From NCBI RefSeq assembly GCF_000686885.1, contig NZ_JMLU01000002.1:1-64000 (forward strand): a stretch of DNA of 64,000 nucleotides, read 5' to 3'. Shown here piece by piece: positions 1-64,000 of this stretch; the first letter of the stretch is position 1; the number at the start of each line of letters is the position of its first letter. The position numbers and the translations under genes were made by a program. The DNA is from Flavobacterium sasangense DSM 21067 (GTDB lineage: Bacteria; Bacteroidota; Bacteroidia; Flavobacteriales; Flavobacteriaceae). The notes below the pieces were generated by a model. It did no database searches. It was not told the DNA's origin and worked only from the letters and a program-made list of their open reading frames with translations.

Positions 1-4
1 TTAG

Positions 5-46
5 GTGTTTTCATACTATTTCAAAGTTAATAATTTTTGAAAACAC
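5..46. repeat. Inverted repeat at the window edge
   Basis: GTGTTTTCA at 5-13 pairs perfectly with TGAAAACAC at 38-46 around a 24-nt loop. It lies just downstream of the minus-strand DUF4105 gene and could end its transcript, but there is no clear T-run. On the minus strand an ATG at 14-12 runs off the window edge as M-K-T-P, so a gene may start here; four codons are too few to call it. Confidence 0.35.
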
Positions 47-61
47 TCTCTTAGTTTTGAA

Positions 62-1171
62 CTAAATCAGTCCACTTTTTGCTGACGATTTACATCCTAT
101 CCAATAAAAATGTAAGGCTATAAAAGGCCAAACGATTTCTAAATGAATTTTAGTGGTCATGTAGGCTAGATAAACCAATAACATTGCTAAAATAATTTGT
201 CCAAACAAAACTATTTTTTCTTTAATTCCTTTTTTAAGATACCAAGCGAATACTAATAAAAGCGGATTAAATAGTAAAATATTATAATTCCATAAGATTT
301 CTTCGTGCAATGAGTATAATCCTACCAAAGAGAAGAAAAGTCCTAATATTCCCGCAAATATAAAGTAGCTAATTTTTATCCATTTTTTGTTTAAAAATAC
401 TAAGATTAAAAGTGCTGTAAGTAAAGAATAAATTGAGTTTAACCAATTAAATGGAGTTTCGGCTTTGGTTACTTGCAAAATTTTTGAATTACTCTTTTCA
501 ATTTTATTTCCATTTATTTTTGCAGTTGAAATAGCATCTTTGAATTCGTAAGGTAAAAATAAGCGAGTTGCTGGTTCATCTACTTTTGTTCCAAAAATCA
601 ATTGAATTCCTAATTTCATATAAAAATCACTCATATAGGGATACAGAATTTCTCTATAGGATTGATTGGAAGTATCTGATTTGATAGCTTCTTTTCCTAA
701 AACCCCATTGATTTTATCTACTACCATAGTAGTACAATTTCTGTCGATGAACTTATAGGTATAAAATCGGTCCTCACTATAAACCGATTGATTTAATTGT
801 TGAAACAGGGTGTTAATTTGAGATGGTTTGAGGTCTAATTCTTGTTCAATGATTTCTCTATTTTCCGCTTGGTAATTGTAATAGAAATCGATAAAACTAC
901 CGTTGGTGACAAAATATTGTAAATCGCCTTTTATGAATCTGCCAATAAAATTAGGTGTGCTAAAATCAAATGCACCATAATTGTAAACTACATCAATTCC
1001 ATGGATACTGTCTTGAATACGAATTCCTGTATGACCATACATAGCATACGATTCTGGACCTAAACCACAAGTTAAAATGCTGACTTTTGCTTTTTCGGAA
1101 AGTGAAATATTTTGGGAAAACCCACAAAAAGAAATTAAAATAAGTAAAGCGAAAAGTAGTTTTTTTGTCAT
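62..1171 (-). CDS. DUF4105 domain membrane protein
   Basis: A 369-residue envelope protein. It has a Sec signal peptide (cleavage probably after FCGFSQ), then a soluble DUF4105 domain of about 200 residues with the conserved YGHTGIRI stretch, a central Cys (RNCTT) and the LFLPYEF segment. The last 130 residues carry about five hydrophobic helices. DUF4105 is related to the N-terminal periplasmic domain of lacto-N-biosidase accessory proteins; its activity is not established and I assign none. The next gene upstream on the same strand starts 46 bp away, so the two may be co-transcribed. Confidence 0.85.
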   Translation of the reverse strand: MTKKLLFALLILISFCGFSQNISLSEKAKVSILTCGLGPESYAMYGHTGIRIQDSIHGIDVVYNYGAFDFSTPNFIGRFIKGDLQYFVTNGSFIDFYYNYQAENREIIEQELDLKPSQINTLFQQLNQSVYSEDRFYTYKFIDRNCTTMVVDKINGVLGKEAIKSDTSNQSYREILYPYMSDFYMKLGIQLIFGTKVDEPATRLFLPYEFKDAISTAKINGNKIEKSNSKILQVTKAETPFNWLNSIYSLLTALLILVFLNKKWIKISYFIFAGILGLFFSLVGLYSLHEEILWNYNILLFNPLLLVFAWYLKKGIKEKIVLFGQIILAMLLVYLAYMTTKIHLEIVWPFIALHFYWIGCKSSAKSGLI

Positions 1172-1217
1172 TTTATATAAAGTCTTTCTTCTTGTTTCTT
1201 TTCTCTTGCTTCTAAAA

Positions 1218-2297
1218 TTATCTAAACAATTCCCAATCTACTTTTAAGGAAAAAATGTTGGAATATAAAGCAGCACTCTGATCTCCTAAATCGGTTAAAG
1301 CATAATCTACTTGAATACCTTTGTATTTGAATCCCAATCCAATGTTTGGTTGAAAACTCAATTTCTTTGAATTATCAATTTGAGTTATTTGCTGAAAATT
1401 TCCAACGCCTGCTCTTAAATAAACCAAATCAATATAGCCAAATTCTAGACCTAATGCTGGGTCAATACTTACCGCATTAGTAGAAATGATATCATTCGTT
1501 CGTGCAAATTGCATGTTTAAATTAGTTGCCGCTAACAAGCTATAGTCATAACGAATAATCCATTTTTTCGACATTCCCAATTGCGCTTTTGGTAATGTAA
1601 TTTCGCTAGTTTCGGGTAATTCTTGATTTTCACCAGGAATGGCATCTGCAATTTCTTGAAACTTTTCTTCATCAATTGTCCAAGTATTGTAAGTTGTAGT
1701 AATATCGCGAATCATTAAGCCAAATTTCCAATCCTCGTCATCACTGATGTACTGAATTCCTAAATCCAATCCAAATCCCCACGAATTAGCAAAATCTCCA
1801 ATTACTCTTCGTATTACTTTCGCGTTTACTCCATAATTTAAACCTTCAATAGGTAAACTTCTGGCATAAGAAACTGTTAAACCATAATCAGCAGTAGAAA
1901 AAAGTGAAATTCTGTTGTAATCGATATTTCCTTCACTATCAATTAATTGTGTGGTATTTAAAATATCATCAACTCCAAAACGAATTAAGGAAATCCCAAT
2001 CGCACTTCTGTCGTCGATTGGCATCGCAAAACCAGCGTAGTCATATTGGGCAATATTCGCAAAATAATTGGCATGCATTAATGAAAACTGTTTGTCTTCT
2101 AATTTTAATAATCCCGCAGGATTCCAATAGCCTGAATTTACATCGCCAGTATGCGACACAACAGCATTAGACATTCCCAAAGCAGCAGCGTCAACGCCAA
2201 TATTCATAAATTCATTAGAATATTTTCGTACGGTTTGCCCATAGGTTGTCCCACAAAAACAAATTAAAAGTAGTAAAATGGTCTTTTTCAATGCCAA
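1218..2297 (-). CDS. PorV/PorQ family outer membrane protein (type IX secretion-associated)
   Basis: A 359-residue predicted beta-barrel with a signal peptide ending near TTYGQ. The N-terminal block (FMNIGVDAAALGMSNAVVSH followed by GYWNPAGL) is the signature of the PorV/PorQ family, in the FadL-like barrel group. PorV shuttles T9SS cargo from the translocon to the attachment complex; PorQ does a related job with PorZ. The length fits either member, and I do not assign the exact paralogue. Two T9SS-type cargo proteins in this window agree with an active T9SS. No other por or gld genes are nearby. Confidence 0.85.
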   Translation of the reverse strand: MALKKTILLLLICFCGTTYGQTVRKYSNEFMNIGVDAAALGMSNAVVSHTGDVNSGYWNPAGLLKLEDKQFSLMHANYFANIAQYDYAGFAMPIDDRSAIGISLIRFGVDDILNTTQLIDSEGNIDYNRISLFSTADYGLTVSYARSLPIEGLNYGVNAKVIRRVIGDFANSWGFGLDLGIQYISDDEDWKFGLMIRDITTTYNTWTIDEEKFQEIADAIPGENQELPETSEITLPKAQLGMSKKWIIRYDYSLLAATNLNMQFARTNDIISTNAVSIDPALGLEFGYIDLVYLRAGVGNFQQITQIDNSKKLSFQPNIGLGFKYKGIQVDYALTDLGDQSAALYSNIFSLKVDWELFR

Positions 2298-2387
2298 TTT
2301 TTTTACAAAGATGAAATAAATTTCTCAAATAGTAAACTCTAAAAGTATTAACTTATTGTATTACATTTGCTGTAAATTAGCAAAGGC

Positions 2388-2419
2388 TTGTTTTTAGGTC
2401 TTTTTTAGTTGTAATTTTG
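2388..2419 (+). promoter_or_regulatory. Probable promoter of pssA
   Basis: TTG at 2388-2390, a 21-bp spacer, then TAATTTTG at 2412-2419. This matches the Flavobacterium consensus TTG-N17-23-TAnnTTTG. The start codon of pssA is about 60 bp downstream. Confidence 0.5.
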
Positions 2420-2479
2420 TAATTATTTTAGTTGCAAAAGCAGTAATAAATTAAGTAAAGAGTTTTAAAGTCACGTTAT

Positions 2480-3223
2480 ATGAATATCAAAAAACACATT
2501 CCCAATCTGATCACTTTGCTAAACTTAGCAGCAGGATTATTAGCTATCATCGCTATTTTTAAAGGATACTACGATGAAGCGTTTATTTTTGTTTGTTTGG
2601 GTATTTTCTTTGATTTTTGGGACGGATTTTTAGCCAGAAAATTCAATGTTGCCGGGCCTTTAGGAGTACAATTAGATTCTTTAGCAGATATGGTGACTTG
2701 TGGCGTAGTGCCAGGTTTAATGATGTTTGTCTTGTTTCAAAATATTCAGGAAGATTCTACTTCGGTTTACTATCTTACAGAAGAGTATTTTTATATGGGA
2801 TTTGTGCCTTATTTAGGTTTCTTAATCACGTTGGCTTCTTGCTATCGTTTGGCAAATTTTAATATCGATACACGTCAAACCGATTCTTTTATTGGTTTGC
2901 CAACTCCAGCCAACGCTTTGGTAATTATGAGTATTCCGATGATTCAATATGCAAATGACTTTGAAGGATTGACTACTATTTTATACAATCCTTATGTGTT
3001 GTTGTTTGTCACGATTTTGAGCTCATATATTTTAAACGCTGAAATTCCGTTATTTTCTTTGAAAATTAAAGAGTTTACTTGGGCGAAGTATAAAAAGCAA
3101 ATCTTGTTTTTAATTGGTTCTTTGTTGTCTTTTTTCATTTTAGGATTTGTTGCAATTCCATTGATTATTATTAGTTATGTGCTGATTTCTGTAATCAGTA
3201 ATAAAATGACGGCTAAGGCATAA
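2480..3223 (+). CDS. pssA: CDP-diacylglycerol--serine O-phosphatidyltransferase
   Basis: A 247-residue membrane enzyme that transfers phosphatidyl from CDP-diacylglycerol to L-serine, the first step toward phosphatidylethanolamine. The CDP-alcohol phosphotransferase motif DG-x2-AR-x8-G-x3-D-x3-D is intact as DGFLAR...GVQLDSLAD near residues 49-70. About seven to eight hydrophobic helices follow the type II PssA layout. The stop codon shares a base with the next gene's start (TAATG at 3221-3225), so translation is probably coupled to the GH25 gene. Confidence 0.93.
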   Translation: MNIKKHIPNLITLLNLAAGLLAIIAIFKGYYDEAFIFVCLGIFFDFWDGFLARKFNVAGPLGVQLDSLADMVTCGVVPGLMMFVLFQNIQEDSTSVYYLTEEYFYMGFVPYLGFLITLASCYRLANFNIDTRQTDSFIGLPTPANALVIMSIPMIQYANDFEGLTTILYNPYVLLFVTILSSYILNAEIPLFSLKIKEFTWAKYKKQILFLIGSLLSFFILGFVAIPLIIISYVLISVISNKMTAKA

Positions 3224-4074
3224 TGGCGTCTAAAAATTATAGACGAAAACCTACTACAAAACGAAAATCCAACGCTACAAGTAAATGGATTTTCTATCTG
3301 ATTTCTTTTGTGTTATTTCTATTTGTTGCGATTGGAATTTATAAATTTCGCGATGGTTTTCTTTATTATTTAGGTTTTAAAACCGATAAAAATATTGAAA
3401 CTTTATCGAAAGAAGAACGAAAGTTAGCCGATATCCGCATTTACGAAGTCTTGCATAAACATGATGACAAAGCCATAGGTTTTGATGTTTCGGAATACCA
3501 AAGTGAAATCGATTGGGAACAAACCTATCACCTTGACGAATCGTTTGAGTTATCGTTTGTTTTTATTCGTGCTACCGCTGGAAAAAATAAAGTAGATAAA
3601 AGATTCAAAGAAAACTGGAAAGCATCTAAAGAAAGAGAAATTATTCGAGGCGCATATCATTATTATCGTCCTAATGAAAATTCGATTGAACAAGCCGAAA
3701 ATTTTATCAAAACTGTAAAGTTGCAAAAAGGCGATTTGCCTCCTGTTTTAGATATTGAAAAATTACCCAAATCACAATCGATTGATAGCCTTAAAGTAGG
3801 ATTACGTCGTTGGTTGAAAAAAGTAGAAAAGCATTATAAAGTTAAGCCAATCATTTATTCAGGCGAGAGTTATTATACCGATTTTTTAAAAGAAGAATTT
3901 TCAGAATATCCGCTTTGGATTGCCAACTATAATTTTTGGCGTAATCATTTAGAAGACGATTGGTCGTTTTGGCAATTCACCGAAAAAGCTCAAATTGCAG
4001 GTATAGAAGGCATGGTGGATATCAATATTTTTAATGGCGATAAAAATAAGTTGTTGTTAAAGTGTATTCGATGA
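3223..4074 (+). CDS. Glycoside hydrolase family 25 (lysozyme-type muramidase)
   Basis: A 283-residue protein with a basic N-terminus, one transmembrane anchor (about residues 21-40) and an extracytoplasmic GH25 domain from about residue 83. GH25 enzymes cleave the MurNAc-GlcNAc bond of peptidoglycan. The family's opening GFDVSEYQ (Asp88), the FVFIRATAG strand, the LPPVLDIEK acidic motif and the terminal WQFTEKAQIAGIEGMVDIN block are all present, so the active site looks intact. The start overlaps the pssA stop. A two-way terminator follows. Confidence 0.9.
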   Translation: MASKNYRRKPTTKRKSNATSKWIFYLISFVLFLFVAIGIYKFRDGFLYYLGFKTDKNIETLSKEERKLADIRIYEVLHKHDDKAIGFDVSEYQSEIDWEQTYHLDESFELSFVFIRATAGKNKVDKRFKENWKASKEREIIRGAYHYYRPNENSIEQAENFIKTVKLQKGDLPPVLDIEKLPKSQSIDSLKVGLRRWLKKVEKHYKVKPIIYSGESYYTDFLKEEFSEYPLWIANYNFWRNHLEDDWSFWQFTEKAQIAGIEGMVDINIFNGDKNKLLLKCIR

Positions 4075-4088
4075 TTAAATTATATAAA

Positions 4089-4126
4089 AAAAATCCCTCA
4101 AATAGATAGATTGAGGGATTTTTTTT
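4089..4126. terminator. Bidirectional intrinsic terminator
   Basis: AAATCCCTCAA pairs with TTGAGGGATTT, flanked by an A-run on the left and a T-run on the right. It separates the convergent GH25 and lptB genes and can stop both. Confidence 0.85.
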
Positions 4127-4925
4127 ATTCTTCTTTATTTAAATTCAATTCTCCTTTGCCGTGAATGATTGTGGTTTTAGGCGCTTCAAAATCGATTTTG
4201 GTTTTTCTTAATTCGAAATTTTGTCCTAAATAAACACGTCTTACAACTTCGTCGGCAGCTAGCTCTTCTGGTTTTCCAGCTTTTAGAATTCCACCTTCAA
4301 ACATTAAGTAGGTTTTGTCGGTAATCGCTAAGGTTTCTTGAACGTTGTGGTCGGTAATTAAAATTCCGATGTTTTTGTTTTTTAATTGGGCAACAATTCT
4401 TTGAATATCCTCAACTGCTACAGGGTCAACTCCTGCAAAAGGTTCGTCTAACAGAATGAATTTTGGATCGGTTGCTAAAGCACGAGCAATTTCTGTACGA
4501 CGACGTTCTCCTCCTGAAAGTAAATCTCCACGATTGGTACGAATGTGTTCTAATGCGAATTCTGCAATTAATTCTTCCATTTTAGCTTCTTGTTCGGCTT
4601 TTGAAAGTGTGGTTAATTGCAGTACACTCAATATGTTATCTTCAATACTCAATTTTCTAAACACAGAAGCTTCTTGTGCCAAATAGCCAATTCCGTTTTG
4701 TGCTCGTTTGTACATAGGGAAATTGGTAATGTCCATATCATCTAAATAGATATGGCCACTATTTGGTTTTACTAAACCTACAATCATGTAGAACGAAGTG
4801 GTTTTTCCGGCACCATTTGGACCTAATAAACCTACAATTTCACCTTGGTTTACTTCAACGGAAATCCCTTTTACTACACTTCTTTTTTTGTAGGTTTTGA
4901 CTAAATTTTCTGCTCTTAATTTCAT
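4125..4925 (-). CDS. lptB: LPS export ABC transporter ATP-binding protein LptB
   Basis: ATPase of the LptB2FG complex that extracts lipopolysaccharide from the inner membrane. Walker A (GPNGAGKT), the signature LSGGERRR, Walker B (FILLDEP) and the switch His (ITDHNV) are all present, and length and order match LptB. I chose the internal ATG giving [14 protein letters not shown]; an in-frame extension to 4988 adds 21 unconserved residues. The C-terminal tail of about 25 residues (KTKIDFEAP onward) is longer than in E. coli. lptF/G/C are not in the window. Confidence 0.93.
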
Positions 4926-5011
4926 TCTAAGGTTTACTTGTTTAGAAGTTGAATTGTTTAATCGATTTACAAATAAACGAATAAACAATTTAACAATTTA
5001 TCTTTTAACAA

Positions 5012-5362
5012 TTATTTAGTTTGCTCTTCTAGGGCTTCCCAAAACTCATATGCTCTTCTTAAATGTGGAATTACAATGGTTCCGCCTACTAAAGTGGCAA
5101 TTCCCATACTTTCCATCATTTCTTCTTTAGTAACGCCGTTTTTATAAGCCGTTTCTAAATGATATTTGATACAATCATCGCAACGTAATACTGCTGAAGC
5201 TACTAAACCTAATAGTTCTTTAGTTTTTACATCTAAAGCACCTTCCATGTAGGCATTCGTGTCTACATTAAAAATTCTTTTGATGACTTTGTTGTTGTCG
5301 GCTAATAATTTTTCGTTCATTTTTGAACGATAATCGTTGAATTCTTTTACTAAATCTGCCAT
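5012..5362 (-). CDS. Carboxymuconolactone decarboxylase (AhpD-like) family protein
   Basis: A 116-residue all-helical CMD protein. It has the redox CxxC pair Cys61/Cys64 with His68 downstream (LRCDDCIKYHLE), the AhpD-type arrangement for peroxide or disulfide reduction. Members act as oligomers in the cytoplasm; the substrate here is unknown. It sits 4 bp downstream of tatC on the same strand and 86 bp upstream of lptB, so it is probably in the kpsF-tatC transcript. Confidence 0.88.
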   Translation of the reverse strand: MADLVKEFNDYRSKMNEKLLADNNKVIKRIFNVDTNAYMEGALDVKTKELLGLVASAVLRCDDCIKYHLETAYKNGVTKEEMMESMGIATLVGGTIVIPHLRRAYEFWEALEEQTK

Positions 5363-5366
5363 TTTT

Positions 5367-6188
5367 TTATGCTTTTAATTTTTCTTTTTCTTGACTTTTT
5401 ACTACCAAAACACTAATTAAAATACTTGCTTCGTATAATATCATAATTGGAATTGTAACGATAATTTGGCTCAAAACATCGGGTGGTGTAATGACAGCGG
5501 CTACAATTAATACGACAACTAAAGTGTATTTTCTGTATTTTCTTAAAAATTCTGGAGTGACTAGTCCAATCTTGGTTAAGAAGAAAATGATGATTGGTAA
5601 TTCAAATAACAATCCACTTGCAATAGCGGATGTTTTCATCAAACTCATGTAGGAATCAATATCAATTGAATTGCTAATTTCTGGACTCACAATGTAACTG
5701 GCGAAGAATTGAACGGATAATGGTGCAATTAAATAATAGCCAAACAAAACTCCGATAAAAAATAATATAGAAGAGATGATAATAAATGATGCCGCGTATT
5801 TCTTCTCTTTTTCATATAAAGCCGGACTAATAAATTTCCAAATTTCCCAAAGAATAAAAGGGAAGGCGAAAATAAACCCTACCGTAATGGAGGTCCACAT
5901 GTGCATTGAAAATTGTCCGCCCATTTCTCTGTTTTGAATGGGAAGATTGATTTCGGTAATACACATCGTATCGCCCATATCAAATTGTTTTCCTAAATCA
6001 CAAAAGAATTGGTATGTAACAAAGTCTGGATTTTTAGGGCCGAAAATAATTTCATTGAAAATAAAATCACTGAAAAAGAAAGCTACAATTCCGCAAATTA
6101 GAATGGCAGCTGAACTTCTTACTAATAACCAACGTAATTCTTCGAGATGGTCTAAAAATGACATCTCTTTTATGTTTTTATTTGCCAT
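5367..6188 (-). CDS. tatC: Sec-independent protein translocase subunit TatC
   Basis: A 273-residue inner-membrane protein that binds twin-arginine signal peptides in the TatABC translocase. The N-terminal SFLDHLEELRWLLVRS block, with its conserved Glu, is the TatC hallmark, and six hydrophobic helices follow. The first periplasmic loop is longer than in E. coli and contains two Cys residues. The stop of the upstream kpsF gene overlaps this start (shared base 6188), so translation is probably coupled. No tatA is visible nearby. Confidence 0.95.
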   Translation of the reverse strand: MANKNIKEMSFLDHLEELRWLLVRSSAAILICGIVAFFFSDFIFNEIIFGPKNPDFVTYQFFCDLGKQFDMGDTMCITEINLPIQNREMGGQFSMHMWTSITVGFIFAFPFILWEIWKFISPALYEKEKKYAASFIIISSILFFIGVLFGYYLIAPLSVQFFASYIVSPEISNSIDIDSYMSLMKTSAIASGLLFELPIIIFFLTKIGLVTPEFLRKYRKYTLVVVLIVAAVITPPDVLSQIIVTIPIMILYEASILISVLVVKSQEKEKLKA

Positions 6189-7153
6189 TATACGATTCCT
6201 TCTTTTAAAATATCGTGTAAGTGAAGTATTCCTTTGTATTCGTTATTGTCAATTACAACTAATTGTGTAATCGAATTGTTTTCCAAAATATTCAACGCTT
6301 CCGAAACTAAAATGCTAGAATTGATGTTTTTTGGATTTTTCGTCATGATATCTTGCGCTGTTAAATCTGTAAAAGTGTCTCGATTGTTCAACATACGACG
6401 AATATCCCCATCTGTTACAATTCCAATTACTTGATTGTTTTCAATAACCGCTGTTACACCCAAACGTTTTTCGGAAATTTCCATAATCACTTTTTTGATA
6501 GAAGCATCTGGAGTTACCATTGGTTTGTGAGTAGTATCTAACATATCTTTTACGCGCAATAATAATTTTTTTCCTAAAGCACCACCTGGATGATACACGG
6601 CAAAATCTTCACTTTTAAAGTTGCGCATTTCCATCAAACAAACTGCTAAAGCATCACCTAATACTAATTGAGCAGTAGTACTGTTGGTTGGCGCTAAGTT
6701 GTTTGGACACGCTTCACTTTCCACATAAGCATGTAAAATGTAGTGTGATTCTTTCCCTAGAAACGAATTTTTATCAGCCGTCATCCCAATCAAGGTATTG
6801 CCAAAACGTTTTAATAACGGCGCCAATACTTTAATTTCTGGACTATTACCGCTTTTTGAAATACAAATGATAATATCCTCTGGTTGTACCATTCCTAAAT
6901 CGCCATGAACCGCTTCGGCTGCATGTAAAAACATAGATGGCGTTCCTGTTGAATTTAAAGTAGCTACAATCTTTTGAGCGATTAAAGCGCTTTTGCCAAT
7001 TCCAGTTATAACTAGTCTTCCTTTGGTGTTGTAGATTGCGGTAACACTTTTTGCAAAATCCTCGTCAAGATAATTCACTAGATCTGCGATGCTTTTACTT
7101 TCCGAAAGTAAAGTTCGTTTTGCGGTAGCTAAAATCGTTTCAGTTGTGCTCAA
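6188..7153 (-). CDS. kdsD: D-arabinose-5-phosphate isomerase, KpsF/GutQ family
   Basis: A 321-residue enzyme interconverting D-ribulose-5-P and D-arabinose-5-P, the first step toward Kdo for LPS. The N-terminal SIS domain (about 40-180) carries VITGIGKSALIAQKIVATLN and CISKSGNSPE; the AVHGDLG and HPGGALGK motifs typical of the family are present. Two CBS repeats follow (about 205-321). Together with lptB three genes downstream, this points to an LPS-oriented neighbourhood. The family symbol kdsD/kpsF is assigned by similarity only. Confidence 0.92.
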   Translation of the reverse strand: MSTTETILATAKRTLLSESKSIADLVNYLDEDFAKSVTAIYNTKGRLVITGIGKSALIAQKIVATLNSTGTPSMFLHAAEAVHGDLGMVQPEDIIICISKSGNSPEIKVLAPLLKRFGNTLIGMTADKNSFLGKESHYILHAYVESEACPNNLAPTNSTTAQLVLGDALAVCLMEMRNFKSEDFAVYHPGGALGKKLLLRVKDMLDTTHKPMVTPDASIKKVIMEISEKRLGVTAVIENNQVIGIVTDGDIRRMLNNRDTFTDLTAQDIMTKNPKNINSSILVSEALNILENNSITQLVVIDNNEYKGILHLHDILKEGIV

Positions 7154-7200
7154 AATAGAAATATTAAAAAATTTGTGTGTATAAAAGAAAATCGTATCTT

Positions 7201-7216
7201 TATGTTTGCAAATTTA
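7201..7216. promoter_or_regulatory. Back-to-back -7 boxes for recQ (+) and kdsD (-)
   Basis: TATGTTTG at 7201-7208 reads toward recQ, and the adjoining 7209-7216 read on the minus strand is TAAATTTG toward kdsD. Both fit TAnnTTTG. Neither has a TTG at ideal spacing; the nearest plus-strand TTG is 25 bp away. Confidence 0.4.
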
Positions 7217-7238
7217 GGTAAAATCATATTAATAGAGA

Positions 7239-9434
7239 ATGAATCCACACGAAATTGATTTACATAAAGAATTAAAGAAATATTTTGGTTTTAACCAATT
7301 CAAAGGGCTTCAGGAACAAGTAGTTAAAAGTATCATCACAGGAAATAATACCTTTGTGATTATGCCTACTGGTGGTGGAAAGTCGCTTTGTTATCAGTTA
7401 CCAGCCTTGGTATTGGAAGGAACTGCAATTGTGGTTTCTCCGCTGATTGCCCTAATGAAAAACCAAGTAGATGCCATTCGAAGTTTAAGTTCAGAACAAG
7501 GAATTGCCCATGTTTTGAATTCTTCATTGAATAAAACTGAGATTGCCAAAGTAAAAAAAGACATTACTTCGGGCATCACGAAATTGTTATACGTAGCCCC
7601 TGAATCGTTAACAAAAGAAGAATATATTGAGTTTTTAAACAGTGTTAAAATATCATTTGTAGCTATTGACGAAGCACACTGTATTTCAGAATGGGGGCAT
7701 GATTTTCGTCCTGAATATCGTAACTTAAGAAATATCGTTCGCCTACTAGGCGATGTGCCCATGATTGGTTTAACCGCAACAGCTACTCCAAAAGTACAAG
7801 AAGATATCTTGAAAAACTTGGATATGCCAGATGCAAACACCTTCAAAGCTTCGTTTAATCGTCCAAACTTATATTACGAAGTACGTACTAAAACTAAAAA
7901 TGTAGAATCGGATATTATTCGATTCATCAAACAACATAAAGGAAAATCGGGTGTTATTTACTGTTTGAGTCGTAAAAAAGTGGAAGAAATTGCACAGGTT
8001 TTACAAGTTAATGGTATTAGTGCGGTTCCGTATCATGCTGGTTTAGATGCTAAAACGAGAGCAAAACATCAAGACATGTTCTTAATGGAAGATGTAGAAG
8101 TCGTAGTAGCAACTATCGCTTTTGGTATGGGAATCGATAAACCCGATGTTCGTTTTGTAATTCACCATGATATTCCAAAATCATTAGAAAGTTATTATCA
8201 AGAAACGGGTCGTGCTGGTCGTGATGGTGGCGAAGGACATTGTTTGGCTTACTATTCGTATAAAGACATTGAAAAGTTGGAAAAATTCCTTTCAGGAAAA
8301 CCGGTTGCTGAACAAGAAATTGGTTTTGCGTTGCTGCAAGAAGTCGTTGCTTATGCCGAAACTTCGATGTCGCGTCGTAAATTCTTATTACACTATTTCG
8401 GTGAAGAATTCGATGATGTCAACGGAGAAGGTGCTGATATGGATGACAACGTTCGTAATCCAAAGAAAAAAGTCGAAGCACAAGACCAAGTGGTTACCTT
8501 GTTAAAAGTAGTTCGCGATACCAAGCAATTATTTAAGTCTAAAGAAGTGGTTTTAGCACTTGTAGGTAAAGTAAATGCAATTATTAAAGCACAAAAAATA
8601 GATGCACAACCTTATTTTGGTAGTGGTTCTGGTTTTGATGAAAAATATTGGATGGCTTTAATTCGTCAAGTGTTAGTAGATGGGTTATTAACGAAAGATA
8701 TTGAGACCTATGGTGTGTTAAAGATGTCAGAAAAAGGAGAAGCTTTTATTAAAAAGCCTGTTTCTTTTATGATGTCAGAAGACCATGAATATAATGAAGA
8801 AGAAGATGAGGCAATAGTAACTGCAGCAAAATCTACAGGAACGGCTGATGAAGCTTTAATGACCATGTTGCGCGATTTACGTAAAAAAGAAGCTAAAAAA
8901 TTAGGTGTTCCACCGTTTGTAATTTTCCAAGATCCTTCTTTGGAAGATATGGCGTTAAAATATCCAATTTCTATTGATGAATTAAGTAATGTTCATGGAG
9001 TAGGAGAAGGAAAAGCTAAAAAATATGGAAAACCATTCGTTGATTTAATCAATCGATATGTAGAAGATAACGATATTATTCGTCCAGATGATTTGGTAGT
9101 GAAATCTACTGGAGCTAATTCTGGATTGAAGTTGTATATCATTCAAAATGTGGATCGAAAACTAGGCTTAGACGATATTGCGAAAGCCAAAGGCTTGGAT
9201 ATGGATGGTTTGTTGAAAGAAATGGAACAGATTGTATATTCAGGAACGAAATTGAATATTCGCTATTGGATTGATGAGATTTTAGACGAAGATCAACAAG
9301 AAGAAATTCACGATTATTTCATGGATTCGGAATCCGATAATATCAAAGATGCTTTAAAAGAATTTGACGGCGATTACGATATCGAAGAACTTCGTTTAAT
9401 GCGAATTAAGTTTATTAGCGAAGTAGCGAATTAA
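7239..9434 (+). CDS. recQ: ATP-dependent DNA helicase RecQ
   Basis: A 731-residue SF2 3'-5' helicase for recombination and fork repair. Walker A is MPTGGGKS (42-49), the DEAH box is at 144-147, and the RecQ loop is HCISEWGHDFRPEY. Motif VI is QETGRAGRDG. After the helicase core come the RQC winged-helix region and an HRDC-like helical domain (ISIDELSNVHGVGEGKAKKYG). The last 100 residues form an extra helical domain common in Bacteroidota RecQ. The Cys-rich zinc-binding subdomain of E. coli RecQ is not evident. The gene stands alone and ends at a strong hairpin. Confidence 0.95.
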   Translation: MNPHEIDLHKELKKYFGFNQFKGLQEQVVKSIITGNNTFVIMPTGGGKSLCYQLPALVLEGTAIVVSPLIALMKNQVDAIRSLSSEQGIAHVLNSSLNKTEIAKVKKDITSGITKLLYVAPESLTKEEYIEFLNSVKISFVAIDEAHCISEWGHDFRPEYRNLRNIVRLLGDVPMIGLTATATPKVQEDILKNLDMPDANTFKASFNRPNLYYEVRTKTKNVESDIIRFIKQHKGKSGVIYCLSRKKVEEIAQVLQVNGISAVPYHAGLDAKTRAKHQDMFLMEDVEVVVATIAFGMGIDKPDVRFVIHHDIPKSLESYYQETGRAGRDGGEGHCLAYYSYKDIEKLEKFLSGKPVAEQEIGFALLQEVVAYAETSMSRRKFLLHYFGEEFDDVNGEGADMDDNVRNPKKKVEAQDQVVTLLKVVRDTKQLFKSKEVVLALVGKVNAIIKAQKIDAQPYFGSGSGFDEKYWMALIRQVLVDGLLTKDIETYGVLKMSEKGEAFIKKPVSFMMSEDHEYNEEEDEAIVTAAKSTGTADEALMTMLRDLRKKEAKKLGVPPFVIFQDPSLEDMALKYPISIDELSNVHGVGEGKAKKYGKPFVDLINRYVEDNDIIRPDDLVVKSTGANSGLKLYIIQNVDRKLGLDDIAKAKGLDMDGLLKEMEQIVYSGTKLNIRYWIDEILDEDQQEEIHDYFMDSESDNIKDALKEFDGDYDIEELRLMRIKFISEVAN

Positions 9435-9493
9435 TTCTCAATTTTTGAAATAAGGAACACCTATTGAAATAATTTGAGAAATTCTAAAAATAA

Positions 9494-9526
9494 AAAATCC
9501 AAATTCTTTAAATAGAATTTGGATTT
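9494..9526. terminator. Bidirectional terminator between recQ and the DUF983 gene
   Basis: AAAATCCAAATTCT pairs over 14 bp with AGAATTTGGATTTT around a 5-nt loop. It lies between convergent genes, with A and T runs at its two sides. Confidence 0.85.
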
Positions 9527-9531
9527 TCTTT

Positions 9532-9894
9532 TTACATCGAATATTCCTTAAACATATAAATCCAAATAATTCGCGATAGTTTAATGTTGACCAAGGTTAA
9601 ACTTAAAATTACAACTCCAATAATCGGAATAATTCGCAAATCGAATGTTTCTTCAAAGAAAGGCATGCAAATGAAGTAAGTAATTAACGCTTCAGCAACG
9701 CCAAGTCCGTAGCTTACAAACATTGCTCCAAAGAAAAAACCAGGTTCTTTTTCAAATTTTGTTCCGCAATTAGAGCAATTTTCATGCATTTTTGGAAAAC
9801 TAAAGCTAAAATGCAATAATCCTTTTTCAAAAATCTTCCCTTTGTTGCAATTGGGACATTTGTTTCCCAACATATTTATAACGGTTTTTAACAT
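9532..9894 (-). CDS. DUF983 family zinc-ribbon membrane protein
   Basis: A 120-residue protein with two CxxC knuckles, CPNC near residue 13 and CSNCG near residue 41, which probably bind one zinc. Two transmembrane helices follow (about 52-72 and 80-100). The GKIFEKGLLHF and KEPGFFFGAMFVSY stretches are DUF983 signatures. The function is unknown. On the minus strand a TAAATTTG box lies 17 bp upstream of the start (9918-9911). Confidence 0.85.
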   Translation of the reverse strand: MLKTVINMLGNKCPNCNKGKIFEKGLLHFSFSFPKMHENCSNCGTKFEKEPGFFFGAMFVSYGLGVAEALITYFICMPFFEETFDLRIIPIIGVVILSLTLVNIKLSRIIWIYMFKEYSM

Positions 9895-9984
9895 TGCTTT
9901 TTATTTTTAGCAAATTTAAGCGATTATAATTTAAAAGAGGTTTTGTATTTTCGCATATTATAGCACAAAAAAGACATTTTTGAC

Positions 9985-10851
9985 ATGAAGAAAAACGAAG
10001 TTTACGAAATTAAGAAGTTTAAACGCAATTTCTTTCATCACAATTTATATGTCAATACGTTTCAAAATCATTTAAAAGAGCATCGTTTTATTGAATCTTT
10101 ACATCGACATGATTTTTATGTTTTGGTTTTGTTTACCCAAGGAACGGGTTTACATAAAATAGATTTTGACGAATTTGTTATTACAAAAGGAAGCTTTTTT
10201 CTAATGCAACCTGGGCAAATTCACCTTTGGGAACTTTCTTCAGATATTGATGGATACATTGTTTTCTTTTCCAAAGAGATTTATAATTTGCATTTTCGAG
10301 ATAAGAAAATCGAAGAATATTTGTTTTTTCAATCGTCTAAAAATAATCCCGAATTGCAATTGAAGGGTAATGAAATGAGGCAAATTCAGCCTTATTTTGA
10401 TTTAATGGTAATTGAAAGTGAACAAGACGAATTGCATAAAAAAGACAAAATGCTCAACTTGTTAGATTGCATTCTGATTGAAATTTTAAGAATTTATAAT
10501 GTCGATTCTAATCATTTAACTTCTACCTACAATCATAAGTTAAAAGAATTTGAATTGTTGTTAGAGCAATATTATAGAACCGAAAAGTCGCCTTCGTTTT
10601 ATGCAGATAAAATGGCAATTACCTTAAAACATCTCAATAGAATTTCAAAAAATATATTGAATATTACCATAACAGAATTAATTACCAGAAGAGTAATTTT
10701 AGAAAGCAAGCGTATTATGGTAGACCAAAACAAAACAATTGCTCAAATTGCAGATGAATTAGGCTATTCTAATTATTCTTATTTTTCAAAATTGTTTAAG
10801 AAAAGTGTAGGCGTAACTCCAACAGAATTTATAAATCAACTTAAAAATTAA
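9985..10851 (+). CDS. AraC family transcriptional regulator with cupin sensor
   Basis: A 288-residue regulator. The N-terminal cupin-like domain has the HRHDFYVLVLFTQGTG and MQPGQIHLWEL strands, typical of AraC effector pockets. The C-terminal double helix-turn-helix (about 190-286) contains IAQIADELGYSNYSYFSKLF and ends GVTPTEFINQLK. The target and ligand cannot be read from the sequence. No obvious catabolic or transport operon adjoins it: upstream is a convergent-terminated DUF983 gene and downstream a small unknown gene on the other strand. Confidence 0.9.
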   Translation: MKKNEVYEIKKFKRNFFHHNLYVNTFQNHLKEHRFIESLHRHDFYVLVLFTQGTGLHKIDFDEFVITKGSFFLMQPGQIHLWELSSDIDGYIVFFSKEIYNLHFRDKKIEEYLFFQSSKNNPELQLKGNEMRQIQPYFDLMVIESEQDELHKKDKMLNLLDCILIEILRIYNVDSNHLTSTYNHKLKEFELLLEQYYRTEKSPSFYADKMAITLKHLNRISKNILNITITELITRRVILESKRIMVDQNKTIAQIADELGYSNYSYFSKLFKKSVGVTPTEFINQLKN

Positions 10852-11087
10852 TTCTGATAAATTTCGCCTCTGTGAGGTTTTAAAATATCTCTAAAAGTAA
10901 TCATATCTTTTTCATCTACCACAATGAAAGCAATCGCATGCATTTCATTGATAACTTCAAAGCCTGTTTTTTCTAATGTGATTTTCTCTTTTTCTAAGTA
11001 TTCATTTAGATGAATATCATGATGTTCCGCTGTTTTGGCTGCGGCTTCACCTCTAAAATCCCAAATTAGTTTTATTTTTCTTGACAT
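10848..11087 (-). CDS. Small conserved-type protein of unknown function
   Basis: I do not recognise the family. The 79-residue cytoplasmic protein begins MSRKIKLIWDFRG, contains a His-rich patch (TAEHHDIHLNEYL) and has the look of a ferredoxin-like fold. I prefer this ATG to one 7 codons upstream (11108), which lies inside a terminator hairpin. Its stop codon overlaps that of the convergent AraC gene by 4 bp. Confidence 0.65.
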   Translation of the reverse strand: MSRKIKLIWDFRGEAAAKTAEHHDIHLNEYLEKEKITLEKTGFEVINEMHAIAFIVVDEKDMITFRDILKPHRGEIYQN

Positions 11088-11100
11088 TTTTTTGATAAAT

Positions 11101-11126
11101 AGCTTCACGGTTTTATCCGTGAAGCT
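11101..11126 (-). terminator. Terminator after the T9SS cargo gene
   Basis: AGCTTCACGG pairs perfectly with CCGTGAAGCT around TTTTAT. It lies 15 bp past the stop codon of the upstream minus-strand gene. The T-run is short. Confidence 0.6.
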
Positions 11127-11141
11127 TATTTTGTATTTAAG

Positions 11142-12695
11142 TTAGTTTTTAATGATTTTCATTGTTCCAGTTCCTTTTTCTGAATCAATTTTAAGAAGGT
11201 ATACTCCTGATGACAAATCTGATGTATCTAAGGTCGTAGAGTTTGATGCTGATTTAGAAATTATTATTCTTCCATTCAAGTCTAAAACTTGTAAAGAAAT
11301 ATCTAAAAATTCTGCAAAATCTATGAATAATAATGAATTTGTAGGATTAGGATAAATGTTAAAATTATTTTTTATAAAATCACTGGAAGATAAATTGTTT
11401 ACGATAGTGGTTGCGTATTGTAATTGTCTTGGATTGTTTGGAGGGCCATAACTTGGATTGCCTCCTGTAGCTGCAGGGTCAGTAAAATGATCAAAAGTAA
11501 TCATTGCATTTTTACTATTATTAAATTCAGCAGAAATAAATTGTCCTGTTCTTAAATTACCTGTAAATACACTTCCCGTTTGCCAAGTGCTATATCCATT
11601 GAATAAACAAGCATAATTTACTTGTCCATTATTTGTAGTGTTTGGGGAAGCATTATATGCTAAAAACAAATCATTTGAACTGTTTCTAGTAAATGCATTA
11701 TAGCTATCTGTAGCTGAAATTATTCCAGAAGTTAAACTTGAATTTATTTGACTTCCCACCCATGAACCTGTTTTATTGGTTGTGTAGATAAGTTTAAAAG
11801 TAGTGTTGTTTTCTCTGTAAATTATATGTTGTTTGTTGTTGGTGTCAGATAAAATATTAACTCTATCAGCAGCAGGTGCTCCTGTTGCTCCAGTAACAAT
11901 AAAAGTAGGTGCAGTCCAACTTCCTGAAATATTATTAATATACAATAAGCTTCCGTCCGTTCCACTTCCATTTGTTTCAGCTACGAACCCTATGTGAGAT
12001 TTGTTATTGCTATCTATACTGGCGGCCATCATGTTAATATCGTTAGCACCAGTTCCATTTCCTCCCGTTTGTGAATATGTGGTTTCGGTTGTCCAAGTAC
12101 TTCCATTATAAAATTTATGTATAACAGAATATACTCTAGTAGAAATGCCTCCAGAGCCAATATTTTTTATAACATAATACACATGAGGATAATTCGTATT
12201 ATCTAATTTCAATTGTAAATTAGTGAAACTATAGTTTGTTTGATTGTTTGAATGGTCTACGGTTGTGTAAGTCCAACTTGCTCCATTGCTACTATATGCG
12301 TATTTTAATTCACTACCATTACTTGTGTAAACATTCATTAATATGTGAAAACCTCCAGATGAGTCAACTTCTAATGCAATGCCATCATTAAACATAGTAG
12401 TGCCAGATGTAATTATTACACCTGGAATATTTGCGGCGTCTAAATTAGAGACAGAAACCCAGCTAGAACTACCAGATTCCCACCTTACCAAACGATAAAC
12501 TGGATTTACATTGTTTGATGCATGCGTTACAGTTCCATCATTAAAAAAGCAATAAAATTTACCATCAGACCCAATTGATGTTGTGCTAAAGATATTTGAA
12601 GATCCATTTCCTTGCTCAATCATTCCAGAAGTAAAGGTTTGTGAATTAGAAGTTAAGCAAATGAAAATAAAAATTGAGAGTAGTTTTTTTTTCAT
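11142..12695 (-). CDS. Secreted T9SS cargo protein with BNR/beta-propeller-like body
   Basis: A 517-residue protein with a Sec signal peptide (ends near LTSNSQ). Its Ser/Thr/Asn/Gly-rich beta body repeats short blocks such as DGKFYCFFNDG, SGGFHILMNVY and NKSHIGFVAE, resembling sialidase-type (BNR) propeller repeats. The last 75 residues (NIYPNPTN...LDLNGR...SGVYLLKI...KIIKN) are a type A T9SS sorting domain, so it should be exported through the type IX system and anchored or released. No catalytic motif is seen. Confidence 0.85.
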   Translation of the reverse strand: MKKKLLSIFIFICLTSNSQTFTSGMIEQGNGSSNIFSTTSIGSDGKFYCFFNDGTVTHASNNVNPVYRLVRWESGSSSWVSVSNLDAANIPGVIITSGTTMFNDGIALEVDSSGGFHILMNVYTSNGSELKYAYSSNGASWTYTTVDHSNNQTNYSFTNLQLKLDNTNYPHVYYVIKNIGSGGISTRVYSVIHKFYNGSTWTTETTYSQTGGNGTGANDINMMAASIDSNNKSHIGFVAETNGSGTDGSLLYINNISGSWTAPTFIVTGATGAPAADRVNILSDTNNKQHIIYRENNTTFKLIYTTNKTGSWVGSQINSSLTSGIISATDSYNAFTRNSSNDLFLAYNASPNTTNNGQVNYACLFNGYSTWQTGSVFTGNLRTGQFISAEFNNSKNAMITFDHFTDPAATGGNPSYGPPNNPRQLQYATTIVNNLSSSDFIKNNFNIYPNPTNSLLFIDFAEFLDISLQVLDLNGRIIISKSASNSTTLDTSDLSSGVYLLKIDSEKGTGTMKIIKN

Positions 12696-12825
12696 AATTT
12701 TAAGTTTGAGAGTTAGACGTAATGAATTAATTTTTAGTTGTTTACAAATGTAAGAATTTTTTGAATTCCGTTTGAAATAATTAAATGAATTTGATAAATA
12801 AATTATTTAATTGTGTGGAAAGAAT

Positions 12826-12833
12826 TAAATTTG
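12826..12833 (+). promoter_or_regulatory. -7 box upstream of the FAD-dehydrogenase gene
   Basis: TAAATTTG, a full match to TAnnTTTG, lies 18 bp before the ATG. The only nearby TTG (12811) is 12 bp away, too close, so the -33 element is unclear. Confidence 0.45.
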
Positions 12834-12851
12834 CACTCTTAAATTTATGAT

Positions 12852-14414
12852 ATGCCACGCGAATTTCAATTTCAAGTTTCACCCGAAGTAGCTGCCAACG
12901 AAAGTTTGTTAGCCCAACATGTAGCCAAGTTATTTCAGGTTAGCCCAAAAGAAATTCAAAAAGTGGATGTTTTAAAACGTTCTATTGATGCGCGTCAGAA
13001 ATCCATTAAAATGAATATTAAGGCGAATGTATTTTTGGTTGGAGAAGAGTATATTGATTCAAAAATCGAATTACCCAATTATCCTAATGTTGCCAACAAA
13101 CAAGAAGTGATTGTAGTTGGAGCAGGTCCGGCTGGGTTGTTTGCGGCTTTGCAATTAATTGAATTAGGCTTAAAACCAATCGTTTTAGAACGTGGAAAAG
13201 ATGTTCGTGGTCGTCGTCGCGATTTAAAAGCAATTAATCGTGATGGTATCGTAAATGAAGATTCCAATTATTGTTTTGGAGAAGGTGGAGCCGGAACGTA
13301 TTCCGATGGGAAATTATATACCCGTTCAAAAAAACGCGGCGATGTGGATCGAATTCTCGAACTTTTGGTGGGCTTTGGAGCCACACCAGAAATTATGGTA
13401 GAAGCACATCCGCACATAGGAACCAACAAATTACCTCAAATTATTCAGGATATTCGAGAAAAAATCATCGCATGTGGCGGACAAGTTTTGTTTGAAACTC
13501 GTGTGACTGATTTCGTAATCAAAAATAACGAAATGCAAGGCGTTGTCATTCAAAATGGCGATGTGATTTCGGCTAACAAAGTTATTTTAGCAACTGGACA
13601 TTCCGCTCGTGATATTTTTGAATTGTTACATAAAAAAGGCGTTCACATTGAAGCGAAACCCTTTGCTTTAGGCGTTCGTGCAGAACATCCACAAGAATTA
13701 ATAGATCAAATTCAATATTCGTGTGATTTTAGAGGTGATTATTTGCCTCCAGCACCGTATTCAATTGTAAAACAAGTGAATGGTCGTGGGATGTATTCGT
13801 TTTGTATGTGTCCCGGTGGTGTCATTGCGCCTTGTGCTACAGCTCCTGGTGAAGTAGTTACCAATGGTTGGTCGCCTTCAAAGCGTGATCAAGCGACAGC
13901 GAATTCTGGAATTGTTGTAGAATTAAAGTTGGAAGATTTCAAACCTTATGAAAAGTTTGGACCTTTAGCGGGAATGGAATTTCAAAAAGCTATCGAACAA
14001 AAAGCATGGCATTTGGCGGGAGAAACTCAAAAAGTTCCTGCGCAACGAATGGTTGATTTTACTCAAAATAAAGTTTCAAAAGACATTCCAAAAACATCCT
14101 ATGTTCCTGGAACTACTTCGGTAGAATTAGGTCAAGTTTTTCCTGGATTTTTAACTCAAATCATGCGCGAAGGTTTTGTGCAATTTGGAAAATCAATGCG
14201 AGGTTATATGACTAACGAAGCCATTTTACACGCGCCAGAAAGTAGAACTTCATCTCCAGTTAGAATTCCAAGAGATAATTTCTCATTGGAACATGTTCAA
14301 ATCAAAGGTTTGTATCCTTGTGGAGAGGGAGCTGGTTATGCTGGTGGCATTATTTCGGCAGCAATTGATGGTGAAAAATGTGCTTTGAAAATTGCAGAGA
14401 GTTTAGCGAAATAA
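12852..14414 (+). CDS. NAD(P)/FAD-dependent oxidoreductase (COG2509-type dehydrogenase)
   Basis: A 520-residue flavoprotein. After a 75-residue alpha/beta N-terminal domain comes the dinucleotide-binding motif VVGAGPAG (88-95) with the downstream acidic residue (VLERGKDVRGR). A second FAD motif, NSGI/GLYPCGEGAGYAGGI, lies near the C-terminus. The Cys-rich segment SFCMCPGGVIAPCATAPGE is characteristic of this uncharacterised dehydrogenase family, which is near-universal in Bacteroidota. The substrate is unknown. It stands alone, followed by a two-way terminator. Confidence 0.88.
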   Translation: MPREFQFQVSPEVAANESLLAQHVAKLFQVSPKEIQKVDVLKRSIDARQKSIKMNIKANVFLVGEEYIDSKIELPNYPNVANKQEVIVVGAGPAGLFAALQLIELGLKPIVLERGKDVRGRRRDLKAINRDGIVNEDSNYCFGEGGAGTYSDGKLYTRSKKRGDVDRILELLVGFGATPEIMVEAHPHIGTNKLPQIIQDIREKIIACGGQVLFETRVTDFVIKNNEMQGVVIQNGDVISANKVILATGHSARDIFELLHKKGVHIEAKPFALGVRAEHPQELIDQIQYSCDFRGDYLPPAPYSIVKQVNGRGMYSFCMCPGGVIAPCATAPGEVVTNGWSPSKRDQATANSGIVVELKLEDFKPYEKFGPLAGMEFQKAIEQKAWHLAGETQKVPAQRMVDFTQNKVSKDIPKTSYVPGTTSVELGQVFPGFLTQIMREGFVQFGKSMRGYMTNEAILHAPESRTSSPVRIPRDNFSLEHVQIKGLYPCGEGAGYAGGIISAAIDGEKCALKIAESLAK

Positions 14415-14415
14415 A

Positions 14416-14442
14416 AAAATCACAGCTTGCACTGTGATTTTA
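14416..14442. terminator. Bidirectional terminator
   Basis: AAATCACAG pairs with CTGTGATTT around CTTGCA. An A-run precedes it and a T-rich stretch follows. It lies between convergent genes. Confidence 0.8.
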
Positions 14443-14464
14443 ATTTTTGGGATAAAAAGGGGAA

Positions 14465-14911
14465 TTATATTTTTTTAACGTTTACAGCATTCATGCCTTT
14501 AGCGCCTTTTTCTAAATCGTAAGTTACTAAGTTACCTTCTTTTACATCATCAATTAAACCACTGATGTGTACGAAGTATTTTTCTCCAGTTTCAACAGCT
14601 TTAATGAAACCAAAACCTTTAGAATCGTTGAAAAAATCGATTGTTCCTCTACGTTCTGCAGGAGCTTCTTCCGCTTCTGTTCTTCTAGAGATACCAATTT
14701 CGATGCTTTCTACATCTACTACAATTCTCTTAGATGGGTCTGGAGGAGTGCTTGTTAAGTGCCCGTTTTCGTCTACATAGACATATAAATCCTCTCCAGA
14801 TAATTTTGGATTGGCTTTACGAGCTTCTTTTTTTTCTTGTTTTTCTTTACGCTTTTTTGCTCGAAGTTTTTCTTGTTCTTTTTTGTTAAAGGTTTCCTGT
14901 GGTCTAGCCAT
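14465..14911 (-). CDS. Cold-shock domain protein with basic N-terminal extension
   Basis: A 148-residue protein. The C-terminal 60 residues are a cold-shock OB-fold (GTIDFFNDSKGFGFIKAVE, then KYFVHISGL), with RNP1 (KGFGFI) and RNP2 (YFVHI) intact; it binds single-stranded nucleic acid. The first 40 residues are very Lys/Glu-rich (KKEQEKLRAKKRKEKQEKK), so it is about twice as long as a CspA. This two-part form is common in Flavobacteriia. A possible promoter about 140 bp upstream would give a long 5' leader, as is typical of cold-shock mRNAs. Confidence 0.88.
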   Translation of the reverse strand: MARPQETFNKKEQEKLRAKKRKEKQEKKEARKANPKLSGEDLYVYVDENGHLTSTPPDPSKRIVVDVESIEIGISRRTEAEEAPAERRGTIDFFNDSKGFGFIKAVETGEKYFVHISGLIDDVKEGNLVTYDLEKGAKGMNAVNVKKI

Positions 14912-15211
14912 TAAATTTTAAATAATTTAAATTAGTATTTGTTTTAAAAGTAAAAGGATAAAAACACACAAGCGAAATAAACAAGAAATTTATAAAGTAC
15001 TTTTATTCAAAGTATTGCGAGAAGAAATTCATATCATTACTAATGGTGCAAAGATAGTGAAAAAAGTGTTGCAATTGTAAAAATGCATAATTTAATACAT
15101 GATTTGGGTTTTGAGAAAACTTTATTCAACACACGTTAAACTTATCACAAACTCAAAAACGAGTATTTAATCCTATCTTTTTTTGTATTTTTGACAAGCA
15201 TTATAACCTAT
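14912..15211. promoter_or_regulatory. Divergent intergenic region, csp (-) / idi (+)
   Basis: This 300-bp A/T-rich stretch holds no gene. On the minus strand TATCTTTG (15056-15049), with a TTG 15 bp upstream, could start the cold-shock mRNA with a leader of about 130 nt. On the plus strand TATTTTTG at 15186-15193 precedes idi by 18 bp. I see no clear terminator or riboswitch. Confidence 0.45.
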
Positions 15212-15739
15212 ATGATAGAAGAACAAGTAATTTTAGTCAATGAACAAGATGAGCCAATTGGGCTCATGAATAAAATGGAAGCGCATGAAAAAGCCGTTTT
15301 GCACAGAGCTTTCTCGGTATTCATTTTGAATGATAAAAACGAAGTGATGTTGCAACAACGCGCCCATCACAAATACCATTCACCGCTTTTGTGGACGAAT
15401 ACTTGTTGCAGTCATCAACGTGCCGGTGAAACCAATATTGAAGCTGGAAAACGACGCTTGTTTGAAGAAATGGGTTTTCAAACCGAATTGAAAGAACTAT
15501 TTCACTTTATTTACAAAGCACCTTTCGATAACGGTTTAACCGAACATGAATTGGATCACGTGATGATTGGTTATTATAACGAAGCACCAATTATTAATCC
15601 AGACGAAGTGGAGAGTTGGAAATGGTTGACCATTGAAGCTATTAAAGATGATATGATTGAAAATCCTGATGCTTATACCGTTTGGTTTAAAATCATTTTT
15701 GATGAGTTTTATCATTATCTAGAAGATCATAAATTGTAA
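15212..15739 (+). CDS. idi: Isopentenyl-diphosphate delta-isomerase, type 1
   Basis: A 175-residue Nudix-fold enzyme that interconverts isopentenyl and dimethylallyl diphosphate for isoprenoids. The active-site Cys lies in TNTCCSHQR, the Nudix-like block is GKRRLFEEMGF, and the C-terminal glutamates (HELDHVMIGYY, ESWKWL) are present. I chose the ATG giving MIEEQVILV; an upstream TTG adds 7 residues and falls inside the -7 box. It is followed after 113 bp by queD on the same strand. Confidence 0.93.
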   Translation: MIEEQVILVNEQDEPIGLMNKMEAHEKAVLHRAFSVFILNDKNEVMLQQRAHHKYHSPLLWTNTCCSHQRAGETNIEAGKRRLFEEMGFQTELKELFHFIYKAPFDNGLTEHELDHVMIGYYNEAPIINPDEVESWKWLTIEAIKDDMIENPDAYTVWFKIIFDEFYHYLEDHKL

Positions 15740-15852
15740 ATTTTATTTAAGGAACACAGATTGAAGAAATTGTATAAATTTTAAAAATCTTATTTCTCAA
15801 CATTTTTATAAAAACAACATTCTGAATTCAAATTTCTAAATTCTAAATTACC

Positions 15853-16263
15853 ATGAGAGTAACTGTTTCAAGAAAAGCCCATTTTAATGCTGCACATCGT
15901 TTGTATCGCAAGGATTGGTCTATGGAAAAAAATCAGGAAGTGTTTGGAAAATGTAACAATCCGAACTTTCATGGGCACAATTACGAATTGATTGTTTCGG
16001 TAACAGGTGAAGTGGATAAGGAAACGGGTTATGTGATTGATACAAAAATCTTATCTGATTTAATTAAAGAACACATCGAAGAAGCGTTTGATCATAAAAA
16101 TTTGAATGAAGATGTGCCAGAATTCAGAGATTTAAATCCAACCGCCGAACATATCGCTTATATCATTTGGCATAAACTTCGCGTTTTAATTGCTGCTGAT
16201 AAAGAGTTGGAAATTACACTTTACGAAACACCACGCAATTTTGTAACTTATAAAGGTTTGTAA
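15853..16263 (+). CDS. queD: 6-carboxytetrahydropterin synthase (QueD/PTPS family)
   Basis: A 136-residue enzyme that converts dihydroneopterin triphosphate for queuosine or pterin synthesis. The zinc ligands are visible as FNAAHRL and FHGHNYEL, and the catalytic Cys as GKCNNPNFHGHNY. The catalytic His/Glu region is FDHKNLNEDVPEF, and the C-terminal TLYETP motif is present. The length is normal. QueD and eukaryotic-type PTPS cannot be separated without a search. The next gene follows after 1 bp. Confidence 0.88.
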   Translation: MRVTVSRKAHFNAAHRLYRKDWSMEKNQEVFGKCNNPNFHGHNYELIVSVTGEVDKETGYVIDTKILSDLIKEHIEEAFDHKNLNEDVPEFRDLNPTAEHIAYIIWHKLRVLIAADKELEITLYETPRNFVTYKGL

Positions 16264-16264
16264 T

Positions 16265-16717
16265 ATGGCGATTCAAATAGGAGATAAATTACCCAATTTT
16301 AAAGCTACTAAGCAGGATGGAACTGCTTTTGATAGTCATGAAATTCATGAAAAACCCGTTGTGATTTACTTTTATCCAAAAGATTTTACACCAGGTTGTA
16401 CTACGCAAGCATGTAGTTTTAGAGACGCCTATCAAGATTTTCAGGATTTAGGTGCTGAAGTAATTGGTGTTAGTGGTGATTCTGCTAGCTCACATCAAAG
16501 TTTCCAACAGAAATACAAATTACCTTTCATCTTACTTTCGGATGCTGATAGAAAGTTACGACGTTTGTTTGGAGTTCCAACGGCGCTTTTAGGTTTATTA
16601 CCTGGTCGCGTAACGTATGTTTTTGATGCTAAAGGCTATTGTATTTATATTTTTGATAGTATGAGTGCGAAAAATCATATTGAAAGAGCTTTAAAAGCCA
16701 TTCAGAAGGCAAAATAA
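16265..16717 (+). CDS. bcp: Thioredoxin-dependent peroxiredoxin (BCP/PrxQ type)
   Basis: A 150-residue peroxiredoxin that reduces hydroperoxides. Peroxidatic Cys45 lies in PKDFTPGCT; Cys50 five residues on is the PrxQ-type resolving Cys. The conserved Arg is in DADRKLRRLFGVP. The start lies 1 bp after the queD stop, so the two are co-transcribed. The product is cytoplasmic, with no signal peptide. Confidence 0.92.
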   Translation: MAIQIGDKLPNFKATKQDGTAFDSHEIHEKPVVIYFYPKDFTPGCTTQACSFRDAYQDFQDLGAEVIGVSGDSASSHQSFQQKYKLPFILLSDADRKLRRLFGVPTALLGLLPGRVTYVFDAKGYCIYIFDSMSAKNHIERALKAIQKAK

Positions 16718-16786
16718 TAAATCCAATAACTCTAAATTTTAGGATTTTAATACTTTTTTCGCATCTTTGTACTTCACTATTTGACT

Positions 16787-17746
16787 ATGAAGTTTTATCC
16801 TTTAACGTTTACACCAATACTTAAAGACCGCATTTGGGGCGGAACCAAGTTAAAAACTTATCTCAACAAACCAATAGTTTCTGAAACTACAGGCGAGAGT
16901 TGGGAAATTTCAACCGTGCCTGGCGACATTAGTGTAGTTAATAATGGCGTTTTAAAAGGAAAAAATATCAATGAAATTATCGATTTGTATCCAGAAGAAA
17001 TTTTAGGAAAATCGGTTATTTCTCGTTTTGGGAAACAATTTCCATTGCTTTTTAAATTCATTGATGCCAAAGAAGATTTATCGATTCAATTGCATCCGAA
17101 TGATGAATTGGCTAAAACACGTCATAATTCTTTCGGGAAAACCGAAATGTGGTATGTAATGCAAGCAGATGAATCGGCACGTTTGGTTGTTGGATTAAAA
17201 AAGGATTCTAATCAGCAAGAATATTTGGCGCATTTAGAAAATAAAAATCTAATTGATTTATTAAATGAATATCCCGTTTCCAAAGGCGATGTCTTCTTTT
17301 TAGAAACTGGAACCATTCACGCTATTGGAGCTGGAGTTGTGGTAGCGGAAATTCAACAAACGAGTGATGTTACGTATCGAATCTACGATTGGGATCGAGT
17401 AGATGCTAATGGAAATGGAAGAGAATTGCATACAGATTTAGCTTTAGAAGCAATTAATTACAATGCCACTCATTCTAAAATTGAATATAAGGAAGAAGCC
17501 AATCAAAGTACTTCAGTGGTAAATTGTCCTTATTTTGTCACTAATATTATTGCGTTACAAGATCGTTTTATTTGGAAGCGCACCCAACAAGCTTTCACTG
17601 TTTTCATGTGTACTAATGGCCAATTTGAAATGATTGTAAATGGTGAAATCTTGCGTTACCGAATGGGCGACACGATTTTGATTCCGGCTTGTATAGAAAA
17701 CTTAACGATTAAAGGAAAGGCTACTTTGCTAGAAATTTCGATATAA
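16787..17746 (+). CDS. manA: Mannose-6-phosphate isomerase, class I
   Basis: A 319-residue zinc cupin enzyme that interconverts fructose-6-P and mannose-6-P, feeding GDP-mannose and surface glycans. The zinc motifs are QLHPND and GKTEMWYV with the downstream TIHAIGAGVVVAEIQQTSD stretch. The start is the ATG giving MKFYPLTFTP; a TTG two codons upstream is less likely. The short bacterial form, lacking the insert of E. coli ManA, is usual in Bacteroidota. Confidence 0.93.
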   Translation: MKFYPLTFTPILKDRIWGGTKLKTYLNKPIVSETTGESWEISTVPGDISVVNNGVLKGKNINEIIDLYPEEILGKSVISRFGKQFPLLFKFIDAKEDLSIQLHPNDELAKTRHNSFGKTEMWYVMQADESARLVVGLKKDSNQQEYLAHLENKNLIDLLNEYPVSKGDVFFLETGTIHAIGAGVVVAEIQQTSDVTYRIYDWDRVDANGNGRELHTDLALEAINYNATHSKIEYKEEANQSTSVVNCPYFVTNIIALQDRFIWKRTQQAFTVFMCTNGQFEMIVNGEILRYRMGDTILIPACIENLTIKGKATLLEISI

Positions 17747-17750
17747 TGTA

Positions 17751-17779
17751 TTGAGAACAAAATATATTATGTAATTTTG
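17751..17779 (+). promoter_or_regulatory. Promoter of the small helical protein gene
   Basis: TTG at 17751-17753, an 18-bp spacer and TAATTTTG at 17772-17779. This is a good match to the Flavobacterium consensus, with about 20 nt of leader before the ATG at 17804. Confidence 0.65.
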
Positions 17780-17803
17780 CTTCAAATTTTAAATTTATAC
17801 AAA

Positions 17804-18073
17804 ATGGCAAGCGTTAAAAACTTGAAAAAAGAAATCAACTACGTTTTAGGGGATATTGTAAACATCGTTTACATTTGGGAAATGTCTACAGCTGGAAAAC
17901 CAACTGAAGCATCTGATAAATTAGTTGATGAAATCTACGAAACTTTTGATACTTTAATGACTAGAGCGAATCAAAAAGACGTTGAGAACAAAAAAGCGCA
18001 TTTTAAACAAATCCGTAAGGATTACGAAGCGGCTGCAAATCAATTTGTTGCGAAAATAAACGAATTAAACTAA
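17804..18073 (+). CDS. Small helical cytoplasmic protein, unknown function
   Basis: An 89-residue protein (MASVKNLKKEINYVLGD...) that looks all-helical, with heptad-like Leu/Ile spacing and no signal peptide. I know no assigned function; similar small proteins are common in Flavobacteriaceae. I chose the ATG at 17804 over an upstream TTG because that TTG overlaps the -7 promoter box. Confidence 0.8.
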   Translation: MASVKNLKKEINYVLGDIVNIVYIWEMSTAGKPTEASDKLVDEIYETFDTLMTRANQKDVENKKAHFKQIRKDYEAAANQFVAKINELN

Positions 18074-18103
18074 AAAATTGCGATAAAAAAGTGCAGATTT
18101 TTT

Positions 18104-18133
18104 TTGGAAATTTAAATTTCAGAACTATATTTG
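18104..18133 (+). promoter_or_regulatory. Promoter of tRNA-Thr
   Basis: TTG at 18104-18106, a 19-bp spacer and TATATTTG at 18126-18133. This is one of the two best promoter matches in the window. The tRNA begins 16 bp downstream. Confidence 0.75.
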
Positions 18134-18148
18134 CACCGCAATAGAGTT

Positions 18149-18222
18149 GCCGGTGTAGCTCAGCTGGCTAGAGCAGCTGATTTGTAATCAGCAGGTCGTG
18201 GGTTCGAGTCCCTCCATCGGCT
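18149..18222 (+). tRNA. tRNA-Thr (anticodon TGT)
   Basis: A 74-nt cloverleaf. The acceptor stem GCCGGTG/CATCGGC has one G-U pair. The D arm is GCTC...GAGC and the anticodon stem is GCTGA/TCAGC around loop TTTGTAA, with anticodon TGT at 18183-18185, reading ACA. The T arm GTGGG-TTCGAGT-CCCTC has a T-T mismatch at its second pair. CCA is not encoded. Confidence 0.95.
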
Positions 18223-18231
18223 CTAAAGTAG

Positions 18232-18264
18232 AAACCATCACAGAAATGTGGTGGTTTTTTTATT
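18232..18264 (+). terminator. Terminator after tRNA-Thr
   Basis: AAACCATCAC pairs with GTGGTGGTTT (one T-G pair), followed by a T-run. It lies 10 bp past the tRNA. Confidence 0.75.
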
Positions 18265-18268
18265 TTAA

Positions 18269-18430
18269 GTCGTTCTGAACTTGTTTAGCTTCGTTGAATC
18301 TACGATTTCAGAATCTTTTAAAACACTCCCGCAAGCGTCACGCTTGTGCACAAAAAGTGTGAAAAAGGTTTTTGATTGTTTAAAATATGTAGTCACGAGC
18401 AAGATGCTCGCGCTAGTGGTACGCTACCTA
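18269..18430. repeat. Cluster of imperfect palindromes (REP-like) after tRNA-Thr
   Basis: Four elements lie in tandem. The arms GTCGTTCTGAACTTGTTT (18269-18286) and TTCAGAATCT (18307-18316) are split by about 20 bp. CAAGCG/CGCTTG (18332-18346) is second. CGAGCA/TGCTCG (18396-18410) is third. TAGTGGTA/TACCTA (about 18414-18430) is fourth. They are locally GC-richer than their surroundings. The fourth runs into the stop codon of the convergent gene. No protein-coding potential is visible. Confidence 0.6.
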
Positions 18431-18847
18431 GTCAGATATGAATGTTTTAAAATACCCATCAACATTTTTTTGATAAGCTTTAACTGGTATTTTTTGCCAT
18501 CCATTTAAAGGTGCTTTTTCAATTGTATCTGGTACAGGACATTTTTCTAATAATTTACTTCTACTTATATTTTCAGTATGACATAAGACAAAATATTTTC
18601 CTCCTTCAATTGTGTTTGTATTTGTAAAGCACCACTCTTCATATGTTTTTCCTTGATAATCAAACTTATATTCAACGCCATCGTTTCCAGTTCCATGGGT
18701 ATTTTTAATTGCGATACCAATAACTATTACGTGGTTTTCTTTAAGGTTTTTTATTCTACTTATTGAGAAAAAAGTCACACCTAAAACTATAAGTAATAGT
18801 AATAGAATACGTAATAAGTTGTAATAATTTTCTTTATTTTTTATCAT
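18428..18847 (-). CDS. Membrane-anchored protein of unknown function
   Basis: A 139-residue protein with one N-terminal transmembrane helix (about 12-31, ILLLLLIVLGVTFFSI) and an extracytoplasmic domain of about 100 residues. The domain has a GVEYKFDYQGKTYEEWCF strand pair and three Cys residues (WCF, LCH, KCP). No family is recognised, but it resembles small beta-rich proteins often found singly in Flavobacteriaceae. The last codons overlap a palindromic repeat, so the C-terminus may have been altered by repeat insertion. Confidence 0.7.
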   Translation of the reverse strand: MIKNKENYYNLLRILLLLLIVLGVTFFSISRIKNLKENHVIVIGIAIKNTHGTGNDGVEYKFDYQGKTYEEWCFTNTNTIEGGKYFVLCHTENISRSKLLEKCPVPDTIEKAPLNGWQKIPVKAYQKNVDGYFKTFISD

Positions 18848-18933
18848 TTCGTTTTCTTCGCTCTTGCACGAATACTTTTGTGTGGATTATAAATTATTCT
18901 ATAAAGATAAAAAATCAATTTTAGATATAGCAT

Positions 18934-18963
18934 AAAAAAAAGCGGCCAATTACTGACCGCTTT
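18934..18963 (-). terminator. Terminator of the DUF4369 gene
   Basis: AAAGCGG pairs with CCGCTTT around a 9-10-nt loop. Read on the minus strand it is followed by eight T. Confidence 0.85.
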
Positions 18964-18966
18964 ACT

Positions 18967-19689
18967 TTATTTCTGAACTTCTAAAGTTTTTCTTTCCTTA
19001 ATATGCTGGTTAAGCATTTTTCCGTATTTTGATTTGGCAACTTCTGGTGTCAAACTTTTTTGAATGGTGTCTAAATACGTGGTGTTGATATCTGCAATTT
19101 CTGAAAGCGCTAAATAAGGCGCAATTTCTTTATCTGCATGTGTTACTGCAAAATGGGCTGTGTAACGGTATTTTCTTTTTAAAAGTTTTTGATAGGCTTG
19201 CTCAATGCTATCTGCTGTAGTCGGATTTGGTTTTATTTCGTTTTTTAAGCGTTTCTCTATTAACACCAAATTTTCTTCGTTAAAACGCTTGTTTATGCTG
19301 TCAAATTTCATCCACAAATCCTGATTTTTTGAACCTGTAATTTTTGCTTCTGAGAAAAACGCTTTTAAAGAAGTTTCAATTTTAATGTCACCTGGTTCTG
19401 CAAAGAATAGTAAGCTATTATCAATTGAGTTGGTTTGTCCTCTATCTAAAGATAAATATAACATTTCTGGACTATCTAATTTAATGTGGCTTTCAAACTT
19501 TGAATCACCATTAATAATAATACTGTCTAGAATTACCAAAGTTGAATCTTGTATTCTTTGTAAATATAATTTTCCTTGACTTAGTCCTTTTACATCTCCT
19601 GTAATGTGAACATTAGCATCAGAAGCACTTTCTTTGTTACAAGCTATTAATGTGATAACGGCAATTACGGCTAAAACTATCTTCTTCAT
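18967..19689 (-). CDS. DUF4369-type lipoprotein
   Basis: A 240-residue lipoprotein with the lipobox LIAC at Cys17. The body opens with the DUF4369 strand pattern (VHITGDVKGLSQGKLYLQRIQDS), the N-terminal module often fused to thioredoxin domains in Bacteroidota. Here no thioredoxin CxxC follows; instead there is a helical C-terminal half (DSINKRFNEENL onward). The role is unknown, presumably at the cell envelope. It is a single gene with its own terminator. Confidence 0.82.
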   Translation of the reverse strand: MKKIVLAVIAVITLIACNKESASDANVHITGDVKGLSQGKLYLQRIQDSTLVILDSIIINGDSKFESHIKLDSPEMLYLSLDRGQTNSIDNSLLFFAEPGDIKIETSLKAFFSEAKITGSKNQDLWMKFDSINKRFNEENLVLIEKRLKNEIKPNPTTADSIEQAYQKLLKRKYRYTAHFAVTHADKEIAPYLALSEIADINTTYLDTIQKSLTPEVAKSKYGKMLNQHIKERKTLEVQK

Positions 19690-19723
19690 CGTGAATTTTT
19701 AATTTGTGTTCGCAAAGTAAATA

Positions 19724-19760
19724 AAAAAATCCTCAAAATACTAAGTACTTTGAGGATTTT
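19724..19760 (-). terminator. Terminator of the M61 peptidase gene
   Basis: AAAATCCTCAAA pairs with TTTGAGGATTTT around ATACTAAGTAC. On the minus strand it ends in a T-run. Confidence 0.8.
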
Positions 19761-19777
19761 CAAGTGCAATATCAATT

Positions 19778-19815
19778 GCGAAATTCAAAATCAATTTCAA
19801 AATCAATTTCAAGAA
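19778..19815. repeat. Short direct repeat TCAAAATCAATTT
   Basis: A 13-bp unit is repeated about two and a half times in the spacer downstream of the M61 gene, embedded in Caa/Att-rich low-complexity sequence. It could be slippage or a flavobacterial intergenic word repeat. No function is inferred. Confidence 0.5.
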
Positions 19816-19844
19816 TCAAGATATGTGACTCTTCAAACTTAAAT

Positions 19845-21704
19845 TTAGCCTCTTAACCAAGCTTCGCGAACTGCTTTTTTAGTTGCATCCGTTGATTGGT
19901 AGCCGTCTTGTTTTTCTTTTGGCATTACTACTTTTCCTTTTACGATTTGCTCTTTGCCGTCTCTTTTAATTTTAACGGTAATAGCGTCTCCATCTTTCCA
20001 GTTCATACTTGCCATGATTAAATCGTAGATATTGTCTAAGTTGTAACTCTTATCGTTGAAAGCTAAAAGGGTATCATTGTTTTTTAAACCTAAAGTGGTC
20101 ATGAAAATGTTTAATTCGATTTCAGGTAAAATCATGATTTCTTTTGTGCTAGGATTTACCGTAATGTAAGGCTCTCTTTGTCCTTTTAAGAATGGATTTC
20201 CTGCTACTTCAATTGATGCTTCAGTAACTCCCATTTTAGCGAAATATTGCTCGTATGGAATTGGAGTTTCTCCTGCTACGTGGGTTTTTAAGAACTCACC
20301 AACCGCTGGATAGGTTAATTCCGTTATTTTTGCGAATAACTCATCGTCTTTAAATGCTTTTTTAGTTCCGTATTCTTTAGCTAATTCTTGCATTAGGTTT
20401 AAAATTCCTTTTTGACCGTTGCTGTTTTCTCTAATTAAAATATCAACACACATGGCAATTAAAGCTCCTTTTTGGTATACATTTAAGTATTGATCTTTGT
20501 AAGGTGCATTCAATACGTTTTTACTCATTTTAGTAAAACTCATATTGTCATTCATTTGACGTGATTGTGCAATTTTACCTGCCATTCTTTCAAAGAATTC
20601 TTTTTCGTCAATTAAGCCTTGATTTACTTGGAATAAGTTGGCAAAGTATTCGGTAACTCCTTCATACATCCATAAATGTTCTGACATTTGAGGATTGTTG
20701 AAGTCGAAATATTGGATTTCGTTTGAATGAATCGTTAATGGAGTTACAATATGGAAGAATTCGTGCGAAACTACGTCTTTTAATTGTTCTTGTAACATTT
20801 CTAATCCCATCATTTCTGGCATAACCACTGTTGTTGATGTTGGGTGTTCTAAAGCTCCAAATCCTTTAGCGTCTTTAGCTTTCATATCAGACAAGTACAA
20901 TAAAATAGCGTATTTTTTTGTAGAGTTGATAGGTCCTAAGAAACGTTTTTGCGCTTTCATCATCGTTTCCATGTTAGGCGTAATTTGTTTTGCGGTATAT
21001 TTTCCTGTTGGAGAATACACACTAATGATGATTTCCATATCATCCACCATAAACGATGTGAAATCTGGTTTTGAATACATGATTGGCATTTCTACCAAAT
21101 TCGCATATTTAGGCATGTAAAACACATCTGATGTAGCACTTGCATCGGCATCTGTCATAGCTGAAACTCCCATTAACGTTTCAGGATGTGTAACGGTTAA
21201 TTTGTATGGTGTTTCTTCTTTTCCTTTGAAGTATCCAATAAATCCGTGCGTGTTCAACATGAAATTTGCACCTGCATTGATGTTGGTTCCTGCTGGAGAG
21301 AATACATCTTCGCTTTCTCCAAAACCAGCGCCACCTTCCGTATCAAAAGTATCGTTAACCAAGTAAGTGATTTTAGCTAATTTAGTAGCATCTGAAATTG
21401 AATATGAATTCTCGTCAATTTTCGCAATTTTAAGTGCATTTCCTTTAGCATCAAAAGCTTTTACGTTTTCAATAAAACGCCCATAATCGTCTTCTGAATA
21501 CGTTCCAGGAACTGTTTTAGGGAAATGATAAGTTACCGTTTCTGTTGTAATTGTTGGAGCCGTAACGGTTACCATTACTTTGTCGTCTTTTACATTGATT
21601 AAATCGATTGTAACGGCAACATCATTTTGTTTGGTAGTCGTTTGCGTTGGACTACAACTCCATAAAAATCCCACGAAAGCAAGGGAAAGCATTATTTTTT
21701 TCAT
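19845..21704 (-). CDS. M61 family metallopeptidase lipoprotein with PDZ domain
   Basis: A 619-residue lipoprotein (lipobox FLWSC, Cys17). The N-terminal beta domain is followed by a gluzincin core. The zinc motif HEFFH is at 314-318, and the downstream glutamates are in YEGVTEYF (348/352). A PDZ-like domain fills the C-terminal 110 residues (ITVNPSTKEIMILPEIELN, then LKNNDTLLAFNDKS). M61 covers glycyl aminopeptidase-type enzymes; the substrate here is unknown. All catalytic residues appear present. It is a single-gene unit. Confidence 0.9.
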   Translation of the reverse strand: MKKIMLSLAFVGFLWSCSPTQTTTKQNDVAVTIDLINVKDDKVMVTVTAPTITTETVTYHFPKTVPGTYSEDDYGRFIENVKAFDAKGNALKIAKIDENSYSISDATKLAKITYLVNDTFDTEGGAGFGESEDVFSPAGTNINAGANFMLNTHGFIGYFKGKEETPYKLTVTHPETLMGVSAMTDADASATSDVFYMPKYANLVEMPIMYSKPDFTSFMVDDMEIIISVYSPTGKYTAKQITPNMETMMKAQKRFLGPINSTKKYAILLYLSDMKAKDAKGFGALEHPTSTTVVMPEMMGLEMLQEQLKDVVSHEFFHIVTPLTIHSNEIQYFDFNNPQMSEHLWMYEGVTEYFANLFQVNQGLIDEKEFFERMAGKIAQSRQMNDNMSFTKMSKNVLNAPYKDQYLNVYQKGALIAMCVDILIRENSNGQKGILNLMQELAKEYGTKKAFKDDELFAKITELTYPAVGEFLKTHVAGETPIPYEQYFAKMGVTEASIEVAGNPFLKGQREPYITVNPSTKEIMILPEIELNIFMTTLGLKNNDTLLAFNDKSYNLDNIYDLIMASMNWKDGDAITVKIKRDGKEQIVKGKVVMPKEKQDGYQSTDATKKAVREAWLRG

Positions 21705-21811
21705 TTTGTGTAGATTGAATTGTTTATAAGTAGAGAAAATAGAATTATTGTTACAATTCGCGTTTGGAAATTTTATCGAATTGTTTTAATCTTTTTAAGT
21801 AAGTGCTAATA

Positions 21812-21842
21812 AAAAAGCTCTTAAATTAGATAAGAGCTTTAG
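21812..21842 (-). terminator. Terminator of the DUF2805 gene
   Basis: AAAGCTCTTA pairs with TAAGAGCTTT around AATTAGA; read on the minus strand it continues into a T-run. Confidence 0.8.
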
Positions 21843-21845
21843 TTT

Positions 21846-22127
21846 TTAGTCGAATTTATTTTTGAAGTAATATTTGCTATCTAAATCTTCATCTTCCAAT
21901 TCGTTGTACTTTATTGGTTTTGGTTTTGGTTTACTAGCAGTCACTTTCTTTTTCCAAAGTTCAAAATTGTCTTTGGATAATCTTTTGCGCATTAATTCGG
22001 TAACCTCATTTTCTGAAACTCCAAACTCTTCCTTTAATACTTCAAAAGGCTTTTTTTCCTCTTGAGCCATTGCAACAACTCTGTCTAATGTTTCGTTGTC
22101 GAATTCTGAAATTTTCTTCTTTCTCAT
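21846..22127 (-). CDS. DUF2805 / TIGR03643 family protein
   Basis: A 93-residue basic protein. The core ETLDRVVAMAQEEKKPFEVL, then FGVSENEVTELMRKRLS and LWKKKV, fits the DUF2805 family, a helix-turn-helix-like module found near photolyase/cryptochrome genes in many bacteria. I chose the ATG giving MRKKKISEF; a TTG 15 codons upstream is possible but weaker. A Lys/Pro-rich linker and an acidic tail (NELEDEDLDSKYY) follow. The function is unknown. Confidence 0.8.
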   Translation of the reverse strand: MRKKKISEFDNETLDRVVAMAQEEKKPFEVLKEEFGVSENEVTELMRKRLSKDNFELWKKKVTASKPKPKPIKYNELEDEDLDSKYYFKNKFD

Positions 22128-22266
22128 CAGATGAATACTAATTCTTACTTTTTTTATTGGTTTATTATTCAATATTAATAAAAAAATAAATTCAAAAAAT
22201 ATGCCAATTGCTTTTTTTGAAATTTTTAAAATTATTCGAAAGTTGCTAGTTGTTTTTAGTGAATAT

Positions 22267-22869
22267 TTATAAAATTGTTCTAAACGTTAAATTTATTCTT
22301 GCATTTTTAGGTTGAGTAGCTTTCGGAATTTGATGTTTGTAGTGAATTTGGCTGCCTTCTTTCATCAATAATAAACTTCCGTGGTTTAAATTCAAGGTCA
22401 TTTTTGCTTCCGAATTGGTAATGTGTTTCAATTGAAATTTGCGTTCTTCGCCAAAACTAACGGATGCAATAATAGGATTTCGGCCCAATTCTTTTTCATT
22501 ATCGGCATGCCAACCGTTGCTATCTTTTTCATTTCGATATAAATTAGCTAAAACGGTGGTGAAGTTGTGATTAGCCACTTGTTCTGCTTTGTCTTTAATG
22601 AACATCAAAGTTGGATTCCAAGCGTGAGGTTGCATTGTTAAACCTGAATAAGAGTAAGGGTTACCTTCATTTCCGAATAAACACGTTAATCTGGGTTGGG
22701 CAATTTTCTTTCCAAAAATGGTGATGTCATCTTGTTGCCAAGGCGTTTCGTTCATTAATTTATCCCAAAGTAAATCCGCTTCTTCCTGATTGAAGAAGTT
22801 GGGATAGAATTCAAAAACCGCATCAGGTAGCGGAAGTATTATTTTTTCTTTTGGAAATAAATCAAGCAT
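22267..22869 (-). CDS. alkB: Alpha-ketoglutarate-dependent dioxygenase AlkB family
   Basis: A 200-residue Fe(II)/2-oxoglutarate dioxygenase, probably a direct-reversal repair enzyme for alkylated bases. Iron ligands are His121 and Asp123 (WHADNE) and His179 (YKHQIPK). The 2OG-binding arginines are in ARINLTFR near the C-terminus. The base-recognition loop (QPRLTCLFGNEG) resembles ALKBH2/3-type enzymes more than E. coli AlkB. I place the start at MLDLFPKEK because the longer frame begins inside the terminator hairpin of the upstream gene. Confidence 0.9.
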   Translation of the reverse strand: MLDLFPKEKIILPLPDAVFEFYPNFFNQEEADLLWDKLMNETPWQQDDITIFGKKIAQPRLTCLFGNEGNPYSYSGLTMQPHAWNPTLMFIKDKAEQVANHNFTTVLANLYRNEKDSNGWHADNEKELGRNPIIASVSFGEERKFQLKHITNSEAKMTLNLNHGSLLLMKEGSQIHYKHQIPKATQPKNARINLTFRTIL

Positions 22870-22893
22870 AAAAAAAGCGATGATTAACATCGC
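22868..22893 (-). terminator. Terminator of the EamA transporter gene abutting the alkB start
   Basis: AGCGATG pairs with CATCGCT around TTAA-type loop bases. On the minus strand the T-run leads straight into the alkB ATG at 22869, so any readthrough would carry alkB. Confidence 0.75.
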
Positions 22894-22902
22894 TAATTTA
22901 CT

Positions 22903-23808
22903 TTATTTTTTCTTGAATTGTATGTTCATAATCACAATTGCTGTAATAATTAATACAATTCCTATCCATTGAATGAATAACACTTGCTCGTTTAAAAGGA
23001 AAAATGCCATCATTACCGAAACAGGTAATTCTAATGAAGAAACAATACTTCCTAATCCAATTCCCGTATGAGGAAATCCTGCATTTAATAACATAGGTGG
23101 AATGATGGTTCCAAATAAGGCTAATACAATTCCCCATTTTGTAAAAATTTCGAAATTAAAAGGCGTAACTTGAGTGTATAAGCTGAAACCAAATACGATA
23201 ACAGCCCCACCTAATAACATATATAAACTTCTTTGTGCAGACGAAATTCCCAATGCGACTTTGTTGGCTGTAAACATTGTTGTAGTAAAAGAAGCAGCAG
23301 CTAATAATCCCCAAAATAATCCGTTTGCCCAATCGATTGTTGGGTCATTGAAGTCGATTTTAAAAATATTGATAGCTAAAGCAGTACCAATTAATACAAT
23401 GATAACTGAAATTATTTTTTGAAATGAAGGCGCTTTTTTGTCTAAAAACCATTCTAATAAAACACCCATCCAAACGGTTTGCATTAGCAATACAATTCCA
23501 ATAGAAACAGGAATATATTTTACTGCTAAATAGTAGAAAACACTCGTCATTCCTAATGAAGTTCCGGCCAACATTAATTGGAAAATATTTTTTGGAGAAG
23601 CTTTTACCGCTGTGTTTTTGTTTTTAGTACGTTGGAATAAGTTGATGATTAAAATCCCAATGATTCCATAAATAAATTGTGATGAAGTTACTTCCGCTGT
23701 TGTAAAATTTTCTTTGTAAGCTAGTTTAACGAAAGTAGCTAACATACCGTAACTCGTTGCGCCTAATGCAACCAAGAAAACACCTTTGATAATATTGTTG
23801 TTTGACAT
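22903..23808 (-). CDS. EamA/DMT superfamily transporter
   Basis: A 301-residue inner-membrane protein with ten hydrophobic helices in two EamA repeats (about 10-145 and 160-298). The start LVALGATSYGMLATFVKLAY and the end of the second repeat (SLELPVSVMMAFFLLNEQ) are typical of drug/metabolite transporters. The substrate cannot be inferred. On the minus strand a TATCTTTG box (23837-23830) lies 22 bp upstream of the start. Confidence 0.88.
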   Translation of the reverse strand: MSNNNIIKGVFLVALGATSYGMLATFVKLAYKENFTTAEVTSSQFIYGIIGILIINLFQRTKNKNTAVKASPKNIFQLMLAGTSLGMTSVFYYLAVKYIPVSIGIVLLMQTVWMGVLLEWFLDKKAPSFQKIISVIIVLIGTALAINIFKIDFNDPTIDWANGLFWGLLAAASFTTTMFTANKVALGISSAQRSLYMLLGGAVIVFGFSLYTQVTPFNFEIFTKWGIVLALFGTIIPPMLLNAGFPHTGIGLGSIVSSLELPVSVMMAFFLLNEQVLFIQWIGIVLIITAIVIMNIQFKKK

Positions 23809-23967
23809 ATCCTAAATTTTTAAGGGGCGCAAAGATAGGGTAAAAAGAAAAAAGAGAATAGATAAAAGAAGAAAGATTTTTTGAGGGTTTAATTTTAGTA
23901 CGAATTTAACATTATTGTTTTAAATAAAAATTCGAAAGTGGAGTTATACTATTCTAATCCCATTTCT

Positions 23968-24564
23968 ATGAAGCATTTTTTACTATTGATAGCAGTTTGT
24001 TTTTTGTGTTGTAATAATTCGGAAGTTGAACCTTTAGCTGTAAAAGATTACAGTTCTTTTCATGAAGAAGCAGCTTCCTTTTGTAAAGAAAATAATTATA
24101 ATGAATCGTATTATTTTTTAGTTGATTTGAGTGTGCATTCTGGCAAAAATCGTTTTTTTATTTATGATTTTGCAACGAAGAAAGTGTTGGATAAAAATTT
24201 GGTTACACATGGCAGTTGCGATCAATTTGAAGAGAATCCAGACAAATGGGAAAAGGTAAAATTTGATAATAGAGTAGACAGTCATTGCTCGATGAAGGGG
24301 AAATACAAAATAGGAACTCGCGATTATAGTTCGTGGGGAATCAACGTGAAATATTGGTTACACGGACTAGAGTCTTCCAATAGAAATGCGGAAAAAAGAG
24401 TTGTTGTTTTGCATTCTTGGAATGCTGTTAAAAATCAAGAAATTTATCCAAGATATAGTCCGTTGAGTTGGGGTTGCCCAGCAGTTTCTGATGCTTTTAT
24501 GGAAAAGTTAGATAAACGTTTACAACAATCAGAAAAATCAGTTTTGTTATGGATTATTGAATAA
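23968..24564 (+). CDS. Murein L,D-transpeptidase catalytic domain family lipoprotein
   Basis: A 198-residue envelope protein with a signal peptide and lipobox-like CFLCC (Cys14/15). The C-terminal half matches the YkuD-like family found in Bacteroidota: VVLHSWNAV (His149) and SPLSWGCPAV (Cys170), the His/Cys pair expected for L,D-transpeptidase chemistry on peptidoglycan. The start is the ATG giving MKHFLLLIAV; the frame is open ten codons further to a GTG with no signal-peptide character. The next gene converges 1 bp away. Confidence 0.85.
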   Translation: MKHFLLLIAVCFLCCNNSEVEPLAVKDYSSFHEEAASFCKENNYNESYYFLVDLSVHSGKNRFFIYDFATKKVLDKNLVTHGSCDQFEENPDKWEKVKFDNRVDSHCSMKGKYKIGTRDYSSWGINVKYWLHGLESSNRNAEKRVVVLHSWNAVKNQEIYPRYSPLSWGCPAVSDAFMEKLDKRLQQSEKSVLLWIIE

Positions 24565-24565
24565 A

Positions 24566-24964
24566 TTATTCTACATCTTCAGATAAATCCTTCAAATGAA
24601 CTCTTAATGCATTTACTGAAATACTTATTTCCCAAAACGAAATTCCTAATGAAATCAATAAACAAAATAAGCTACCTCCAAATAGGTAAATGCCAAAATC
24701 TCCTTGATTTACATAAAGTAGCAACATTGCAAAAACAGATAAGAACAAACACATTACACCAAACAATTGCATGTAACGGATTAGCGTTAATCTTAAGTTT
24801 AAGTTTTTAATTTCTAGTAAAATGCTTTTATTGTGATTATCGTCGTAGTTTTTCTTCAAGTTACGGATGATTTGCGCAATCGTTAAAAATCGATTCGTAT
24901 AAGCCAATAGGATTAACGAGGTTGCGGAGAATAATAAAGCTGGAGTTTCTATTGAGAGTGTCAT
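24566..24964 (-). CDS. DUF2721 family membrane protein
   Basis: A 132-residue membrane protein with three hydrophobic segments (about 5-25, 60-85 and 90-112). A cytoplasmic basic stretch (IIRNLKKNYDDNHNK) lies between the first two. The layout and the LLFSATSLILLAYTNRF opening fit DUF2721, whose role is unknown. Its stop lies next to that of the L,D-transpeptidase gene, leaving no room for a separate terminator. Confidence 0.82.
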   Translation of the reverse strand: MTLSIETPALLFSATSLILLAYTNRFLTIAQIIRNLKKNYDDNHNKSILLEIKNLNLRLTLIRYMQLFGVMCLFLSVFAMLLLYVNQGDFGIYLFGGSLFCLLISLGISFWEISISVNALRVHLKDLSEDVE

Positions 24965-24995
24965 ACTATTTTTATAAAATATAAAATTACAAAAA

Positions 24996-25028
24996 AATCC
25001 TGAGAGGTTTTTAAAACCTGTCAGGATT
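24996..25028. repeat. Palindrome of the CCTGACAGGTTTT type, likely terminator
   Basis: AATCCTGAGAGGTTTT pairs with AAAACCTGTCAGGATT, 16-bp arms with one mismatch. It lies downstream of the thioredoxin-like gene (minus strand) and, with its T-run, would end that transcript. A short relative (AACCTGTCAGGTT) occurs at 52019-52031 and a similar hairpin at 27034-27069. Confidence 0.7.
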
Positions 25029-25046
25029 AATATTTAAAGGTTGTTT

Positions 25047-25565
25047 TTACTTATTTAACAATGCTTTGATTTTCGTTTTCAATTCTTCAAAATCATCTTG
25101 TTTGAATCCTATTGATGTGTAAATAATAGTTCCAGTTTCATCGATTAGATAATTTCTTGGGATAAATTGCGTTGCAAAAAGTTTATAAATGGCTCTTGCT
25201 TCATCAGGATAAATTGGGAAAGTGAATTTTTTCTTTGCGATAAAAGCATTGGTTTCTTCTAATTTGTGCTCTCTACCAAAACTCATTAAAATGAAATTAT
25301 CATTTTTGTGAACATTCCATATTTCAGTTTCCAAATGAGGCATTTCTTGCATACACGGACCACACCAAGTGGCAAAAAAATTAATAAGAATTATTTTTCC
25401 TTTATGCTCTGATATGTTTTTTGATTCTCCTTTTTCATTTAGATAACTAAACATAGGTAATTTATCTCCAACCTTTAAAAGGTTTGTTTTCTCATAATTT
25501 ACATTGTCTTGTGCTGACACAAGATTTAAAAGGAAAAGAATTGATAATAATGCTAGTTTTTTCAT
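25047..25565 (-). CDS. TlpA-like thioredoxin-fold disulfide reductase, secreted
   Basis: A 172-residue protein with a signal peptide ending at LVSAQ. The thioredoxin fold carries the redox pair Cys68-Gly-Pro-Cys71 (FFATWCGPC) and the cis-Pro region FIPRNYLID. It belongs to the TlpA/ResA group, acting in the periplasm on disulfides or cytochrome maturation. It starts 3 bp after the stop of the preceding secreted TPR-like protein gene, so the two are one operon and that protein may be a partner. Confidence 0.88.
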   Translation of the reverse strand: MKKLALLSILFLLNLVSAQDNVNYEKTNLLKVGDKLPMFSYLNEKGESKNISEHKGKIILINFFATWCGPCMQEMPHLETEIWNVHKNDNFILMSFGREHKLEETNAFIAKKKFTFPIYPDEARAIYKLFATQFIPRNYLIDETGTIIYTSIGFKQDDFEELKTKIKALLNK

Positions 25566-25568
25566 ATT

Positions 25569-26999
25569 TTATTTTTTCATGTTTTTATATAATATATTCT
25601 CCTGCATTTCTTTTTCCTTTTCTTTTTCTATTTTTTTGAAAATAGAAGTAAAATTTCCTTTAAAATTCTCTTTTAAATTTTTAACGCCTAACTTTTCTAA
25701 GCTGTATAAATATATGTTTATTGCTTTTTCAGAATCATTTTTCATATAAGGAGCAGTTAGCCAAAATACCTGTGCAGCAAAATCGTAAACACCTAAATCT
25801 AATGCAATGTCAGCGTATTTGTATATGTCATTTAGAATTTCATTTTTATTTTTAAATAAAGATTGAATTTCTTGTCGTCTAAATAATAAATAACCTTCTT
25901 TTGGGTTGCTGGCTCTAACATCCATATTGTATAAAGGATTGTGTTGGTAAATCTCTATTTTGGCTTTATCCCATTGTGATCTATCGTTTGATTCAATTTT
26001 TTTATCATTTAGATCTTTTGTGTTTTGTGAAAAATATAATTCATACAGGTTCCATGATGAATTTGGATATACTTTTTTAATATTTTGATAAATTTCAATT
26101 GCTTTGTCATAGTTTTTTTTGTCATGCTCAGTAATTCCTTTTGCAATTTCATCATTTATTTCGTTGTTGAAAAGTTCTAATCGAAACTCAATTTCTTTTA
26201 AATAGTCAGTTGAGATGCTTTCTTTGTCTGCAAAAAGTTTTAATATTTCAATGTATTTGTATGCATAATCAAACTCGCCTTGAGAAACTAACATAAAAGT
26301 TTTTGTTATAGGAATCAATAGATTTCCATTCGACATTTCCATACAAGCTCTCCAATAGTCTGAATTTTTATCCGTTAACTCAGCAATGTTTTGAGTTTTT
26401 GTAAAATCGGTTTTCTCAATTAGTTTGCCAAAATTTTTAACCCCAGCAAATTTATCATCAACAATAACTTGATAAGCACTTAAAACAGGAAGAACTTCAT
26501 TAATAGCATAATCTTTATTTAGCTGTATTTTAGTTTCTAAATTAGCTTTTTTATATTCCTCTAATTTCTGTTTAATTGGGTCTATATAATCTTTAAAGTC
26601 AGTTATTTCTTTTTCTGATTTTGTATTGACAGAAATGAATACTGGAAAATCAACAAGTTTTGTGTTTTCTAATTTATATGCTTTTATATCTGTTACTATT
26701 TTTTGCTCTTTAATTGCATCAATTTTTGGATCAGAATGTACCTTAATAGTTGGATCTCCAGTTTTATGACTAATGATTAAAACTCCGATTTTTTCTTCTT
26801 TTGGGAGTGTTTTATATTCTATTTCAAAATGTTTGATTATTTTTCCGATACTCGCAATGTATTTATCTTCATTAATATTGACTTCTGAAATTTTATCATT
26901 CGCCAATATGTTTAATGATATTTTTGGTTTGTCTTCTTGTGAAAACATTGCATAACTTATAAGAAAGAAAACTGTTAATAGGGTTTGATTGATTTTCAT
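25569..26999 (-). CDS. Secreted TPR-like protein of unknown function
   Basis: A 476-residue protein with a signal peptide ending at YAMFSQ. The first 180 residues are mixed alpha/beta; the rest is helical, with one fair TPR motif (DKKNYDKAIEIYQNIKKVYP). It is Lys/Asp/Asn-rich with no membrane helix. I recognise no family. It lies directly upstream of the TlpA-like gene in one operon; DUF- or TPR-type secreted partners with TlpA proteins are common in Bacteroidota, so a redox-linked envelope role is an inference. Confidence 0.75.
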   Translation of the reverse strand: MKINQTLLTVFFLISYAMFSQEDKPKISLNILANDKISEVNINEDKYIASIGKIIKHFEIEYKTLPKEEKIGVLIISHKTGDPTIKVHSDPKIDAIKEQKIVTDIKAYKLENTKLVDFPVFISVNTKSEKEITDFKDYIDPIKQKLEEYKKANLETKIQLNKDYAINEVLPVLSAYQVIVDDKFAGVKNFGKLIEKTDFTKTQNIAELTDKNSDYWRACMEMSNGNLLIPITKTFMLVSQGEFDYAYKYIEILKLFADKESISTDYLKEIEFRLELFNNEINDEIAKGITEHDKKNYDKAIEIYQNIKKVYPNSSWNLYELYFSQNTKDLNDKKIESNDRSQWDKAKIEIYQHNPLYNMDVRASNPKEGYLLFRRQEIQSLFKNKNEILNDIYKYADIALDLGVYDFAAQVFWLTAPYMKNDSEKAINIYLYSLEKLGVKNLKENFKGNFTSIFKKIEKEKEKEMQENILYKNMKK

Positions 27000-27033
27000 T
27001 TTGAATATTTTTTGTAAATAACAATATTACAAA

Positions 27034-27069
27034 AAAAACCTACAAGAATTTTAAATCTTGTAGGTTTTT
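27034..27069 (-). terminator. Terminator of htpG (repeat-type palindrome)
   Basis: AAAAACCTACAAGA pairs with TCTTGTAGGTTTTT around about 8 nt. On the minus strand it ends in eight T. The sequence type is close to the palindrome at 24996-25028. Confidence 0.8.
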
Positions 27070-27092
27070 AGATTGTTTTTTTCTTTTATTTC

Positions 27093-28976
27093 TTACTTCA
27101 ACGTCTCAAAACTTCTCTTAACAAAAGCAGTCAACTCTTCACCTTTAAGTAATCCTTGAGAAAGTTTTGCTAAATCTAAAGCTTGTTTTACCAAGTCTTT
27201 TTGTGCGTCTTCTGGACTGTTTAAAATAGTAGTTGCTAATTCTGAATTTGTGTTAACCACTAAATTATACATATCAGGGAAATTGCCCATGCCAAACATG
27301 CCACCACCGCCAGTTGCACTCATTTCTTTCATTCTACGCATGAATTCAGGTTGGGTAATAATGAATGGTGCAGCATTGCTATCTAAGTTTTCTAATTGTA
27401 CTGTGTAGTTTTCTTTTGGAACTACTGTTTCAACAGCCGTTTTTAGTTTCTCTTTTTCGTCATCCGATAATTTCGAAATCGTTTCTTCTTCTTTCTGAAT
27501 TAATTTATCGATATGATCTGCATCAACTCTAGCAAAAGTTAAATTCTCATTATCCGCTTCTAATTTTTGAATCAAATGCGACACGATTGGCGAATCTAAC
27601 AATAACACTTGATAGCCTTTTTCTTTTGCAATATCAATGTAACTATGTTGTGCGTCTTTGTTTGAAGCATAAAGCACCACTAATTTTCCGTTTTTGTCGG
27701 TTTGGTTGTCTTTTAATGCTTCTTTTAATTCCGCTAATGTGTAATATTTGTCTTCAGTTGTTGGATACAATACAAAATCGCCTGCTTTTTCATAGAATTT
27801 TGGTTCCGAAAGCATACCGTATTCCAATACCACTTTGATGTCGTTCCATTTTTGTTGGAAATCTTCTCGGTTTTCGTTGAATAACGATTTCAATTTATCA
27901 GCAACTTTACGAGTGATGTAATTTGAAATTTTCTTCACATTACCATCGGCTTGTAAGTACGAACGCGATACGTTCAATGGAATATCAGGCGAATCCACCA
28001 CACCTTTTAACATCATCAAGAATTCAGGCACAATTCCTTCTACGTTATCCGTTACGAAAACCTGATTTTGGTACAACTGGATTTTGTCTTTCTGAATTTG
28101 TAAATCCGATGATAATTTAGGGAAATATAAAATTCCAGTTAAGTTGAACGGATAATCGACATTTAAGTGAATGTTGAATAACGGTTCATCAAATTGCATT
28201 GGATACAATTCGCGATAGAAATTTTTATAATCTTCATCCGATAAATCACTTGGTTGTTTGGTCCAAGCAGGATTTGGATTGTTGATGATATTGTCTACAT
28301 CAACATATTCTGTTTTGTAATCTTCCGGAGCATCTTCTGGTTTTGGAAGTGCCTCTTTTTTAGTTCCGAATTTAATCGGAATCGGCATGAATTTGTTGTA
28401 TTTGGTCAACAATTCGCGAATTTTGAATTCTTCTAAAAACTCTACTGAATCATCTGCAATATGTAAGATGATTTCGGTTCCTCTTTCCGATTTGTCATGA
28501 GGTACTAAAGTGAATTCCGGACTACCATCGCAAGTCCAATGTGCTGCTGGCTCGTCTTTGAATGATTTGGTGATGATTTCTACTTTAGAAGCCACCATGA
28601 ACGCCGAATAAAATCCTAATCCAAAATGTCCAATTACACCTGAGTCTTTGGCGGAATCTTTATATTTTTCTAAGAATTCTTCCGCGCCTGAGAAAGCAAT
28701 TTGGTTGATGTATTTTTCCACTTCATCGGCTGTCATTCCTAATCCTTGGTCGATGATGTGTAGTTTTTTACCTTCTTTATCGATTTTTACTTCGATTTTA
28801 GGATTTCCGTACTCCACTTTTGCCTCGCCAATACTAGTTAAATGTTTTAATTTTAAAGTAGCGTCGGTTGCATTCGATACTAATTCACGAAGAAAAATTT
28901 CGTGGTCACTGTACAAAAACTTTTTGATTAAGGGAAAGATGTTTTCTACTGAAACATTAATTTTTCCTGATGCCAT
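27093..28976 (-). CDS. htpG: Molecular chaperone HtpG (Hsp90)
   Basis: A 627-residue cytosolic Hsp90. The N-terminal GHKL ATPase domain shows LRELVSNATDAT (catalytic Glu, Mg-binding Asn), IDQGLGM and IGHFGLGFYSAFMV. The middle domain carries the SRSYLQADGNV catalytic-loop region and the C-terminal dimer domain follows. No charged linker of eukaryotic length is present, as is usual for bacteria. A TAAGTTTG box on the minus strand (29040-29033) is a possible promoter. Confidence 0.96.
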   Translation of the reverse strand: MASGKINVSVENIFPLIKKFLYSDHEIFLRELVSNATDATLKLKHLTSIGEAKVEYGNPKIEVKIDKEGKKLHIIDQGLGMTADEVEKYINQIAFSGAEEFLEKYKDSAKDSGVIGHFGLGFYSAFMVASKVEIITKSFKDEPAAHWTCDGSPEFTLVPHDKSERGTEIILHIADDSVEFLEEFKIRELLTKYNKFMPIPIKFGTKKEALPKPEDAPEDYKTEYVDVDNIINNPNPAWTKQPSDLSDEDYKNFYRELYPMQFDEPLFNIHLNVDYPFNLTGILYFPKLSSDLQIQKDKIQLYQNQVFVTDNVEGIVPEFLMMLKGVVDSPDIPLNVSRSYLQADGNVKKISNYITRKVADKLKSLFNENREDFQQKWNDIKVVLEYGMLSEPKFYEKAGDFVLYPTTEDKYYTLAELKEALKDNQTDKNGKLVVLYASNKDAQHSYIDIAKEKGYQVLLLDSPIVSHLIQKLEADNENLTFARVDADHIDKLIQKEEETISKLSDDEKEKLKTAVETVVPKENYTVQLENLDSNAAPFIITQPEFMRRMKEMSATGGGGMFGMGNFPDMYNLVVNTNSELATTILNSPEDAQKDLVKQALDLAKLSQGLLKGEELTAFVKRSFETLK

Positions 28977-29052
28977 ATTTAAAATTTTAAGTTAAACAAT
29001 TTGATGATTATCTTTCTTTCAAAAGAAATACCAAACTTAAATTGGTGACAAA

Positions 29053-29079
29053 TTGACATAATTTTTAATCTTATCTTTG
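29053..29079 (+). promoter_or_regulatory. Promoter of the orphan ABC ATPase gene
   Basis: TTG at 29053-29055, a 16-bp spacer and TATCTTTG at 29072-29079, with about 10 nt of leader. The spacer is 1 bp shorter than the usual range. Confidence 0.6.
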
Positions 29080-29093
29080 TAAAAAAAATAGTT

Positions 29094-30014
29094 ATGCTGT
29101 CTGTTCAAAATATTACTTTTTCTTATATCGATTCACCTAATTTGCATTCTATTTCTCTAAGCTTGACTAAAGGGAAAAATTTAGCTTTAATTGGAGAAAG
29201 TGGTTGTGGAAAAAGTACCTTATTAAAATTGATTTACGGTTTGTATGACTTAGATGAAGGTCAGATTTTTTGGAATGATATAGAAGTGTTGGGTCCGAAA
29301 TATCATTTGATTCCAGGAATGCCTTTCATGAAATATTTGGCACAAGATTTCGATTTGATGCCTTTTATTACGGTGGCGGAGAATGTTGGAAAATATCTTT
29401 CTAATTTTTATCCAGAAGAGAAAAAAGCCAGAATCACCGAGCTACTTGAAATCGTAGAAATGACAGAATATGCCAATATAAAAGCTAAGTATTTAAGTGG
29501 CGGTCAAATGCAACGTGTGGCTTTAGCAAGGGTTTTGGCTCTTGAACCGGAAGTTTTATTGTTGGACGAGCCTTTTAGTCATATCGATAATTTCAGAAAG
29601 AATAGTTTGAGAAGAAAACTGTTTGGTTATTTAAAAGAAAAAGGAATCACATGTGTTGTTGCTACTCACGATAGTACTGATGTTCTATCTTTTGCCGATG
29701 AGATAGCGATTATTAAAGAAGGAAAAATCATCGAAAGTGGTATTCCAAAATTCATTTACGATAATCCAAGAGACAAATATGTAGCTTCATTATTTGGAGA
29801 TGTTAATGAGGTTGAAATCAACGGAGAACTAAAATTTGTTTATCCACATCAATTGAAATTGACATTACATTCCGATTTAAAAGTGCAGATTGTCAATTCT
29901 TATTTCAGAGGAAGTCATTACTTGATAGAAGCAAAATTTGGTAATCAAAATCTGTTTTTTGAAAATGATACGATTTTGGAGAATGGGGAAGTGGTTTGTT
30001 TGAAAACAAAATAG
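29094..30014 (+). CDS. ABC transporter ATP-binding protein, orphan
   Basis: A 306-residue ATPase with Walker A GESGCGKST, Q-loop LAQDFDL, signature LSGGQMQRV, Walker B VLLLDEPF and switch His VATHDST, so it should be active. The last 80 residues are an extra domain with a TOBE-like feel (VYPHQLKLTLHSDLKVQIV), like PotA/FbpC/ModC-type importers. No permease or binding protein is near, so the partner is encoded elsewhere. The substrate is unknown. Confidence 0.87.
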   Translation: MLSVQNITFSYIDSPNLHSISLSLTKGKNLALIGESGCGKSTLLKLIYGLYDLDEGQIFWNDIEVLGPKYHLIPGMPFMKYLAQDFDLMPFITVAENVGKYLSNFYPEEKKARITELLEIVEMTEYANIKAKYLSGGQMQRVALARVLALEPEVLLLDEPFSHIDNFRKNSLRRKLFGYLKEKGITCVVATHDSTDVLSFADEIAIIKEGKIIESGIPKFIYDNPRDKYVASLFGDVNEVEINGELKFVYPHQLKLTLHSDLKVQIVNSYFRGSHYLIEAKFGNQNLFFENDTILENGEVVCLKTK

Positions 30015-30057
30015 ACCTTCAAACAATTGTTCAAAGGCCTATCTTCTTTATTTTATG

Positions 30058-30080
30058 TTATCCTGAGCTTGTCGAAGGAC
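30058..30080. repeat. Intergenic word repeat TCCTGAGCTTGTCGAAGGA
   Basis: An imperfect palindrome (TCCT...AGGA) reaching the stop codon of the S9 peptidase gene. I know this word, from memory, as widely scattered in Bacteroidota and other genomes. It resembles the split element at 18269-18316 (TTCTGAACTTG...). Confidence 0.6.
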
Positions 30081-32491
30081 TAATTCTTTAAATACTTTTC
30101 TAAGAATTGATCTTGTTCCCATAACAAATGTAAGATGTTTTCTTTGGCAACATAACCATGACTTTCTTTAGGTAAAATCACCAATCTAGCAGGTCCACCT
30201 AAACCTTTTAACGCTTGAAAATAACGCTCCGATTGTAGTGTAAAAGTTCCAGGGTTGTTATCGGCTTCACCATGAACTAATAATAAAGGTGTTTTCATTT
30301 TTTCTGCATTCATAAATGGCGACATAGTATTGTATACTTCTGGAACATCCCAGTAATTACGTTGCTCACTTTGGAATCCGAAAGGCGTTAATGTTCTGTT
30401 ATAAGCACCACTTCTTGCAATTCCACAAGCAAATAAATTCGAATGCGTTAATAAATTAGCCGTCATGAAAGCTCCGTATGAGTGACCTCCAATTGCTACT
30501 TTTTTACGATTGATGTAACCCAATTTATCTACTGCATCAATTGCTGCTTCTGCATTAGCCACTAATTGTGGAATAAATGTGTCATTAGGTTCTGTTGTTC
30601 CCTCTCCAATAATTGGGAAAGCCGCGTCATCTAAAACTGCATATCCTTTGGTTACCCAATATACAAACGAACCGTAATTAGGAAATGTAAATTCATTCGG
30701 GTTTTTATCACTTTGTCCAGCTGAGTTTTTGTCTTTGTATTCTGCTGGATATGCCCAAATTAACAAAGGTAATTTCTCTTTTTTCGTTTTGTCATAACCT
30801 GCTGGCAAATACAAAGTTCCTGAAAGTTCAACTCCATCTTTTCTCTTGTATTTGATTACTTCTTTGTGCACGTTTTTAATACTTTCGAATGGATTTTTGA
30901 AAGTGGTAATCGGCGTTAATTTGTTTTTCGATTTGATGTTTCTGAAGTAGTAATTTGGATATTCATTTTTCGATTGAATCATTACTAACACTTCTCCTTT
31001 TTTGAAATCTTCAATCGACATCAAATCTTCTTTTTTGTCTTTCATGTTCGATGTATACAATCTCGTTTTTTTTAACGTATTGAAATCATACTCGTCAATA
31101 AAAGGAAATTGTCCTTCTTTTGTATGTCCGTCACCTATTAAATACCCTTTGTTGTTTTCTATCGCAATTACATAACGTCCAAATTCGTTCTTTTTCATCT
31201 CGAAATTTCCAGGATCTGAATAAATGTCTTGTGAATTTCTATCTTCAATAATTTTTGGAGCAATAGCTAAATTGGATGGATTAAATAAATAGGCTTTTGT
31301 ATTTCTTGTATCGTACCATGAATCCGCTACAATTGCAATTTTGTCATTCGCCCACATGATACCACCATAACGTTGTTGCGTTTTGATTAAACTTGTAGGA
31401 TTTGATGTAAATGGCGCTTCCCATAAGAAAACTTCATCTCTGAAATCTGCTTTTACTGCTTGGTCTCCACCATCTAAAGCTTCAACAAAATATAAAGTTG
31501 CTGCTTTGTCGGCTCTCCATCCCATGCTTCTTTTTCCTTTACGTACCGATGAAAAACCTTTCGGCATGATTTCGGTTAAAGGTACTTCGTTTACCATTTT
31601 AACTTCTTTTCCGTTGGCGTCATAAACAGTAGTTTTTTGAGGAAAACGACTCATCGGAACAATATAAGAATATGGTTTTTGAATGGTGGTTAGCATTAAA
31701 TAATTGCCATCTGGAGAAAAACTTTCTCCTGCGTAAATATCAGCACCTTTAAATAAAGTAGTATTTCCAGAAAGACTAACTTTATACAATTCTGAAGTAA
31801 CTAAAACATCAAAATTAGCTTCATCTGTTTTGTTTTTCAATAAGTCTTGATACGTTCTGTTTTGTGATTTTGAACCATCACTCGTTGAAACTGTTGGTCC
31901 TTTTGGTAAATCCTTATTGCTATCGATTAAAGCTGGACGATTTTTTGGTAACACTTTTACCAATAAAGTTTCGTTGTCCTTCATCCAATTGAACGGACTT
32001 CCAAGATTCGCATTCAAATTATCAGAAGTTAATTTTTTAGCGGTTGCTGTTGCTACATCAATTACCCAAAGTTCAACGCCTTGATTCGTAGTGTTCGTAA
32101 AAGCAATTTTCTTTTCGTTTGGCGACCAAGAAATATTTGTAATTCGAGCATTTGCAGGTAATCCACTAACTTGAATTTCGTTTTTGTCCTTGATTTTTCT
32201 AATCTTAAGATTGTTGATATACGTTACCGTACTCGAAATGTTTGTAACAGGATTAATACGTAATCCACCTAATTTCATTTCGGTCTGATTTAAATCGTCT
32301 AATGTTTTGTAAGTATTTCGATAACTTAAAAGCATGTATTCTTTTTTAGTATCCATACTTACCGATGGTGCTCTTTCGTAATCAGCCAAAGCTAAAATTT
32401 CTGCTGATGGCTTTTGATACGTTACATTTTCTTGTGCTATTGAGGTGAATGTTCCCACAAAAACAAACAAAGAAAGGAGTTTTAGTTTCAT
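30080..32491 (-). CDS. S9 family serine peptidase (prolyl oligopeptidase-like), secreted
   Basis: An 803-residue periplasmic or surface peptidase with a signal peptide ending TSIAQ. The N-terminal part is a beta-propeller of WD/PD40-like strands (ITNISWSPNEKKIAFTN). The C-terminal alpha/beta hydrolase has the triad Ser671 (GGHSYG), Asp744 (HGEADNNPG) and His778 (ESHGY). This is the glutamyl-endopeptidase-like branch of S9 common in Bacteroidota. It is a single gene and its 3' end abuts an intergenic repeat. Confidence 0.9.
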   Translation of the reverse strand: MKLKLLSLFVFVGTFTSIAQENVTYQKPSAEILALADYERAPSVSMDTKKEYMLLSYRNTYKTLDDLNQTEMKLGGLRINPVTNISSTVTYINNLKIRKIKDKNEIQVSGLPANARITNISWSPNEKKIAFTNTTNQGVELWVIDVATATAKKLTSDNLNANLGSPFNWMKDNETLLVKVLPKNRPALIDSNKDLPKGPTVSTSDGSKSQNRTYQDLLKNKTDEANFDVLVTSELYKVSLSGNTTLFKGADIYAGESFSPDGNYLMLTTIQKPYSYIVPMSRFPQKTTVYDANGKEVKMVNEVPLTEIMPKGFSSVRKGKRSMGWRADKAATLYFVEALDGGDQAVKADFRDEVFLWEAPFTSNPTSLIKTQQRYGGIMWANDKIAIVADSWYDTRNTKAYLFNPSNLAIAPKIIEDRNSQDIYSDPGNFEMKKNEFGRYVIAIENNKGYLIGDGHTKEGQFPFIDEYDFNTLKKTRLYTSNMKDKKEDLMSIEDFKKGEVLVMIQSKNEYPNYYFRNIKSKNKLTPITTFKNPFESIKNVHKEVIKYKRKDGVELSGTLYLPAGYDKTKKEKLPLLIWAYPAEYKDKNSAGQSDKNPNEFTFPNYGSFVYWVTKGYAVLDDAAFPIIGEGTTEPNDTFIPQLVANAEAAIDAVDKLGYINRKKVAIGGHSYGAFMTANLLTHSNLFACGIARSGAYNRTLTPFGFQSEQRNYWDVPEVYNTMSPFMNAEKMKTPLLLVHGEADNNPGTFTLQSERYFQALKGLGGPARLVILPKESHGYVAKENILHLLWEQDQFLEKYLKN

Positions 32492-32608
32492 TGTTTTTGG
32501 TTTTATAATTTGCTCTAAAATTATTTTTTTAGTTACAATTTTTTTACAATTATTTGTTAATTTTTCTTATCTTTATGATTCATTAAAACAATAAAAACAT
32601 TTTAAATT

Positions 32609-32941
32609 ATGGGAAAATTTGTAATTTCAACAAGAAAAAACGGAGAATTTCAATTTAGCTTAAAAGCTGGTAATGGTCAAGAAATCTTAGCTAGTGAAGG
32701 ATATACAACTAAAGCAGCTTGTTTAAACGGTGTTGAATCTGTGAAGAAAAATTCACAAGACGAGGCTCGTTTTGATAAGTTAGAATCAAAAAATGGTAAA
32801 TTTTATTTCAATTTGAAAGCTACTAATGGTCAGATTATAGGAACTAGCGAAATGTATGAAAGCACTGCTTCAAGAGACAACGGAATTGCTTCTGTAGCAA
32901 AAAATGCTCCAGACGCTTCGGTTGATGATCAAACAGCATAA
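32609..32941 (+). CDS. YegP/DUF1508 family protein (two repeats)
   Basis: A 110-residue protein made of two DUF1508 repeats of about 50 residues: GKFVISTRKNGEFQFSLKA...GQEILASEGY and NGKFYFNLKATNGQIIGTSE. This is the standard YegP architecture. The function is unknown; family members are small and often abundant or stress-linked. A strong terminator follows. Confidence 0.92.
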   Translation: MGKFVISTRKNGEFQFSLKAGNGQEILASEGYTTKAACLNGVESVKKNSQDEARFDKLESKNGKFYFNLKATNGQIIGTSEMYESTASRDNGIASVAKNAPDASVDDQTA

Positions 32942-32958
32942 TTTTAATAAATAGATTT

Positions 32959-32992
32959 AAAAAGTGCCTTCTTAAAAGTAGGCACTTTTTTT
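32959..32992 (+). terminator. Terminator of the YegP-like gene
   Basis: AAAAGTGCCT pairs with AGGCACTTTT around TCTTAAAAGT, with a T-run of seven. Confidence 0.9.
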
Positions 32993-33039
32993 ATGATTTG
33001 TCAAAAGCACAAAAAAAAGATTCCAAATTAATAATTTCG

Positions 33040-33047
33040 TATTTTTG
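33040..33047 (+). promoter_or_regulatory. -7 box upstream of fabH
   Basis: TATTTTTG, a full TAnnTTTG match, 23 bp before the fabH ATG. No TTG is placed at 17-23 bp upstream. Confidence 0.45.
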
Positions 33048-33070
33048 TAGCTTAATTTAGAAAGAAAAAT

Positions 33071-34078
33071 ATGTATCATTCAAAAATTACGGGTTTAGGT
33101 TATTACGTTCCTGATAATGTGGTAACTAATGATGATTTGTCAAAAATAATGGAAACAAACGACGAATGGATTCAAGAAAGAACGGGAATTCAAGAGCGTC
33201 GTCATATTATAAGAGGAGAAGATACAACCACTTCAATGGGTGTAAAAGCAGCTCAAATTGCTATTGAGCGTTCAGGAGTAGCCAAAGAAGATATCGATTT
33301 TGTTATTTTTGCTACGTTGAGTCCGGATTATTATTTTCCTGGTCCAGGAGTTTTAGTACAACGCGATTTAGGGTTAAGAACTGTTGGTGCTTTAGATGTT
33401 CGTAATCAATGTTCTGGATTTGTTTATGCGATTTCAATTGCGGATCAATACATCAAAACCGGAATGTATAAAAACGTTTTAGTTATTGGTTCCGAACTCC
33501 ATTCAACAGGTTTAGATATGACGACTCGCGGAAGAGGAGTTTCTGTAATTTTTGGAGATGGAGCAGGAGCGGCGGTACTTTCAAGAGAAGAAGATTTGAC
33601 TAAAGGAATTTTATCAACTCATTTACATTCAGAAGGGCAACATGCTGAAGAATTATCTTTAGTTGCACCAGGAATGGGCAAACGTTGGGTAACCGACATC
33701 ATTGCGGATAACGATCCAAACGATGAAAGCTATTATCCATATATGAACGGACAATTTGTTTTCAAAAATGCAGTAGTCCGTTTTAGTGAAGTAATCAATG
33801 AAGGATTACAAGCGAATAATTTACAAGTTTCCGATATTAATATGTTGGTACCACATCAAGCGAATTTGAGAATTTCACAGTTCATTCAACAGAAATTCCG
33901 TTTAACAGATGACCAAGTATTCAACAACATTCAAAAATACGGAAATACCACTGCAGCCTCTATTCCAATTGCATTAACCGAAGCTTGGGAACAAGGTAAA
34001 ATCAAATCAGGCGATTTAGTAGTTTTAGCTGCTTTTGGTTCTGGATTTACTTGGGGAAGTGTGATTATTAGATGGTAA
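33071..34078 (+). CDS. fabH: 3-oxoacyl-ACP synthase III family protein (FabH-like)
   Basis: A 335-residue thiolase-fold enzyme with the full triad: Cys114 (NQCSGF), His262 (PHQANLR) and Asn292 (YGNTTAAS). It condenses an acyl-CoA primer with malonyl-ACP to start fatty-acid synthesis, or acts in a FabH-like side pathway. There is an insertion near 205-225 (IADNDPNDESYYPYMNG), so it could be a specialised paralogue rather than the housekeeping FabH. Its stop overlaps the upstream ATG of the interrupted DinB frame (TAATG). Confidence 0.9.
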   Translation: MYHSKITGLGYYVPDNVVTNDDLSKIMETNDEWIQERTGIQERRHIIRGEDTTTSMGVKAAQIAIERSGVAKEDIDFVIFATLSPDYYFPGPGVLVQRDLGLRTVGALDVRNQCSGFVYAISIADQYIKTGMYKNVLVIGSELHSTGLDMTTRGRGVSVIFGDGAGAAVLSREEDLTKGILSTHLHSEGQHAEELSLVAPGMGKRWVTDIIADNDPNDESYYPYMNGQFVFKNAVVRFSEVINEGLQANNLQVSDINMLVPHQANLRISQFIQQKFRLTDDQVFNNIQKYGNTTAASIPIALTEAWEQGKIKSGDLVVLAAFGSGFTWGSVIIRW

Positions 34079-34131
34079 TGAAAGCATTTTATTTAGATAA
34101 ATTCAAGTATAATTTAGATAAGAATCAGTAA
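34078..34131 (+). pseudogene. Detached N-terminus of the DinB-family gene
   Basis: Starting at an ATG that overlaps the fabH stop, 17 codons (MKAFYLDKFKYNLDKNQ) read in frame to TAA at 34129-34131, directly followed by the ATG of the downstream DinB frame. The composition matches the first helix of DinB proteins (F-x3-L/F-x-YN-x3-NQ). One A-to-T change (AAA to TAA) would explain it. Confidence 0.6.
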
Positions 34132-34524
34132 ATGATTCAATTTCTTGTTGAGCATGAAAATGAACTAAGCGAAAAGATACACGTTCTGATTTCACACATT
34201 TTAAATGCTCATGAAATTTGGAATACTAGAATTTTAAAAGTTCCAACACAATATGGAGTTTGGCAATTGCAAAATTGGAAAGAAATGCTTGAAGTAGATA
34301 TAAAGAATTATGAAATTTCTTTGTCTATTTTAGAATCAAAAGAACTAGATGCTAATGTAGATTACATAACTTCAACAGGTGAACATTATTCTAATTCCAT
34401 TCAAGATTTGTTATTTCATGTAATTAATCATTCAAATTATCATAGAGCGCAGATTAATTCAGAACTGAAAAGTTTAGGATTAAAGCCTTTAATAACGGAT
34501 TATGTTTTTTACAAAAGAAAATAA
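34132..34524 (+). CDS. DinB family protein, N-terminally truncated
   Basis: A 130-residue DinB/YfiT-like four-helix-bundle protein. The three metal His ligands are present: SHILNAHEIW, and HVINHSNYHRAQI with two. The family's ending (LKPLITDYVFYKR) is intact. The first helix is missing from this frame and lies upstream behind an in-frame stop. Whether the product folds depends on readthrough or reinitiation. The family includes thiol-transferases and enzymes of unknown role; no function is assigned. Confidence 0.75.
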   Translation: MIQFLVEHENELSEKIHVLISHILNAHEIWNTRILKVPTQYGVWQLQNWKEMLEVDIKNYEISLSILESKELDANVDYITSTGEHYSNSIQDLLFHVINHSNYHRAQINSELKSLGLKPLITDYVFYKRK

Positions 34525-34557
34525 AAAAAACGCTCTGAATTTTCAGAGCGTTTTTTT
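34524..34557. terminator. Bidirectional terminator
   Basis: AAACGCTCTGAA pairs with a TTCAGAGCGTTT arm, with A and T runs on the two sides. It follows the DinB gene. The minus-strand TonB-type gene ends 85 bp away. Confidence 0.85.
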
Positions 34558-34572
34558 ACTTCTTTATTGAAA

Positions 34573-34638
34573 ATTCCAAGTTGAATATTCAACATCATAT
34601 TAAATAACAAATGTTTAATTTGAACAACGAATATTGAA
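34573..34638. repeat. Word repeat, copy 1 (ATTCCAAGTTG... / GAACAACGAA...)
   Basis: ATTCCAAGTTGAATATTC at 34573-34590 and GAACAACGAATATTGAA at 34622-34638. The same two words in the same order recur at 39022-39084. It is noncoding A/T-rich spacer sequence. Confidence 0.55.
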
Positions 34639-34641
34639 GTT

Positions 34642-37056
34642 TTAGAACATTCCGCCGCCGCCACTTGTTTCGTTAGCATCTCTTTGTTTTCTTGCTAAAG
34701 CACGATTTTTTCCACCACCAAACATGTAATTGAATCCTACATAAAATGTTTGACTTTCCCAGTAGAAAGCACCTTGTTGTCTGTAAGGTATATTTCCATC
34801 AAAAGCAAAACGCATGTTTTCGAAAACGTCATTATAACGAGCTGTTATCGTACCTTTTCCTTTTAAAATGTTGTAGGTTGCTCCAAAATCCATTTTATAC
34901 ATTGGTTTTCTATCGTATTGTAAGCCTTTGTCTTTTCCTCGGTACATTCCAAATAATTGAAAACGTAAATCTTTGGTTGCTGTAAAAGTGTTATTTATTC
35001 TAGCATTAAATGTAGTTACATCTACTGAAGCATTTTCTAATGCGTTTGTGTTTGCATTTTGTACGGTTCCTTTAGCGGTTTTAAAATATACATCCGAACT
35101 AGCATTAACTGCCCACCATTTTGTGAATTTTAAATTTGCAGAAGATTCAATTCCAAAAGCATCATTGTTTGCAAAATTGGCATACGATAAAATATTACGG
35201 TTTGGATTGTTTGGGTCGTTATAAACCGTTCTTGAAATCTCATCCGAAATACTTCTATAGAAAACACCACTTGTGATGGAACCAATTTTTGTAGTTCTAG
35301 TATAATTAATTTCGAATGAATTAGTGAATTGTGGTACTAAAGCTGGATTTCCTCTTGATTCCATTAAAGGCGTTGTCCATTCTCTAATTGGGCTAATTTG
35401 TCCAATACTTGGTCGGTCAACACGTCTTGAATAATTGAAATTGAATGAGTTTTTATCGTTTGCTGTATACGTTAAAAAAGCTGATGGATAAGCTGTAAAT
35501 AAGTCATCTGAAATATTTTGAGCATCATTAAAGTTTGGATTTGTTTCGTTGATAGCGAAATTAGCATCCAAGTCAAAATATTCTAAACGAACGCCAAGTT
35601 GACCACTCCATTTTCCAATTTGTTTGCCAACATTAGCATAAGCTGAATAAATATTTCTTCCAAATTCAAACGAATTATTAGCGCTTGTAAAACTCGGATT
35701 AATATCATTAAAACGATTACCCGAATTCTGAATTCTCGTTTCCACTCCCAATTCTAATTTCGTGCTTTCGGTTAACGGATTTACATAATCGGCATTAAAT
35801 TGAAAATAATCAGTTGTTCCTTTAATAATATTTCTTCTTTCAAAACTTTCTGATGGGTTTAAAATAGTTTCATCATAAAGCGTGTTTTCATCATTTACAG
35901 TATGTGAGTAATTCAATTGAAGTTCTAAATTTTCATCTTTCTTTTCAAAATCATGTTTGAAAACCATATCATAGGTTTGGTTTTTGTTGTTTCCATTACT
36001 TCCAAAAAGCTGAGTTGTATTTCGGTTTGTAATTGCATCATCATACACAACTGTTGTCAATCCTGTACCAGAACCATAAGTAAAACTTTGATTGGTATAA
36101 GCTGACAATGTGTTTTTTTCGTTAATGTAATAATCCATTCCTAGTTTTAATAGATGTGAATTATTCTTATTTCGGAAATTAAAATCTTGACGATTTTCTT
36201 GATTGGTTCTTTCGCTATCTACATAACCATTGTTTGCGTTAATTCCGTGATTAAAGCCATAATTGGTGTAAAAATTGACTTTTCCTACACGGTAATTCAT
36301 GTTCAGAGCCGAGTTGGTTTTTGGTGTGATTCCGAAAGTAACGCCTGTGTTGATAGAACCATTAAAACCATCTTGTGAATTTTTATGCAAAATAATATTG
36401 ATGATTCCGCTCATTCCTTCTGGATTATATTTTGCTGAAGGATTTGTAATCAATTCAATTTGTTTGATTGAAGCCGAAGGAATTTGTTGTAACAATTGCT
36501 CCACCGAAACATTCGAGGGTTTTCCGTCGATAAGTACACGAACATTGCTGTTTCCTCTCATACTAATTTCTTTCGTTTGAGGGTCGATACTTACTGTTGG
36601 AATATTATTCATAATTTCAGAAGCAGTAGTTCCTGAAGCAATTAAATCTTTTCCCACATTGATAACTTTTCTATCAATTTTTTGCACCATGTTTGAACGC
36701 TCTGCAACCACTTCAACATCTTTTAATTCGGATACGTCTTCAGAAATAGCAATTGTTCCTAAGTTTTGATTAGCATCAGCAGTCAAATCAATATTTTTTA
36801 CAACCGTTGTGTATCCAATAAATTGAATTTCGACAGTGTATTTTTGTATAGCTAATTTGTTGATGGCAAAATTTCCGTCTTCTGTGGTTACACCTCCTGT
36901 AACAATCTTATTATTATCTTTAAGAATAATGTTTACGTACGGTAAAGGTTCATTAGTTTTTTTGTCAATAACCTTTCCTTTGATAGTTCCCGAATTTTGT
37001 GCAAATCCAAAAGCAATGGAACACAAAAAACAGGTAATAATTAATTTAAGTTTCAT
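34642..37056 (-). CDS. TonB-dependent receptor-type outer membrane protein
   Basis: An 804-residue protein with a signal peptide (ends SIAFGFAQ). A carboxypeptidase-regulatory-like beta-sandwich (GTIKGKVIDKKTNEPLPYVN) is followed by a plug domain (IMNNIPTVSIDPQTKEISMRG...VRVLIDGKPSNVS) and a 22-strand-type barrel that ends unusually in a Gly/Asn tail (ETSGGGGMF). This is the outer membrane beta-barrel family without an STN domain. The substrate is unknown. No SusD-like partner lies next to it. Confidence 0.9.
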   Translation of the reverse strand: MKLKLIITCFLCSIAFGFAQNSGTIKGKVIDKKTNEPLPYVNIILKDNNKIVTGGVTTEDGNFAINKLAIQKYTVEIQFIGYTTVVKNIDLTADANQNLGTIAISEDVSELKDVEVVAERSNMVQKIDRKVINVGKDLIASGTTASEIMNNIPTVSIDPQTKEISMRGNSNVRVLIDGKPSNVSVEQLLQQIPSASIKQIELITNPSAKYNPEGMSGIINIILHKNSQDGFNGSINTGVTFGITPKTNSALNMNYRVGKVNFYTNYGFNHGINANNGYVDSERTNQENRQDFNFRNKNNSHLLKLGMDYYINEKNTLSAYTNQSFTYGSGTGLTTVVYDDAITNRNTTQLFGSNGNNKNQTYDMVFKHDFEKKDENLELQLNYSHTVNDENTLYDETILNPSESFERRNIIKGTTDYFQFNADYVNPLTESTKLELGVETRIQNSGNRFNDINPSFTSANNSFEFGRNIYSAYANVGKQIGKWSGQLGVRLEYFDLDANFAINETNPNFNDAQNISDDLFTAYPSAFLTYTANDKNSFNFNYSRRVDRPSIGQISPIREWTTPLMESRGNPALVPQFTNSFEINYTRTTKIGSITSGVFYRSISDEISRTVYNDPNNPNRNILSYANFANNDAFGIESSANLKFTKWWAVNASSDVYFKTAKGTVQNANTNALENASVDVTTFNARINNTFTATKDLRFQLFGMYRGKDKGLQYDRKPMYKMDFGATYNILKGKGTITARYNDVFENMRFAFDGNIPYRQQGAFYWESQTFYVGFNYMFGGGKNRALARKQRDANETSGGGGMF

Positions 37057-37194
37057 TTGTTTGTTTTTAATTATATGATTGATGATTGTGTTTAATAGAC
37101 TTCAACAATTGTTAATTGTTACAGTATTTTTGAAATATTTTTTTAATCAAAAAAAACTAATCACTATTTACTAATCGCAAACTACTATTTATTA

Positions 37195-37202
37195 CCTTTG
37201 CA
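37195..37202 (+). promoter_or_regulatory. -7 box upstream of argS
   Basis: TACCTTTG, a full TAnnTTTG match, 21 bp before the argS ATG. No suitable -33 TTG is seen. Confidence 0.5.
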
Positions 37203-37223
37203 CGTTCAAAAAAATAAGGTAAA

Positions 37224-39002
37224 ATGACATTACATCACACATTAACAACACACATCCAAAAAGCGGTTCTTGAATTGTTCAATATTTCTATTGAAAAAGT
37301 TGAATTTCAAGCTACTAGGAAAGAGTTCGAAGGTGATATTACTATGGTAGTTTTTCCTTTGGTAAAAGCATTAAAAGGCAACCCAGTTGAAATCGGAAAT
37401 CAGATCGGAAATTACTTAGTAGCAAACTTAAATGAAGTTTCTAAGTTCAATGTAGTAGGCGGATTTTTAAATATCGTGATTTCGGATGCTTTTTATGTGG
37501 AATTTTTCAATACTATAAAAAATAACGAAACCTTTGGTTTTGTAGCTCCAAAAGAAGGAGAAAAAGCGGTAATGGTAGAATACTCTTCACCAAATACCAA
37601 CAAACCTTTGCATTTAGGTCACATCAGAAATAATTTATTGGGTTATTCGGTTGCTGAAATTTTAAAAGCTTCAGGAAAAAAAGTATACAAAACCCAAATC
37701 ATCAACGATAGAGGAATTCATATCTGTAAATCAATGTTGGCTTGGCAGAAATTCGGAAACGGACAAACGCCAGAATCAACAGGATTGAAAGGGGATAAAT
37801 TGGTTGGAAATTTCTATGTGGAATTCGACAAGCAATACAAAAAAGAAATTTCAGAATTAATCGCTCAAGGTAAAACCGAAGACGAAGCAAAAAAACTAGC
37901 GCCATCTATTTTAGAAGCACAACAAATGCTTTTAGATTGGGAAAATGGAAAACCAGAAGTTATTGAACTTTGGAAAACCATGAACCAATGGGTGTATGAT
38001 GGTTTTGCTCAAACGTATAAAAATCTTGGCGTTGATTTTGATAGCTACTATTATGAATCCAACACGTATTTACTTGGAAAAGAAGTAGTGCAATTTGGTT
38101 TAGAAAAAGGCATTTTCGAGAAAGACCCTGATGGTTCGGTTTGGATTGATTTAACGGCTGATGGTTTAGATAGAAAAATCGTGCTTCGTTCTGATGGAAC
38201 AGCGGTTTATATGACGCAAGATATTGGAACCGCAATCCAACGTGTGAAAGATTTTCCAGATGTTGGTGGAATGGTTTATACGGTAGGAAACGAGCAAGAT
38301 TACCATTTCAAAGTATTGTTCTTAATCTTGAAAAAGTTAGGATTTGATTGGGCAGATAGCTTATATCATTTATCATACGGAATGGTAGAATTACCTTCTG
38401 GAAAAATGAAATCGCGTGAAGGAACCGTTGTAGATGCAGATGATTTAATGGCAGAAATGACGACTACTGCACAAACTATTTCGGAAGAATTAGGGAAATT
38501 AGATGGATATTCTGAAGAAGAGAAAGCGGTTTTATTCAAAACAATCGGTTTAGGTGCGTTGAAATATTATATGTTGAAAGTTGATCCTAAAAAACAAATG
38601 ATGTTCAATCCAGAAGAATCAGTTGATTTTGCAGGGAATACAGGACCATTCATTCAATATACGTATGCTCGTATTCAATCGATTTTGAGAAAAGCAGATT
38701 TTGATACTTCAATTTCAATTTCGGAATTAGAATTACACGAAAAAGAGAAAGAATTAATCAAACAAGTGCAGTTATTCCCTGAAGTAATTCAAAATGCTGC
38801 AGAAAATCACAGTCCGGCGTTGATTGCGAATTATACGTATGATTTGGTGAAAGAATTTAACTCATTCTATCAACAAGTTTCGATTTTAGGAGAAGAAAAT
38901 CACGATAAAAAAGTGTTTCGAGTACAATTGTCTAAATCGGTTGGAAACACCATCAAAAATGCATTTCAGTTATTAGGGATTGAAGTTCCTGAGCGTATGT
39001 AA
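37224..39002 (+). CDS. argS: Arginyl-tRNA synthetase
   Basis: A 592-residue class I aminoacyl-tRNA synthetase. The N-terminal Add1 domain (about 1-110) is followed by the HIGH-type motif HLGH (130-133). The KMSKS position reads GKMKSREGTVV. The C-terminal anticodon domain ends in ELLGIEVPERM, the usual ArgRS terminus. The length and order are normal and the gene appears intact. Confidence 0.97.
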   Translation: MTLHHTLTTHIQKAVLELFNISIEKVEFQATRKEFEGDITMVVFPLVKALKGNPVEIGNQIGNYLVANLNEVSKFNVVGGFLNIVISDAFYVEFFNTIKNNETFGFVAPKEGEKAVMVEYSSPNTNKPLHLGHIRNNLLGYSVAEILKASGKKVYKTQIINDRGIHICKSMLAWQKFGNGQTPESTGLKGDKLVGNFYVEFDKQYKKEISELIAQGKTEDEAKKLAPSILEAQQMLLDWENGKPEVIELWKTMNQWVYDGFAQTYKNLGVDFDSYYYESNTYLLGKEVVQFGLEKGIFEKDPDGSVWIDLTADGLDRKIVLRSDGTAVYMTQDIGTAIQRVKDFPDVGGMVYTVGNEQDYHFKVLFLILKKLGFDWADSLYHLSYGMVELPSGKMKSREGTVVDADDLMAEMTTTAQTISEELGKLDGYSEEEKAVLFKTIGLGALKYYMLKVDPKKQMMFNPEESVDFAGNTGPFIQYTYARIQSILRKADFDTSISISELELHEKEKELIKQVQLFPEVIQNAAENHSPALIANYTYDLVKEFNSFYQQVSILGEENHDKKVFRVQLSKSVGNTIKNAFQLLGIEVPERM

Positions 39003-39021
39003 AAATATTTCAACATTCACA

Positions 39022-39084
39022 ATTCCAAGTTGTATATTCCTTGTTTAAATATCGAACAACGAACTTGGAACAACGAATTTTGAA
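39022..39084. repeat. Word repeat, copy 2
   Basis: ATTCCAAGTTGTATATTC at 39022-39039 differs by one base from 34573-34590. GAACAACGAACTTGG (39054-39068) and GAACAACGAATTTTGAA (39068-39084) match the second word of copy 1. It occupies the argS/SGNH spacer. Confidence 0.55.
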
Positions 39085-39115
39085 ATAGTAAATCAGTTAT
39101 AAGAGATAAAATTAA

Positions 39116-40567
39116 GTGAACACATCAAAATATTTTTTTCAAACCTTAGTCGTGGTAATCGTTTCTGGATTGTCTTTTTTGGCATTCAAAACGTTTTTGC
39201 CTAAGAAATTATTTGCCGAAAGTAAATTAGATTCCAAAAATGTAGTAGTCGATAGTTTGCTTTTGGAAGCTATTGCCGAAGACGAAGGTGCAATCGTCGA
39301 AGATTCAATGGCTAAAACCATTATCGATTATAAAGTTGTGAATGGAATAAAATTTCCACCAGAAACATTCGAAGAATATACTGGAAATCAATACTTAGCG
39401 ACATTTTTCGAGAAACTGTTTCAATTGGAAACTAAAAAAGAAGGTAATGTTCGTATTGCCTATTTTGGTGATTCGATGACAGATGGTGACTTAATTGTAA
39501 AAGATTTTAGAACGTATTTGCAAGAAAAATTCGGAGGTCAAGGCGTTGGTTTTGTGAATATTACATCAGAATCAGCTGCTTCTAGAAGTTCGATTACACA
39601 TGAATTTTCAGGAAATTGGAAAACCCAATCGTATTTAAAAGTAAAGCGCCCATCGAATCCTTTTGGAGTGAATGGTCATGTGTTTTATGCGAATGATACA
39701 GCAAATGTAGCTTGGGTAAAATACAAAGCAAACAAAACAAGATTTGCATCAGAATTACCGCATCCAACTTTATTTTATGGACGTTCATCCAATAAAGAAG
39801 GAAAAATTAAATATGTTATTGGTACTGATACTATTTCTAAAAAATTAACTCCAAATGCTTTAGTAAATACAGTTGTACTTTCTGAAAGTAATTTGAAAAG
39901 CATCAAAGTGAATTTCAAAAAAGCCGATTCTATTCCTATTTACGGATTCAATTTTGATGACGGAAAAGGCGTTCATGTAGATAATTTCTCGAACAGAGGA
40001 AACTCAGGATTACCAATTGGTAGTTTTGATGTTGCTACTATGCGTGCGTTTCATTCGAAATTAGATTACGATTTAATCGTTTTGCAATATGGTGCTAACG
40101 TGTTGAATTACGGTTCGTTGAATTATTCTTGGTACGAAAAACGAATGGCAAAAGTGGTAGCGCATTTGAAAGAGTGTTTCCCAGGAGTTGCAATTTTAAT
40201 TGTCTCAACGGCTGATAAATCTACTAAATACGATTTAGAAATGAAAACCGATTCTGCTGTTGTTCCGTTGAATACAGCTCAAAAGCGTTATGCTATTAAA
40301 TCAGAATCGAGTTTTGTAAACATGTACACATTAATGGGGGGTGATGGTTCTATGATTCAATGGGTAGAACAAGAGCCAGCAAGAGCCAATAAAGATTACA
40401 CGCATTTCAATCACAGAGGCGCAAAAGAAGCGGCTAATTTAATTTTTACCCAATTAAATAAAGGCTATGAAATGTATAAAGAATTGAGAAAAAAGCGTAA
40501 AAAACCTGCTGCACCAGTGAAAAAAGATAGTATAATCACCAATAAAGATTCGGTTTATGAAGAATAG
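39116..40567 (+). CDS. Membrane-anchored SGNH/GDSL hydrolase-like protein
   Basis: A 483-residue protein with an N-terminal signal-anchor helix (about 8-28) and a periplasmic SGNH domain. Block I is YFGDSMTDGD (Ser120) and block V is DYTHFNHRG (Asp427, His430). It should act as an esterase or acetyltransferase. GTG is the only sensible start. It is the first gene of a three-gene operon: the next ATG overlaps its end by 11 bp and the third gene is an MBOAT acyltransferase. This setting suggests transfer of acyl groups to an exported glycan. Confidence 0.85.
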   Translation: MNTSKYFFQTLVVVIVSGLSFLAFKTFLPKKLFAESKLDSKNVVVDSLLLEAIAEDEGAIVEDSMAKTIIDYKVVNGIKFPPETFEEYTGNQYLATFFEKLFQLETKKEGNVRIAYFGDSMTDGDLIVKDFRTYLQEKFGGQGVGFVNITSESAASRSSITHEFSGNWKTQSYLKVKRPSNPFGVNGHVFYANDTANVAWVKYKANKTRFASELPHPTLFYGRSSNKEGKIKYVIGTDTISKKLTPNALVNTVVLSESNLKSIKVNFKKADSIPIYGFNFDDGKGVHVDNFSNRGNSGLPIGSFDVATMRAFHSKLDYDLIVLQYGANVLNYGSLNYSWYEKRMAKVVAHLKECFPGVAILIVSTADKSTKYDLEMKTDSAVVPLNTAQKRYAIKSESSFVNMYTLMGGDGSMIQWVEQEPARANKDYTHFNHRGAKEAANLIFTQLNKGYEMYKELRKKRKKPAAPVKKDSIITNKDSVYEE

Positions 40568-41981
40568 TTTTTTGATGCTTTTATTTGGGATTTCTTTTTT
40601 TGGATTTGCTCAAGATACTTTGTTGGTGCCAATAGATTCTGTTGAGGTAGATCTTCCTGTTGTCGATTCTATTGAAGTTACTTTCACTGGAAATGATATT
40701 CATAATCCGAATGCACTTTTGGCATTTTATGAAAAAATGTACCAATTAGAGCAAAGTAAATCGGGAAAGATTAACATTGTTCATATTGGCGATTCGCATA
40801 TTCAAGCCGATTTGTTTACTGCAAAAATCCGTACTCAGTTTCAAAAAGTCTATGGGAATGGTGGTTTTGGATTTACTTTTCCGTATAGCGTAGCTAAGAC
40901 AAATAATAGCGCTCCGATTCGTTATTCCGCTTCAGGAAATTTTCAAAGTTTTAGAAATTTATATGCCGATGCTAATCGTCCTGTTGGCTTGAGTGGTTTT
41001 TCTATGGAAACTACTTCAAAAGATTTTGCGATTCAAATGAATGTAAAAGATGCACAATATTATTTCACGAAATTGAAAGTAATCACGCCTCAGAATGTCA
41101 ATTTATTTGATGTATCAATTTCTAATAAAAATATTGTCATTGAACGAAAAGTTCCGAAAAAAATCACACATAAAGTTAAGCCAGGTGAAGTTTTAGGAGG
41201 AATTGCTGATAAATACAACGTTTCTTTAAAAGCTTTGAAAAAAGCAAACGGATTAAAAAGTGATATCATTCGTGATGGGAAAGTTTTGACGATTCCAACG
41301 AAAGGAACACAATCGAAAACTACAACCAAAACAGAATATATTCCAATTGAATTACAACCTTCGTTATTTTCAAATGATTATATTTCGGAAACGCCTTTGG
41401 ATAAAATTGCGATTGTTCCCAATCAAGAAATTGAAGATTTTGCTTTGAATGGATTGGTTTTAGAAAATGATAATTCGGGTGTGATTTATCACAGTATAGG
41501 AGTAAATGGGGCGAAAGCTTCTGATTATAATAAATTCCGATTGTTTAATGAGCAATTGCCAGTATTGAATCCAGATTTAGTGATTATTTCGTTGGGAACG
41601 AATGAGAGTTTTGATAAACAATCTGGCGAACAATATTTTGCGAATTTGGACCAAATGATTCAGGGAATTAAAGAGAAAAATCCACAAGCTTGTGTTTTGG
41701 TGATGACTTCGCCGCCTTCGGTTTTACATCGAAAATATAAAAATACTTTTATTGAAAAGTATGCAGAAATCATTGAAAATAATGCTCAAGTGAAAAATTA
41801 TGCGGTTTGGAATCTTTTGGATGTTTTTGGAGGTAATAAATCTATAAAACGCAATTCGTCAAAAGGCTACATGTCAAGAGATAAAGTCCATTATTCAAAA
41901 GCAGGATACGAAAAACAAGGCGAATTATTTTTTGAAGCCTTTTTACAATCATACGAATTATTTAAATCGACAAAGCAGTAG
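40557..41981 (+). CDS. Secreted SGNH hydrolase with LysM domain
   Basis: A 474-residue protein with a signal peptide (ends FFGFAQ). SGNH block I is VHIGDSHIQA (Ser80, followed by His81 in GDSH form); block V is DKVHYSKAGY. A LysM domain (about 203-248: HKVKPGEVLGGIADKYNV...GKVLTIP) splits or follows the first half of the domain and would bind peptidoglycan or chitin-like glycan. It overlaps genes on both sides, so translation is coupled. Confidence 0.87.
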   Translation: MKNSFLMLLFGISFFGFAQDTLLVPIDSVEVDLPVVDSIEVTFTGNDIHNPNALLAFYEKMYQLEQSKSGKINIVHIGDSHIQADLFTAKIRTQFQKVYGNGGFGFTFPYSVAKTNNSAPIRYSASGNFQSFRNLYADANRPVGLSGFSMETTSKDFAIQMNVKDAQYYFTKLKVITPQNVNLFDVSISNKNIVIERKVPKKITHKVKPGEVLGGIADKYNVSLKALKKANGLKSDIIRDGKVLTIPTKGTQSKTTTKTEYIPIELQPSLFSNDYISETPLDKIAIVPNQEIEDFALNGLVLENDNSGVIYHSIGVNGAKASDYNKFRLFNEQLPVLNPDLVIISLGTNESFDKQSGEQYFANLDQMIQGIKEKNPQACVLVMTSPPSVLHRKYKNTFIEKYAEIIENNAQVKNYAVWNLLDVFGGNKSIKRNSSKGYMSRDKVHYSKAGYEKQGELFFEAFLQSYELFKSTKQ

Positions 41982-43495
41982 TGAAAGCACTTTTTAGCAT
42001 ACAAAATTGGTTTCTTGAAAATGTAGGGAATATCGATTTAGCCACCATTAAAAATTGGTTTTTATTCAATCCAAAACAGCCGTTATTATTTAATAGTGCC
42101 ATTTTTTTAGGATTCTTTTTAGTATTCTATATTATTTATATTTTATCAAGAAAAACGCATTATTTCCGTATTACTTATGTGGTATTATTTTCTTTGTTTT
42201 TCTATTACAAATCAAGCGGAATTTACTTTGGATTGTTAATTTTTTCCTCGGTAGTCGATTATGTTTTGTCGCGATTAATTTATGAAGAAGCTAAGCAAGG
42301 ATATCGTAAATTTTACATGATATTGAGTTTGTTAATTAACCTTGGAATGTTAGCGTATTTCAAATACACGAATTTTTTCATCGATAATTACAACGCACTT
42401 TTCAACGGAAATATGAAGTTTGAAGATATTATTCTTCCTGTCGGAATTTCATTTTACACGTTTCAAACCTTAAGTTACACGATTGACGTTTACCGAAGAG
42501 AATTAGAGCCTACGAAAAGTTTCATGGATTTCTTGTTTTTCGTTTCATTTTTCCCGCAATTAGTAGCTGGGCCAATCGTTAGAGCGAGTGATTTCATTCC
42601 TCAGATTTATGAGAAATTAAAACTTACGAAAGAAGATTTTAATCGCGCTTTATTCTTGATTATTGGAGGGTTATTAAAGAAAGCGGTAATTTCAGATTAT
42701 ATTTCATCCAACTTTGTCGACCGTGTTTTTGATGCACCAAATAGTTATACAGCCTTCGAAAATTTAATGGCATCTTACGGTTATGCTATCCAAATTTATT
42801 GCGACTTCTCAGGATATTCAGATATTGCCATTGGATTAGCTTTATTAATGGGATTCTGGTTGCCAGATAACTTTAGAACGCCATATCAATCGGCTTCTAT
42901 TACCGAGTTTTGGAGAAGATGGCATATTTCGCTTTCGAGTTGGTTACGAGATTATTTATACATTTCGTTGGGCGGAAATCGAAAAGGAAAAATCAGAACT
43001 TATTTCAACTTATTCATGACCATGTTGCTAGGAGGATTATGGCACGGCGCTTCCTGGAAATTTGTAGTTTGGGGAGTTTTACACGGATTGGCTTTAGTAG
43101 TAGAGAAATTCTTTGGACAGTTTATAAAATTACCTAAGAATGTATTTGTAAGAACGATTCAAGTTATCTTGACTTTCCATTTTGTGGTGTTTTGTTGGTT
43201 GTTTTTTAGAGCAAAAGATTTCGCAACAGCATTTCAAATTGCAGAAAATGTTACCAAGTTAACTTTCGATTTAAATCAATGGCAAACCATCATTTTAGGA
43301 TATAAAAATGTCTTTTTACTAATTGCAATTGGTGTAATTTGGCATTTTATTCCAGTGAAAACTTTAGCTGGTATGCAAAAAACATTTTCGACATTGCCAT
43401 TGATTGCAAAAGCTGTTTTACTAGGATTGATTTATTGGGTAGTGTATGCAACCGCTTCAGCCGATACGCAACCATTTATTTATTTTCAGTTTTAG
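41981..43495 (+). CDS. MBOAT family O-acyltransferase (AlgI/DltB type)
   Basis: A 504-residue multi-pass inner-membrane protein with about twelve helices. The MBOAT core has the conserved His residues in FWRRWHISLSSWLRDYLY (His315) and LGGLWHGASWKF (His355), closest to AlgI/PatA. Such proteins pass acyl groups across the membrane to SGNH partners. It begins at GTG, one base into the stop of the preceding SGNH gene. An Fnr-like palindrome overlaps its stop codon but faces the next gene. Confidence 0.92.
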   Translation: MKALFSIQNWFLENVGNIDLATIKNWFLFNPKQPLLFNSAIFLGFFLVFYIIYILSRKTHYFRITYVVLFSLFFYYKSSGIYFGLLIFSSVVDYVLSRLIYEEAKQGYRKFYMILSLLINLGMLAYFKYTNFFIDNYNALFNGNMKFEDIILPVGISFYTFQTLSYTIDVYRRELEPTKSFMDFLFFVSFFPQLVAGPIVRASDFIPQIYEKLKLTKEDFNRALFLIIGGLLKKAVISDYISSNFVDRVFDAPNSYTAFENLMASYGYAIQIYCDFSGYSDIAIGLALLMGFWLPDNFRTPYQSASITEFWRRWHISLSSWLRDYLYISLGGNRKGKIRTYFNLFMTMLLGGLWHGASWKFVVWGVLHGLALVVEKFFGQFIKLPKNVFVRTIQVILTFHFVVFCWLFFRAKDFATAFQIAENVTKLTFDLNQWQTIILGYKNVFLLIAIGVIWHFIPVKTLAGMQKTFSTLPLIAKAVLLGLIYWVVYATASADTQPFIYFQF

Positions 43496-43538
43496 TAACT
43501 TTTGTTACTCTTTTACATTTGTATGCATTGTAACTTTG
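43494..43538 (+). promoter_or_regulatory. Palindromic operator and promoter of the DUF6132 gene
   Basis: The perfect palindrome GTAAC-TTTT-GTTAC at 43495-43508 is centred 29.5 bp upstream of a TAnnTTTG box (TAACTTTG, 43531-43538). This geometry is that of a class II Crp/Fnr-type activator site near -41.5. A second box (TACATTTG, 43514-43521) lies closer. Confidence 0.65.
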
Positions 43539-43553
43539 TTCTTTTAAAACGAG

Positions 43554-43757
43554 ATGAATAAAAGAGAAATCATAATTACACTTATAGGAGTTGTAGTCGG
43601 ATTAATTTCGGGTTATGTTTATTATCATTATGTAGGTTGCATTTCTGGAACGTGTTCTATTACTTCGAAACCCTTAAATAGTACTTTATATGGTGGCGTT
43701 TTAGGTGGATTATTCTTTAATATGATAGGTGATTTTTTCAAAAAGAAGAAATCCTAA
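43554..43757 (+). CDS. DUF6132 family small membrane protein
   Basis: A 67-residue protein with two hydrophobic segments (about 6-25 and 44-62), linked by a conserved Cys-containing stretch VGCISGTCSITSKP with two Cys residues. The layout, with GYVYYHYVGC and TLYGGVLGGL, is the DUF6132 pattern. The function is unknown; I recall such genes near thiosulfate/rhodanese and Crp/Fnr genes, but that is from memory. Here it has its own operator-bearing promoter. Confidence 0.8.
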   Translation: MNKREIIITLIGVVVGLISGYVYYHYVGCISGTCSITSKPLNSTLYGGVLGGLFFNMIGDFFKKKKS

Positions 43758-43765
43758 TTTCTTGT

Positions 43766-43808
43766 GTAACAATTGTTACCAAATGTTTTTAAAGTTTGTA
43801 TATATTTG
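43766..43808 (+). promoter_or_regulatory. Palindromic operator and promoter of the secreted Cys protein gene
   Basis: The perfect palindrome GTAACAATTGTTAC at 43766-43779 is centred 28.5 bp upstream of TATATTTG (43801-43808). The start codon at 43813 lies about where transcription would begin, so the mRNA may be leaderless. Confidence 0.65.
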
Positions 43809-43812
43809 TTGA

Positions 43813-44136
43813 ATGAAATTTTTAGTTCACATATTATGCGTTTATCTGTTGCTTTTGGTGGCTTTGCCGTCTGTAAGAGCTATGAAAATGTTGGTAAGTG
43901 AAAATTGTGAACAAACTTGTCATAATTCGGATTCTGAGTCTTCAGGTTGTGAAAAAGGAAAAATCATCATGAGTTTAAACTTTAGTCCTGTTCAATTTGT
44001 AAGTGAATTGGATTTTAAACCTGAAATTACTTTCCCTGAATTTCAAATCGAAAAAGAAAAATCGAACTACGAGAAAATCTTTATTTCTAAATACCAACAT
44101 TCCATTTGGCATCCGCCGAAGGTTTCCATTTCTTAA
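43813..44136 (+). CDS. Small secreted Cys-containing protein
   Basis: A 107-residue protein with a signal peptide (about 1-23), then a Cys cluster ENCEQTCHNSDSESSGCE. It has the look of DUF6660-type small proteins near metal-efflux genes, though the metal-binding pattern is weak; that assignment is uncertain. It is preceded by an Fnr-like operator. The role is unknown. Confidence 0.65.
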   Translation: MKFLVHILCVYLLLLVALPSVRAMKMLVSENCEQTCHNSDSESSGCEKGKIIMSLNFSPVQFVSELDFKPEITFPEFQIEKEKSNYEKIFISKYQHSIWHPPKVSIS

Positions 44137-44197
44137 CTTAGAAAAGTTGATTTTTATGTTTGTGTTTTTACACAAGCTTAACTTATAATGGAATAAA

Positions 44198-45796
44198 ATG
44201 AAAAATATACTAATCGTATTTTTGTTGGCTTTTTTTCAGTCAACAACAGCACAAAGCACATTCGAATATGATGTGGTGTTAACTCCGGTTTCCGTTTCAG
44301 GACTACCAGGATTGCATTCCTATGCTTTTGCACAACACAACGGAAAATGGCTTATTATTGGCGGTAGAAAAGATGGTGTTCACGCACGTCAGCCTTTTAA
44401 TGCTTTTCCAGGAGCTCAAAATAATACGGATATGTATGTGGTAGATATTGCAACGCAGCAATCTTGGTCGGCTTCTGTGAATTCACTTCCAACAGGAATT
44501 AAAGAGCAATTGCAATCTACGAATATGAATTTTTATCAAGATGGTGATGCTTTGTTTATTATTGGAGGATATGCTTTTTCAACAACAGCTGCCGATCATA
44601 AAACCTTCAATAATTTGACTTCGGTTGATGTGCCTAATTTGGTAAATGCAATTGTGGCGGGAACTCCAATTACATCCTATTTCAAGCAAATTTCCAATGA
44701 TGTTTTTGCGATTACGGGAGGACAATTGGGTAAAATTGGAAATACATTTTATTTGGTGGGCGGACATCGTTTTGATGGTCGATACAATCCGATGAACAAT
44801 CCAACGTTTACACAAACCTATTCAAATGCCATCCAAAAATTTACGATTGATAACTCGGGAAGTTCTTTGAGTTATGCCAATTATGAAGAAATTGTGGATG
44901 CGGTTCATTTACACCGTCGCGATTATAATTTGTTGCCTCAAATATTTCCTAATGGAGAATTAGGTTACACGATTTCGTCAGGCGTATTTCAAATTGCGGT
45001 GGAATTACCGTTTTTATATCCAGTTGATATTAAAGCAGGAGGTTATTTTCCACAGACGCAATTCAATCAATATTTGAGTAATTATCACAGCGGAAAAGCA
45101 TGTTTGTATGATGCTACCAATAACAGAATGCATAATTTGTTTTTTGGAGGTATGAGTCAGTACTATTATTCGAATGGTACTTTATTACAAGATGATACCG
45201 TACCCTTTGTGAAAACTATTAGTAGAACAACACGTTTAGCCGATGGAAGTTTATTCGAATATCAATTACCTATCGAGATGACTAATTTAAAAGGAGCTGG
45301 TGCTGAATTCATCCCAAATGAGAGTTTGCCGCATTATTCAAATGAAGTAATTCAATTGTCGAATATTACTGCGGATGAATTTGTAATCGGACATTTATTT
45401 GGCGGGATTCAAAGTTCTTCAATATCAGCTTTTACGGACAACCAAACCAGTTTGACTAGTGCCGATCCAACGGTTTACCAAGTTAAATTAGTTAAAAATC
45501 CGTTGTTGAGTTCGCCTCAAATTGATGGTAAAAATCCGTTTTCATTCACGGTTTCACCTAATCCAACGTCAAATGATTCTGTAAGAATTCAATTTGATAT
45601 GCCTTATTCGGCTAAAGTAAATTATATTCTAACTACTTTAGATGGTAAAATTGCAGAAGAAGGAGAAATCGAAGATGTGAAAGCAGGAACAAATGCTATG
45701 AACTTTAGTTTGGCCTCTGCTAAAACTGAGTTCGTAATTATTACTTTCATTTTTGACGACAAATTTTATGTGTCTCAAAAAGTGATAAAACAGTAA
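44198..45796 (+). CDS. Secreted Kelch-like T9SS cargo protein
   Basis: A 532-residue protein with a signal peptide (ends FFQSTTAQ). The body carries Kelch-type strands: HNGKWLIIGGRKDG, DGDALFIIGGYAFS and IGNTFYLVGGHRFDG. The last 85 residues (FTVSPNPTSNDSVRIQF... to the end) are a type A T9SS sorting domain, so it is exported by the type IX system. The function is unknown; it lies between the operator-controlled genes but shows no such operator of its own. Confidence 0.85.
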   Translation: MKNILIVFLLAFFQSTTAQSTFEYDVVLTPVSVSGLPGLHSYAFAQHNGKWLIIGGRKDGVHARQPFNAFPGAQNNTDMYVVDIATQQSWSASVNSLPTGIKEQLQSTNMNFYQDGDALFIIGGYAFSTTAADHKTFNNLTSVDVPNLVNAIVAGTPITSYFKQISNDVFAITGGQLGKIGNTFYLVGGHRFDGRYNPMNNPTFTQTYSNAIQKFTIDNSGSSLSYANYEEIVDAVHLHRRDYNLLPQIFPNGELGYTISSGVFQIAVELPFLYPVDIKAGGYFPQTQFNQYLSNYHSGKACLYDATNNRMHNLFFGGMSQYYYSNGTLLQDDTVPFVKTISRTTRLADGSLFEYQLPIEMTNLKGAGAEFIPNESLPHYSNEVIQLSNITADEFVIGHLFGGIQSSSISAFTDNQTSLTSADPTVYQVKLVKNPLLSSPQIDGKNPFSFTVSPNPTSNDSVRIQFDMPYSAKVNYILTTLDGKIAEEGEIEDVKAGTNAMNFSLASAKTEFVIITFIFDDKFYVSQKVIKQ

Positions 45797-45843
45797 TACT
45801 GTTAAATTAATAAAAAATTAAGAGTACTATTTTTAAAATTATA

Positions 45844-45851
45844 TATATTTG
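45844..45851 (+). promoter_or_regulatory. -7 box upstream of the Lys/Cys-rich gene
   Basis: TATATTTG, a full TAnnTTTG match, with no TTG or palindrome at the expected spacing. The leader to the ATG at 45906 would be about 50 nt. Confidence 0.45.
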
Positions 45852-45905
45852 TAATGGTACAATACAAACAAAAAAGAATAAATAACAATTTAAAAATACA
45901 AAAAA

Positions 45906-46112
45906 ATGAAAAAATTAGTTTCAATTATGGCAGTAGCTGCTTTTATGTTTTCAATGAATGTTAATGCTCAAGAGCCAAAACAAAAAGCAAAAAAAGAAAC
46001 AGCAAAAACTGAAAAATCTTGTTCAACTGCTGACAAAAAATCTTGTGGTTCAGAAGCTAAATCAGGAGGATGTTGTTCTTCTAAAAAAGCTGCTGAGAAA
46101 AAAGCTGAATAG
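45906..46112 (+). CDS. Small secreted Lys/Cys-rich protein
   Basis: A 68-residue protein with a signal peptide (ends NVNAQ). The mature part of about 45 residues is very rich in Lys, with Cys at KSCST, KKSCGS and GGCCSS (four Cys in all). It has no recognised family. The proximity to the RND operon and the Cys pattern suggest metal or thiol binding, but this is inference. It carries its own terminator. Confidence 0.72.
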   Translation: MKKLVSIMAVAAFMFSMNVNAQEPKQKAKKETAKTEKSCSTADKKSCGSEAKSGGCCSSKKAAEKKAE

Positions 46113-46130
46113 TTTTATACTAAATATTTA

Positions 46131-46165
46131 TAAAGACGCCTCGATTATTTCGGGGCGTTTTTTTA
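46131..46165 (+). terminator. Terminator of the Lys/Cys-rich gene
   Basis: ACGCCTCGA pairs imperfectly with TTCGGGGCGT, followed by seven T. It ends right before the next operator. Confidence 0.8.
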
Positions 46166-46166
46166 T

Positions 46167-46210
46167 GTAACAAATGTTGCTGATTGGGTTTTTGAAAAGG
46201 CATAATTTTG
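46167..46210 (+). promoter_or_regulatory. Operator and promoter of a candidate small RNA
   Basis: GTAAC-AAAT-GTTGC at 46167-46180 (one mismatch to the palindrome) is centred 29.5 bp upstream of TAATTTTG (46203-46210). The spacing equals that of the three gene-linked sites. Confidence 0.55.
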
Positions 46211-46214
46211 AGAA

Positions 46215-46290
46215 ACAATTCATTGAGAAATTAATGACTGTTTTTAGTTTTATTGGTTAGTAAAAGAGCATCTGTATAGGTGCTCTTTTC
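46215..46290 (+). ncRNA. Candidate operator-controlled small RNA or mini-ORF
   Basis: From the TAATTTTG promoter a transcript of about 75 nt would end at a 9-bp hairpin (AAAAGAGCA / TGCTCTTTT, 46262-46289). No gene of normal size lies inside. An 8-codon frame (MTVFSFIG, 46234-46260) stops just before the hairpin. The T-run is only four long, so the terminator is moderate. No known RNA family is recognised. The exact 5' end is inferred from the box position. Confidence 0.45.
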
Positions 46291-46294
46291 ATAT

Positions 46295-46360
46295 GTAACA
46301 AATATTGCAAAGCTTTGTAACTCTTGTTACCGACTACCTTTTTTTACGAACGTACATTTG
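46295..46360 (+). promoter_or_regulatory. Operators and promoter of the TolC-RND operon
   Basis: The perfect palindrome GTAAC-TCTT-GTTAC at 46317-46330 is centred 29.5 bp upstream of TACATTTG (46353-46360). A weaker site, GTAAC-AAAT-ATTGC at 46295-46308, lies 22 bp further upstream, two helical turns away. The start codon of the TolC gene follows at 46388. Confidence 0.65.
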
Positions 46361-46387
46361 TATCGTTAATTAAGAATAAAACTAACT

Positions 46388-47695
46388 ATGAAAAAAATCA
46401 ATTTAATAATCGTACTTGGATTGGTGTCTATTTCTGCTCTTGCGCAAGATACTTTGAGGATTTCAAAAAATGATTTATTACAGAAAGTCACTGAAAATAA
46501 TCTACAAATTAAAGTGGCAGAAAAATCATTTCAGTCTGCAAAAGCGGATTATCGTCAATCGAATGCACTCTTTTTGCCCAATATTAATGTTTCGCATACA
46601 GGAATAGTCACAACCAATCCATTAATGGCTTTTGGTTCGAAATTAAATCAAGAAATTTTAACCGCTTCCGATTTTAATCCGGCATTATTAAATAATCCTG
46701 ATAAAACGCAAAATTTTGCCACCAAAATAGAAGTCCAACAACCACTTATCAACTTAGATGGTTTATACGGAAGACAAGCCGCTAAAGCAAAAATGGATGC
46801 CTTTCAATTACAAACAGAACGTACTAAAGAATATTTGGTACTGGAAGTTTCAAAAGCCTATATGCAATTGCAATTGGCTTATAAAGCAGTGAAAGTTTTA
46901 GAAAAGGCAAATGCGACAGCACAAGGCAATTTAAAATTGGTAGAAAACTATTTCAAAAACGGAATGCTACAAAAAACCGATTTGCTAAACGTACAAGTTC
47001 GTGTGAATGAAATTTCAAATCAATTGCAATATGCCAAATCAAATGTGCAAAATGCTTCGGATTATTTAGCCTTTTTATTGAACGAAGATTTGGCTGGGAA
47101 AACCTATAAACCAGTTGAAGTTTTAGATAATGCAATTGCCATCGAAAGTATCAATACAACAATTTCTGATTCCAGAAAGGATATTCAAGCGATGCAAAAA
47201 TCTGCAGAAGCGTATCAAAAAATGTTTCAATCGTCTAAATTCGGATTCTTACCTAGATTAAATGCTTTTGGAAGTTACGAATTATATGACCAAAACATTT
47301 TCGGAACTTCAGCTAAAGGATATGTAGTAGGAGCACAATTATCATGGAATGTTTTTGATGGCTATAAAAACATCGGAAAAACGCAAAAAGCAAAAGCAGA
47401 TTTTGAAAAAGCTGAAATTGAAACCGAACAATACAAAAAACAAAGTCAGTTAGAATTGAATAAAACCAATCGTCAATTGCTTGATGCGGAAAACAAAGTG
47501 AACTTATCACAATTGGCTTTTGAACAATCGCAAGAAGCTTTTAGAATTCGTCAAAATAGATTCACTCAAGGTTTAGAAAAAACAACCGATTTATTACTGT
47601 CGGAAACCCAAATGGCCCAAAAAGAATTAGAGCATTTGCAAGCCGTTTTCGAATATAACTTTACCAAACAATACTTACAATTTTTAACGAAATAA
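46388..47695 (+). CDS. TolC family outer membrane efflux protein
   Basis: A 435-residue outer-membrane channel with a signal peptide (ends ISALAQ). It has two TolC repeats of long helices with coiled-coil character (QLQYAKSNVQNASDYLAF; KKQSQLELNKTNRQLLDAE). It forms the outer duct of the tripartite pump with the next two genes. It starts an operon 4 bp ahead of the adaptor gene. The promoter carries an Fnr-like palindrome. The substrate is unknown. Confidence 0.92.
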   Translation: MKKINLIIVLGLVSISALAQDTLRISKNDLLQKVTENNLQIKVAEKSFQSAKADYRQSNALFLPNINVSHTGIVTTNPLMAFGSKLNQEILTASDFNPALLNNPDKTQNFATKIEVQQPLINLDGLYGRQAAKAKMDAFQLQTERTKEYLVLEVSKAYMQLQLAYKAVKVLEKANATAQGNLKLVENYFKNGMLQKTDLLNVQVRVNEISNQLQYAKSNVQNASDYLAFLLNEDLAGKTYKPVEVLDNAIAIESINTTISDSRKDIQAMQKSAEAYQKMFQSSKFGFLPRLNAFGSYELYDQNIFGTSAKGYVVGAQLSWNVFDGYKNIGKTQKAKADFEKAEIETEQYKKQSQLELNKTNRQLLDAENKVNLSQLAFEQSQEAFRIRQNRFTQGLEKTTDLLLSETQMAQKELEHLQAVFEYNFTKQYLQFLTK

Positions 47696-47699
47696 CAAC

Positions 47700-48782
47700 A
47701 TGAAAAAGATAATAACTATAATCACTTTGTCTTCACTAATCTTAACTTCTTGTGGAAGTGATAAAAAAGAAAATGTAGCTGATTTACCTGCAATTCCAGT
47801 AAAAGTGGCTGGAAATTCTGGAAATTCTAATAGTCCATATGTAATGGCAAGTGGAAAAATTGAATCTGAAAATAGTGCTAATTTAAGTACTAGAATGATG
47901 GGTTATGTAACCAAAGTGAATGTGAAAGTGGGACAAAATGTTTCGGCTGGACAACTTTTGGTAAGCATCAATAACACCGATTTACAAGCTAAAAAAGCAC
48001 AGGTGGATGCTTCTATCACGCAAGCGACTGCAGCGTACAACAATGCGAAAAAAGATTATGATCGTTTTGTGAATTTATTTGCGCAACAATCGGCTTCTCA
48101 AAAAGAATTAGACGATATGACGGCTCGCTACGAAATGGCAAAAGCAGGTTTAGAAGCGGCAAAACAAATGCGTAACGAAGTGATGGCACAATTCTCTTAT
48201 TCAAATATTACAGCTCCATTTTCAGGAACAGTAACGAATACTTTCGTAAAAGAAGGTGATATGGCAAATCCAGGGATGCCTTTAGTAAGTATTGAAGGTG
48301 CTTCAAGATTACAAGTAACCGCAATGGTTTCGGAAAGTGATATTTCGAATGTGAAAAACGGAATGCCAGTTAAAATCAATGTAAAATCATTAAATAAAGA
48401 AGTAGCTGGAAAAGTTTCGGAAGTGAGTTTATCCGCAAAAAATACAGGAGGACAATATTTGGTAAAAGTAACTTTAGACAAAATGGATAAAGAAATTTTA
48501 TCTGGAATGTTCGTAAACGTGCAATTTCCAACAGCTAAAAAAGCAACAACTGCTGTAAAATCGGATGTAGTGCTAGTTCCTGAAAGTGCTTTGGTAAAAC
48601 AAGGTCAATTAACTGGAATTTACACCGTAGGAAGCGGTAATGTTGCTATTCTAAGATGGTTACGAATTGGAAAAACATTCGGAAATCAAGTAGAAGTGTT
48701 ATCAGGATTATCAGCAGACGAGCAATATATCGTTTCAGCAGAAGGGAAATTATTCAACGGAGCGAAGGTTAGTGTTCAGTAA
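47700..48782 (+). CDS. Efflux RND transporter periplasmic adaptor (lipoprotein)
   Basis: A 360-residue membrane-fusion protein with the lipobox LTSC (Cys18). The biotinyl-lipoyl half-motif GYVTKVNVKVGQNVSAGQLL, a helical hairpin (about 100-165, ending KQMRNEVMAQ) and the beta-barrel domain (ITAPFSGTVTNTFVKEGD) follow in the usual order. It bridges the TolC and RND subunits. Confidence 0.93.
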   Translation: MKKIITIITLSSLILTSCGSDKKENVADLPAIPVKVAGNSGNSNSPYVMASGKIESENSANLSTRMMGYVTKVNVKVGQNVSAGQLLVSINNTDLQAKKAQVDASITQATAAYNNAKKDYDRFVNLFAQQSASQKELDDMTARYEMAKAGLEAAKQMRNEVMAQFSYSNITAPFSGTVTNTFVKEGDMANPGMPLVSIEGASRLQVTAMVSESDISNVKNGMPVKINVKSLNKEVAGKVSEVSLSAKNTGGQYLVKVTLDKMDKEILSGMFVNVQFPTAKKATTAVKSDVVLVPESALVKQGQLTGIYTVGSGNVAILRWLRIGKTFGNQVEVLSGLSADEQYIVSAEGKLFNGAKVSVQ

Positions 48783-48815
48783 AAAGAATGCTATAAACAT
48801 TTAAACTTAAAAACA

Positions 48816-51800
48816 ATGCAAGAAGGTATATCAGGTAAAATAGCCAATTTCTTTATCAACTCAAAATTAACCATTTTATTAATGGTGGCGTTGATGATTA
48901 TTGGTACTTATAGTTCGTTCTTAATTCCAAGGGAAGAAGAACCGCAAATTAACGTTCCTATGGCCGATGTTATGGTCATGTATCCTGGCGCAAGTCCGTC
49001 TGAGATTGAAAATAGAGTGGTAAAACCATTAGAAAAAATCATTGGCAACATCAAAGGAGTGGAGCACATTCACAGTATGGCGATGAATGGTTATTCGATG
49101 ATGGTGGTCCAATTTTATGTGGGTGAGAACAGCGAAGATTCGTATGTAAAATTATATGACGAATTAATGAAAAACCGCACCATGTTCCCAGAAGGCGTGA
49201 TGCAACCCATCGTAAAAACACGTTCGATTGATGATGTTCCGATGTTAGGATTAACGCTTTGGAGTGAAAAATATGATGATTTTCAGTTACGTCAAATCGC
49301 AGAAGAAGTTACTTCGGAAGTAGAAAAAGTAAAAGACGTTGCTATTACGAAAGAAATTGGTGGAAGAACTCGCGAACTAAAAGTAGTTTTAGACAAAGAT
49401 AAAATGGCTGAAAATGGTGTTGATGCGTTGAGCATTATGCAAATGATTCAAGCCAATAATGGTAGTTCACAATCGGGAAGTTTTGTACAAAACGATACGG
49501 AGTATTTAGTAACTACTGGTAAGTTTTTAGCCACTTCAGAAGATGTAGAAAACTTGGTAGTAGGTGTAAATAACAACATGCCTGTTTACTTAAAACAAGT
49601 AGCTTCGATTCAAGATGGACCTCAAACACCAAAGAATTATGTGTCTTTTGGTTACGGGAAAGCGAATGAGAAATTCTCAAAATTCAACTCAGAATATCCG
49701 GCTGTAACTATTTCGGTAGCGAAAGTAAAAGGTGCCGATGCGATGCAGATTTCAGAGAAAATCATTACTAAAGTTGAAAGCTTAAAGAAAAATATTATTC
49801 CTGCCGATGTGCATGTAGAAGTAACTCGTAATTACGGAGAAACCGCTTCGCACAAAGTAGGAGAGTTGTTGTTGCACTTAGGTGTTGCTATTATTGCAGT
49901 AACGGTTTTGGTAATGTTAGCCATGGGTTGGCGAGGTGGATTAGTAGTTTTCTTCTCAGTTCCATTAACGTTTGCTTTGACTTTATTTAGTTACTATTTA
50001 TTGGGATATACCCTAAACCGAATTACTCTTTTTGCTTTAGTATTCGTAGTTGGTATTGTGGTTGACGACAGTATTATTATTGCCGAAAACATGCACCGCC
50101 ATTTCAAAATGAAGCGACTGCCTTTTAAACAAGCCGCTATTTATGCGATTAACGAAGTAGGTAATCCAACGATTTTAGCAACATTTACCGTGATTGCAGC
50201 TATTTTACCAATGGCTTTTGTATCCGGAATGATGGGACCTTATATGAGTCCGATGCCGATTGGAGCTTCGATTGCGATGATATTATCGTTGTTTGTAGCT
50301 TTGACTGTTACACCTTATTTGGGCTACCATTTATTACATGAAAAAGACGAGCAAGAACACAAAGAAGAACAAGGTTTAGAAACGTCTTGGATTTATAAAA
50401 TCTATAAAAAAATTGAACAACCACTTTTAGACAATTCTAAAAAACGTAATCTAATGTTTTTGGTTACAGGTGTTTTGTTAATCGGTTCGGTTTTGATGTT
50501 TTTTACGAAATCAGTTGCGGTAAAAATGTTGCCTTTTGATAACAAAAACGAATTCCAAGTCGTAATCGATATGCCAGAAGGAACTACGTTAGAACGAACT
50601 GCAGCGGTTACCAAAGAAATTGCGCAATATCTTTCAACTGTTCCTGAGGTAGTGGATTATCAAAATTATATAGGTGCATCTGCTCCAATAACCTTTAATG
50701 GTTTGGTACGTCATTACGATATGCGTGGCGGAAGCAATATGGCGGATATTCAAGTGAATTTACTGCACAAAGAAGATAGAGATTTACAAAGTCACGATAT
50801 CGCAAAAGTAGTGCGTCCAGAAGTACAAAAAATTGCTAAAAAATACGGTGCGAATGTAAAAATTGTTGAAGTTCCACCAGGGCCACCCGTTTTATCAACG
50901 TTAGTGGCTGAGGTTTACGGACCTAATTATGAAGAACAAATCAAAGTTGCGAATCAAGTAAAAACCATTTTAGAAACTACTTCTGATGTGGTAGATACCG
51001 ATTGGATGGTGGAAGCACCTCAAGTAGAATATAAATTAGAGGTAGATAGAGAAAAAGCGATGTTAAATGGAATCGCTCCGCAACAAGTAGTAGGTAATTT
51101 AACTTATTTGTTAAGAGAAATGCCAGTTTCCAACTTGTATGATGAACGTTCAAATAATCCTGTGGGAATCACACTATCCTTAGCGGACAAAGACAAAACT
51201 TCGATGCAAGATATTCAAAATTTGAAAATTAAAGGCAGTCGTGGAAATGTAGTTCCTGTTAGTGATTTAGTAAAAGTTACTACAGATACACTTCAAAATA
51301 CCATTTATAGAAAAGATCAAAAACGTGTAGTTTATGTTTTAGCTGATATGGCGGGAGCATTAGAAAGTCCGGTGTATGCGATTTTGGGAATGAATGAGAA
51401 GTTGGAAAAAATGCAATTACCAAAAGGATATAAAGTAAACGAATTGTATATGGATTCTCCTTCAGACGAAAGTGATTTCACTGTAAAATGGGATGGAGAA
51501 TGGCAAATTACTTTAGAAGTGTTCCGTGATTTAGGTGCAGCTTTCTTAGTGGTAATTATCGTGATTTACATGTTGATTGTAGGTTGGTTCCAAAACTTCA
51601 AAACGCCTTTAGTAATGATGGTTGCGATTCCACTTTCTTTGGTGGGAATTGTATTAGGTCACTGGGTTTTAGGTGCTTTCTTTACAGCTACTTCATTCAT
51701 TGGAATGATTGCCTTAGCCGGAGTTATGGTACGAAATTCGGTCTTGCTAATTGACTTTATCGAAATTCGTTTGAACGATGGAATTCCAATGAAACAAGCT

Positions 51801-52013
51801 ATTATTGAAGCTGGAGCTGTGAGAACCACCCCAATTTTATTAACAACAGGAGCAGTAGTAATCGGAGCATCAATCATTTTGTTTGACCCAATTTTCCAAG
51901 GATTAGCCATTTCGTTAGTAGCAGGAGCGATTGTTTCAACATTGTTGACATTAATCGTGGTGCCTTTGATTTACTACATTACAGAACGTAAAAAATGGGA
52001 GAAAAACAATTAA
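48816..52013 (+). CDS. Efflux RND transporter permease subunit
   Basis: A 1065-residue inner-membrane pump with two halves, each of six transmembrane helices and a large periplasmic porter domain. The proton-relay Asp pair lies in FVVGIVVDDSIIIAEN. The N-terminal start (INSKLTILLMVALMIIGTYSS) is standard, and the usual AcrB/HAE length is kept. The substrate (drug, dye, metal) is not determined by sequence. The neighbours (PII-like, DUF2892) are unusual for a drug pump. Confidence 0.93.
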   Translation: MQEGISGKIANFFINSKLTILLMVALMIIGTYSSFLIPREEEPQINVPMADVMVMYPGASPSEIENRVVKPLEKIIGNIKGVEHIHSMAMNGYSMMVVQFYVGENSEDSYVKLYDELMKNRTMFPEGVMQPIVKTRSIDDVPMLGLTLWSEKYDDFQLRQIAEEVTSEVEKVKDVAITKEIGGRTRELKVVLDKDKMAENGVDALSIMQMIQANNGSSQSGSFVQNDTEYLVTTGKFLATSEDVENLVVGVNNNMPVYLKQVASIQDGPQTPKNYVSFGYGKANEKFSKFNSEYPAVTISVAKVKGADAMQISEKIITKVESLKKNIIPADVHVEVTRNYGETASHKVGELLLHLGVAIIAVTVLVMLAMGWRGGLVVFFSVPLTFALTLFSYYLLGYTLNRITLFALVFVVGIVVDDSIIIAENMHRHFKMKRLPFKQAAIYAINEVGNPTILATFTVIAAILPMAFVSGMMGPYMSPMPIGASIAMILSLFVALTVTPYLGYHLLHEKDEQEHKEEQGLETSWIYKIYKKIEQPLLDNSKKRNLMFLVTGVLLIGSVLMFFTKSVAVKMLPFDNKNEFQVVIDMPEGTTLERTAAVTKEIAQYLSTVPEVVDYQNYIGASAPITFNGLVRHYDMRGGSNMADIQVNLLHKEDRDLQSHDIAKVVRPEVQKIAKKYGANVKIVEVPPGPPVLSTLVAEVYGPNYEEQIKVANQVKTILETTSDVVDTDWMVEAPQVEYKLEVDREKAMLNGIAPQQVVGNLTYLLREMPVSNLYDERSNNPVGITLSLADKDKTSMQDIQNLKIKGSRGNVVPVSDLVKVTTDTLQNTIYRKDQKRVVYVLADMAGALESPVYAILGMNEKLEKMQLPKGYKVNELYMDSPSDESDFTVKWDGEWQITLEVFRDLGAAFLVVIIVIYMLIVGWFQNFKTPLVMMVAIPLSLVGIVLGHWVLGAFFTATSFIGMIALAGVMVRNSVLLIDFIEIRLNDGIPMKQAIIEAGAVRTTPILLTTGAVVIGASIILFDPIFQGLAISLVAGAIVSTLLTLIVVPLIYYITERKKWEKNN

Positions 52014-52018
52014 ATAAC

Positions 52019-52031
52019 AACCTGTCAGGTT
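52019..52031. repeat. Short palindrome AACCTGTCAGGTT
   Basis: Thirteen bases, a palindrome around a central T, between the RND gene and the PII-like gene. It is the core of the larger palindrome at 24996-25028. Confidence 0.5.
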
Positions 52032-52043
52032 TAAATAAAAAAT

Positions 52044-52349
52044 ATGAAATTAGTATTAATCACCGCTATAGCAGAATTTGAAAAAGAAGTCAAAAAAATG
52101 CTAAAAGAAGCAAAAGTAAAATCCTATTCGTACCGCGATGTAAAAGGTTTTAGAGATGCTTCAGAAGAAAGTGTAGAAGATAATTGGTTTGGTTCTGAAA
52201 TGAATGAAACCGATTCGGTACTGTTTTACGCCTTCATTTTACAACAAAATTTAGATGCTTTATTCGAAGAAGTAGCTGCATTTAATAAAAAACTTGAATC
52301 CATATCAAAAGTTCATTTAGCCGTTTTATCGGTAGAAAAATATAATTAA
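52044..52349 (+). CDS. PII-like (GlnB-fold) small protein
   Basis: A 101-residue cytoplasmic protein. The order strand MKLVLITAIAE, helix EKEVKKMLKEAKVKSYSYRDV, then KGF, a loop and a second strand-helix (DSVLFYAFILQQNLDALFEEV) mirrors GlnB/DUF3240 proteins; the T-loop is shorter and different. DUF3240 PII-like proteins also sit next to RND metal pumps. It is the fourth gene of the operon, 30 bp after the permease. Homology to PII is inferred from the fold pattern only. Confidence 0.65.
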   Translation: MKLVLITAIAEFEKEVKKMLKEAKVKSYSYRDVKGFRDASEESVEDNWFGSEMNETDSVLFYAFILQQNLDALFEEVAAFNKKLESISKVHLAVLSVEKYN

Positions 52350-52360
52350 AATCAAAAATT

Positions 52361-52549
52361 ATGATCAATAGAATTGTTAGAGCAGTGGCAGGAACCTTTA
52401 TTATTTTAAGTGTTCTTTTAGGAATGTATGTAAATGAAAATTGGTATTGGTTTACCCTTTTTGTAGGAGCCAATTTGCTTCAATCATCCTTTACCAAATG
52501 GTGTTTAATGGAAGATATTTTGAGAAAAGTATTTAAGATTCAAGATTAA
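52361..52549 (+). CDS. DUF2892 / YgaP-like small membrane protein
   Basis: A 62-residue protein with two hydrophobic segments (about 5-22 and 29-45). The pattern RAVAGTFIILSVLLGMY, FVGANLLQSSFTKWCLMEDILRK matches the DUF2892 unit, often the membrane part of rhodanese-like proteins. The Cys in KWCLMEDIL is the typical position. It ends the operon before a terminator. Confidence 0.82.
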   Translation: MINRIVRAVAGTFIILSVLLGMYVNENWYWFTLFVGANLLQSSFTKWCLMEDILRKVFKIQD

Positions 52550-52555
52550 GATAGT

Positions 52556-52581
52556 AAGTCAGGTGAAAGCCTGACTTTTTA
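52556..52581 (+). terminator. Terminator of the TolC-RND operon
   Basis: AAGTCAGG pairs with CCTGACTT around TGAAAG, followed by a T-run. It lies just before the stop of the convergent TonB receptor gene. Confidence 0.85.
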
Positions 52582-55128
52582 TTAGAAAGTAAATCTTAAA
52601 AAGGCATTTGGTGTTCTTTCTAATGAAAAAGTATTTACCTGTTCCACAATATTTGTATTGTTGTTTATGCGATAATGTTGATTGATACTGGTTTTATTAT
52701 TCAATATATTTTGAACTGAAAAACCAAAATTTAGTTTTGATTTTGTACCAATAGCAAATGCATAAGAACCTGAAAAATTCACTTGAAAATAGTCTTCTAA
52801 ATTAGATGAATTTGGCGCTTGATAACCAACAGTTGGTGTTTCTGGGTCAGTGTAGATGGGGGTTGTGCTTATTGGTAAAGTTGTTGGTTTTCCTGTAAAC
52901 CACTGAGCACCAATGGCTAGTTTAATGTTTTTAAAATCTGAAATAATAGCAGATTTTATGTGATGCTTAATTTCAAAATTATTAGGAAATGCTTTTGCAT
53001 TCAATGTTTTAAATTCATAATTATTTTCTTGAAAAGTATAACTTACCCATGTTGTAATGGGTTTGAATTGTTTTTGAATTAAAAATTCTGTTCCATAAAC
53101 CGTGAAATTTCCATTGGTTTTTACAAATTCATATTGGTTTTGAAAACCTTGACTCATACTGGTAATTCCATCTACTTTTTTATAGAAATTTTCTAAAGTT
53201 AGCAACCAATTGTTTTTATTGAAAGAGAATCCTAATGACGCTTGATTACTTTTCACAATTGGAATGTCTTCATTGTTAGATAAAGTCCATCTTCGTTTTT
53301 CTATGCCTAAAAAATCTTGTTGTAAATCAACAATTTGTGATGTAGTTTGATGTTTGCTTTCACCCATAATTTCCAATTGGAAAAACGGAGTGAATTTATA
53401 ATTTAACTGAATTCGCGGTTCAAAAATAAAAGTAGAGAATTCTTGAATATAGTTTTGTCTGAAACCAATTCGACCATTAAATTTAGTGTTAACTGAAAAA
53501 TAGTTAAGTTCGGCAATTAGTGCATGATTTTTTAAAACTTCTTTGATTTTTCTAGAAAAAACAGGCGTATTTACAATATCCACATTTCGAACTCCAATTT
53601 CATTAAATTGATACCCATTCATAAAGGTAAAATTGTCAGATAAGATATGACTATTTTGTAATTTTATACCCGTATCTAAAATGGTGTTTTCTTGATTAAA
53701 TATCTGATTATTTTCAATTGATTCATTTTCAGATTTAATATTGTAATAGGAGGCGTAAATTGATATTTCGCTTCTATTTTTTGCATTCCAATTTGTTTTT
53801 AACAATGCATTTGCTCCATAAGTTTGTTGTTCTAAGCAACTGTATTTTGAAGTTGTAATGCTATTTTCTGTTTTAGTTTGTAACACATCTAAAACATTAC
53901 TAATACTTAGAATATCAATAAATAAATCGGTTTTTTGCTTTATTTTTTGATGGTATTGTGCTGTAAAATCGTAAAAATAGAAATCTTCTTTTGAGTTGTA
54001 TTTAATGTTTTGATTGTCAAAGTAATTGGTTACAATAGTGTTTTGAAATATTTTATTGAAATAACTTTTATAAGTTGGCGAAGTGATTAAATCTGTATAC
54101 GATCGTCTTCCGCTAATTTCAATATTTGATTTCTTAGAAGTTTTTACTTTCGTATAAAAATCAGCGTTAATTAGGTTAAAACCTACAGCTCCAGTTGTGT
54201 TTTCTATAGAATCTGTATGTGTTGAAATTAAGACCGAACTTGAAACTCCATCGCCATAAAATGCAGAAGTTCCGTTTTTAGCAATATTAATTTTGTGTGC
54301 TAAATTGGGATTTAAAGAAGAAATTAATCCAAAAAAATGCCCTGTTTGATATAATCTAATGCCGTTCCAAAGAAATAAATTTTGGTCGTGTGTTCCGCCT
54401 CTTACACTTGTATTTGAAATGCTTTCATCGGTAGCATGAATTCCGGGAATTTGCTGCATAGTTTGAAATACATCGGGTTCTGTTAAACCGGGAAGAAGGC
54501 CAATTTTTTTTGGTTTTACTTCGTAAGTGCCATCTCTTTTTTTACTGATTCCTTTGGTTAAATATAAGGTGGTTACAACAGGTTCTAAATCATTAATTAT
54601 GCTTTTTAAGTAGATTGTTGGACAATTTTCTACATATAAAAATGAAGATTGAATGATTTCTGATTTATAATTCAAATGCGAAATTTCTATGGTATTCGCA
54701 GATTTTGTTTTAAGTTCAAAAAACCCAATTTCGTTTGTAATGGCATAAGAGTTTGTTCCAGAAACTAGAAGTGTTGCATTTTGTATGGGTTCTTTCGTTT
54801 CTTTATCCAAAAGATAACCACACAAAGGTTTGTCAAGTTTTTGATTGTTGATTACTGAGATGTATTTTTCAGAAATAAATTCAAATTTTAATTGTGTTTT
54901 TTCAGAAATATAGTTCAGTTTTTCTTGAAGAGTTAATGAATTCGAAGGAGGAATTAATTTAAAAAACGCAATTTCTTCTTCAATAAAATTAAAATTTACT
55001 TCGTGAGTTTTGCCAATGTTTTCTAATATTTTTTTCAATAAAATAGCCTTGCCATTGTCTTGTGCTCGAAGCGGTAAGACAATGACAAATAAGCTAAATA
55101 TCATTATTAAAAAACGATTGTAATTCAT
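52582..55128 (-). CDS. TonB-dependent receptor with STN domain (FecA-type)
   Basis: An 848-residue outer membrane receptor with a signal peptide (ends VLPLRAQ). The STN domain (about 25-95: KILENIGKTHEVNFNF...LNYISEKTQLKFEFI) is the cell-surface signalling module that contacts FecR. A carboxypeptidase-like domain (GYLLDKETKEPIQNATLLV) precedes the plug (VFQTMQQIPGIHATDES...SNTSVRGGTHDQN) and barrel. It lies directly after a FecR gene and its sigma factor. The ligand is unknown; nothing indicates iron specifically. Confidence 0.92.
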   Translation of the reverse strand: MNYNRFLIMIFSLFVIVLPLRAQDNGKAILLKKILENIGKTHEVNFNFIEEEIAFFKLIPPSNSLTLQEKLNYISEKTQLKFEFISEKYISVINNQKLDKPLCGYLLDKETKEPIQNATLLVSGTNSYAITNEIGFFELKTKSANTIEISHLNYKSEIIQSSFLYVENCPTIYLKSIINDLEPVVTTLYLTKGISKKRDGTYEVKPKKIGLLPGLTEPDVFQTMQQIPGIHATDESISNTSVRGGTHDQNLFLWNGIRLYQTGHFFGLISSLNPNLAHKINIAKNGTSAFYGDGVSSSVLISTHTDSIENTTGAVGFNLINADFYTKVKTSKKSNIEISGRRSYTDLITSPTYKSYFNKIFQNTIVTNYFDNQNIKYNSKEDFYFYDFTAQYHQKIKQKTDLFIDILSISNVLDVLQTKTENSITTSKYSCLEQQTYGANALLKTNWNAKNRSEISIYASYYNIKSENESIENNQIFNQENTILDTGIKLQNSHILSDNFTFMNGYQFNEIGVRNVDIVNTPVFSRKIKEVLKNHALIAELNYFSVNTKFNGRIGFRQNYIQEFSTFIFEPRIQLNYKFTPFFQLEIMGESKHQTTSQIVDLQQDFLGIEKRRWTLSNNEDIPIVKSNQASLGFSFNKNNWLLTLENFYKKVDGITSMSQGFQNQYEFVKTNGNFTVYGTEFLIQKQFKPITTWVSYTFQENNYEFKTLNAKAFPNNFEIKHHIKSAIISDFKNIKLAIGAQWFTGKPTTLPISTTPIYTDPETPTVGYQAPNSSNLEDYFQVNFSGSYAFAIGTKSKLNFGFSVQNILNNKTSINQHYRINNNTNIVEQVNTFSLERTPNAFLRFTF

Positions 55129-56028
55129 TTACTTTTTTACTAATTCAAAACTTGTTTCGTTTGATTTGTTTATTTGTAAATGATAGGTTGAGGCAATTAT
55201 TTGTAAGGCTACATCTAAATTATTACTTGGAAGTTTTCCAGTGAATAATTGTTCTGTTGCTATAGTATTTGTTTTAATTGTAACGTTATAGGTGTTTTCA
55301 ATATCAGTAATAATAGTTTTTAAGTTTTGATTTGTAAAACTCATTTCCATTTTATCAGATGCCCATTTTGGCATTGATAATGTTGTTTTTCCTTCTTTTT
55401 TAGAATCATTTTCAAAAGTAACTAACATGCTTTTTGTTAGGATAAGTTCGTGATTTTTGTAGTTTACTTTTACTTTTCCTTCGTAGCAAGTTACTTCAAA
55501 GGTATTGTCTTTTGAGTTTACATTGAATTGTGTCCCTAAAACGGTCACTTTTCCTAAATTCGTGTTGACTTCAAATGTTTTTCCTTTTGCCACTTTAAAA
55601 TAAGCTTCACCTTTTAAGTCAATTGTTCTGTTGTGTTTCCAGAAGAAAGTTTTGTATTCAATATATGAATTTTTATTCACTATAACTTCTGAATTATCTG
55701 GTAAACTTACAGATTGTGTAAGTTCAGTACCGTAATATTTTTCTTTAAAACTATTAACAACAAAAAAACTTAATCCCAAAGCAATAACTAATACCGCCGC
55801 AACACGAGTAAACCAATTTTGTTGAAGTTTCACAACTTTTGTTGCTTTTTTAGTAGCAACAACGTTACTCAACATTTTATCTTGGTCAAATGCTGGAGTT
55901 TTTAAGCGTGCTGAATTTTCTTTGATTTTTTCATACAAAGCAAAGTCCGGATTTTGTTTAAATTCGGCTAATTCTTCAGCGGTTAATTCGTTATTAAGCC
56001 ATTTGGCTAATTTGTAATCTTCGTCCAT
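55129..56028 (-). CDS. FecR-type anti-sigma factor
   Basis: A 299-residue inner-membrane protein. A short cytoplasmic N-terminus (MDEDYKLAKWLNNELT) precedes one transmembrane helix (about 76-93) and the FecR periplasmic domain (VSLPDNSEVIVNKNS, TIDLKGEAYFKVAKG, VLGTQFNVN). The C-terminal domain (ITDIENTYNVTIKTN onward) is the STN-binding part. The ATG giving MDEDYKL is preferred over a start nine codons upstream. It probably controls the adjacent ECF sigma factor. Confidence 0.92.
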   Translation of the reverse strand: MDEDYKLAKWLNNELTAEELAEFKQNPDFALYEKIKENSARLKTPAFDQDKMLSNVVATKKATKVVKLQQNWFTRVAAVLVIALGLSFFVVNSFKEKYYGTELTQSVSLPDNSEVIVNKNSYIEYKTFFWKHNRTIDLKGEAYFKVAKGKTFEVNTNLGKVTVLGTQFNVNSKDNTFEVTCYEGKVKVNYKNHELILTKSMLVTFENDSKKEGKTTLSMPKWASDKMEMSFTNQNLKTIITDIENTYNVTIKTNTIATEQLFTGKLPSNNLDVALQIIASTYHLQINKSNETSFELVKK

Positions 56029-56068
56029 AATTTTCGTATTACAATAATGTAACAAGTATATTGTTTTT

Positions 56069-56080
56069 TACCCTACTTAA
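56069..56080 (-). promoter_or_regulatory. Candidate ECF-sigma motif upstream of fecR
   Basis: Read on the minus strand, TTAAGTAGGGTA lies over the stop codon of the sigma gene, about 41 bp before the fecR ATG. It differs by one base from the plus-strand TTAGGTAGGGTA at 56704-56715. Confidence 0.45.
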
Positions 56081-56588
56081 AATTTTCTATTTCTTTTTTT
56101 AGTTCTATCATAGCCAAGTGAATACGTTTTTCAACAGCTTTTACACTAATGTTTAATTCAGAGGCAATTTCGGCATATTTTTTACTATCAATTCGATGCA
56201 TTAAAAAAGCTATTCTTTGCGTTTCATTTATATTATTAATAGCTTTTAATAGTTTAGATTCAAATTGTTCTTGTTCTAATATATGTTCTGGGTTTTCGTT
56301 GGTTCTATCTATTAAAGTATTGTTTTTTTCATAGGTAAGAACTACTTTATTATGTGCAATTGCATTTAAAGAATTGTTAGTTGCAATCGTGTAAATGTAA
56401 GATTTAGCTTTTTCAATTGGGACATCTTTACAATTCTGCCACAGTTTTATAAAAGCTTCTTGTGTGGCATCTTCAGCCTGTTCTGTATTGCCAAATTTGT
56501 AGTAAAGATAATTTCGTAATCCTTTTGCATGGCTTTTAAAAAAAGTTGAAAAAATGTTTTCTTGGCAAATTGTATTATTTTCAGGCAT
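56073..56588 (-). CDS. ECF-type RNA polymerase sigma-70 factor
   Basis: A 171-residue FecI-like sigma factor. Region 2 (LRNYLYYKFGNTEQAEDATQEAFIKLW) and region 4 (AEIASELNISVKAVEKRIHLAM) are complete, and the linker is short. It should direct transcription of the fecR/TonB receptor genes and possibly the divergent lipoprotein genes, when signalled from the outer membrane. A TATATTTG box lies about 75 bp upstream on the minus strand (56670-56663). Confidence 0.93.
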   Translation of the reverse strand: MPENNTICQENIFSTFFKSHAKGLRNYLYYKFGNTEQAEDATQEAFIKLWQNCKDVPIEKAKSYIYTIATNNSLNAIAHNKVVLTYEKNNTLIDRTNENPEHILEQEQFESKLLKAINNINETQRIAFLMHRIDSKKYAEIASELNISVKAVEKRIHLAMIELKKEIENFK

Positions 56589-56616
56589 CTTTGAATAAAT
56601 TGCTAAAAATTAATTA

Positions 56617-56634
56617 AACCTTAGGAAGGGTTTT
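56617..56634. repeat. Inverted repeat AAACC-N-GGGTTT
   Basis: AAACC...GGGTTT, in the divergent spacer upstream of the sigma gene, overlapping a plus-strand TTAGGAAGGGT word. Confidence 0.4.
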
Positions 56635-56703
56635 ATAAAAATGAATTGTTATATAGTTGAAACAAATATAGTCATTTTTGATTTTAATTATTTTTTTTAA
56701 AAA

Positions 56704-56715
56704 TTAGGTAGGGTA
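56704..56715 (+). promoter_or_regulatory. Candidate ECF-sigma motif upstream of the lipoprotein gene
   Basis: TTAGGTAGGGTA, 50 bp before the ATG at 56765. A relative on the minus strand precedes fecR at a like distance. A weaker plus-strand word, TTAGGAAGGGT, occurs at 56621. Confidence 0.45.
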
Positions 56716-56764
56716 TAATTAATTTGAATTGTTTTACCATTATAAACCCAAAAAAAAATTAATC

Positions 56765-57796
56765 ATGAAACTAAAACATTTTTTAAATTTAAGCTTAGTA
56801 GGTTTGCTTTTAATGTCTTGTCAAAGTGAAGAAAATGAAGTAATTCAAGATGCAAATCAAAATTTAACGAATACTTCACCATTAACCACTTTGTTAACTA
56901 GAGTTACTCAAAATCCTACTTCTGGGGATAATGTGATGGATAATTCAAGCTGTTTTAGCGTTGTATTGCCTGCCACAGTTATTGTAAATGGTCAAAATAT
57001 TGTGGTTGCCACACAAGCAGATTATCAAACGGTTCAAGATGCTATTAATGCTTTTTCAAATGATGATGATATCGTAAATTTTGTTTACCCAATAACAATT
57101 CAATATCAAAATTTTTCAACTCAAGTATTGCAAGATTCTGACGATTTAGATGATGCAATTGATGCTTGTGGTGAAGATGACGGTTTTGATGAAATAGATT
57201 GTATTAGTTTTAATTTTCCAATTGTAATTAATGTTTATAATGCTAATAACCAATTGGCGGATACAGTTACATTAAATAATAATACAGATTTATATAATTT
57301 TCTGGAAAATTTAGAAGACAACGAATATGTTGCTATTCAATATCCAATTTCTTTAGTAAACTCTAATGGACAAACTATCACAATTACGAATAACAATCAA
57401 TTAGAAGATGTTATTGAAGATTCAATTGATGATTGTGATGATTCTCCATCGGGAGGAGGAAATGCTAATCTTTCTGCAATTTTAAGTAGTGGAACTTGGT
57501 ACGTATCTTATTTCTTTGATGATACGGATGAAACTTCAGATTATGCAGGCTATAATTTTACATTTAATGTAAACGGAACTTCATTAGCAGTAAAAAACGC
57601 AATTTCATTAAACGGAACTTGGTCAAATTACATGGATAGTGGAGATGAAAAAGTAGCCTTTTCTTTTGATGGCATTACATTAGATGAATTAGAAGATGAC
57701 TGGGAAGTAATTGAATTTACATCAACTCAAATTCGACTAAAAGATGTAAGTGGTGGTGATGGAACTACTGATTATTTATATCTAACAAAAAATTAA
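56765..57796 (+). CDS. Acidic lipoprotein with tandem repeat and C-terminal beta domain
   Basis: A 343-residue lipoprotein (lipobox LLMSC). Residues about 60-145 and 147-230 are two related acidic units: each opens Cys-plus-strand (SCFSVVLPATVIVNG; DCISFNFPIVINVYN), has a PIT/PIS strand with Q/T pattern and ends in a Cys-Asp/Glu-rich segment (DACGEDDGFDE; DDCDDSPSG). The C-terminal 110 residues are a beta domain shared with the next gene. It has no recognised family. Start chosen at MKLKHFLNL. It is transcribed away from the ECF/FecR/TonB-receptor trio. Confidence 0.85.
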   Translation: MKLKHFLNLSLVGLLLMSCQSEENEVIQDANQNLTNTSPLTTLLTRVTQNPTSGDNVMDNSSCFSVVLPATVIVNGQNIVVATQADYQTVQDAINAFSNDDDIVNFVYPITIQYQNFSTQVLQDSDDLDDAIDACGEDDGFDEIDCISFNFPIVINVYNANNQLADTVTLNNNTDLYNFLENLEDNEYVAIQYPISLVNSNGQTITITNNNQLEDVIEDSIDDCDDSPSGGGNANLSAILSSGTWYVSYFFDDTDETSDYAGYNFTFNVNGTSLAVKNAISLNGTWSNYMDSGDEKVAFSFDGITLDELEDDWEVIEFTSTQIRLKDVSGGDGTTDYLYLTKN

Positions 57797-57842
57797 TAAT
57801 ATTTTTAAAAACAAATACAAATAAATTTAAAATTGATACATT

Positions 57843-58310
57843 ATGAAAAAACTAACCTTAATTCCGTTACTTTCTTTGATCTTTATGTTAAACGTAGCTT
57901 CCATGTGTAGCGACGATGATGATACGACTAACACAGCAGATCCTACTCCAATTATCAATACCGTTAATCAAGGAACTTGGAGAATCACTTTGTATGAAGA
58001 TTCAGGTGTTGATGAAACAACTAATTATTCAAATTACATATTTACATTTGGTGCTAACAATGTTTTAACGGCAGCTAATACGAATACTTATACAGGTTCT
58101 TGGTCAGTAACTAGCGATGATATTAATGATGATAGCCCAAGTGAGGATTTAGATTTTAATATCCTATTTACGTCACCTTCACCAGCAAGTTTTGTTGATG
58201 ATTTATCTGACGATTGGGATATTGTTAGTTACACTGCTACAAAAATTGAATTAGTAGATGTTAGTGGAGGTAATGGTGGTACAGATTACTTAACATTTGA
58301 AAAAAATTAA
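57843..58310 (+). CDS. Small acidic lipoprotein (paralogue of the preceding gene's C-terminus)
   Basis: A 155-residue protein with a signal peptide ending in Cys22 (ASMC). The -1 Met is unusual for a lipobox. Directly after Cys comes SDDDD, an acidic stretch of the kind that sends Bacteroidota lipoproteins to the cell surface. The remainder (GTWRITLYEDSGVDETTNYS ... VDVSGGNGGTDYL) matches the C-terminal domain of the gene upstream. It has no recognised family. Confidence 0.82.
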   Translation: MKKLTLIPLLSLIFMLNVASMCSDDDDTTNTADPTPIINTVNQGTWRITLYEDSGVDETTNYSNYIFTFGANNVLTAANTNTYTGSWSVTSDDINDDSPSEDLDFNILFTSPSPASFVDDLSDDWDIVSYTATKIELVDVSGGNGGTDYLTFEKN

Positions 58311-58332
58311 GAATGTATTCTTTTTGTCCCAA

Positions 58333-58365
58333 TAAAAAACCAGCTTTTTATAGCTGGTTTTTTAT
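58333..58365 (+). terminator. Terminator of the lipoprotein pair
   Basis: AAAACCAGCT pairs with AGCTGGTTTT around TTTTAT, followed by a T-run. Confidence 0.9.
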
Positions 58366-58389
58366 TTAAAACAAACCCATTTTCTCACT

Positions 58390-58419
58390 TTGCAACTTTA
58401 TAACTTTATCTTATCTTTG
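58390..58419 (+). promoter_or_regulatory. Promoter of ffh
   Basis: TTG at 58390-58392, a 19-bp spacer and TATCTTTG at 58412-58419, with about 20 nt of leader. A very good consensus match. Confidence 0.75.
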
Positions 58420-58444
58420 CACTTCATTAAACAAAAACAGAATC

Positions 58445-59782
58445 ATGTTTGATAATTTAAGCGATAAGTTAGATAAAGCGTTTCATATATTAAAAGGACA
58501 CGGTAAAATTACCGATGTTAACGTTGCCGATACTCTTAAAGAAGTTCGTAGAGCTTTATTAGATGCCGACGTAAATTTTAAAATTGCAAAAGATTTTACC
58601 ACAAGAGTAAAAGAAAAAGCAATTGGTGAAAACGTATTAACTACGTTACAACCAGGTCAGTTAATGATTAAAATCGTTAAAGACGAGTTGACTGAATTAA
58701 TGGGTGGTGATGCTGCTGGAGTAAATCTATCAGGAAATCCTTCTGTGATTTTAATGTCGGGTTTACAAGGTTCTGGTAAAACTACTTTTTCTGGAAAATT
58801 AGCGAACTTTTTAAAAACTAAAAAGAACAAAAAGCCTTTATTGGTAGCTTGTGATATCTATCGTCCTGCTGCAATTAATCAGTTGCATGTAGTGGGTGGA
58901 CAAATTGGTGTTGAAGTCTACTCAGAGCCAGAAAATAAAAATCCAGTTGAAATTGCTCAAAACGCAATCAAACATGCAAAAGCAAATGGTTTCAATGTAG
59001 TTATCATCGATACCGCTGGTCGTTTGGCTGTGGATGAGGAAATGATGAACGAAATCGCAAATGTTCACAAAGCCATTCAACCACAAGAAACGTTATTTGT
59101 GGTGGATGCGATGACAGGACAAGATGCAGTAAACACAGCAAAAGCATTCAACGATAGATTAAATTTCGACGGAGTTATCTTAACCAAGTTAGATGGTGAT
59201 ACACGTGGTGGAGCTGCGATTTCGATTAAATCGGTAGTGAATAAACCAATTAAATTCATTGGTACAGGTGAAAAAATGGAAGCTATCGACGTGTTTTATC
59301 CAAATCGTATGGCGGATAGAATCTTGGGAATGGGAGACGTTGTTTCCTTAGTAGAAAGAGCACAAGAGCAATACGATGAAGAGGAAGCAAGAAAATTACA
59401 GAAGAAAATCGCTAAAAACGAATTTGGTTTTGACGATTTCTTAGCGCAAATCCAACAAATCAAGAAAATGGGGAACATGAAAGACCTTGTTGGAATGATT
59501 CCAGGTGCTGGAAAAGCGTTAAAAGATGTTGAAATTGAAGACGATGCATTCAAGCATATTGAAGCTATCATTCAGTCGATGACACCAGCAGAAAGAAGTA
59601 AACCTTCTTTAATTGATGTAAAACGTAAAACCAGAATTGCCAAAGGTTCGGGGACAAAAATTGAGCAAGTCAATCAATTGATGAAACAATTCGACCAAAT
59701 GAGCAAAATGATGAAAATGATGCAAGGTGGTGCGGGTAAAAACCTGATGAAAGCCATGGGCGGAATGAAAGGTATGAGATAA
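58445..59782 (+). CDS. ffh: Signal recognition particle protein Ffh
   Basis: A 445-residue GTPase that guides ribosomes with nascent membrane proteins to the Sec translocase. The NG domain has Walker A GLQGSGKTTF, and the motifs VACDIYRPAAINQL, DTAGRL and TKLDGDTRGGA. The M domain is rich in Met at its end (QFDQMSKMMKMMQGGAGKNLMKAMGGMKGMR), binding signal peptides and 4.5S RNA. It is intact. Confidence 0.97.
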   Translation: MFDNLSDKLDKAFHILKGHGKITDVNVADTLKEVRRALLDADVNFKIAKDFTTRVKEKAIGENVLTTLQPGQLMIKIVKDELTELMGGDAAGVNLSGNPSVILMSGLQGSGKTTFSGKLANFLKTKKNKKPLLVACDIYRPAAINQLHVVGGQIGVEVYSEPENKNPVEIAQNAIKHAKANGFNVVIIDTAGRLAVDEEMMNEIANVHKAIQPQETLFVVDAMTGQDAVNTAKAFNDRLNFDGVILTKLDGDTRGGAAISIKSVVNKPIKFIGTGEKMEAIDVFYPNRMADRILGMGDVVSLVERAQEQYDEEEARKLQKKIAKNEFGFDDFLAQIQQIKKMGNMKDLVGMIPGAGKALKDVEIEDDAFKHIEAIIQSMTPAERSKPSLIDVKRKTRIAKGSGTKIEQVNQLMKQFDQMSKMMKMMQGGAGKNLMKAMGGMKGMR

Positions 59783-59785
59783 TAA

Positions 59786-59815
59786 GAAGAGGCGCGATTA
59801 ATCGCGTCTTTTTTA
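59786..59815 (+). terminator. Terminator of ffh
   Basis: GGCGCGATT pairs with AATCGCGTC (one mispair), followed by a T-run of six. Confidence 0.85.
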
Positions 59816-59845
59816 TAGCATAAACACAACAAACAACACAACAAA

Positions 59846-60727
59846 ATGCAATTATTAGACGGAAAAAAAGTATCGGAAGATATTAAAAATGAGATTGCGG
59901 CTGAGGTAGCGCAAATGAAAGCCAAAGGTGAAAAAGTACCTCATTTAGCAGCAATCATTGTTGGAAATGACGGAGCGAGTTTAACCTACGTAGGAAGTAA
60001 AGTAAAATCGTGCGAACGTGTAGGATTTGAATCGACTTTGATTAAAATGCCAAGCACGACTTCTGAAACGGAACTTTTGAAAAAAATCAAAGAATTGAAC
60101 GAAAATGACGATATTGATGGATTCATTGTTCAGTTACCTTTACCAAAACAAATCGATACCCAAAAAATCATTGAAGCGATTGATCCAAGTAAAGATGTAG
60201 ATGGTTTCCATCCTGAAAACTTTGGAAAAATGGCTTTAGATATGTCTACTTTTATTCCAGCAACACCTTTCGGAATTTTAGAATTATTAGAAAGATATAA
60301 TGTGCCAACCGATGGTAAACACACTGTAGTTATTGGAAGAAGTCACATTGTAGGAAGACCAATGGGGATTTTAATGGGAAGAAAAGGATTTCCTGGAAAT
60401 TCAACAGTAACGGTTACGCACAGTCACTCTAAAAATATTAATCAAATTACGTCTCAAGCCGATATTATTATCTCAGCATTAGGGGTTCCAAATTTTCTAA
60501 AAGCTGAAATGGTAAAAGACGATGTGGTTGTTATCGACGTTGGTATCACTAGAGTAGAAGACGAAACTACTGAAAAAGGGTATCGTATTGTTGGCGATGT
60601 AGATTTTGAAAACGTTTCTAAAAAAGCATCTTATATTACGCCAGTACCAGGCGGAGTAGGACCCATGACAATTGCAATGTTGTTGAAAAATACTTTATTA
60701 GCAAGAGAACAGAAGAGAAATAGATAA
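59846..60727 (+). CDS. folD: Bifunctional methylenetetrahydrofolate dehydrogenase / cyclohydrolase
   Basis: A 293-residue FolD that oxidises 5,10-methylene-THF to methenyl- and hydrolyses it to 10-formyl-THF. The catalytic Lys is in [13 protein letters not shown] and the NADP site in [13 protein letters not shown]; the [15 protein letters not shown]-terminal signature is intact. It lies 64 bp after ffh but is separated by a terminator, so it is probably a unit of its own. Confidence 0.96.
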
Positions 60728-60746
60728 TATTGAGATTAAAATTTTT

Positions 60747-60778
60747 TAAACCCAAATTCGAAAGAGTTTGGGTTTTTT
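60747..60778 (+). terminator. Terminator of folD
   Basis: AAACCCAAA pairs with TTTGGGTTT around TTCGAAAGAG, followed by a T-run. Confidence 0.9.
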
Positions 60779-60898
60779 ATTTGAAATTTTAACAAAATGT
60801 GCAGAAAAACTACAGCAAGGTATCCATAAAGGTTTCTTTTATTTGTTGAAATTTTAAATAATTAAGGACAAACTCAAGAAAAATTTATTAATTTAAGC

Positions 60899-62344
60899 AT
60901 GACAACTATGAAGCAAAAAATGAAAACAATTTTAAAACTCCTATTCTTTAATACAATTCTCATGTTATTTGGTTGCAGTGAAGAATTGTTTGATGAGCAA
61001 ATTAACAAATCAAATATTAAAATTCAGCGAATTTCGATGAATGATACTAAGTTTAAAGAGAATCATAAATTAATGAAAAGCGTAGATAATTTACTTAAAA
61101 ACCAATCTAACAATGCTATAAATCGTTTTGAATTTAATAGTGAATATGATTTTTTTATTGATGAAGAAAATGGTGTTTACATAGAAAAAGATAATTTAGA
61201 ATCGTACACATTCCCTGCATATAAAAACGAAACAGATTCCTTGGTAACAAATATTGTATTCAATAAAACAACAAATGGAGACTATGATGTTATAATTGCT
61301 AAATATAATTTATTAAAAACAGAATTAAACAATCTTACAAAAGAAGAGCTCATTGCTACAGATGTAATATTCATTAATATTACTAATAAATTTAGTGCTC
61401 TGGAATTAATTTGTATGGAGGAATATTCATATGAAAATACAGGCGATCTTGTAGGTGCAGATTCGGAACCTTTTTTTGATTGGGTAATTATTGGTTCATA
61501 TTGCTTTTGGTCGAATTCTACAGGTAGTGGAGGTGGTGATTCGGGAGGTTCAGCAGAAAATAGTGGTGGTGGAATTTTAACTAGTCCTATTGATTCTAAT
61601 CACGGTGGTGGTGGTTCTAATACGCTAGTTAGTCCTTGCAAAAAAACAAAAAACCAATTAGATAAATATACTGCATTAAAACCTGCACTTGTTGCTATGG
61701 CTAATACAACATCAGGATCTCAAGAAAATGGTATTTTTATTTATGATACCGCAACTTCAACAACACCAAATCCTGTTCAAAATCTTCCAAGTGTAACTAT
61801 AGCAGGGGTAACAGCTGTGGGGTTGCCAAATCCTACTGCTCCTAATAAATATACAGTTATTGCTCATATACATGATGCGGCGGGTCCTTTAGGGACAGGG
61901 TCATATTCCATTTTTTCGTGGCAAGATTTAACCCGATTAGCAGAGTTAATACATGATGGATACATTGATAATGACAATTTTGTTTTCTATCTTGCAACTG
62001 CTGATGGCACAAGATATGCACTAACTACTGAATGGCCAACTGCGTTTGCCGATTATTTTGATAGAAGAAAAACTTATGGAATACCTGAAAGCCAAACTAA
62101 TCTAGATTATAACAAAGCTCTCAAGTTAGACGCTCCTGAAAAAAAGTATTATAGCAATGCCCCATTAGCAAACAAAATCCATTTAACAAGTAATAAAAAT
62201 GATGATTTAATAATCTTTTTAAAAATGCAAAAAGAGTTAAAATTAGATTTTACCTTATTTGAGGTTGACCCATCATTTTCAACCTATACAAAAGTGAGTT
62301 TAAAAAGTGATGGAACTACTATAAAAAGAGAAACTTGTAACTAA
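60899..62344 (+). CDS. Lipoprotein with JAMM-like metal-site pattern
   Basis: A 481-residue lipoprotein (lipobox LFGC, Cys26). The N-terminal 200 residues have no recognised fold. A Gly/Ser-rich linker (about 207-240, GSGGGDSGGSAENSGGG) leads to a C-terminal domain whose order Glu276 (SQENGIF), HIH (323-325), Ser340 and Asp343 (SWQD) is the E-x-HxH-x-S-x2-D pattern of JAB/MPN metallohydrolases. The spacing between HIH and S-x2-D is 14, longer than the classic 7. I cannot name the family. Downstream genes form one likely operon (12 bp gap). Confidence 0.75.
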   Translation: MTTMKQKMKTILKLLFFNTILMLFGCSEELFDEQINKSNIKIQRISMNDTKFKENHKLMKSVDNLLKNQSNNAINRFEFNSEYDFFIDEENGVYIEKDNLESYTFPAYKNETDSLVTNIVFNKTTNGDYDVIIAKYNLLKTELNNLTKEELIATDVIFINITNKFSALELICMEEYSYENTGDLVGADSEPFFDWVIIGSYCFWSNSTGSGGGDSGGSAENSGGGILTSPIDSNHGGGGSNTLVSPCKKTKNQLDKYTALKPALVAMANTTSGSQENGIFIYDTATSTTPNPVQNLPSVTIAGVTAVGLPNPTAPNKYTVIAHIHDAAGPLGTGSYSIFSWQDLTRLAELIHDGYIDNDNFVFYLATADGTRYALTTEWPTAFADYFDRRKTYGIPESQTNLDYNKALKLDAPEKKYYSNAPLANKIHLTSNKNDDLIIFLKMQKELKLDFTLFEVDPSFSTYTKVSLKSDGTTIKRETCN

Positions 62345-62356
62345 AAAATCAATATT

Positions 62357-62983
62357 ATGAAAAAAATAGCATTTTATTTATTAATATGCTTTGTGTCATT
62401 AACAGCACAAGCACAAACTATAAAACCATTATCAAGTTTTTATACAGGTACACAAAATTACTCAAACGACGACACTGTATTAATACAACCAGTCTATTAT
62501 AAAGACACCTTTAATCATTTTACTCCTTTTATAGGTTCATGGAAATATGTTGAAGGTAATAAAACATTTATTGTAACTTTATATAAGGTTACAAAAAAGC
62601 CTATAACTCATAATAACAATGTTATATATTATATGGATTACATTTTTGGATATTATCGATTGGTGGAAAATTACGGATTATCTTCTGAAACTGAAATTTA
62701 CAATTCGCAAGATTTAACTGGTAATAGACCAGCTGAAATAAATTCTATAAGTCCAACAACAACCTATATGAATATTGAATTTCGTATATATGACGTTGTA
62801 GGGGTTAATTATAACCCTAATTTTGCAATGGGTATGACAGGCGATTTAAAGATAACCATAAATAATAGTACTAGTCCATTAACTGCACAATGGACAGTTA
62901 CTCCTATTTATGAAAAATGGTATAAAGAAGGAGAACCTAATAGTTTTGTAGTGCCAACAAATATTGTATTAATAAAAATGTAA
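62357..62983 (+). CDS. DUF6705-type secreted protein, copy 1
   Basis: A 208-residue protein with a signal peptide (LICFVSLTAQAQ). The mature part has the strand block FIGSWKYVEGNKTFIVTLYKVTK, the YYMDYIFGYYRLVENYG segment and a C-terminal FVVPTNIVLIKM. It fits DUF6705, a Bacteroidota family of beta-rich secreted proteins of unknown function. About 12 bp after the preceding lipoprotein gene, so probably the same operon. It is nearly a duplicate of the next gene. Confidence 0.85.
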   Translation: MKKIAFYLLICFVSLTAQAQTIKPLSSFYTGTQNYSNDDTVLIQPVYYKDTFNHFTPFIGSWKYVEGNKTFIVTLYKVTKKPITHNNNVIYYMDYIFGYYRLVENYGLSSETEIYNSQDLTGNRPAEINSISPTTTYMNIEFRIYDVVGVNYNPNFAMGMTGDLKITINNSTSPLTAQWTVTPIYEKWYKEGEPNSFVVPTNIVLIKM

Positions 62984-63069
62984 AATCTAAAAATAATAAG
63001 CTCTACCTATTTATTCGGTGTAGTTTATTATAAATTTTGTTTTCATAGAATAATTAAAGTTAAATATTT

Positions 63070-63696
63070 ATGAAAAAAATAACATTTTATTTATTAATAT
63101 GCTTTGTGTCATTAACAACACAAGCACAAAGTATAAAGCCTTTAAAAAGTTATTATACCGACTCTAAAGATTATTATGGCGATAATTTATTATTTGTACA
63201 ACCAGTATATTATAAAGACACATATAATCATTTTATTCCTTTTATCGGCTCATGGAAGTATGTTGAAGGTAATAAAACATTCATTGTAACTTTGTATAAA
63301 AAAACAAAAGAGGCTGCCTTTTGGAATGATAATATAGCCTATTATATGGATGATATTTATGGACATTATCGTCTAGTAGAAGACTTTGGACTCCCTACTG
63401 AAAATGAAATATACAATTCACAAGATTTGACAGGTAATAGACCTATGGAAATATTTTCATTAAGCCCTGAAACAAGCTATTTAAATATTATATGTCGAAT
63501 ATATGACGTGGTTGGAGCTAATAATAACCCAAACTTTGCAATGGGTATGGAAGGAGATTTAAAAATAACCATAAATAATAATACAAATCCATTAACGGCA
63601 AAATGGACGGTTACTCCTATTCATGAAAAATGGTATAAAGAAGGAGAACCTACTAGTTTTGTAGTACCAACAAATATCGTATTAACAAAAATGTAA
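63070..63696 (+). CDS. DUF6705-type secreted protein, copy 2
   Basis: A 208-residue tandem copy. The signal-peptide region is almost identical at DNA level to copy 1 (2 differences in the first 57 bases), and the mature part repeats FIGSWKYVEGNKTFIVTLYK, YYMDDIYGHYRLVEDFG and PTSFVVPTNIVLTKM. The copies differ most in the middle (TKEAAFWNDNIA vs TKKPITHNNNVI). This indicates a recent gene duplication followed by divergence. Confidence 0.85.
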   Translation: MKKITFYLLICFVSLTTQAQSIKPLKSYYTDSKDYYGDNLLFVQPVYYKDTYNHFIPFIGSWKYVEGNKTFIVTLYKKTKEAAFWNDNIAYYMDDIYGHYRLVEDFGLPTENEIYNSQDLTGNRPMEIFSLSPETSYLNIICRIYDVVGANNNPNFAMGMEGDLKITINNNTNPLTAKWTVTPIHEKWYKEGEPTSFVVPTNIVLTKM

Positions 63697-64000
63697 AACT
63701 ACTTACAACTACAGTTTCTAGTAATAGCGGCTTTTGGTCTTGTCTGTAAGTCGCTTTTGTAATAAGCCAAAATTTACCGCTACTGATACAAGCTATCTAA
63801 CGTTTGAAAAAAAACGTTTAACTTTATGTAGCATTAAATAGTAAAGTTTGAGTTTGTTTATTAACTGTGCTTTATGCTGATAATTTACATGAAAGTGTTA
63901 ATTACAAAAAAACTAAAAAGCCATTTCAAACGAAATGGCTTCTTTGCTTATCTCTTCTGATAATCCGAAGTAAAGAATAACTCTACTGTTGGATATTTTT
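63697..64000. other. Structured spacer at the window end, no clear gene
   Basis: TAGCGG (63725-63730) and TTTTGG (63732-63737) pair with CCAAAA (63767-63772) and CCGCTA (63777-63782), a stem with an internal loop. AACGTTT is repeated at about 63799 and 63813. AAGCCATTT/AAATGGCTT (63918-63941) is a terminator-like hairpin. On the minus strand an open frame runs from the window edge to TAG at 63913 and ends KEAISFEMAF; it may be the end of a gene, but it contains the hairpin, so I do not call it. Confidence 0.4.

Follow-up and report, generated by a model that had tools for sequence, protein, structure and literature searches.

A predicted small RNA upstream of a Flavobacterium tolC operon corresponds to the 3′ end of an oxidoreductase operon in related genomes

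What does a regulated promoter produce when a hairpin follows after about 75 nt and the next gene has a promoter of its own? Positions 46167-46290 of the window, the 64,000-nt stretch analysed here (Flavobacterium sasangense DSM 21067, contig NZ_JMLU01000002.1), raise this question. The original prediction proposed an operator-controlled small RNA or an eight-codon mini-ORF ahead of an RND efflux operon. Comparison with related genomes points to an autonomous small RNA originating from the tail of an operon whose coding part has been lost in the window's strain; we put the probability of this account at roughly 0.55. The genome of the window is denoted G000 below, with other G-numbers for compared genomes and L-numbers for individual loci.

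Layout of the unit upstream of tolC

A short unit of promoter, predicted RNA and hairpin upstream of the tolC operon is confirmed on direct reading of the sequence. Judged by its parts, it is a complete-looking transcription unit on the plus strand, set between a small Cys-rich peptide gene (45906-46112, plus strand) and the tolC-MFP-RND operon. The terminator of the Cys-rich peptide gene (46132-46162, plus strand) forms the upstream border and is recognizable from its fold (-18.9 kcal/mol for 46130-46165, z -6.5) and its conservation (mean identity 0.94 in the five closest genomes with the same layout as the window). Next comes the operator GTAACAAATGTTGC (46167-46180), a palindrome of Crp/Fnr-like appearance that deviates by one mismatch from GTAAC-N4-GTTAC, followed after a 22-nt spacer by TAATTTTG (46203-46210), a match to the flavobacterial primary-sigma promoter box TAnnTTTG. 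In F. psychrophilum this box occupies -12 to -5 (PMC9723704), and because of that register the predicted transcription start falls at 46215, the operator centre at -41.5, and the length of the RNA at ~75 nt. Given the same register, the palindrome sits close to -41.5 relative to a primary-sigma promoter, as a class II site of the Crp/Fnr family does. An activator that binds it, probably a member of this family, would initiate transcription at about 46215.

The predicted RNA (46215-46289, both ends predicted) would begin within a 5′ stem-loop (46213-46243) whose first two nucleotides precede the start and which is weak in G000 alone. It continues with a conserved core, GTTTTTAGTTTTATTGGTTAGT (46240-46261), that is mostly unpaired in the predicted fold and has 19-20 nt in common with the 3′ UTR of acs. 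A terminator-like hairpin with a poor T tail closes the unit (46262-46289), and RNA polymerase would stop there. Transcription of about 75 nt before a hairpin, as first proposed, agrees with these boundaries; the hairpin itself is present and comprises 12 bp, not just the 9 originally described. A covariance model built from the sequences of five relatives (R1) retrieves the predicted RNA in G000 at E 5.5e-12. Downstream lie a weaker operator-like site at 46295 (two mismatches), the operator GTAACTCTTGTTAC and box TACATTTG of the tolC-MFP-RND operon (46317-46360, plus strand), and tolC, a TolC-type outer membrane efflux gene (46388-47695, plus strand).

The combination of operator and promoter box is far above chance. 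On the plus strand of the window, six operator-like sites show no more than one mismatch, and at four of these (43495, 43766, 46167 and 46317) TAnnTTTG follows 35-36 nt after the first base of the operator, which bears out the claim that this promoter is spaced like its neighbours; 30 order-2 simulated windows hold a mean of 0.0 such combinations. The pattern GTAACN4GTTRC-N21-23-TAnnTTTG occurs at five places in the whole G000 genome, four of them within the window cluster, and the reversed-pattern control yields 0 matches.

The segment 46211-46290 folds at z = -5.1. Folding from the predicted start gives z = -3.0; the 5′ part (46215-46262) is unremarkable (z = 0.08), no better folded in G000 than its shuffles. 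An Rfam search of 45700-46500 (E up to 10) returned 19 matches, none of which reached the gathering score; the best (26.4 bits vs a gathering score of 54) covers the upstream terminator. In G000 the T tail of the hairpin is limited to the UUUU contributed by the stem, and CAU comes next. A terminator scan did not report 46262-46289, a result that says little because the scan also missed the clear terminator at 46132-46162. Leaky termination is possible, and together with the 98 nt from hairpin end to tolC start it suits an attenuator in which transcripts from 46215 read through a weak hairpin into tolC, the hairpin tuning expression of the pump. The operator and promoter of tolC itself, situated in that gap, argue against such a leader, as do two observations from relatives that are taken up below.

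Conservation and operon context in relatives

Relatives of the unit were sought by DNA search (150 genus genomes), by pattern search and covariance model (398 genomes each), and by reading 13 tolC loci, 11 of which are without the core. At least 18 genomes carry the core before a terminator-like hairpin at the tolC/SQR locus. This is a lower bound: G199 was found through tolC locus reading and G124 outside the genus run of the model. Counts of covariance-model matches cover those that were read, not the weaker remainder. Eight genomes have the window layout, in which the core adjoins tolC with no enzyme between them (G000, G012, G188, G067, G032, G261, G253, G199), and ten have an operon layout (G258, G170, G122, G023, G380, G240, G134, G302, G366, G124). 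Reading of 17 further model matches gave three at the tolC-adjacent/SQR locus (G366, G261, G253), one at acs (G115), two loose core-like stretches (L106, L112), and 11 that look unrelated. A family-wide search of 299 genomes gave five weak matches besides G000, none with the full core; L375, L377 and L379 among them have GGTTAGT before the hairpin.

The operator (at most two mismatches), 22-nt spacer, TAnnTTTG box and hairpin are present in all eight window-layout genomes, and the U-rich core is kept, in diverged form in G261. Among the five closest genomes, mean pairwise identity reaches 0.94 for the operator vs 0.65 for the spacer, 1.00 for the box, 0.89 for the 5′ hairpin, 0.93 for the core and 0.71 for the gap up to the tolC operator; fourfold sites of the adjacent tolC range from 0.50 to 0.77 (mean 0.61). 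The local background is uneven, with the tolC promoter spacer 0.94 and the tolC 5′ UTR 0.80 identical. The terminator arms vary in their letters (0.62 and 0.77) and retain pairing: in 18 sequences from both layouts, 99.3% of cells in the inner 8-pair helix are paired and six of the eight pairs show two-sided change. Corresponding values for the 5′ stem-loop are 85.8% and 2 of 12 pairs. The underlying alignment (seven of the eight window-layout genomes, G199 being absent, all ten operon-layout genomes, and record L291) was fitted to the covariance model, which favours pairing. RNAalifold found no structure in the first alignment because the hairpins were out of register, a problem solved by the covariance model from five aligned sequences with the structure set by hand. 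An operator-controlled small RNA is thus backed by promoter statistics, by conservation, and by the covariation of the hairpin in relatives that the original prediction had named as a check.

The same comparison bears on the octapeptide frame MTVFSFIG* (46234-46260, plus strand), which exists as described and had been offered as a possible leader-type peptide. In its favour, G000 has an intact frame and 8 of the 10 operon-layout genomes encode MIVFSFIG; that the product is an eight-codon leader peptide is nonetheless extremely improbable. The octapeptide is found in one of eight window-layout genomes, where the reading frame is not conserved. It is lost mainly because the T run varies in length from three to five, which puts the codons out of register and leaves the nucleotide core in place.

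Conservation also weighs on the reading of the unit as a fossil, a promoter and terminator left after gene loss that merely insulate or prime the tolC operon while the RNA is inert. Such an origin would accommodate the ordinary fold of the 5′ part in G000, the conservation of neighbouring stretches such as the tolC promoter spacer, a possible benefit of the operator to tolC as DNA, the outcome of the target searches described below, and G115, a sister of G012 in the rpoB tree that has neither core nor SQR at tolC. Conservation of the box and core, however, exceeds that of fourfold sites and of the spacer within the unit itself, and the core also occurs at acs. Inert remains are, on balance, unlikely.

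What the original prediction could not show is that relatives carry this RNA as the tail of an operon, one whose coding part is absent here. In the ten operon-layout genomes, a 486-aa enzyme and a 42-43-aa microprotein precede the core and terminator. The enzyme matches Pyr_redox_2 and solved sulfide:quinone reductases (SQR; best E 8.5e-39) and lies far under the NCBIfam SQR cut-off (54 vs 525 bits), and it is referred to here as SQR-like. The conserved microprotein behind it, exemplified at L063 (5799-5927), ends there in KIVAGGHGGTRK; the one 43-aa copy scanned gave no match in either Pfam or NCBIfam. The same Cys-rich gene and operator stand ahead of the enzyme in G023, G240 and G380, so that the two layouts differ by a block of ~1.6 kb between promoter and 3′ end. 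The promoter of relatives would drive the SQR-like oxidoreductase, the microprotein, and then core and terminator; in the window's strain, with the coding part absent, it would drive the 3′ end directly.

Thirty SQR loci were read, 10 with the core, 2 with a diverged core (G314, G278) and 18 without it. Operator, 22-nt spacer and TAnnTTTG precede the enzyme at 24 of the 30 (10/10 with the core, 14/18 without, 0/2 with the diverged form), and since this promoter occurs at SQR loci with and without the core, it looks like the enzyme's own. In G314 and G278 the diverged core lies in the SQR 3′ UTR with tolC ~10 kb distant, which counts against a tolC leader. Six further genomes stand outside the 30 loci: G044, G165, G363 and G065, in which the core search found no core, G247 (partial) and G383 (broken). 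The SQR-like gene of G383 (L137) is matched as two overlapping pieces with internal stops and is a possible intermediate of operon decay. At L147 (G182), SQR, microprotein and tolC are adjacent; the 3′ UTR is without the full core, and no operator and box were found ahead of SQR.

An SQR ortholog was not found in six of the eight window-layout genomes and is displaced in the other two. A protein search at E ≤ 1e-20 gave no match in G000, G032 and G188 and just 35-37% matches in G012 and G067, a genus search at E ≤ 1e-100 found none in G199, and G253 and G261 carry a copy elsewhere in the genome. The simpler reading is that the coding block was lost: the operon layout occurs in distant branches of the sample (G258, G170, G302, G134, G122, G124), the diverged core is found in the 3′ UTR of SQR genes remote from tolC, and this type of promoter belongs to SQR loci regardless of the core. 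The two layouts are interspersed in an rpoB tree of 24 genomes, where G000 stands beside G366 and G032 beside G240 (G023, with no rpoB match, is absent, and several inner branches are weakly supported), and again in a tolC tree of 12 genomes. This pattern makes species-to-species exchange or recurrent loss likely, and it leaves room for a gain of SQR in place of its loss. An independent deletion in G253, where ATGAG before the core resembles the SQR start, was considered and set aside, as the resemblance is too short to claim. Retention of promoter and tail after gene loss suggests that the tail does a job of its own.

The shared core and its possible partners

Two of the 19 TTTATTGGTTA sites in G000 precede a terminator-like hairpin, one at the small-RNA locus and the other in the 3′ UTR of acs (acetyl-CoA synthetase, TIGR02188 above cut-off), and these two loci have TTTTTAGTTTTATTGGTTA in common. 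The acs 3′ UTR carries the 19-20-nt core right before its terminator at L210 (G000 C13:60628, minus strand) and L366, and reading of other genomes located the acs element in G012, G188, G032, G023, G261, G115, G199 and G067. A 19-mer scan of genome contigs found 99 stretches; among the 80 listed, 21 precede a terminator-like hairpin, 13 of them at acs and 8 at the small-RNA/SQR locus. Three of the 19-mer stretches (L236, L264, L279) fold below -12 kcal/mol with no T run. Neither TTTATTGGTTA in G000 (19 vs 16 reversed) nor a 15-mer of the core over 398 genomes (34 vs about 66 reversed) is enriched; the special feature of the core is its position before terminators, not its letter frequency. Looser cores were seen before terminators after an isocitrate lyase gene in G195 (L183/L369) and after a gene named by eye as rhodopsin-like in G394 (L182).

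In the proposed mechanism, the exposed core UUUUUAGUUUUAUUGGUUAGU would base-pair in trans, as partner of the acs 3′ UTR element with which it is shared. Target prediction, a further check named at the outset, yielded no established target: core-complementary sites are not in excess in G000 (36 vs 41 in the reversed control) or over five genomes (154 vs 182). Among the 36 G000 sites, 32 were listed, two of which are the core elements themselves; 24 of the listed sites were checked by script and one more was read. Two sites near an ATG with at least 45 open codons were not taken as targets, since L353 lies inside a longer frame and L356 at a terminator-like repeat. The start region of tolC takes 17th place among the 61 window genes; in the seven genomes computed its score was equalled by shuffles in 0.087-0.963 of trials, significant in none. 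The highest-scoring start region is that of a gene at 4125 on the minus strand (duplex -19.3), on the assumption of an ATG start where the ORF listing gives an upstream TTG.

These results also complete the case of the attenuator. An 11-nt complement to the core in the tolC 5′ UTR of G000, with the same duplex in G067, would fit readthrough into tolC under hairpin control, and the tolC complement reaches significance in none of the seven genomes tested; with the tolC promoter in between and the diverged cores ~10 kb from tolC, a leader of this kind is very unlikely.

The start region of acs has a 14-nt complement to the small RNA, a length reached by 3 of the 61 window genes, and a 16-nt complement to the 3′ UTR of acs itself, reached by none of the 61 (G-U pairs allowed in both). 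Both complements were found after the fact, and acs as a pairing partner is a lead only.

Alternatively, the core could be a protein- or nuclease-recognition site of certain mRNA 3′ ends, read for instance by an RbpB-type RRM protein, with no pairing to targets. The core stands directly before terminators at two unrelated loci, the looser cores of G195 and G394 occupy the same kind of position, and complementary sites are not enriched; Bacteroides RbpB binds single-stranded regions and prefers AU-rich sequence (PMC11697453). With only 2 of 19 G000 sites of such kind, however, the core is no general 3′-end signal, and it would remain to be explained why a stand-alone transcript made up almost entirely of the site is retained. 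We regard this explanation as unlikely, and retain a free small RNA descended from an operon tail as the preferred account.

Regulon, precedents and significance

The input to the small RNA can be approached through the genes that share its operator. Four of the five genomic promoters of the pattern (43495, 43766, 46167, 46317) lie within 3 kb, the fifth at C3:224625. They precede a DUF6132 gene, a gene for a 107-aa protein, the small RNA, tolC and, at the fifth place, a rhodanese, and constitute a tight, probably sulfur-linked regulon. The activator would turn on the efflux pump, the DUF6132 protein, the 107-aa protein and the rhodanese, along with SQR in relatives. Because the operator genes are of these kinds, with the SQR-like enzyme among them in relatives, gene content suggests sulfide or sulfane-sulfur (or redox) stress as the signal. 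Elsewhere in the window, 62357-62983 and 63070-63696 encode two tandem, similar 208-aa proteins with starts that look by eye like signal peptides.

FnrS is a small RNA under a Crp/Fnr-type site, and the predicted RNA may resemble it in this respect. The Fnr analogy drawn in the original prediction, with oxygen as the implied signal, is not supported as stated, the operator genes suggesting sulfur or redox stress instead. In contrast to FnrS, the element has no Rfam match near a gathering score, and its regulon looks sulfur-linked.

Closer precedents are small RNAs derived from 3′ UTRs. In those of the SdhX and OppZ type, the RNA is a second output of an mRNA, with a seed-like conserved sequence between stop codon and Rho-independent terminator (PMC9438474). 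The element occupies that position in the mRNA predicted for ten relatives, and its seed-like core past the stop codon is conserved (0.93 vs 0.50-0.77 at fourfold sites). The stand-alone form differs from this type in having its own activator-type promoter while the parent genes are absent. MalH/MicX of Vibrio offers a nearer likeness, one genomic position yielding an mRNA-made RNA in one species and an RNA with its own promoter in another (PMC9438474). The present case belongs to another phylum and involves another sequence and other genes, and what distinguishes its two states is whether the operon body is there.

Within Bacteroidota, the shared core recalls the FopS/GibS siblings with RbpB in Bacteroides, paralogous small RNAs with a common seed; 14 paralogous RNAs share a seed region there (PMC11697453), whereas two loci are involved here and the core sits just before the terminator. 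Rfp18 of Flavobacterium psychrophilum is likewise a small RNA conserved in the genus Flavobacterium; its predicted pairing runs through a third stem-loop, with protease targets (PMC9723704), and it is likened here by description, not by sequence. No paper on the element was found among the top-ranked matches in the open-access literature.

More tentatively, two 3′-end elements sharing a 19-nt seed, one in the acs mRNA and one in the SQR operon, might link sulfide stress to acetate metabolism. The sulfide operon would then have collapsed in several Flavobacterium lineages with only promoter and RNA surviving, which would put the emergence of a free small RNA from the tail of an mRNA in plain view. 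How free small RNAs originate is an open question, and close relatives that present the same RNA either as an mRNA tail or as the sole product of the same kind of promoter make this step testable by comparison. For Flavobacterium, the element would further mean a small RNA that has both a proposed input, the sulfur-linked regulon, and a sibling located on a gene of central metabolism.
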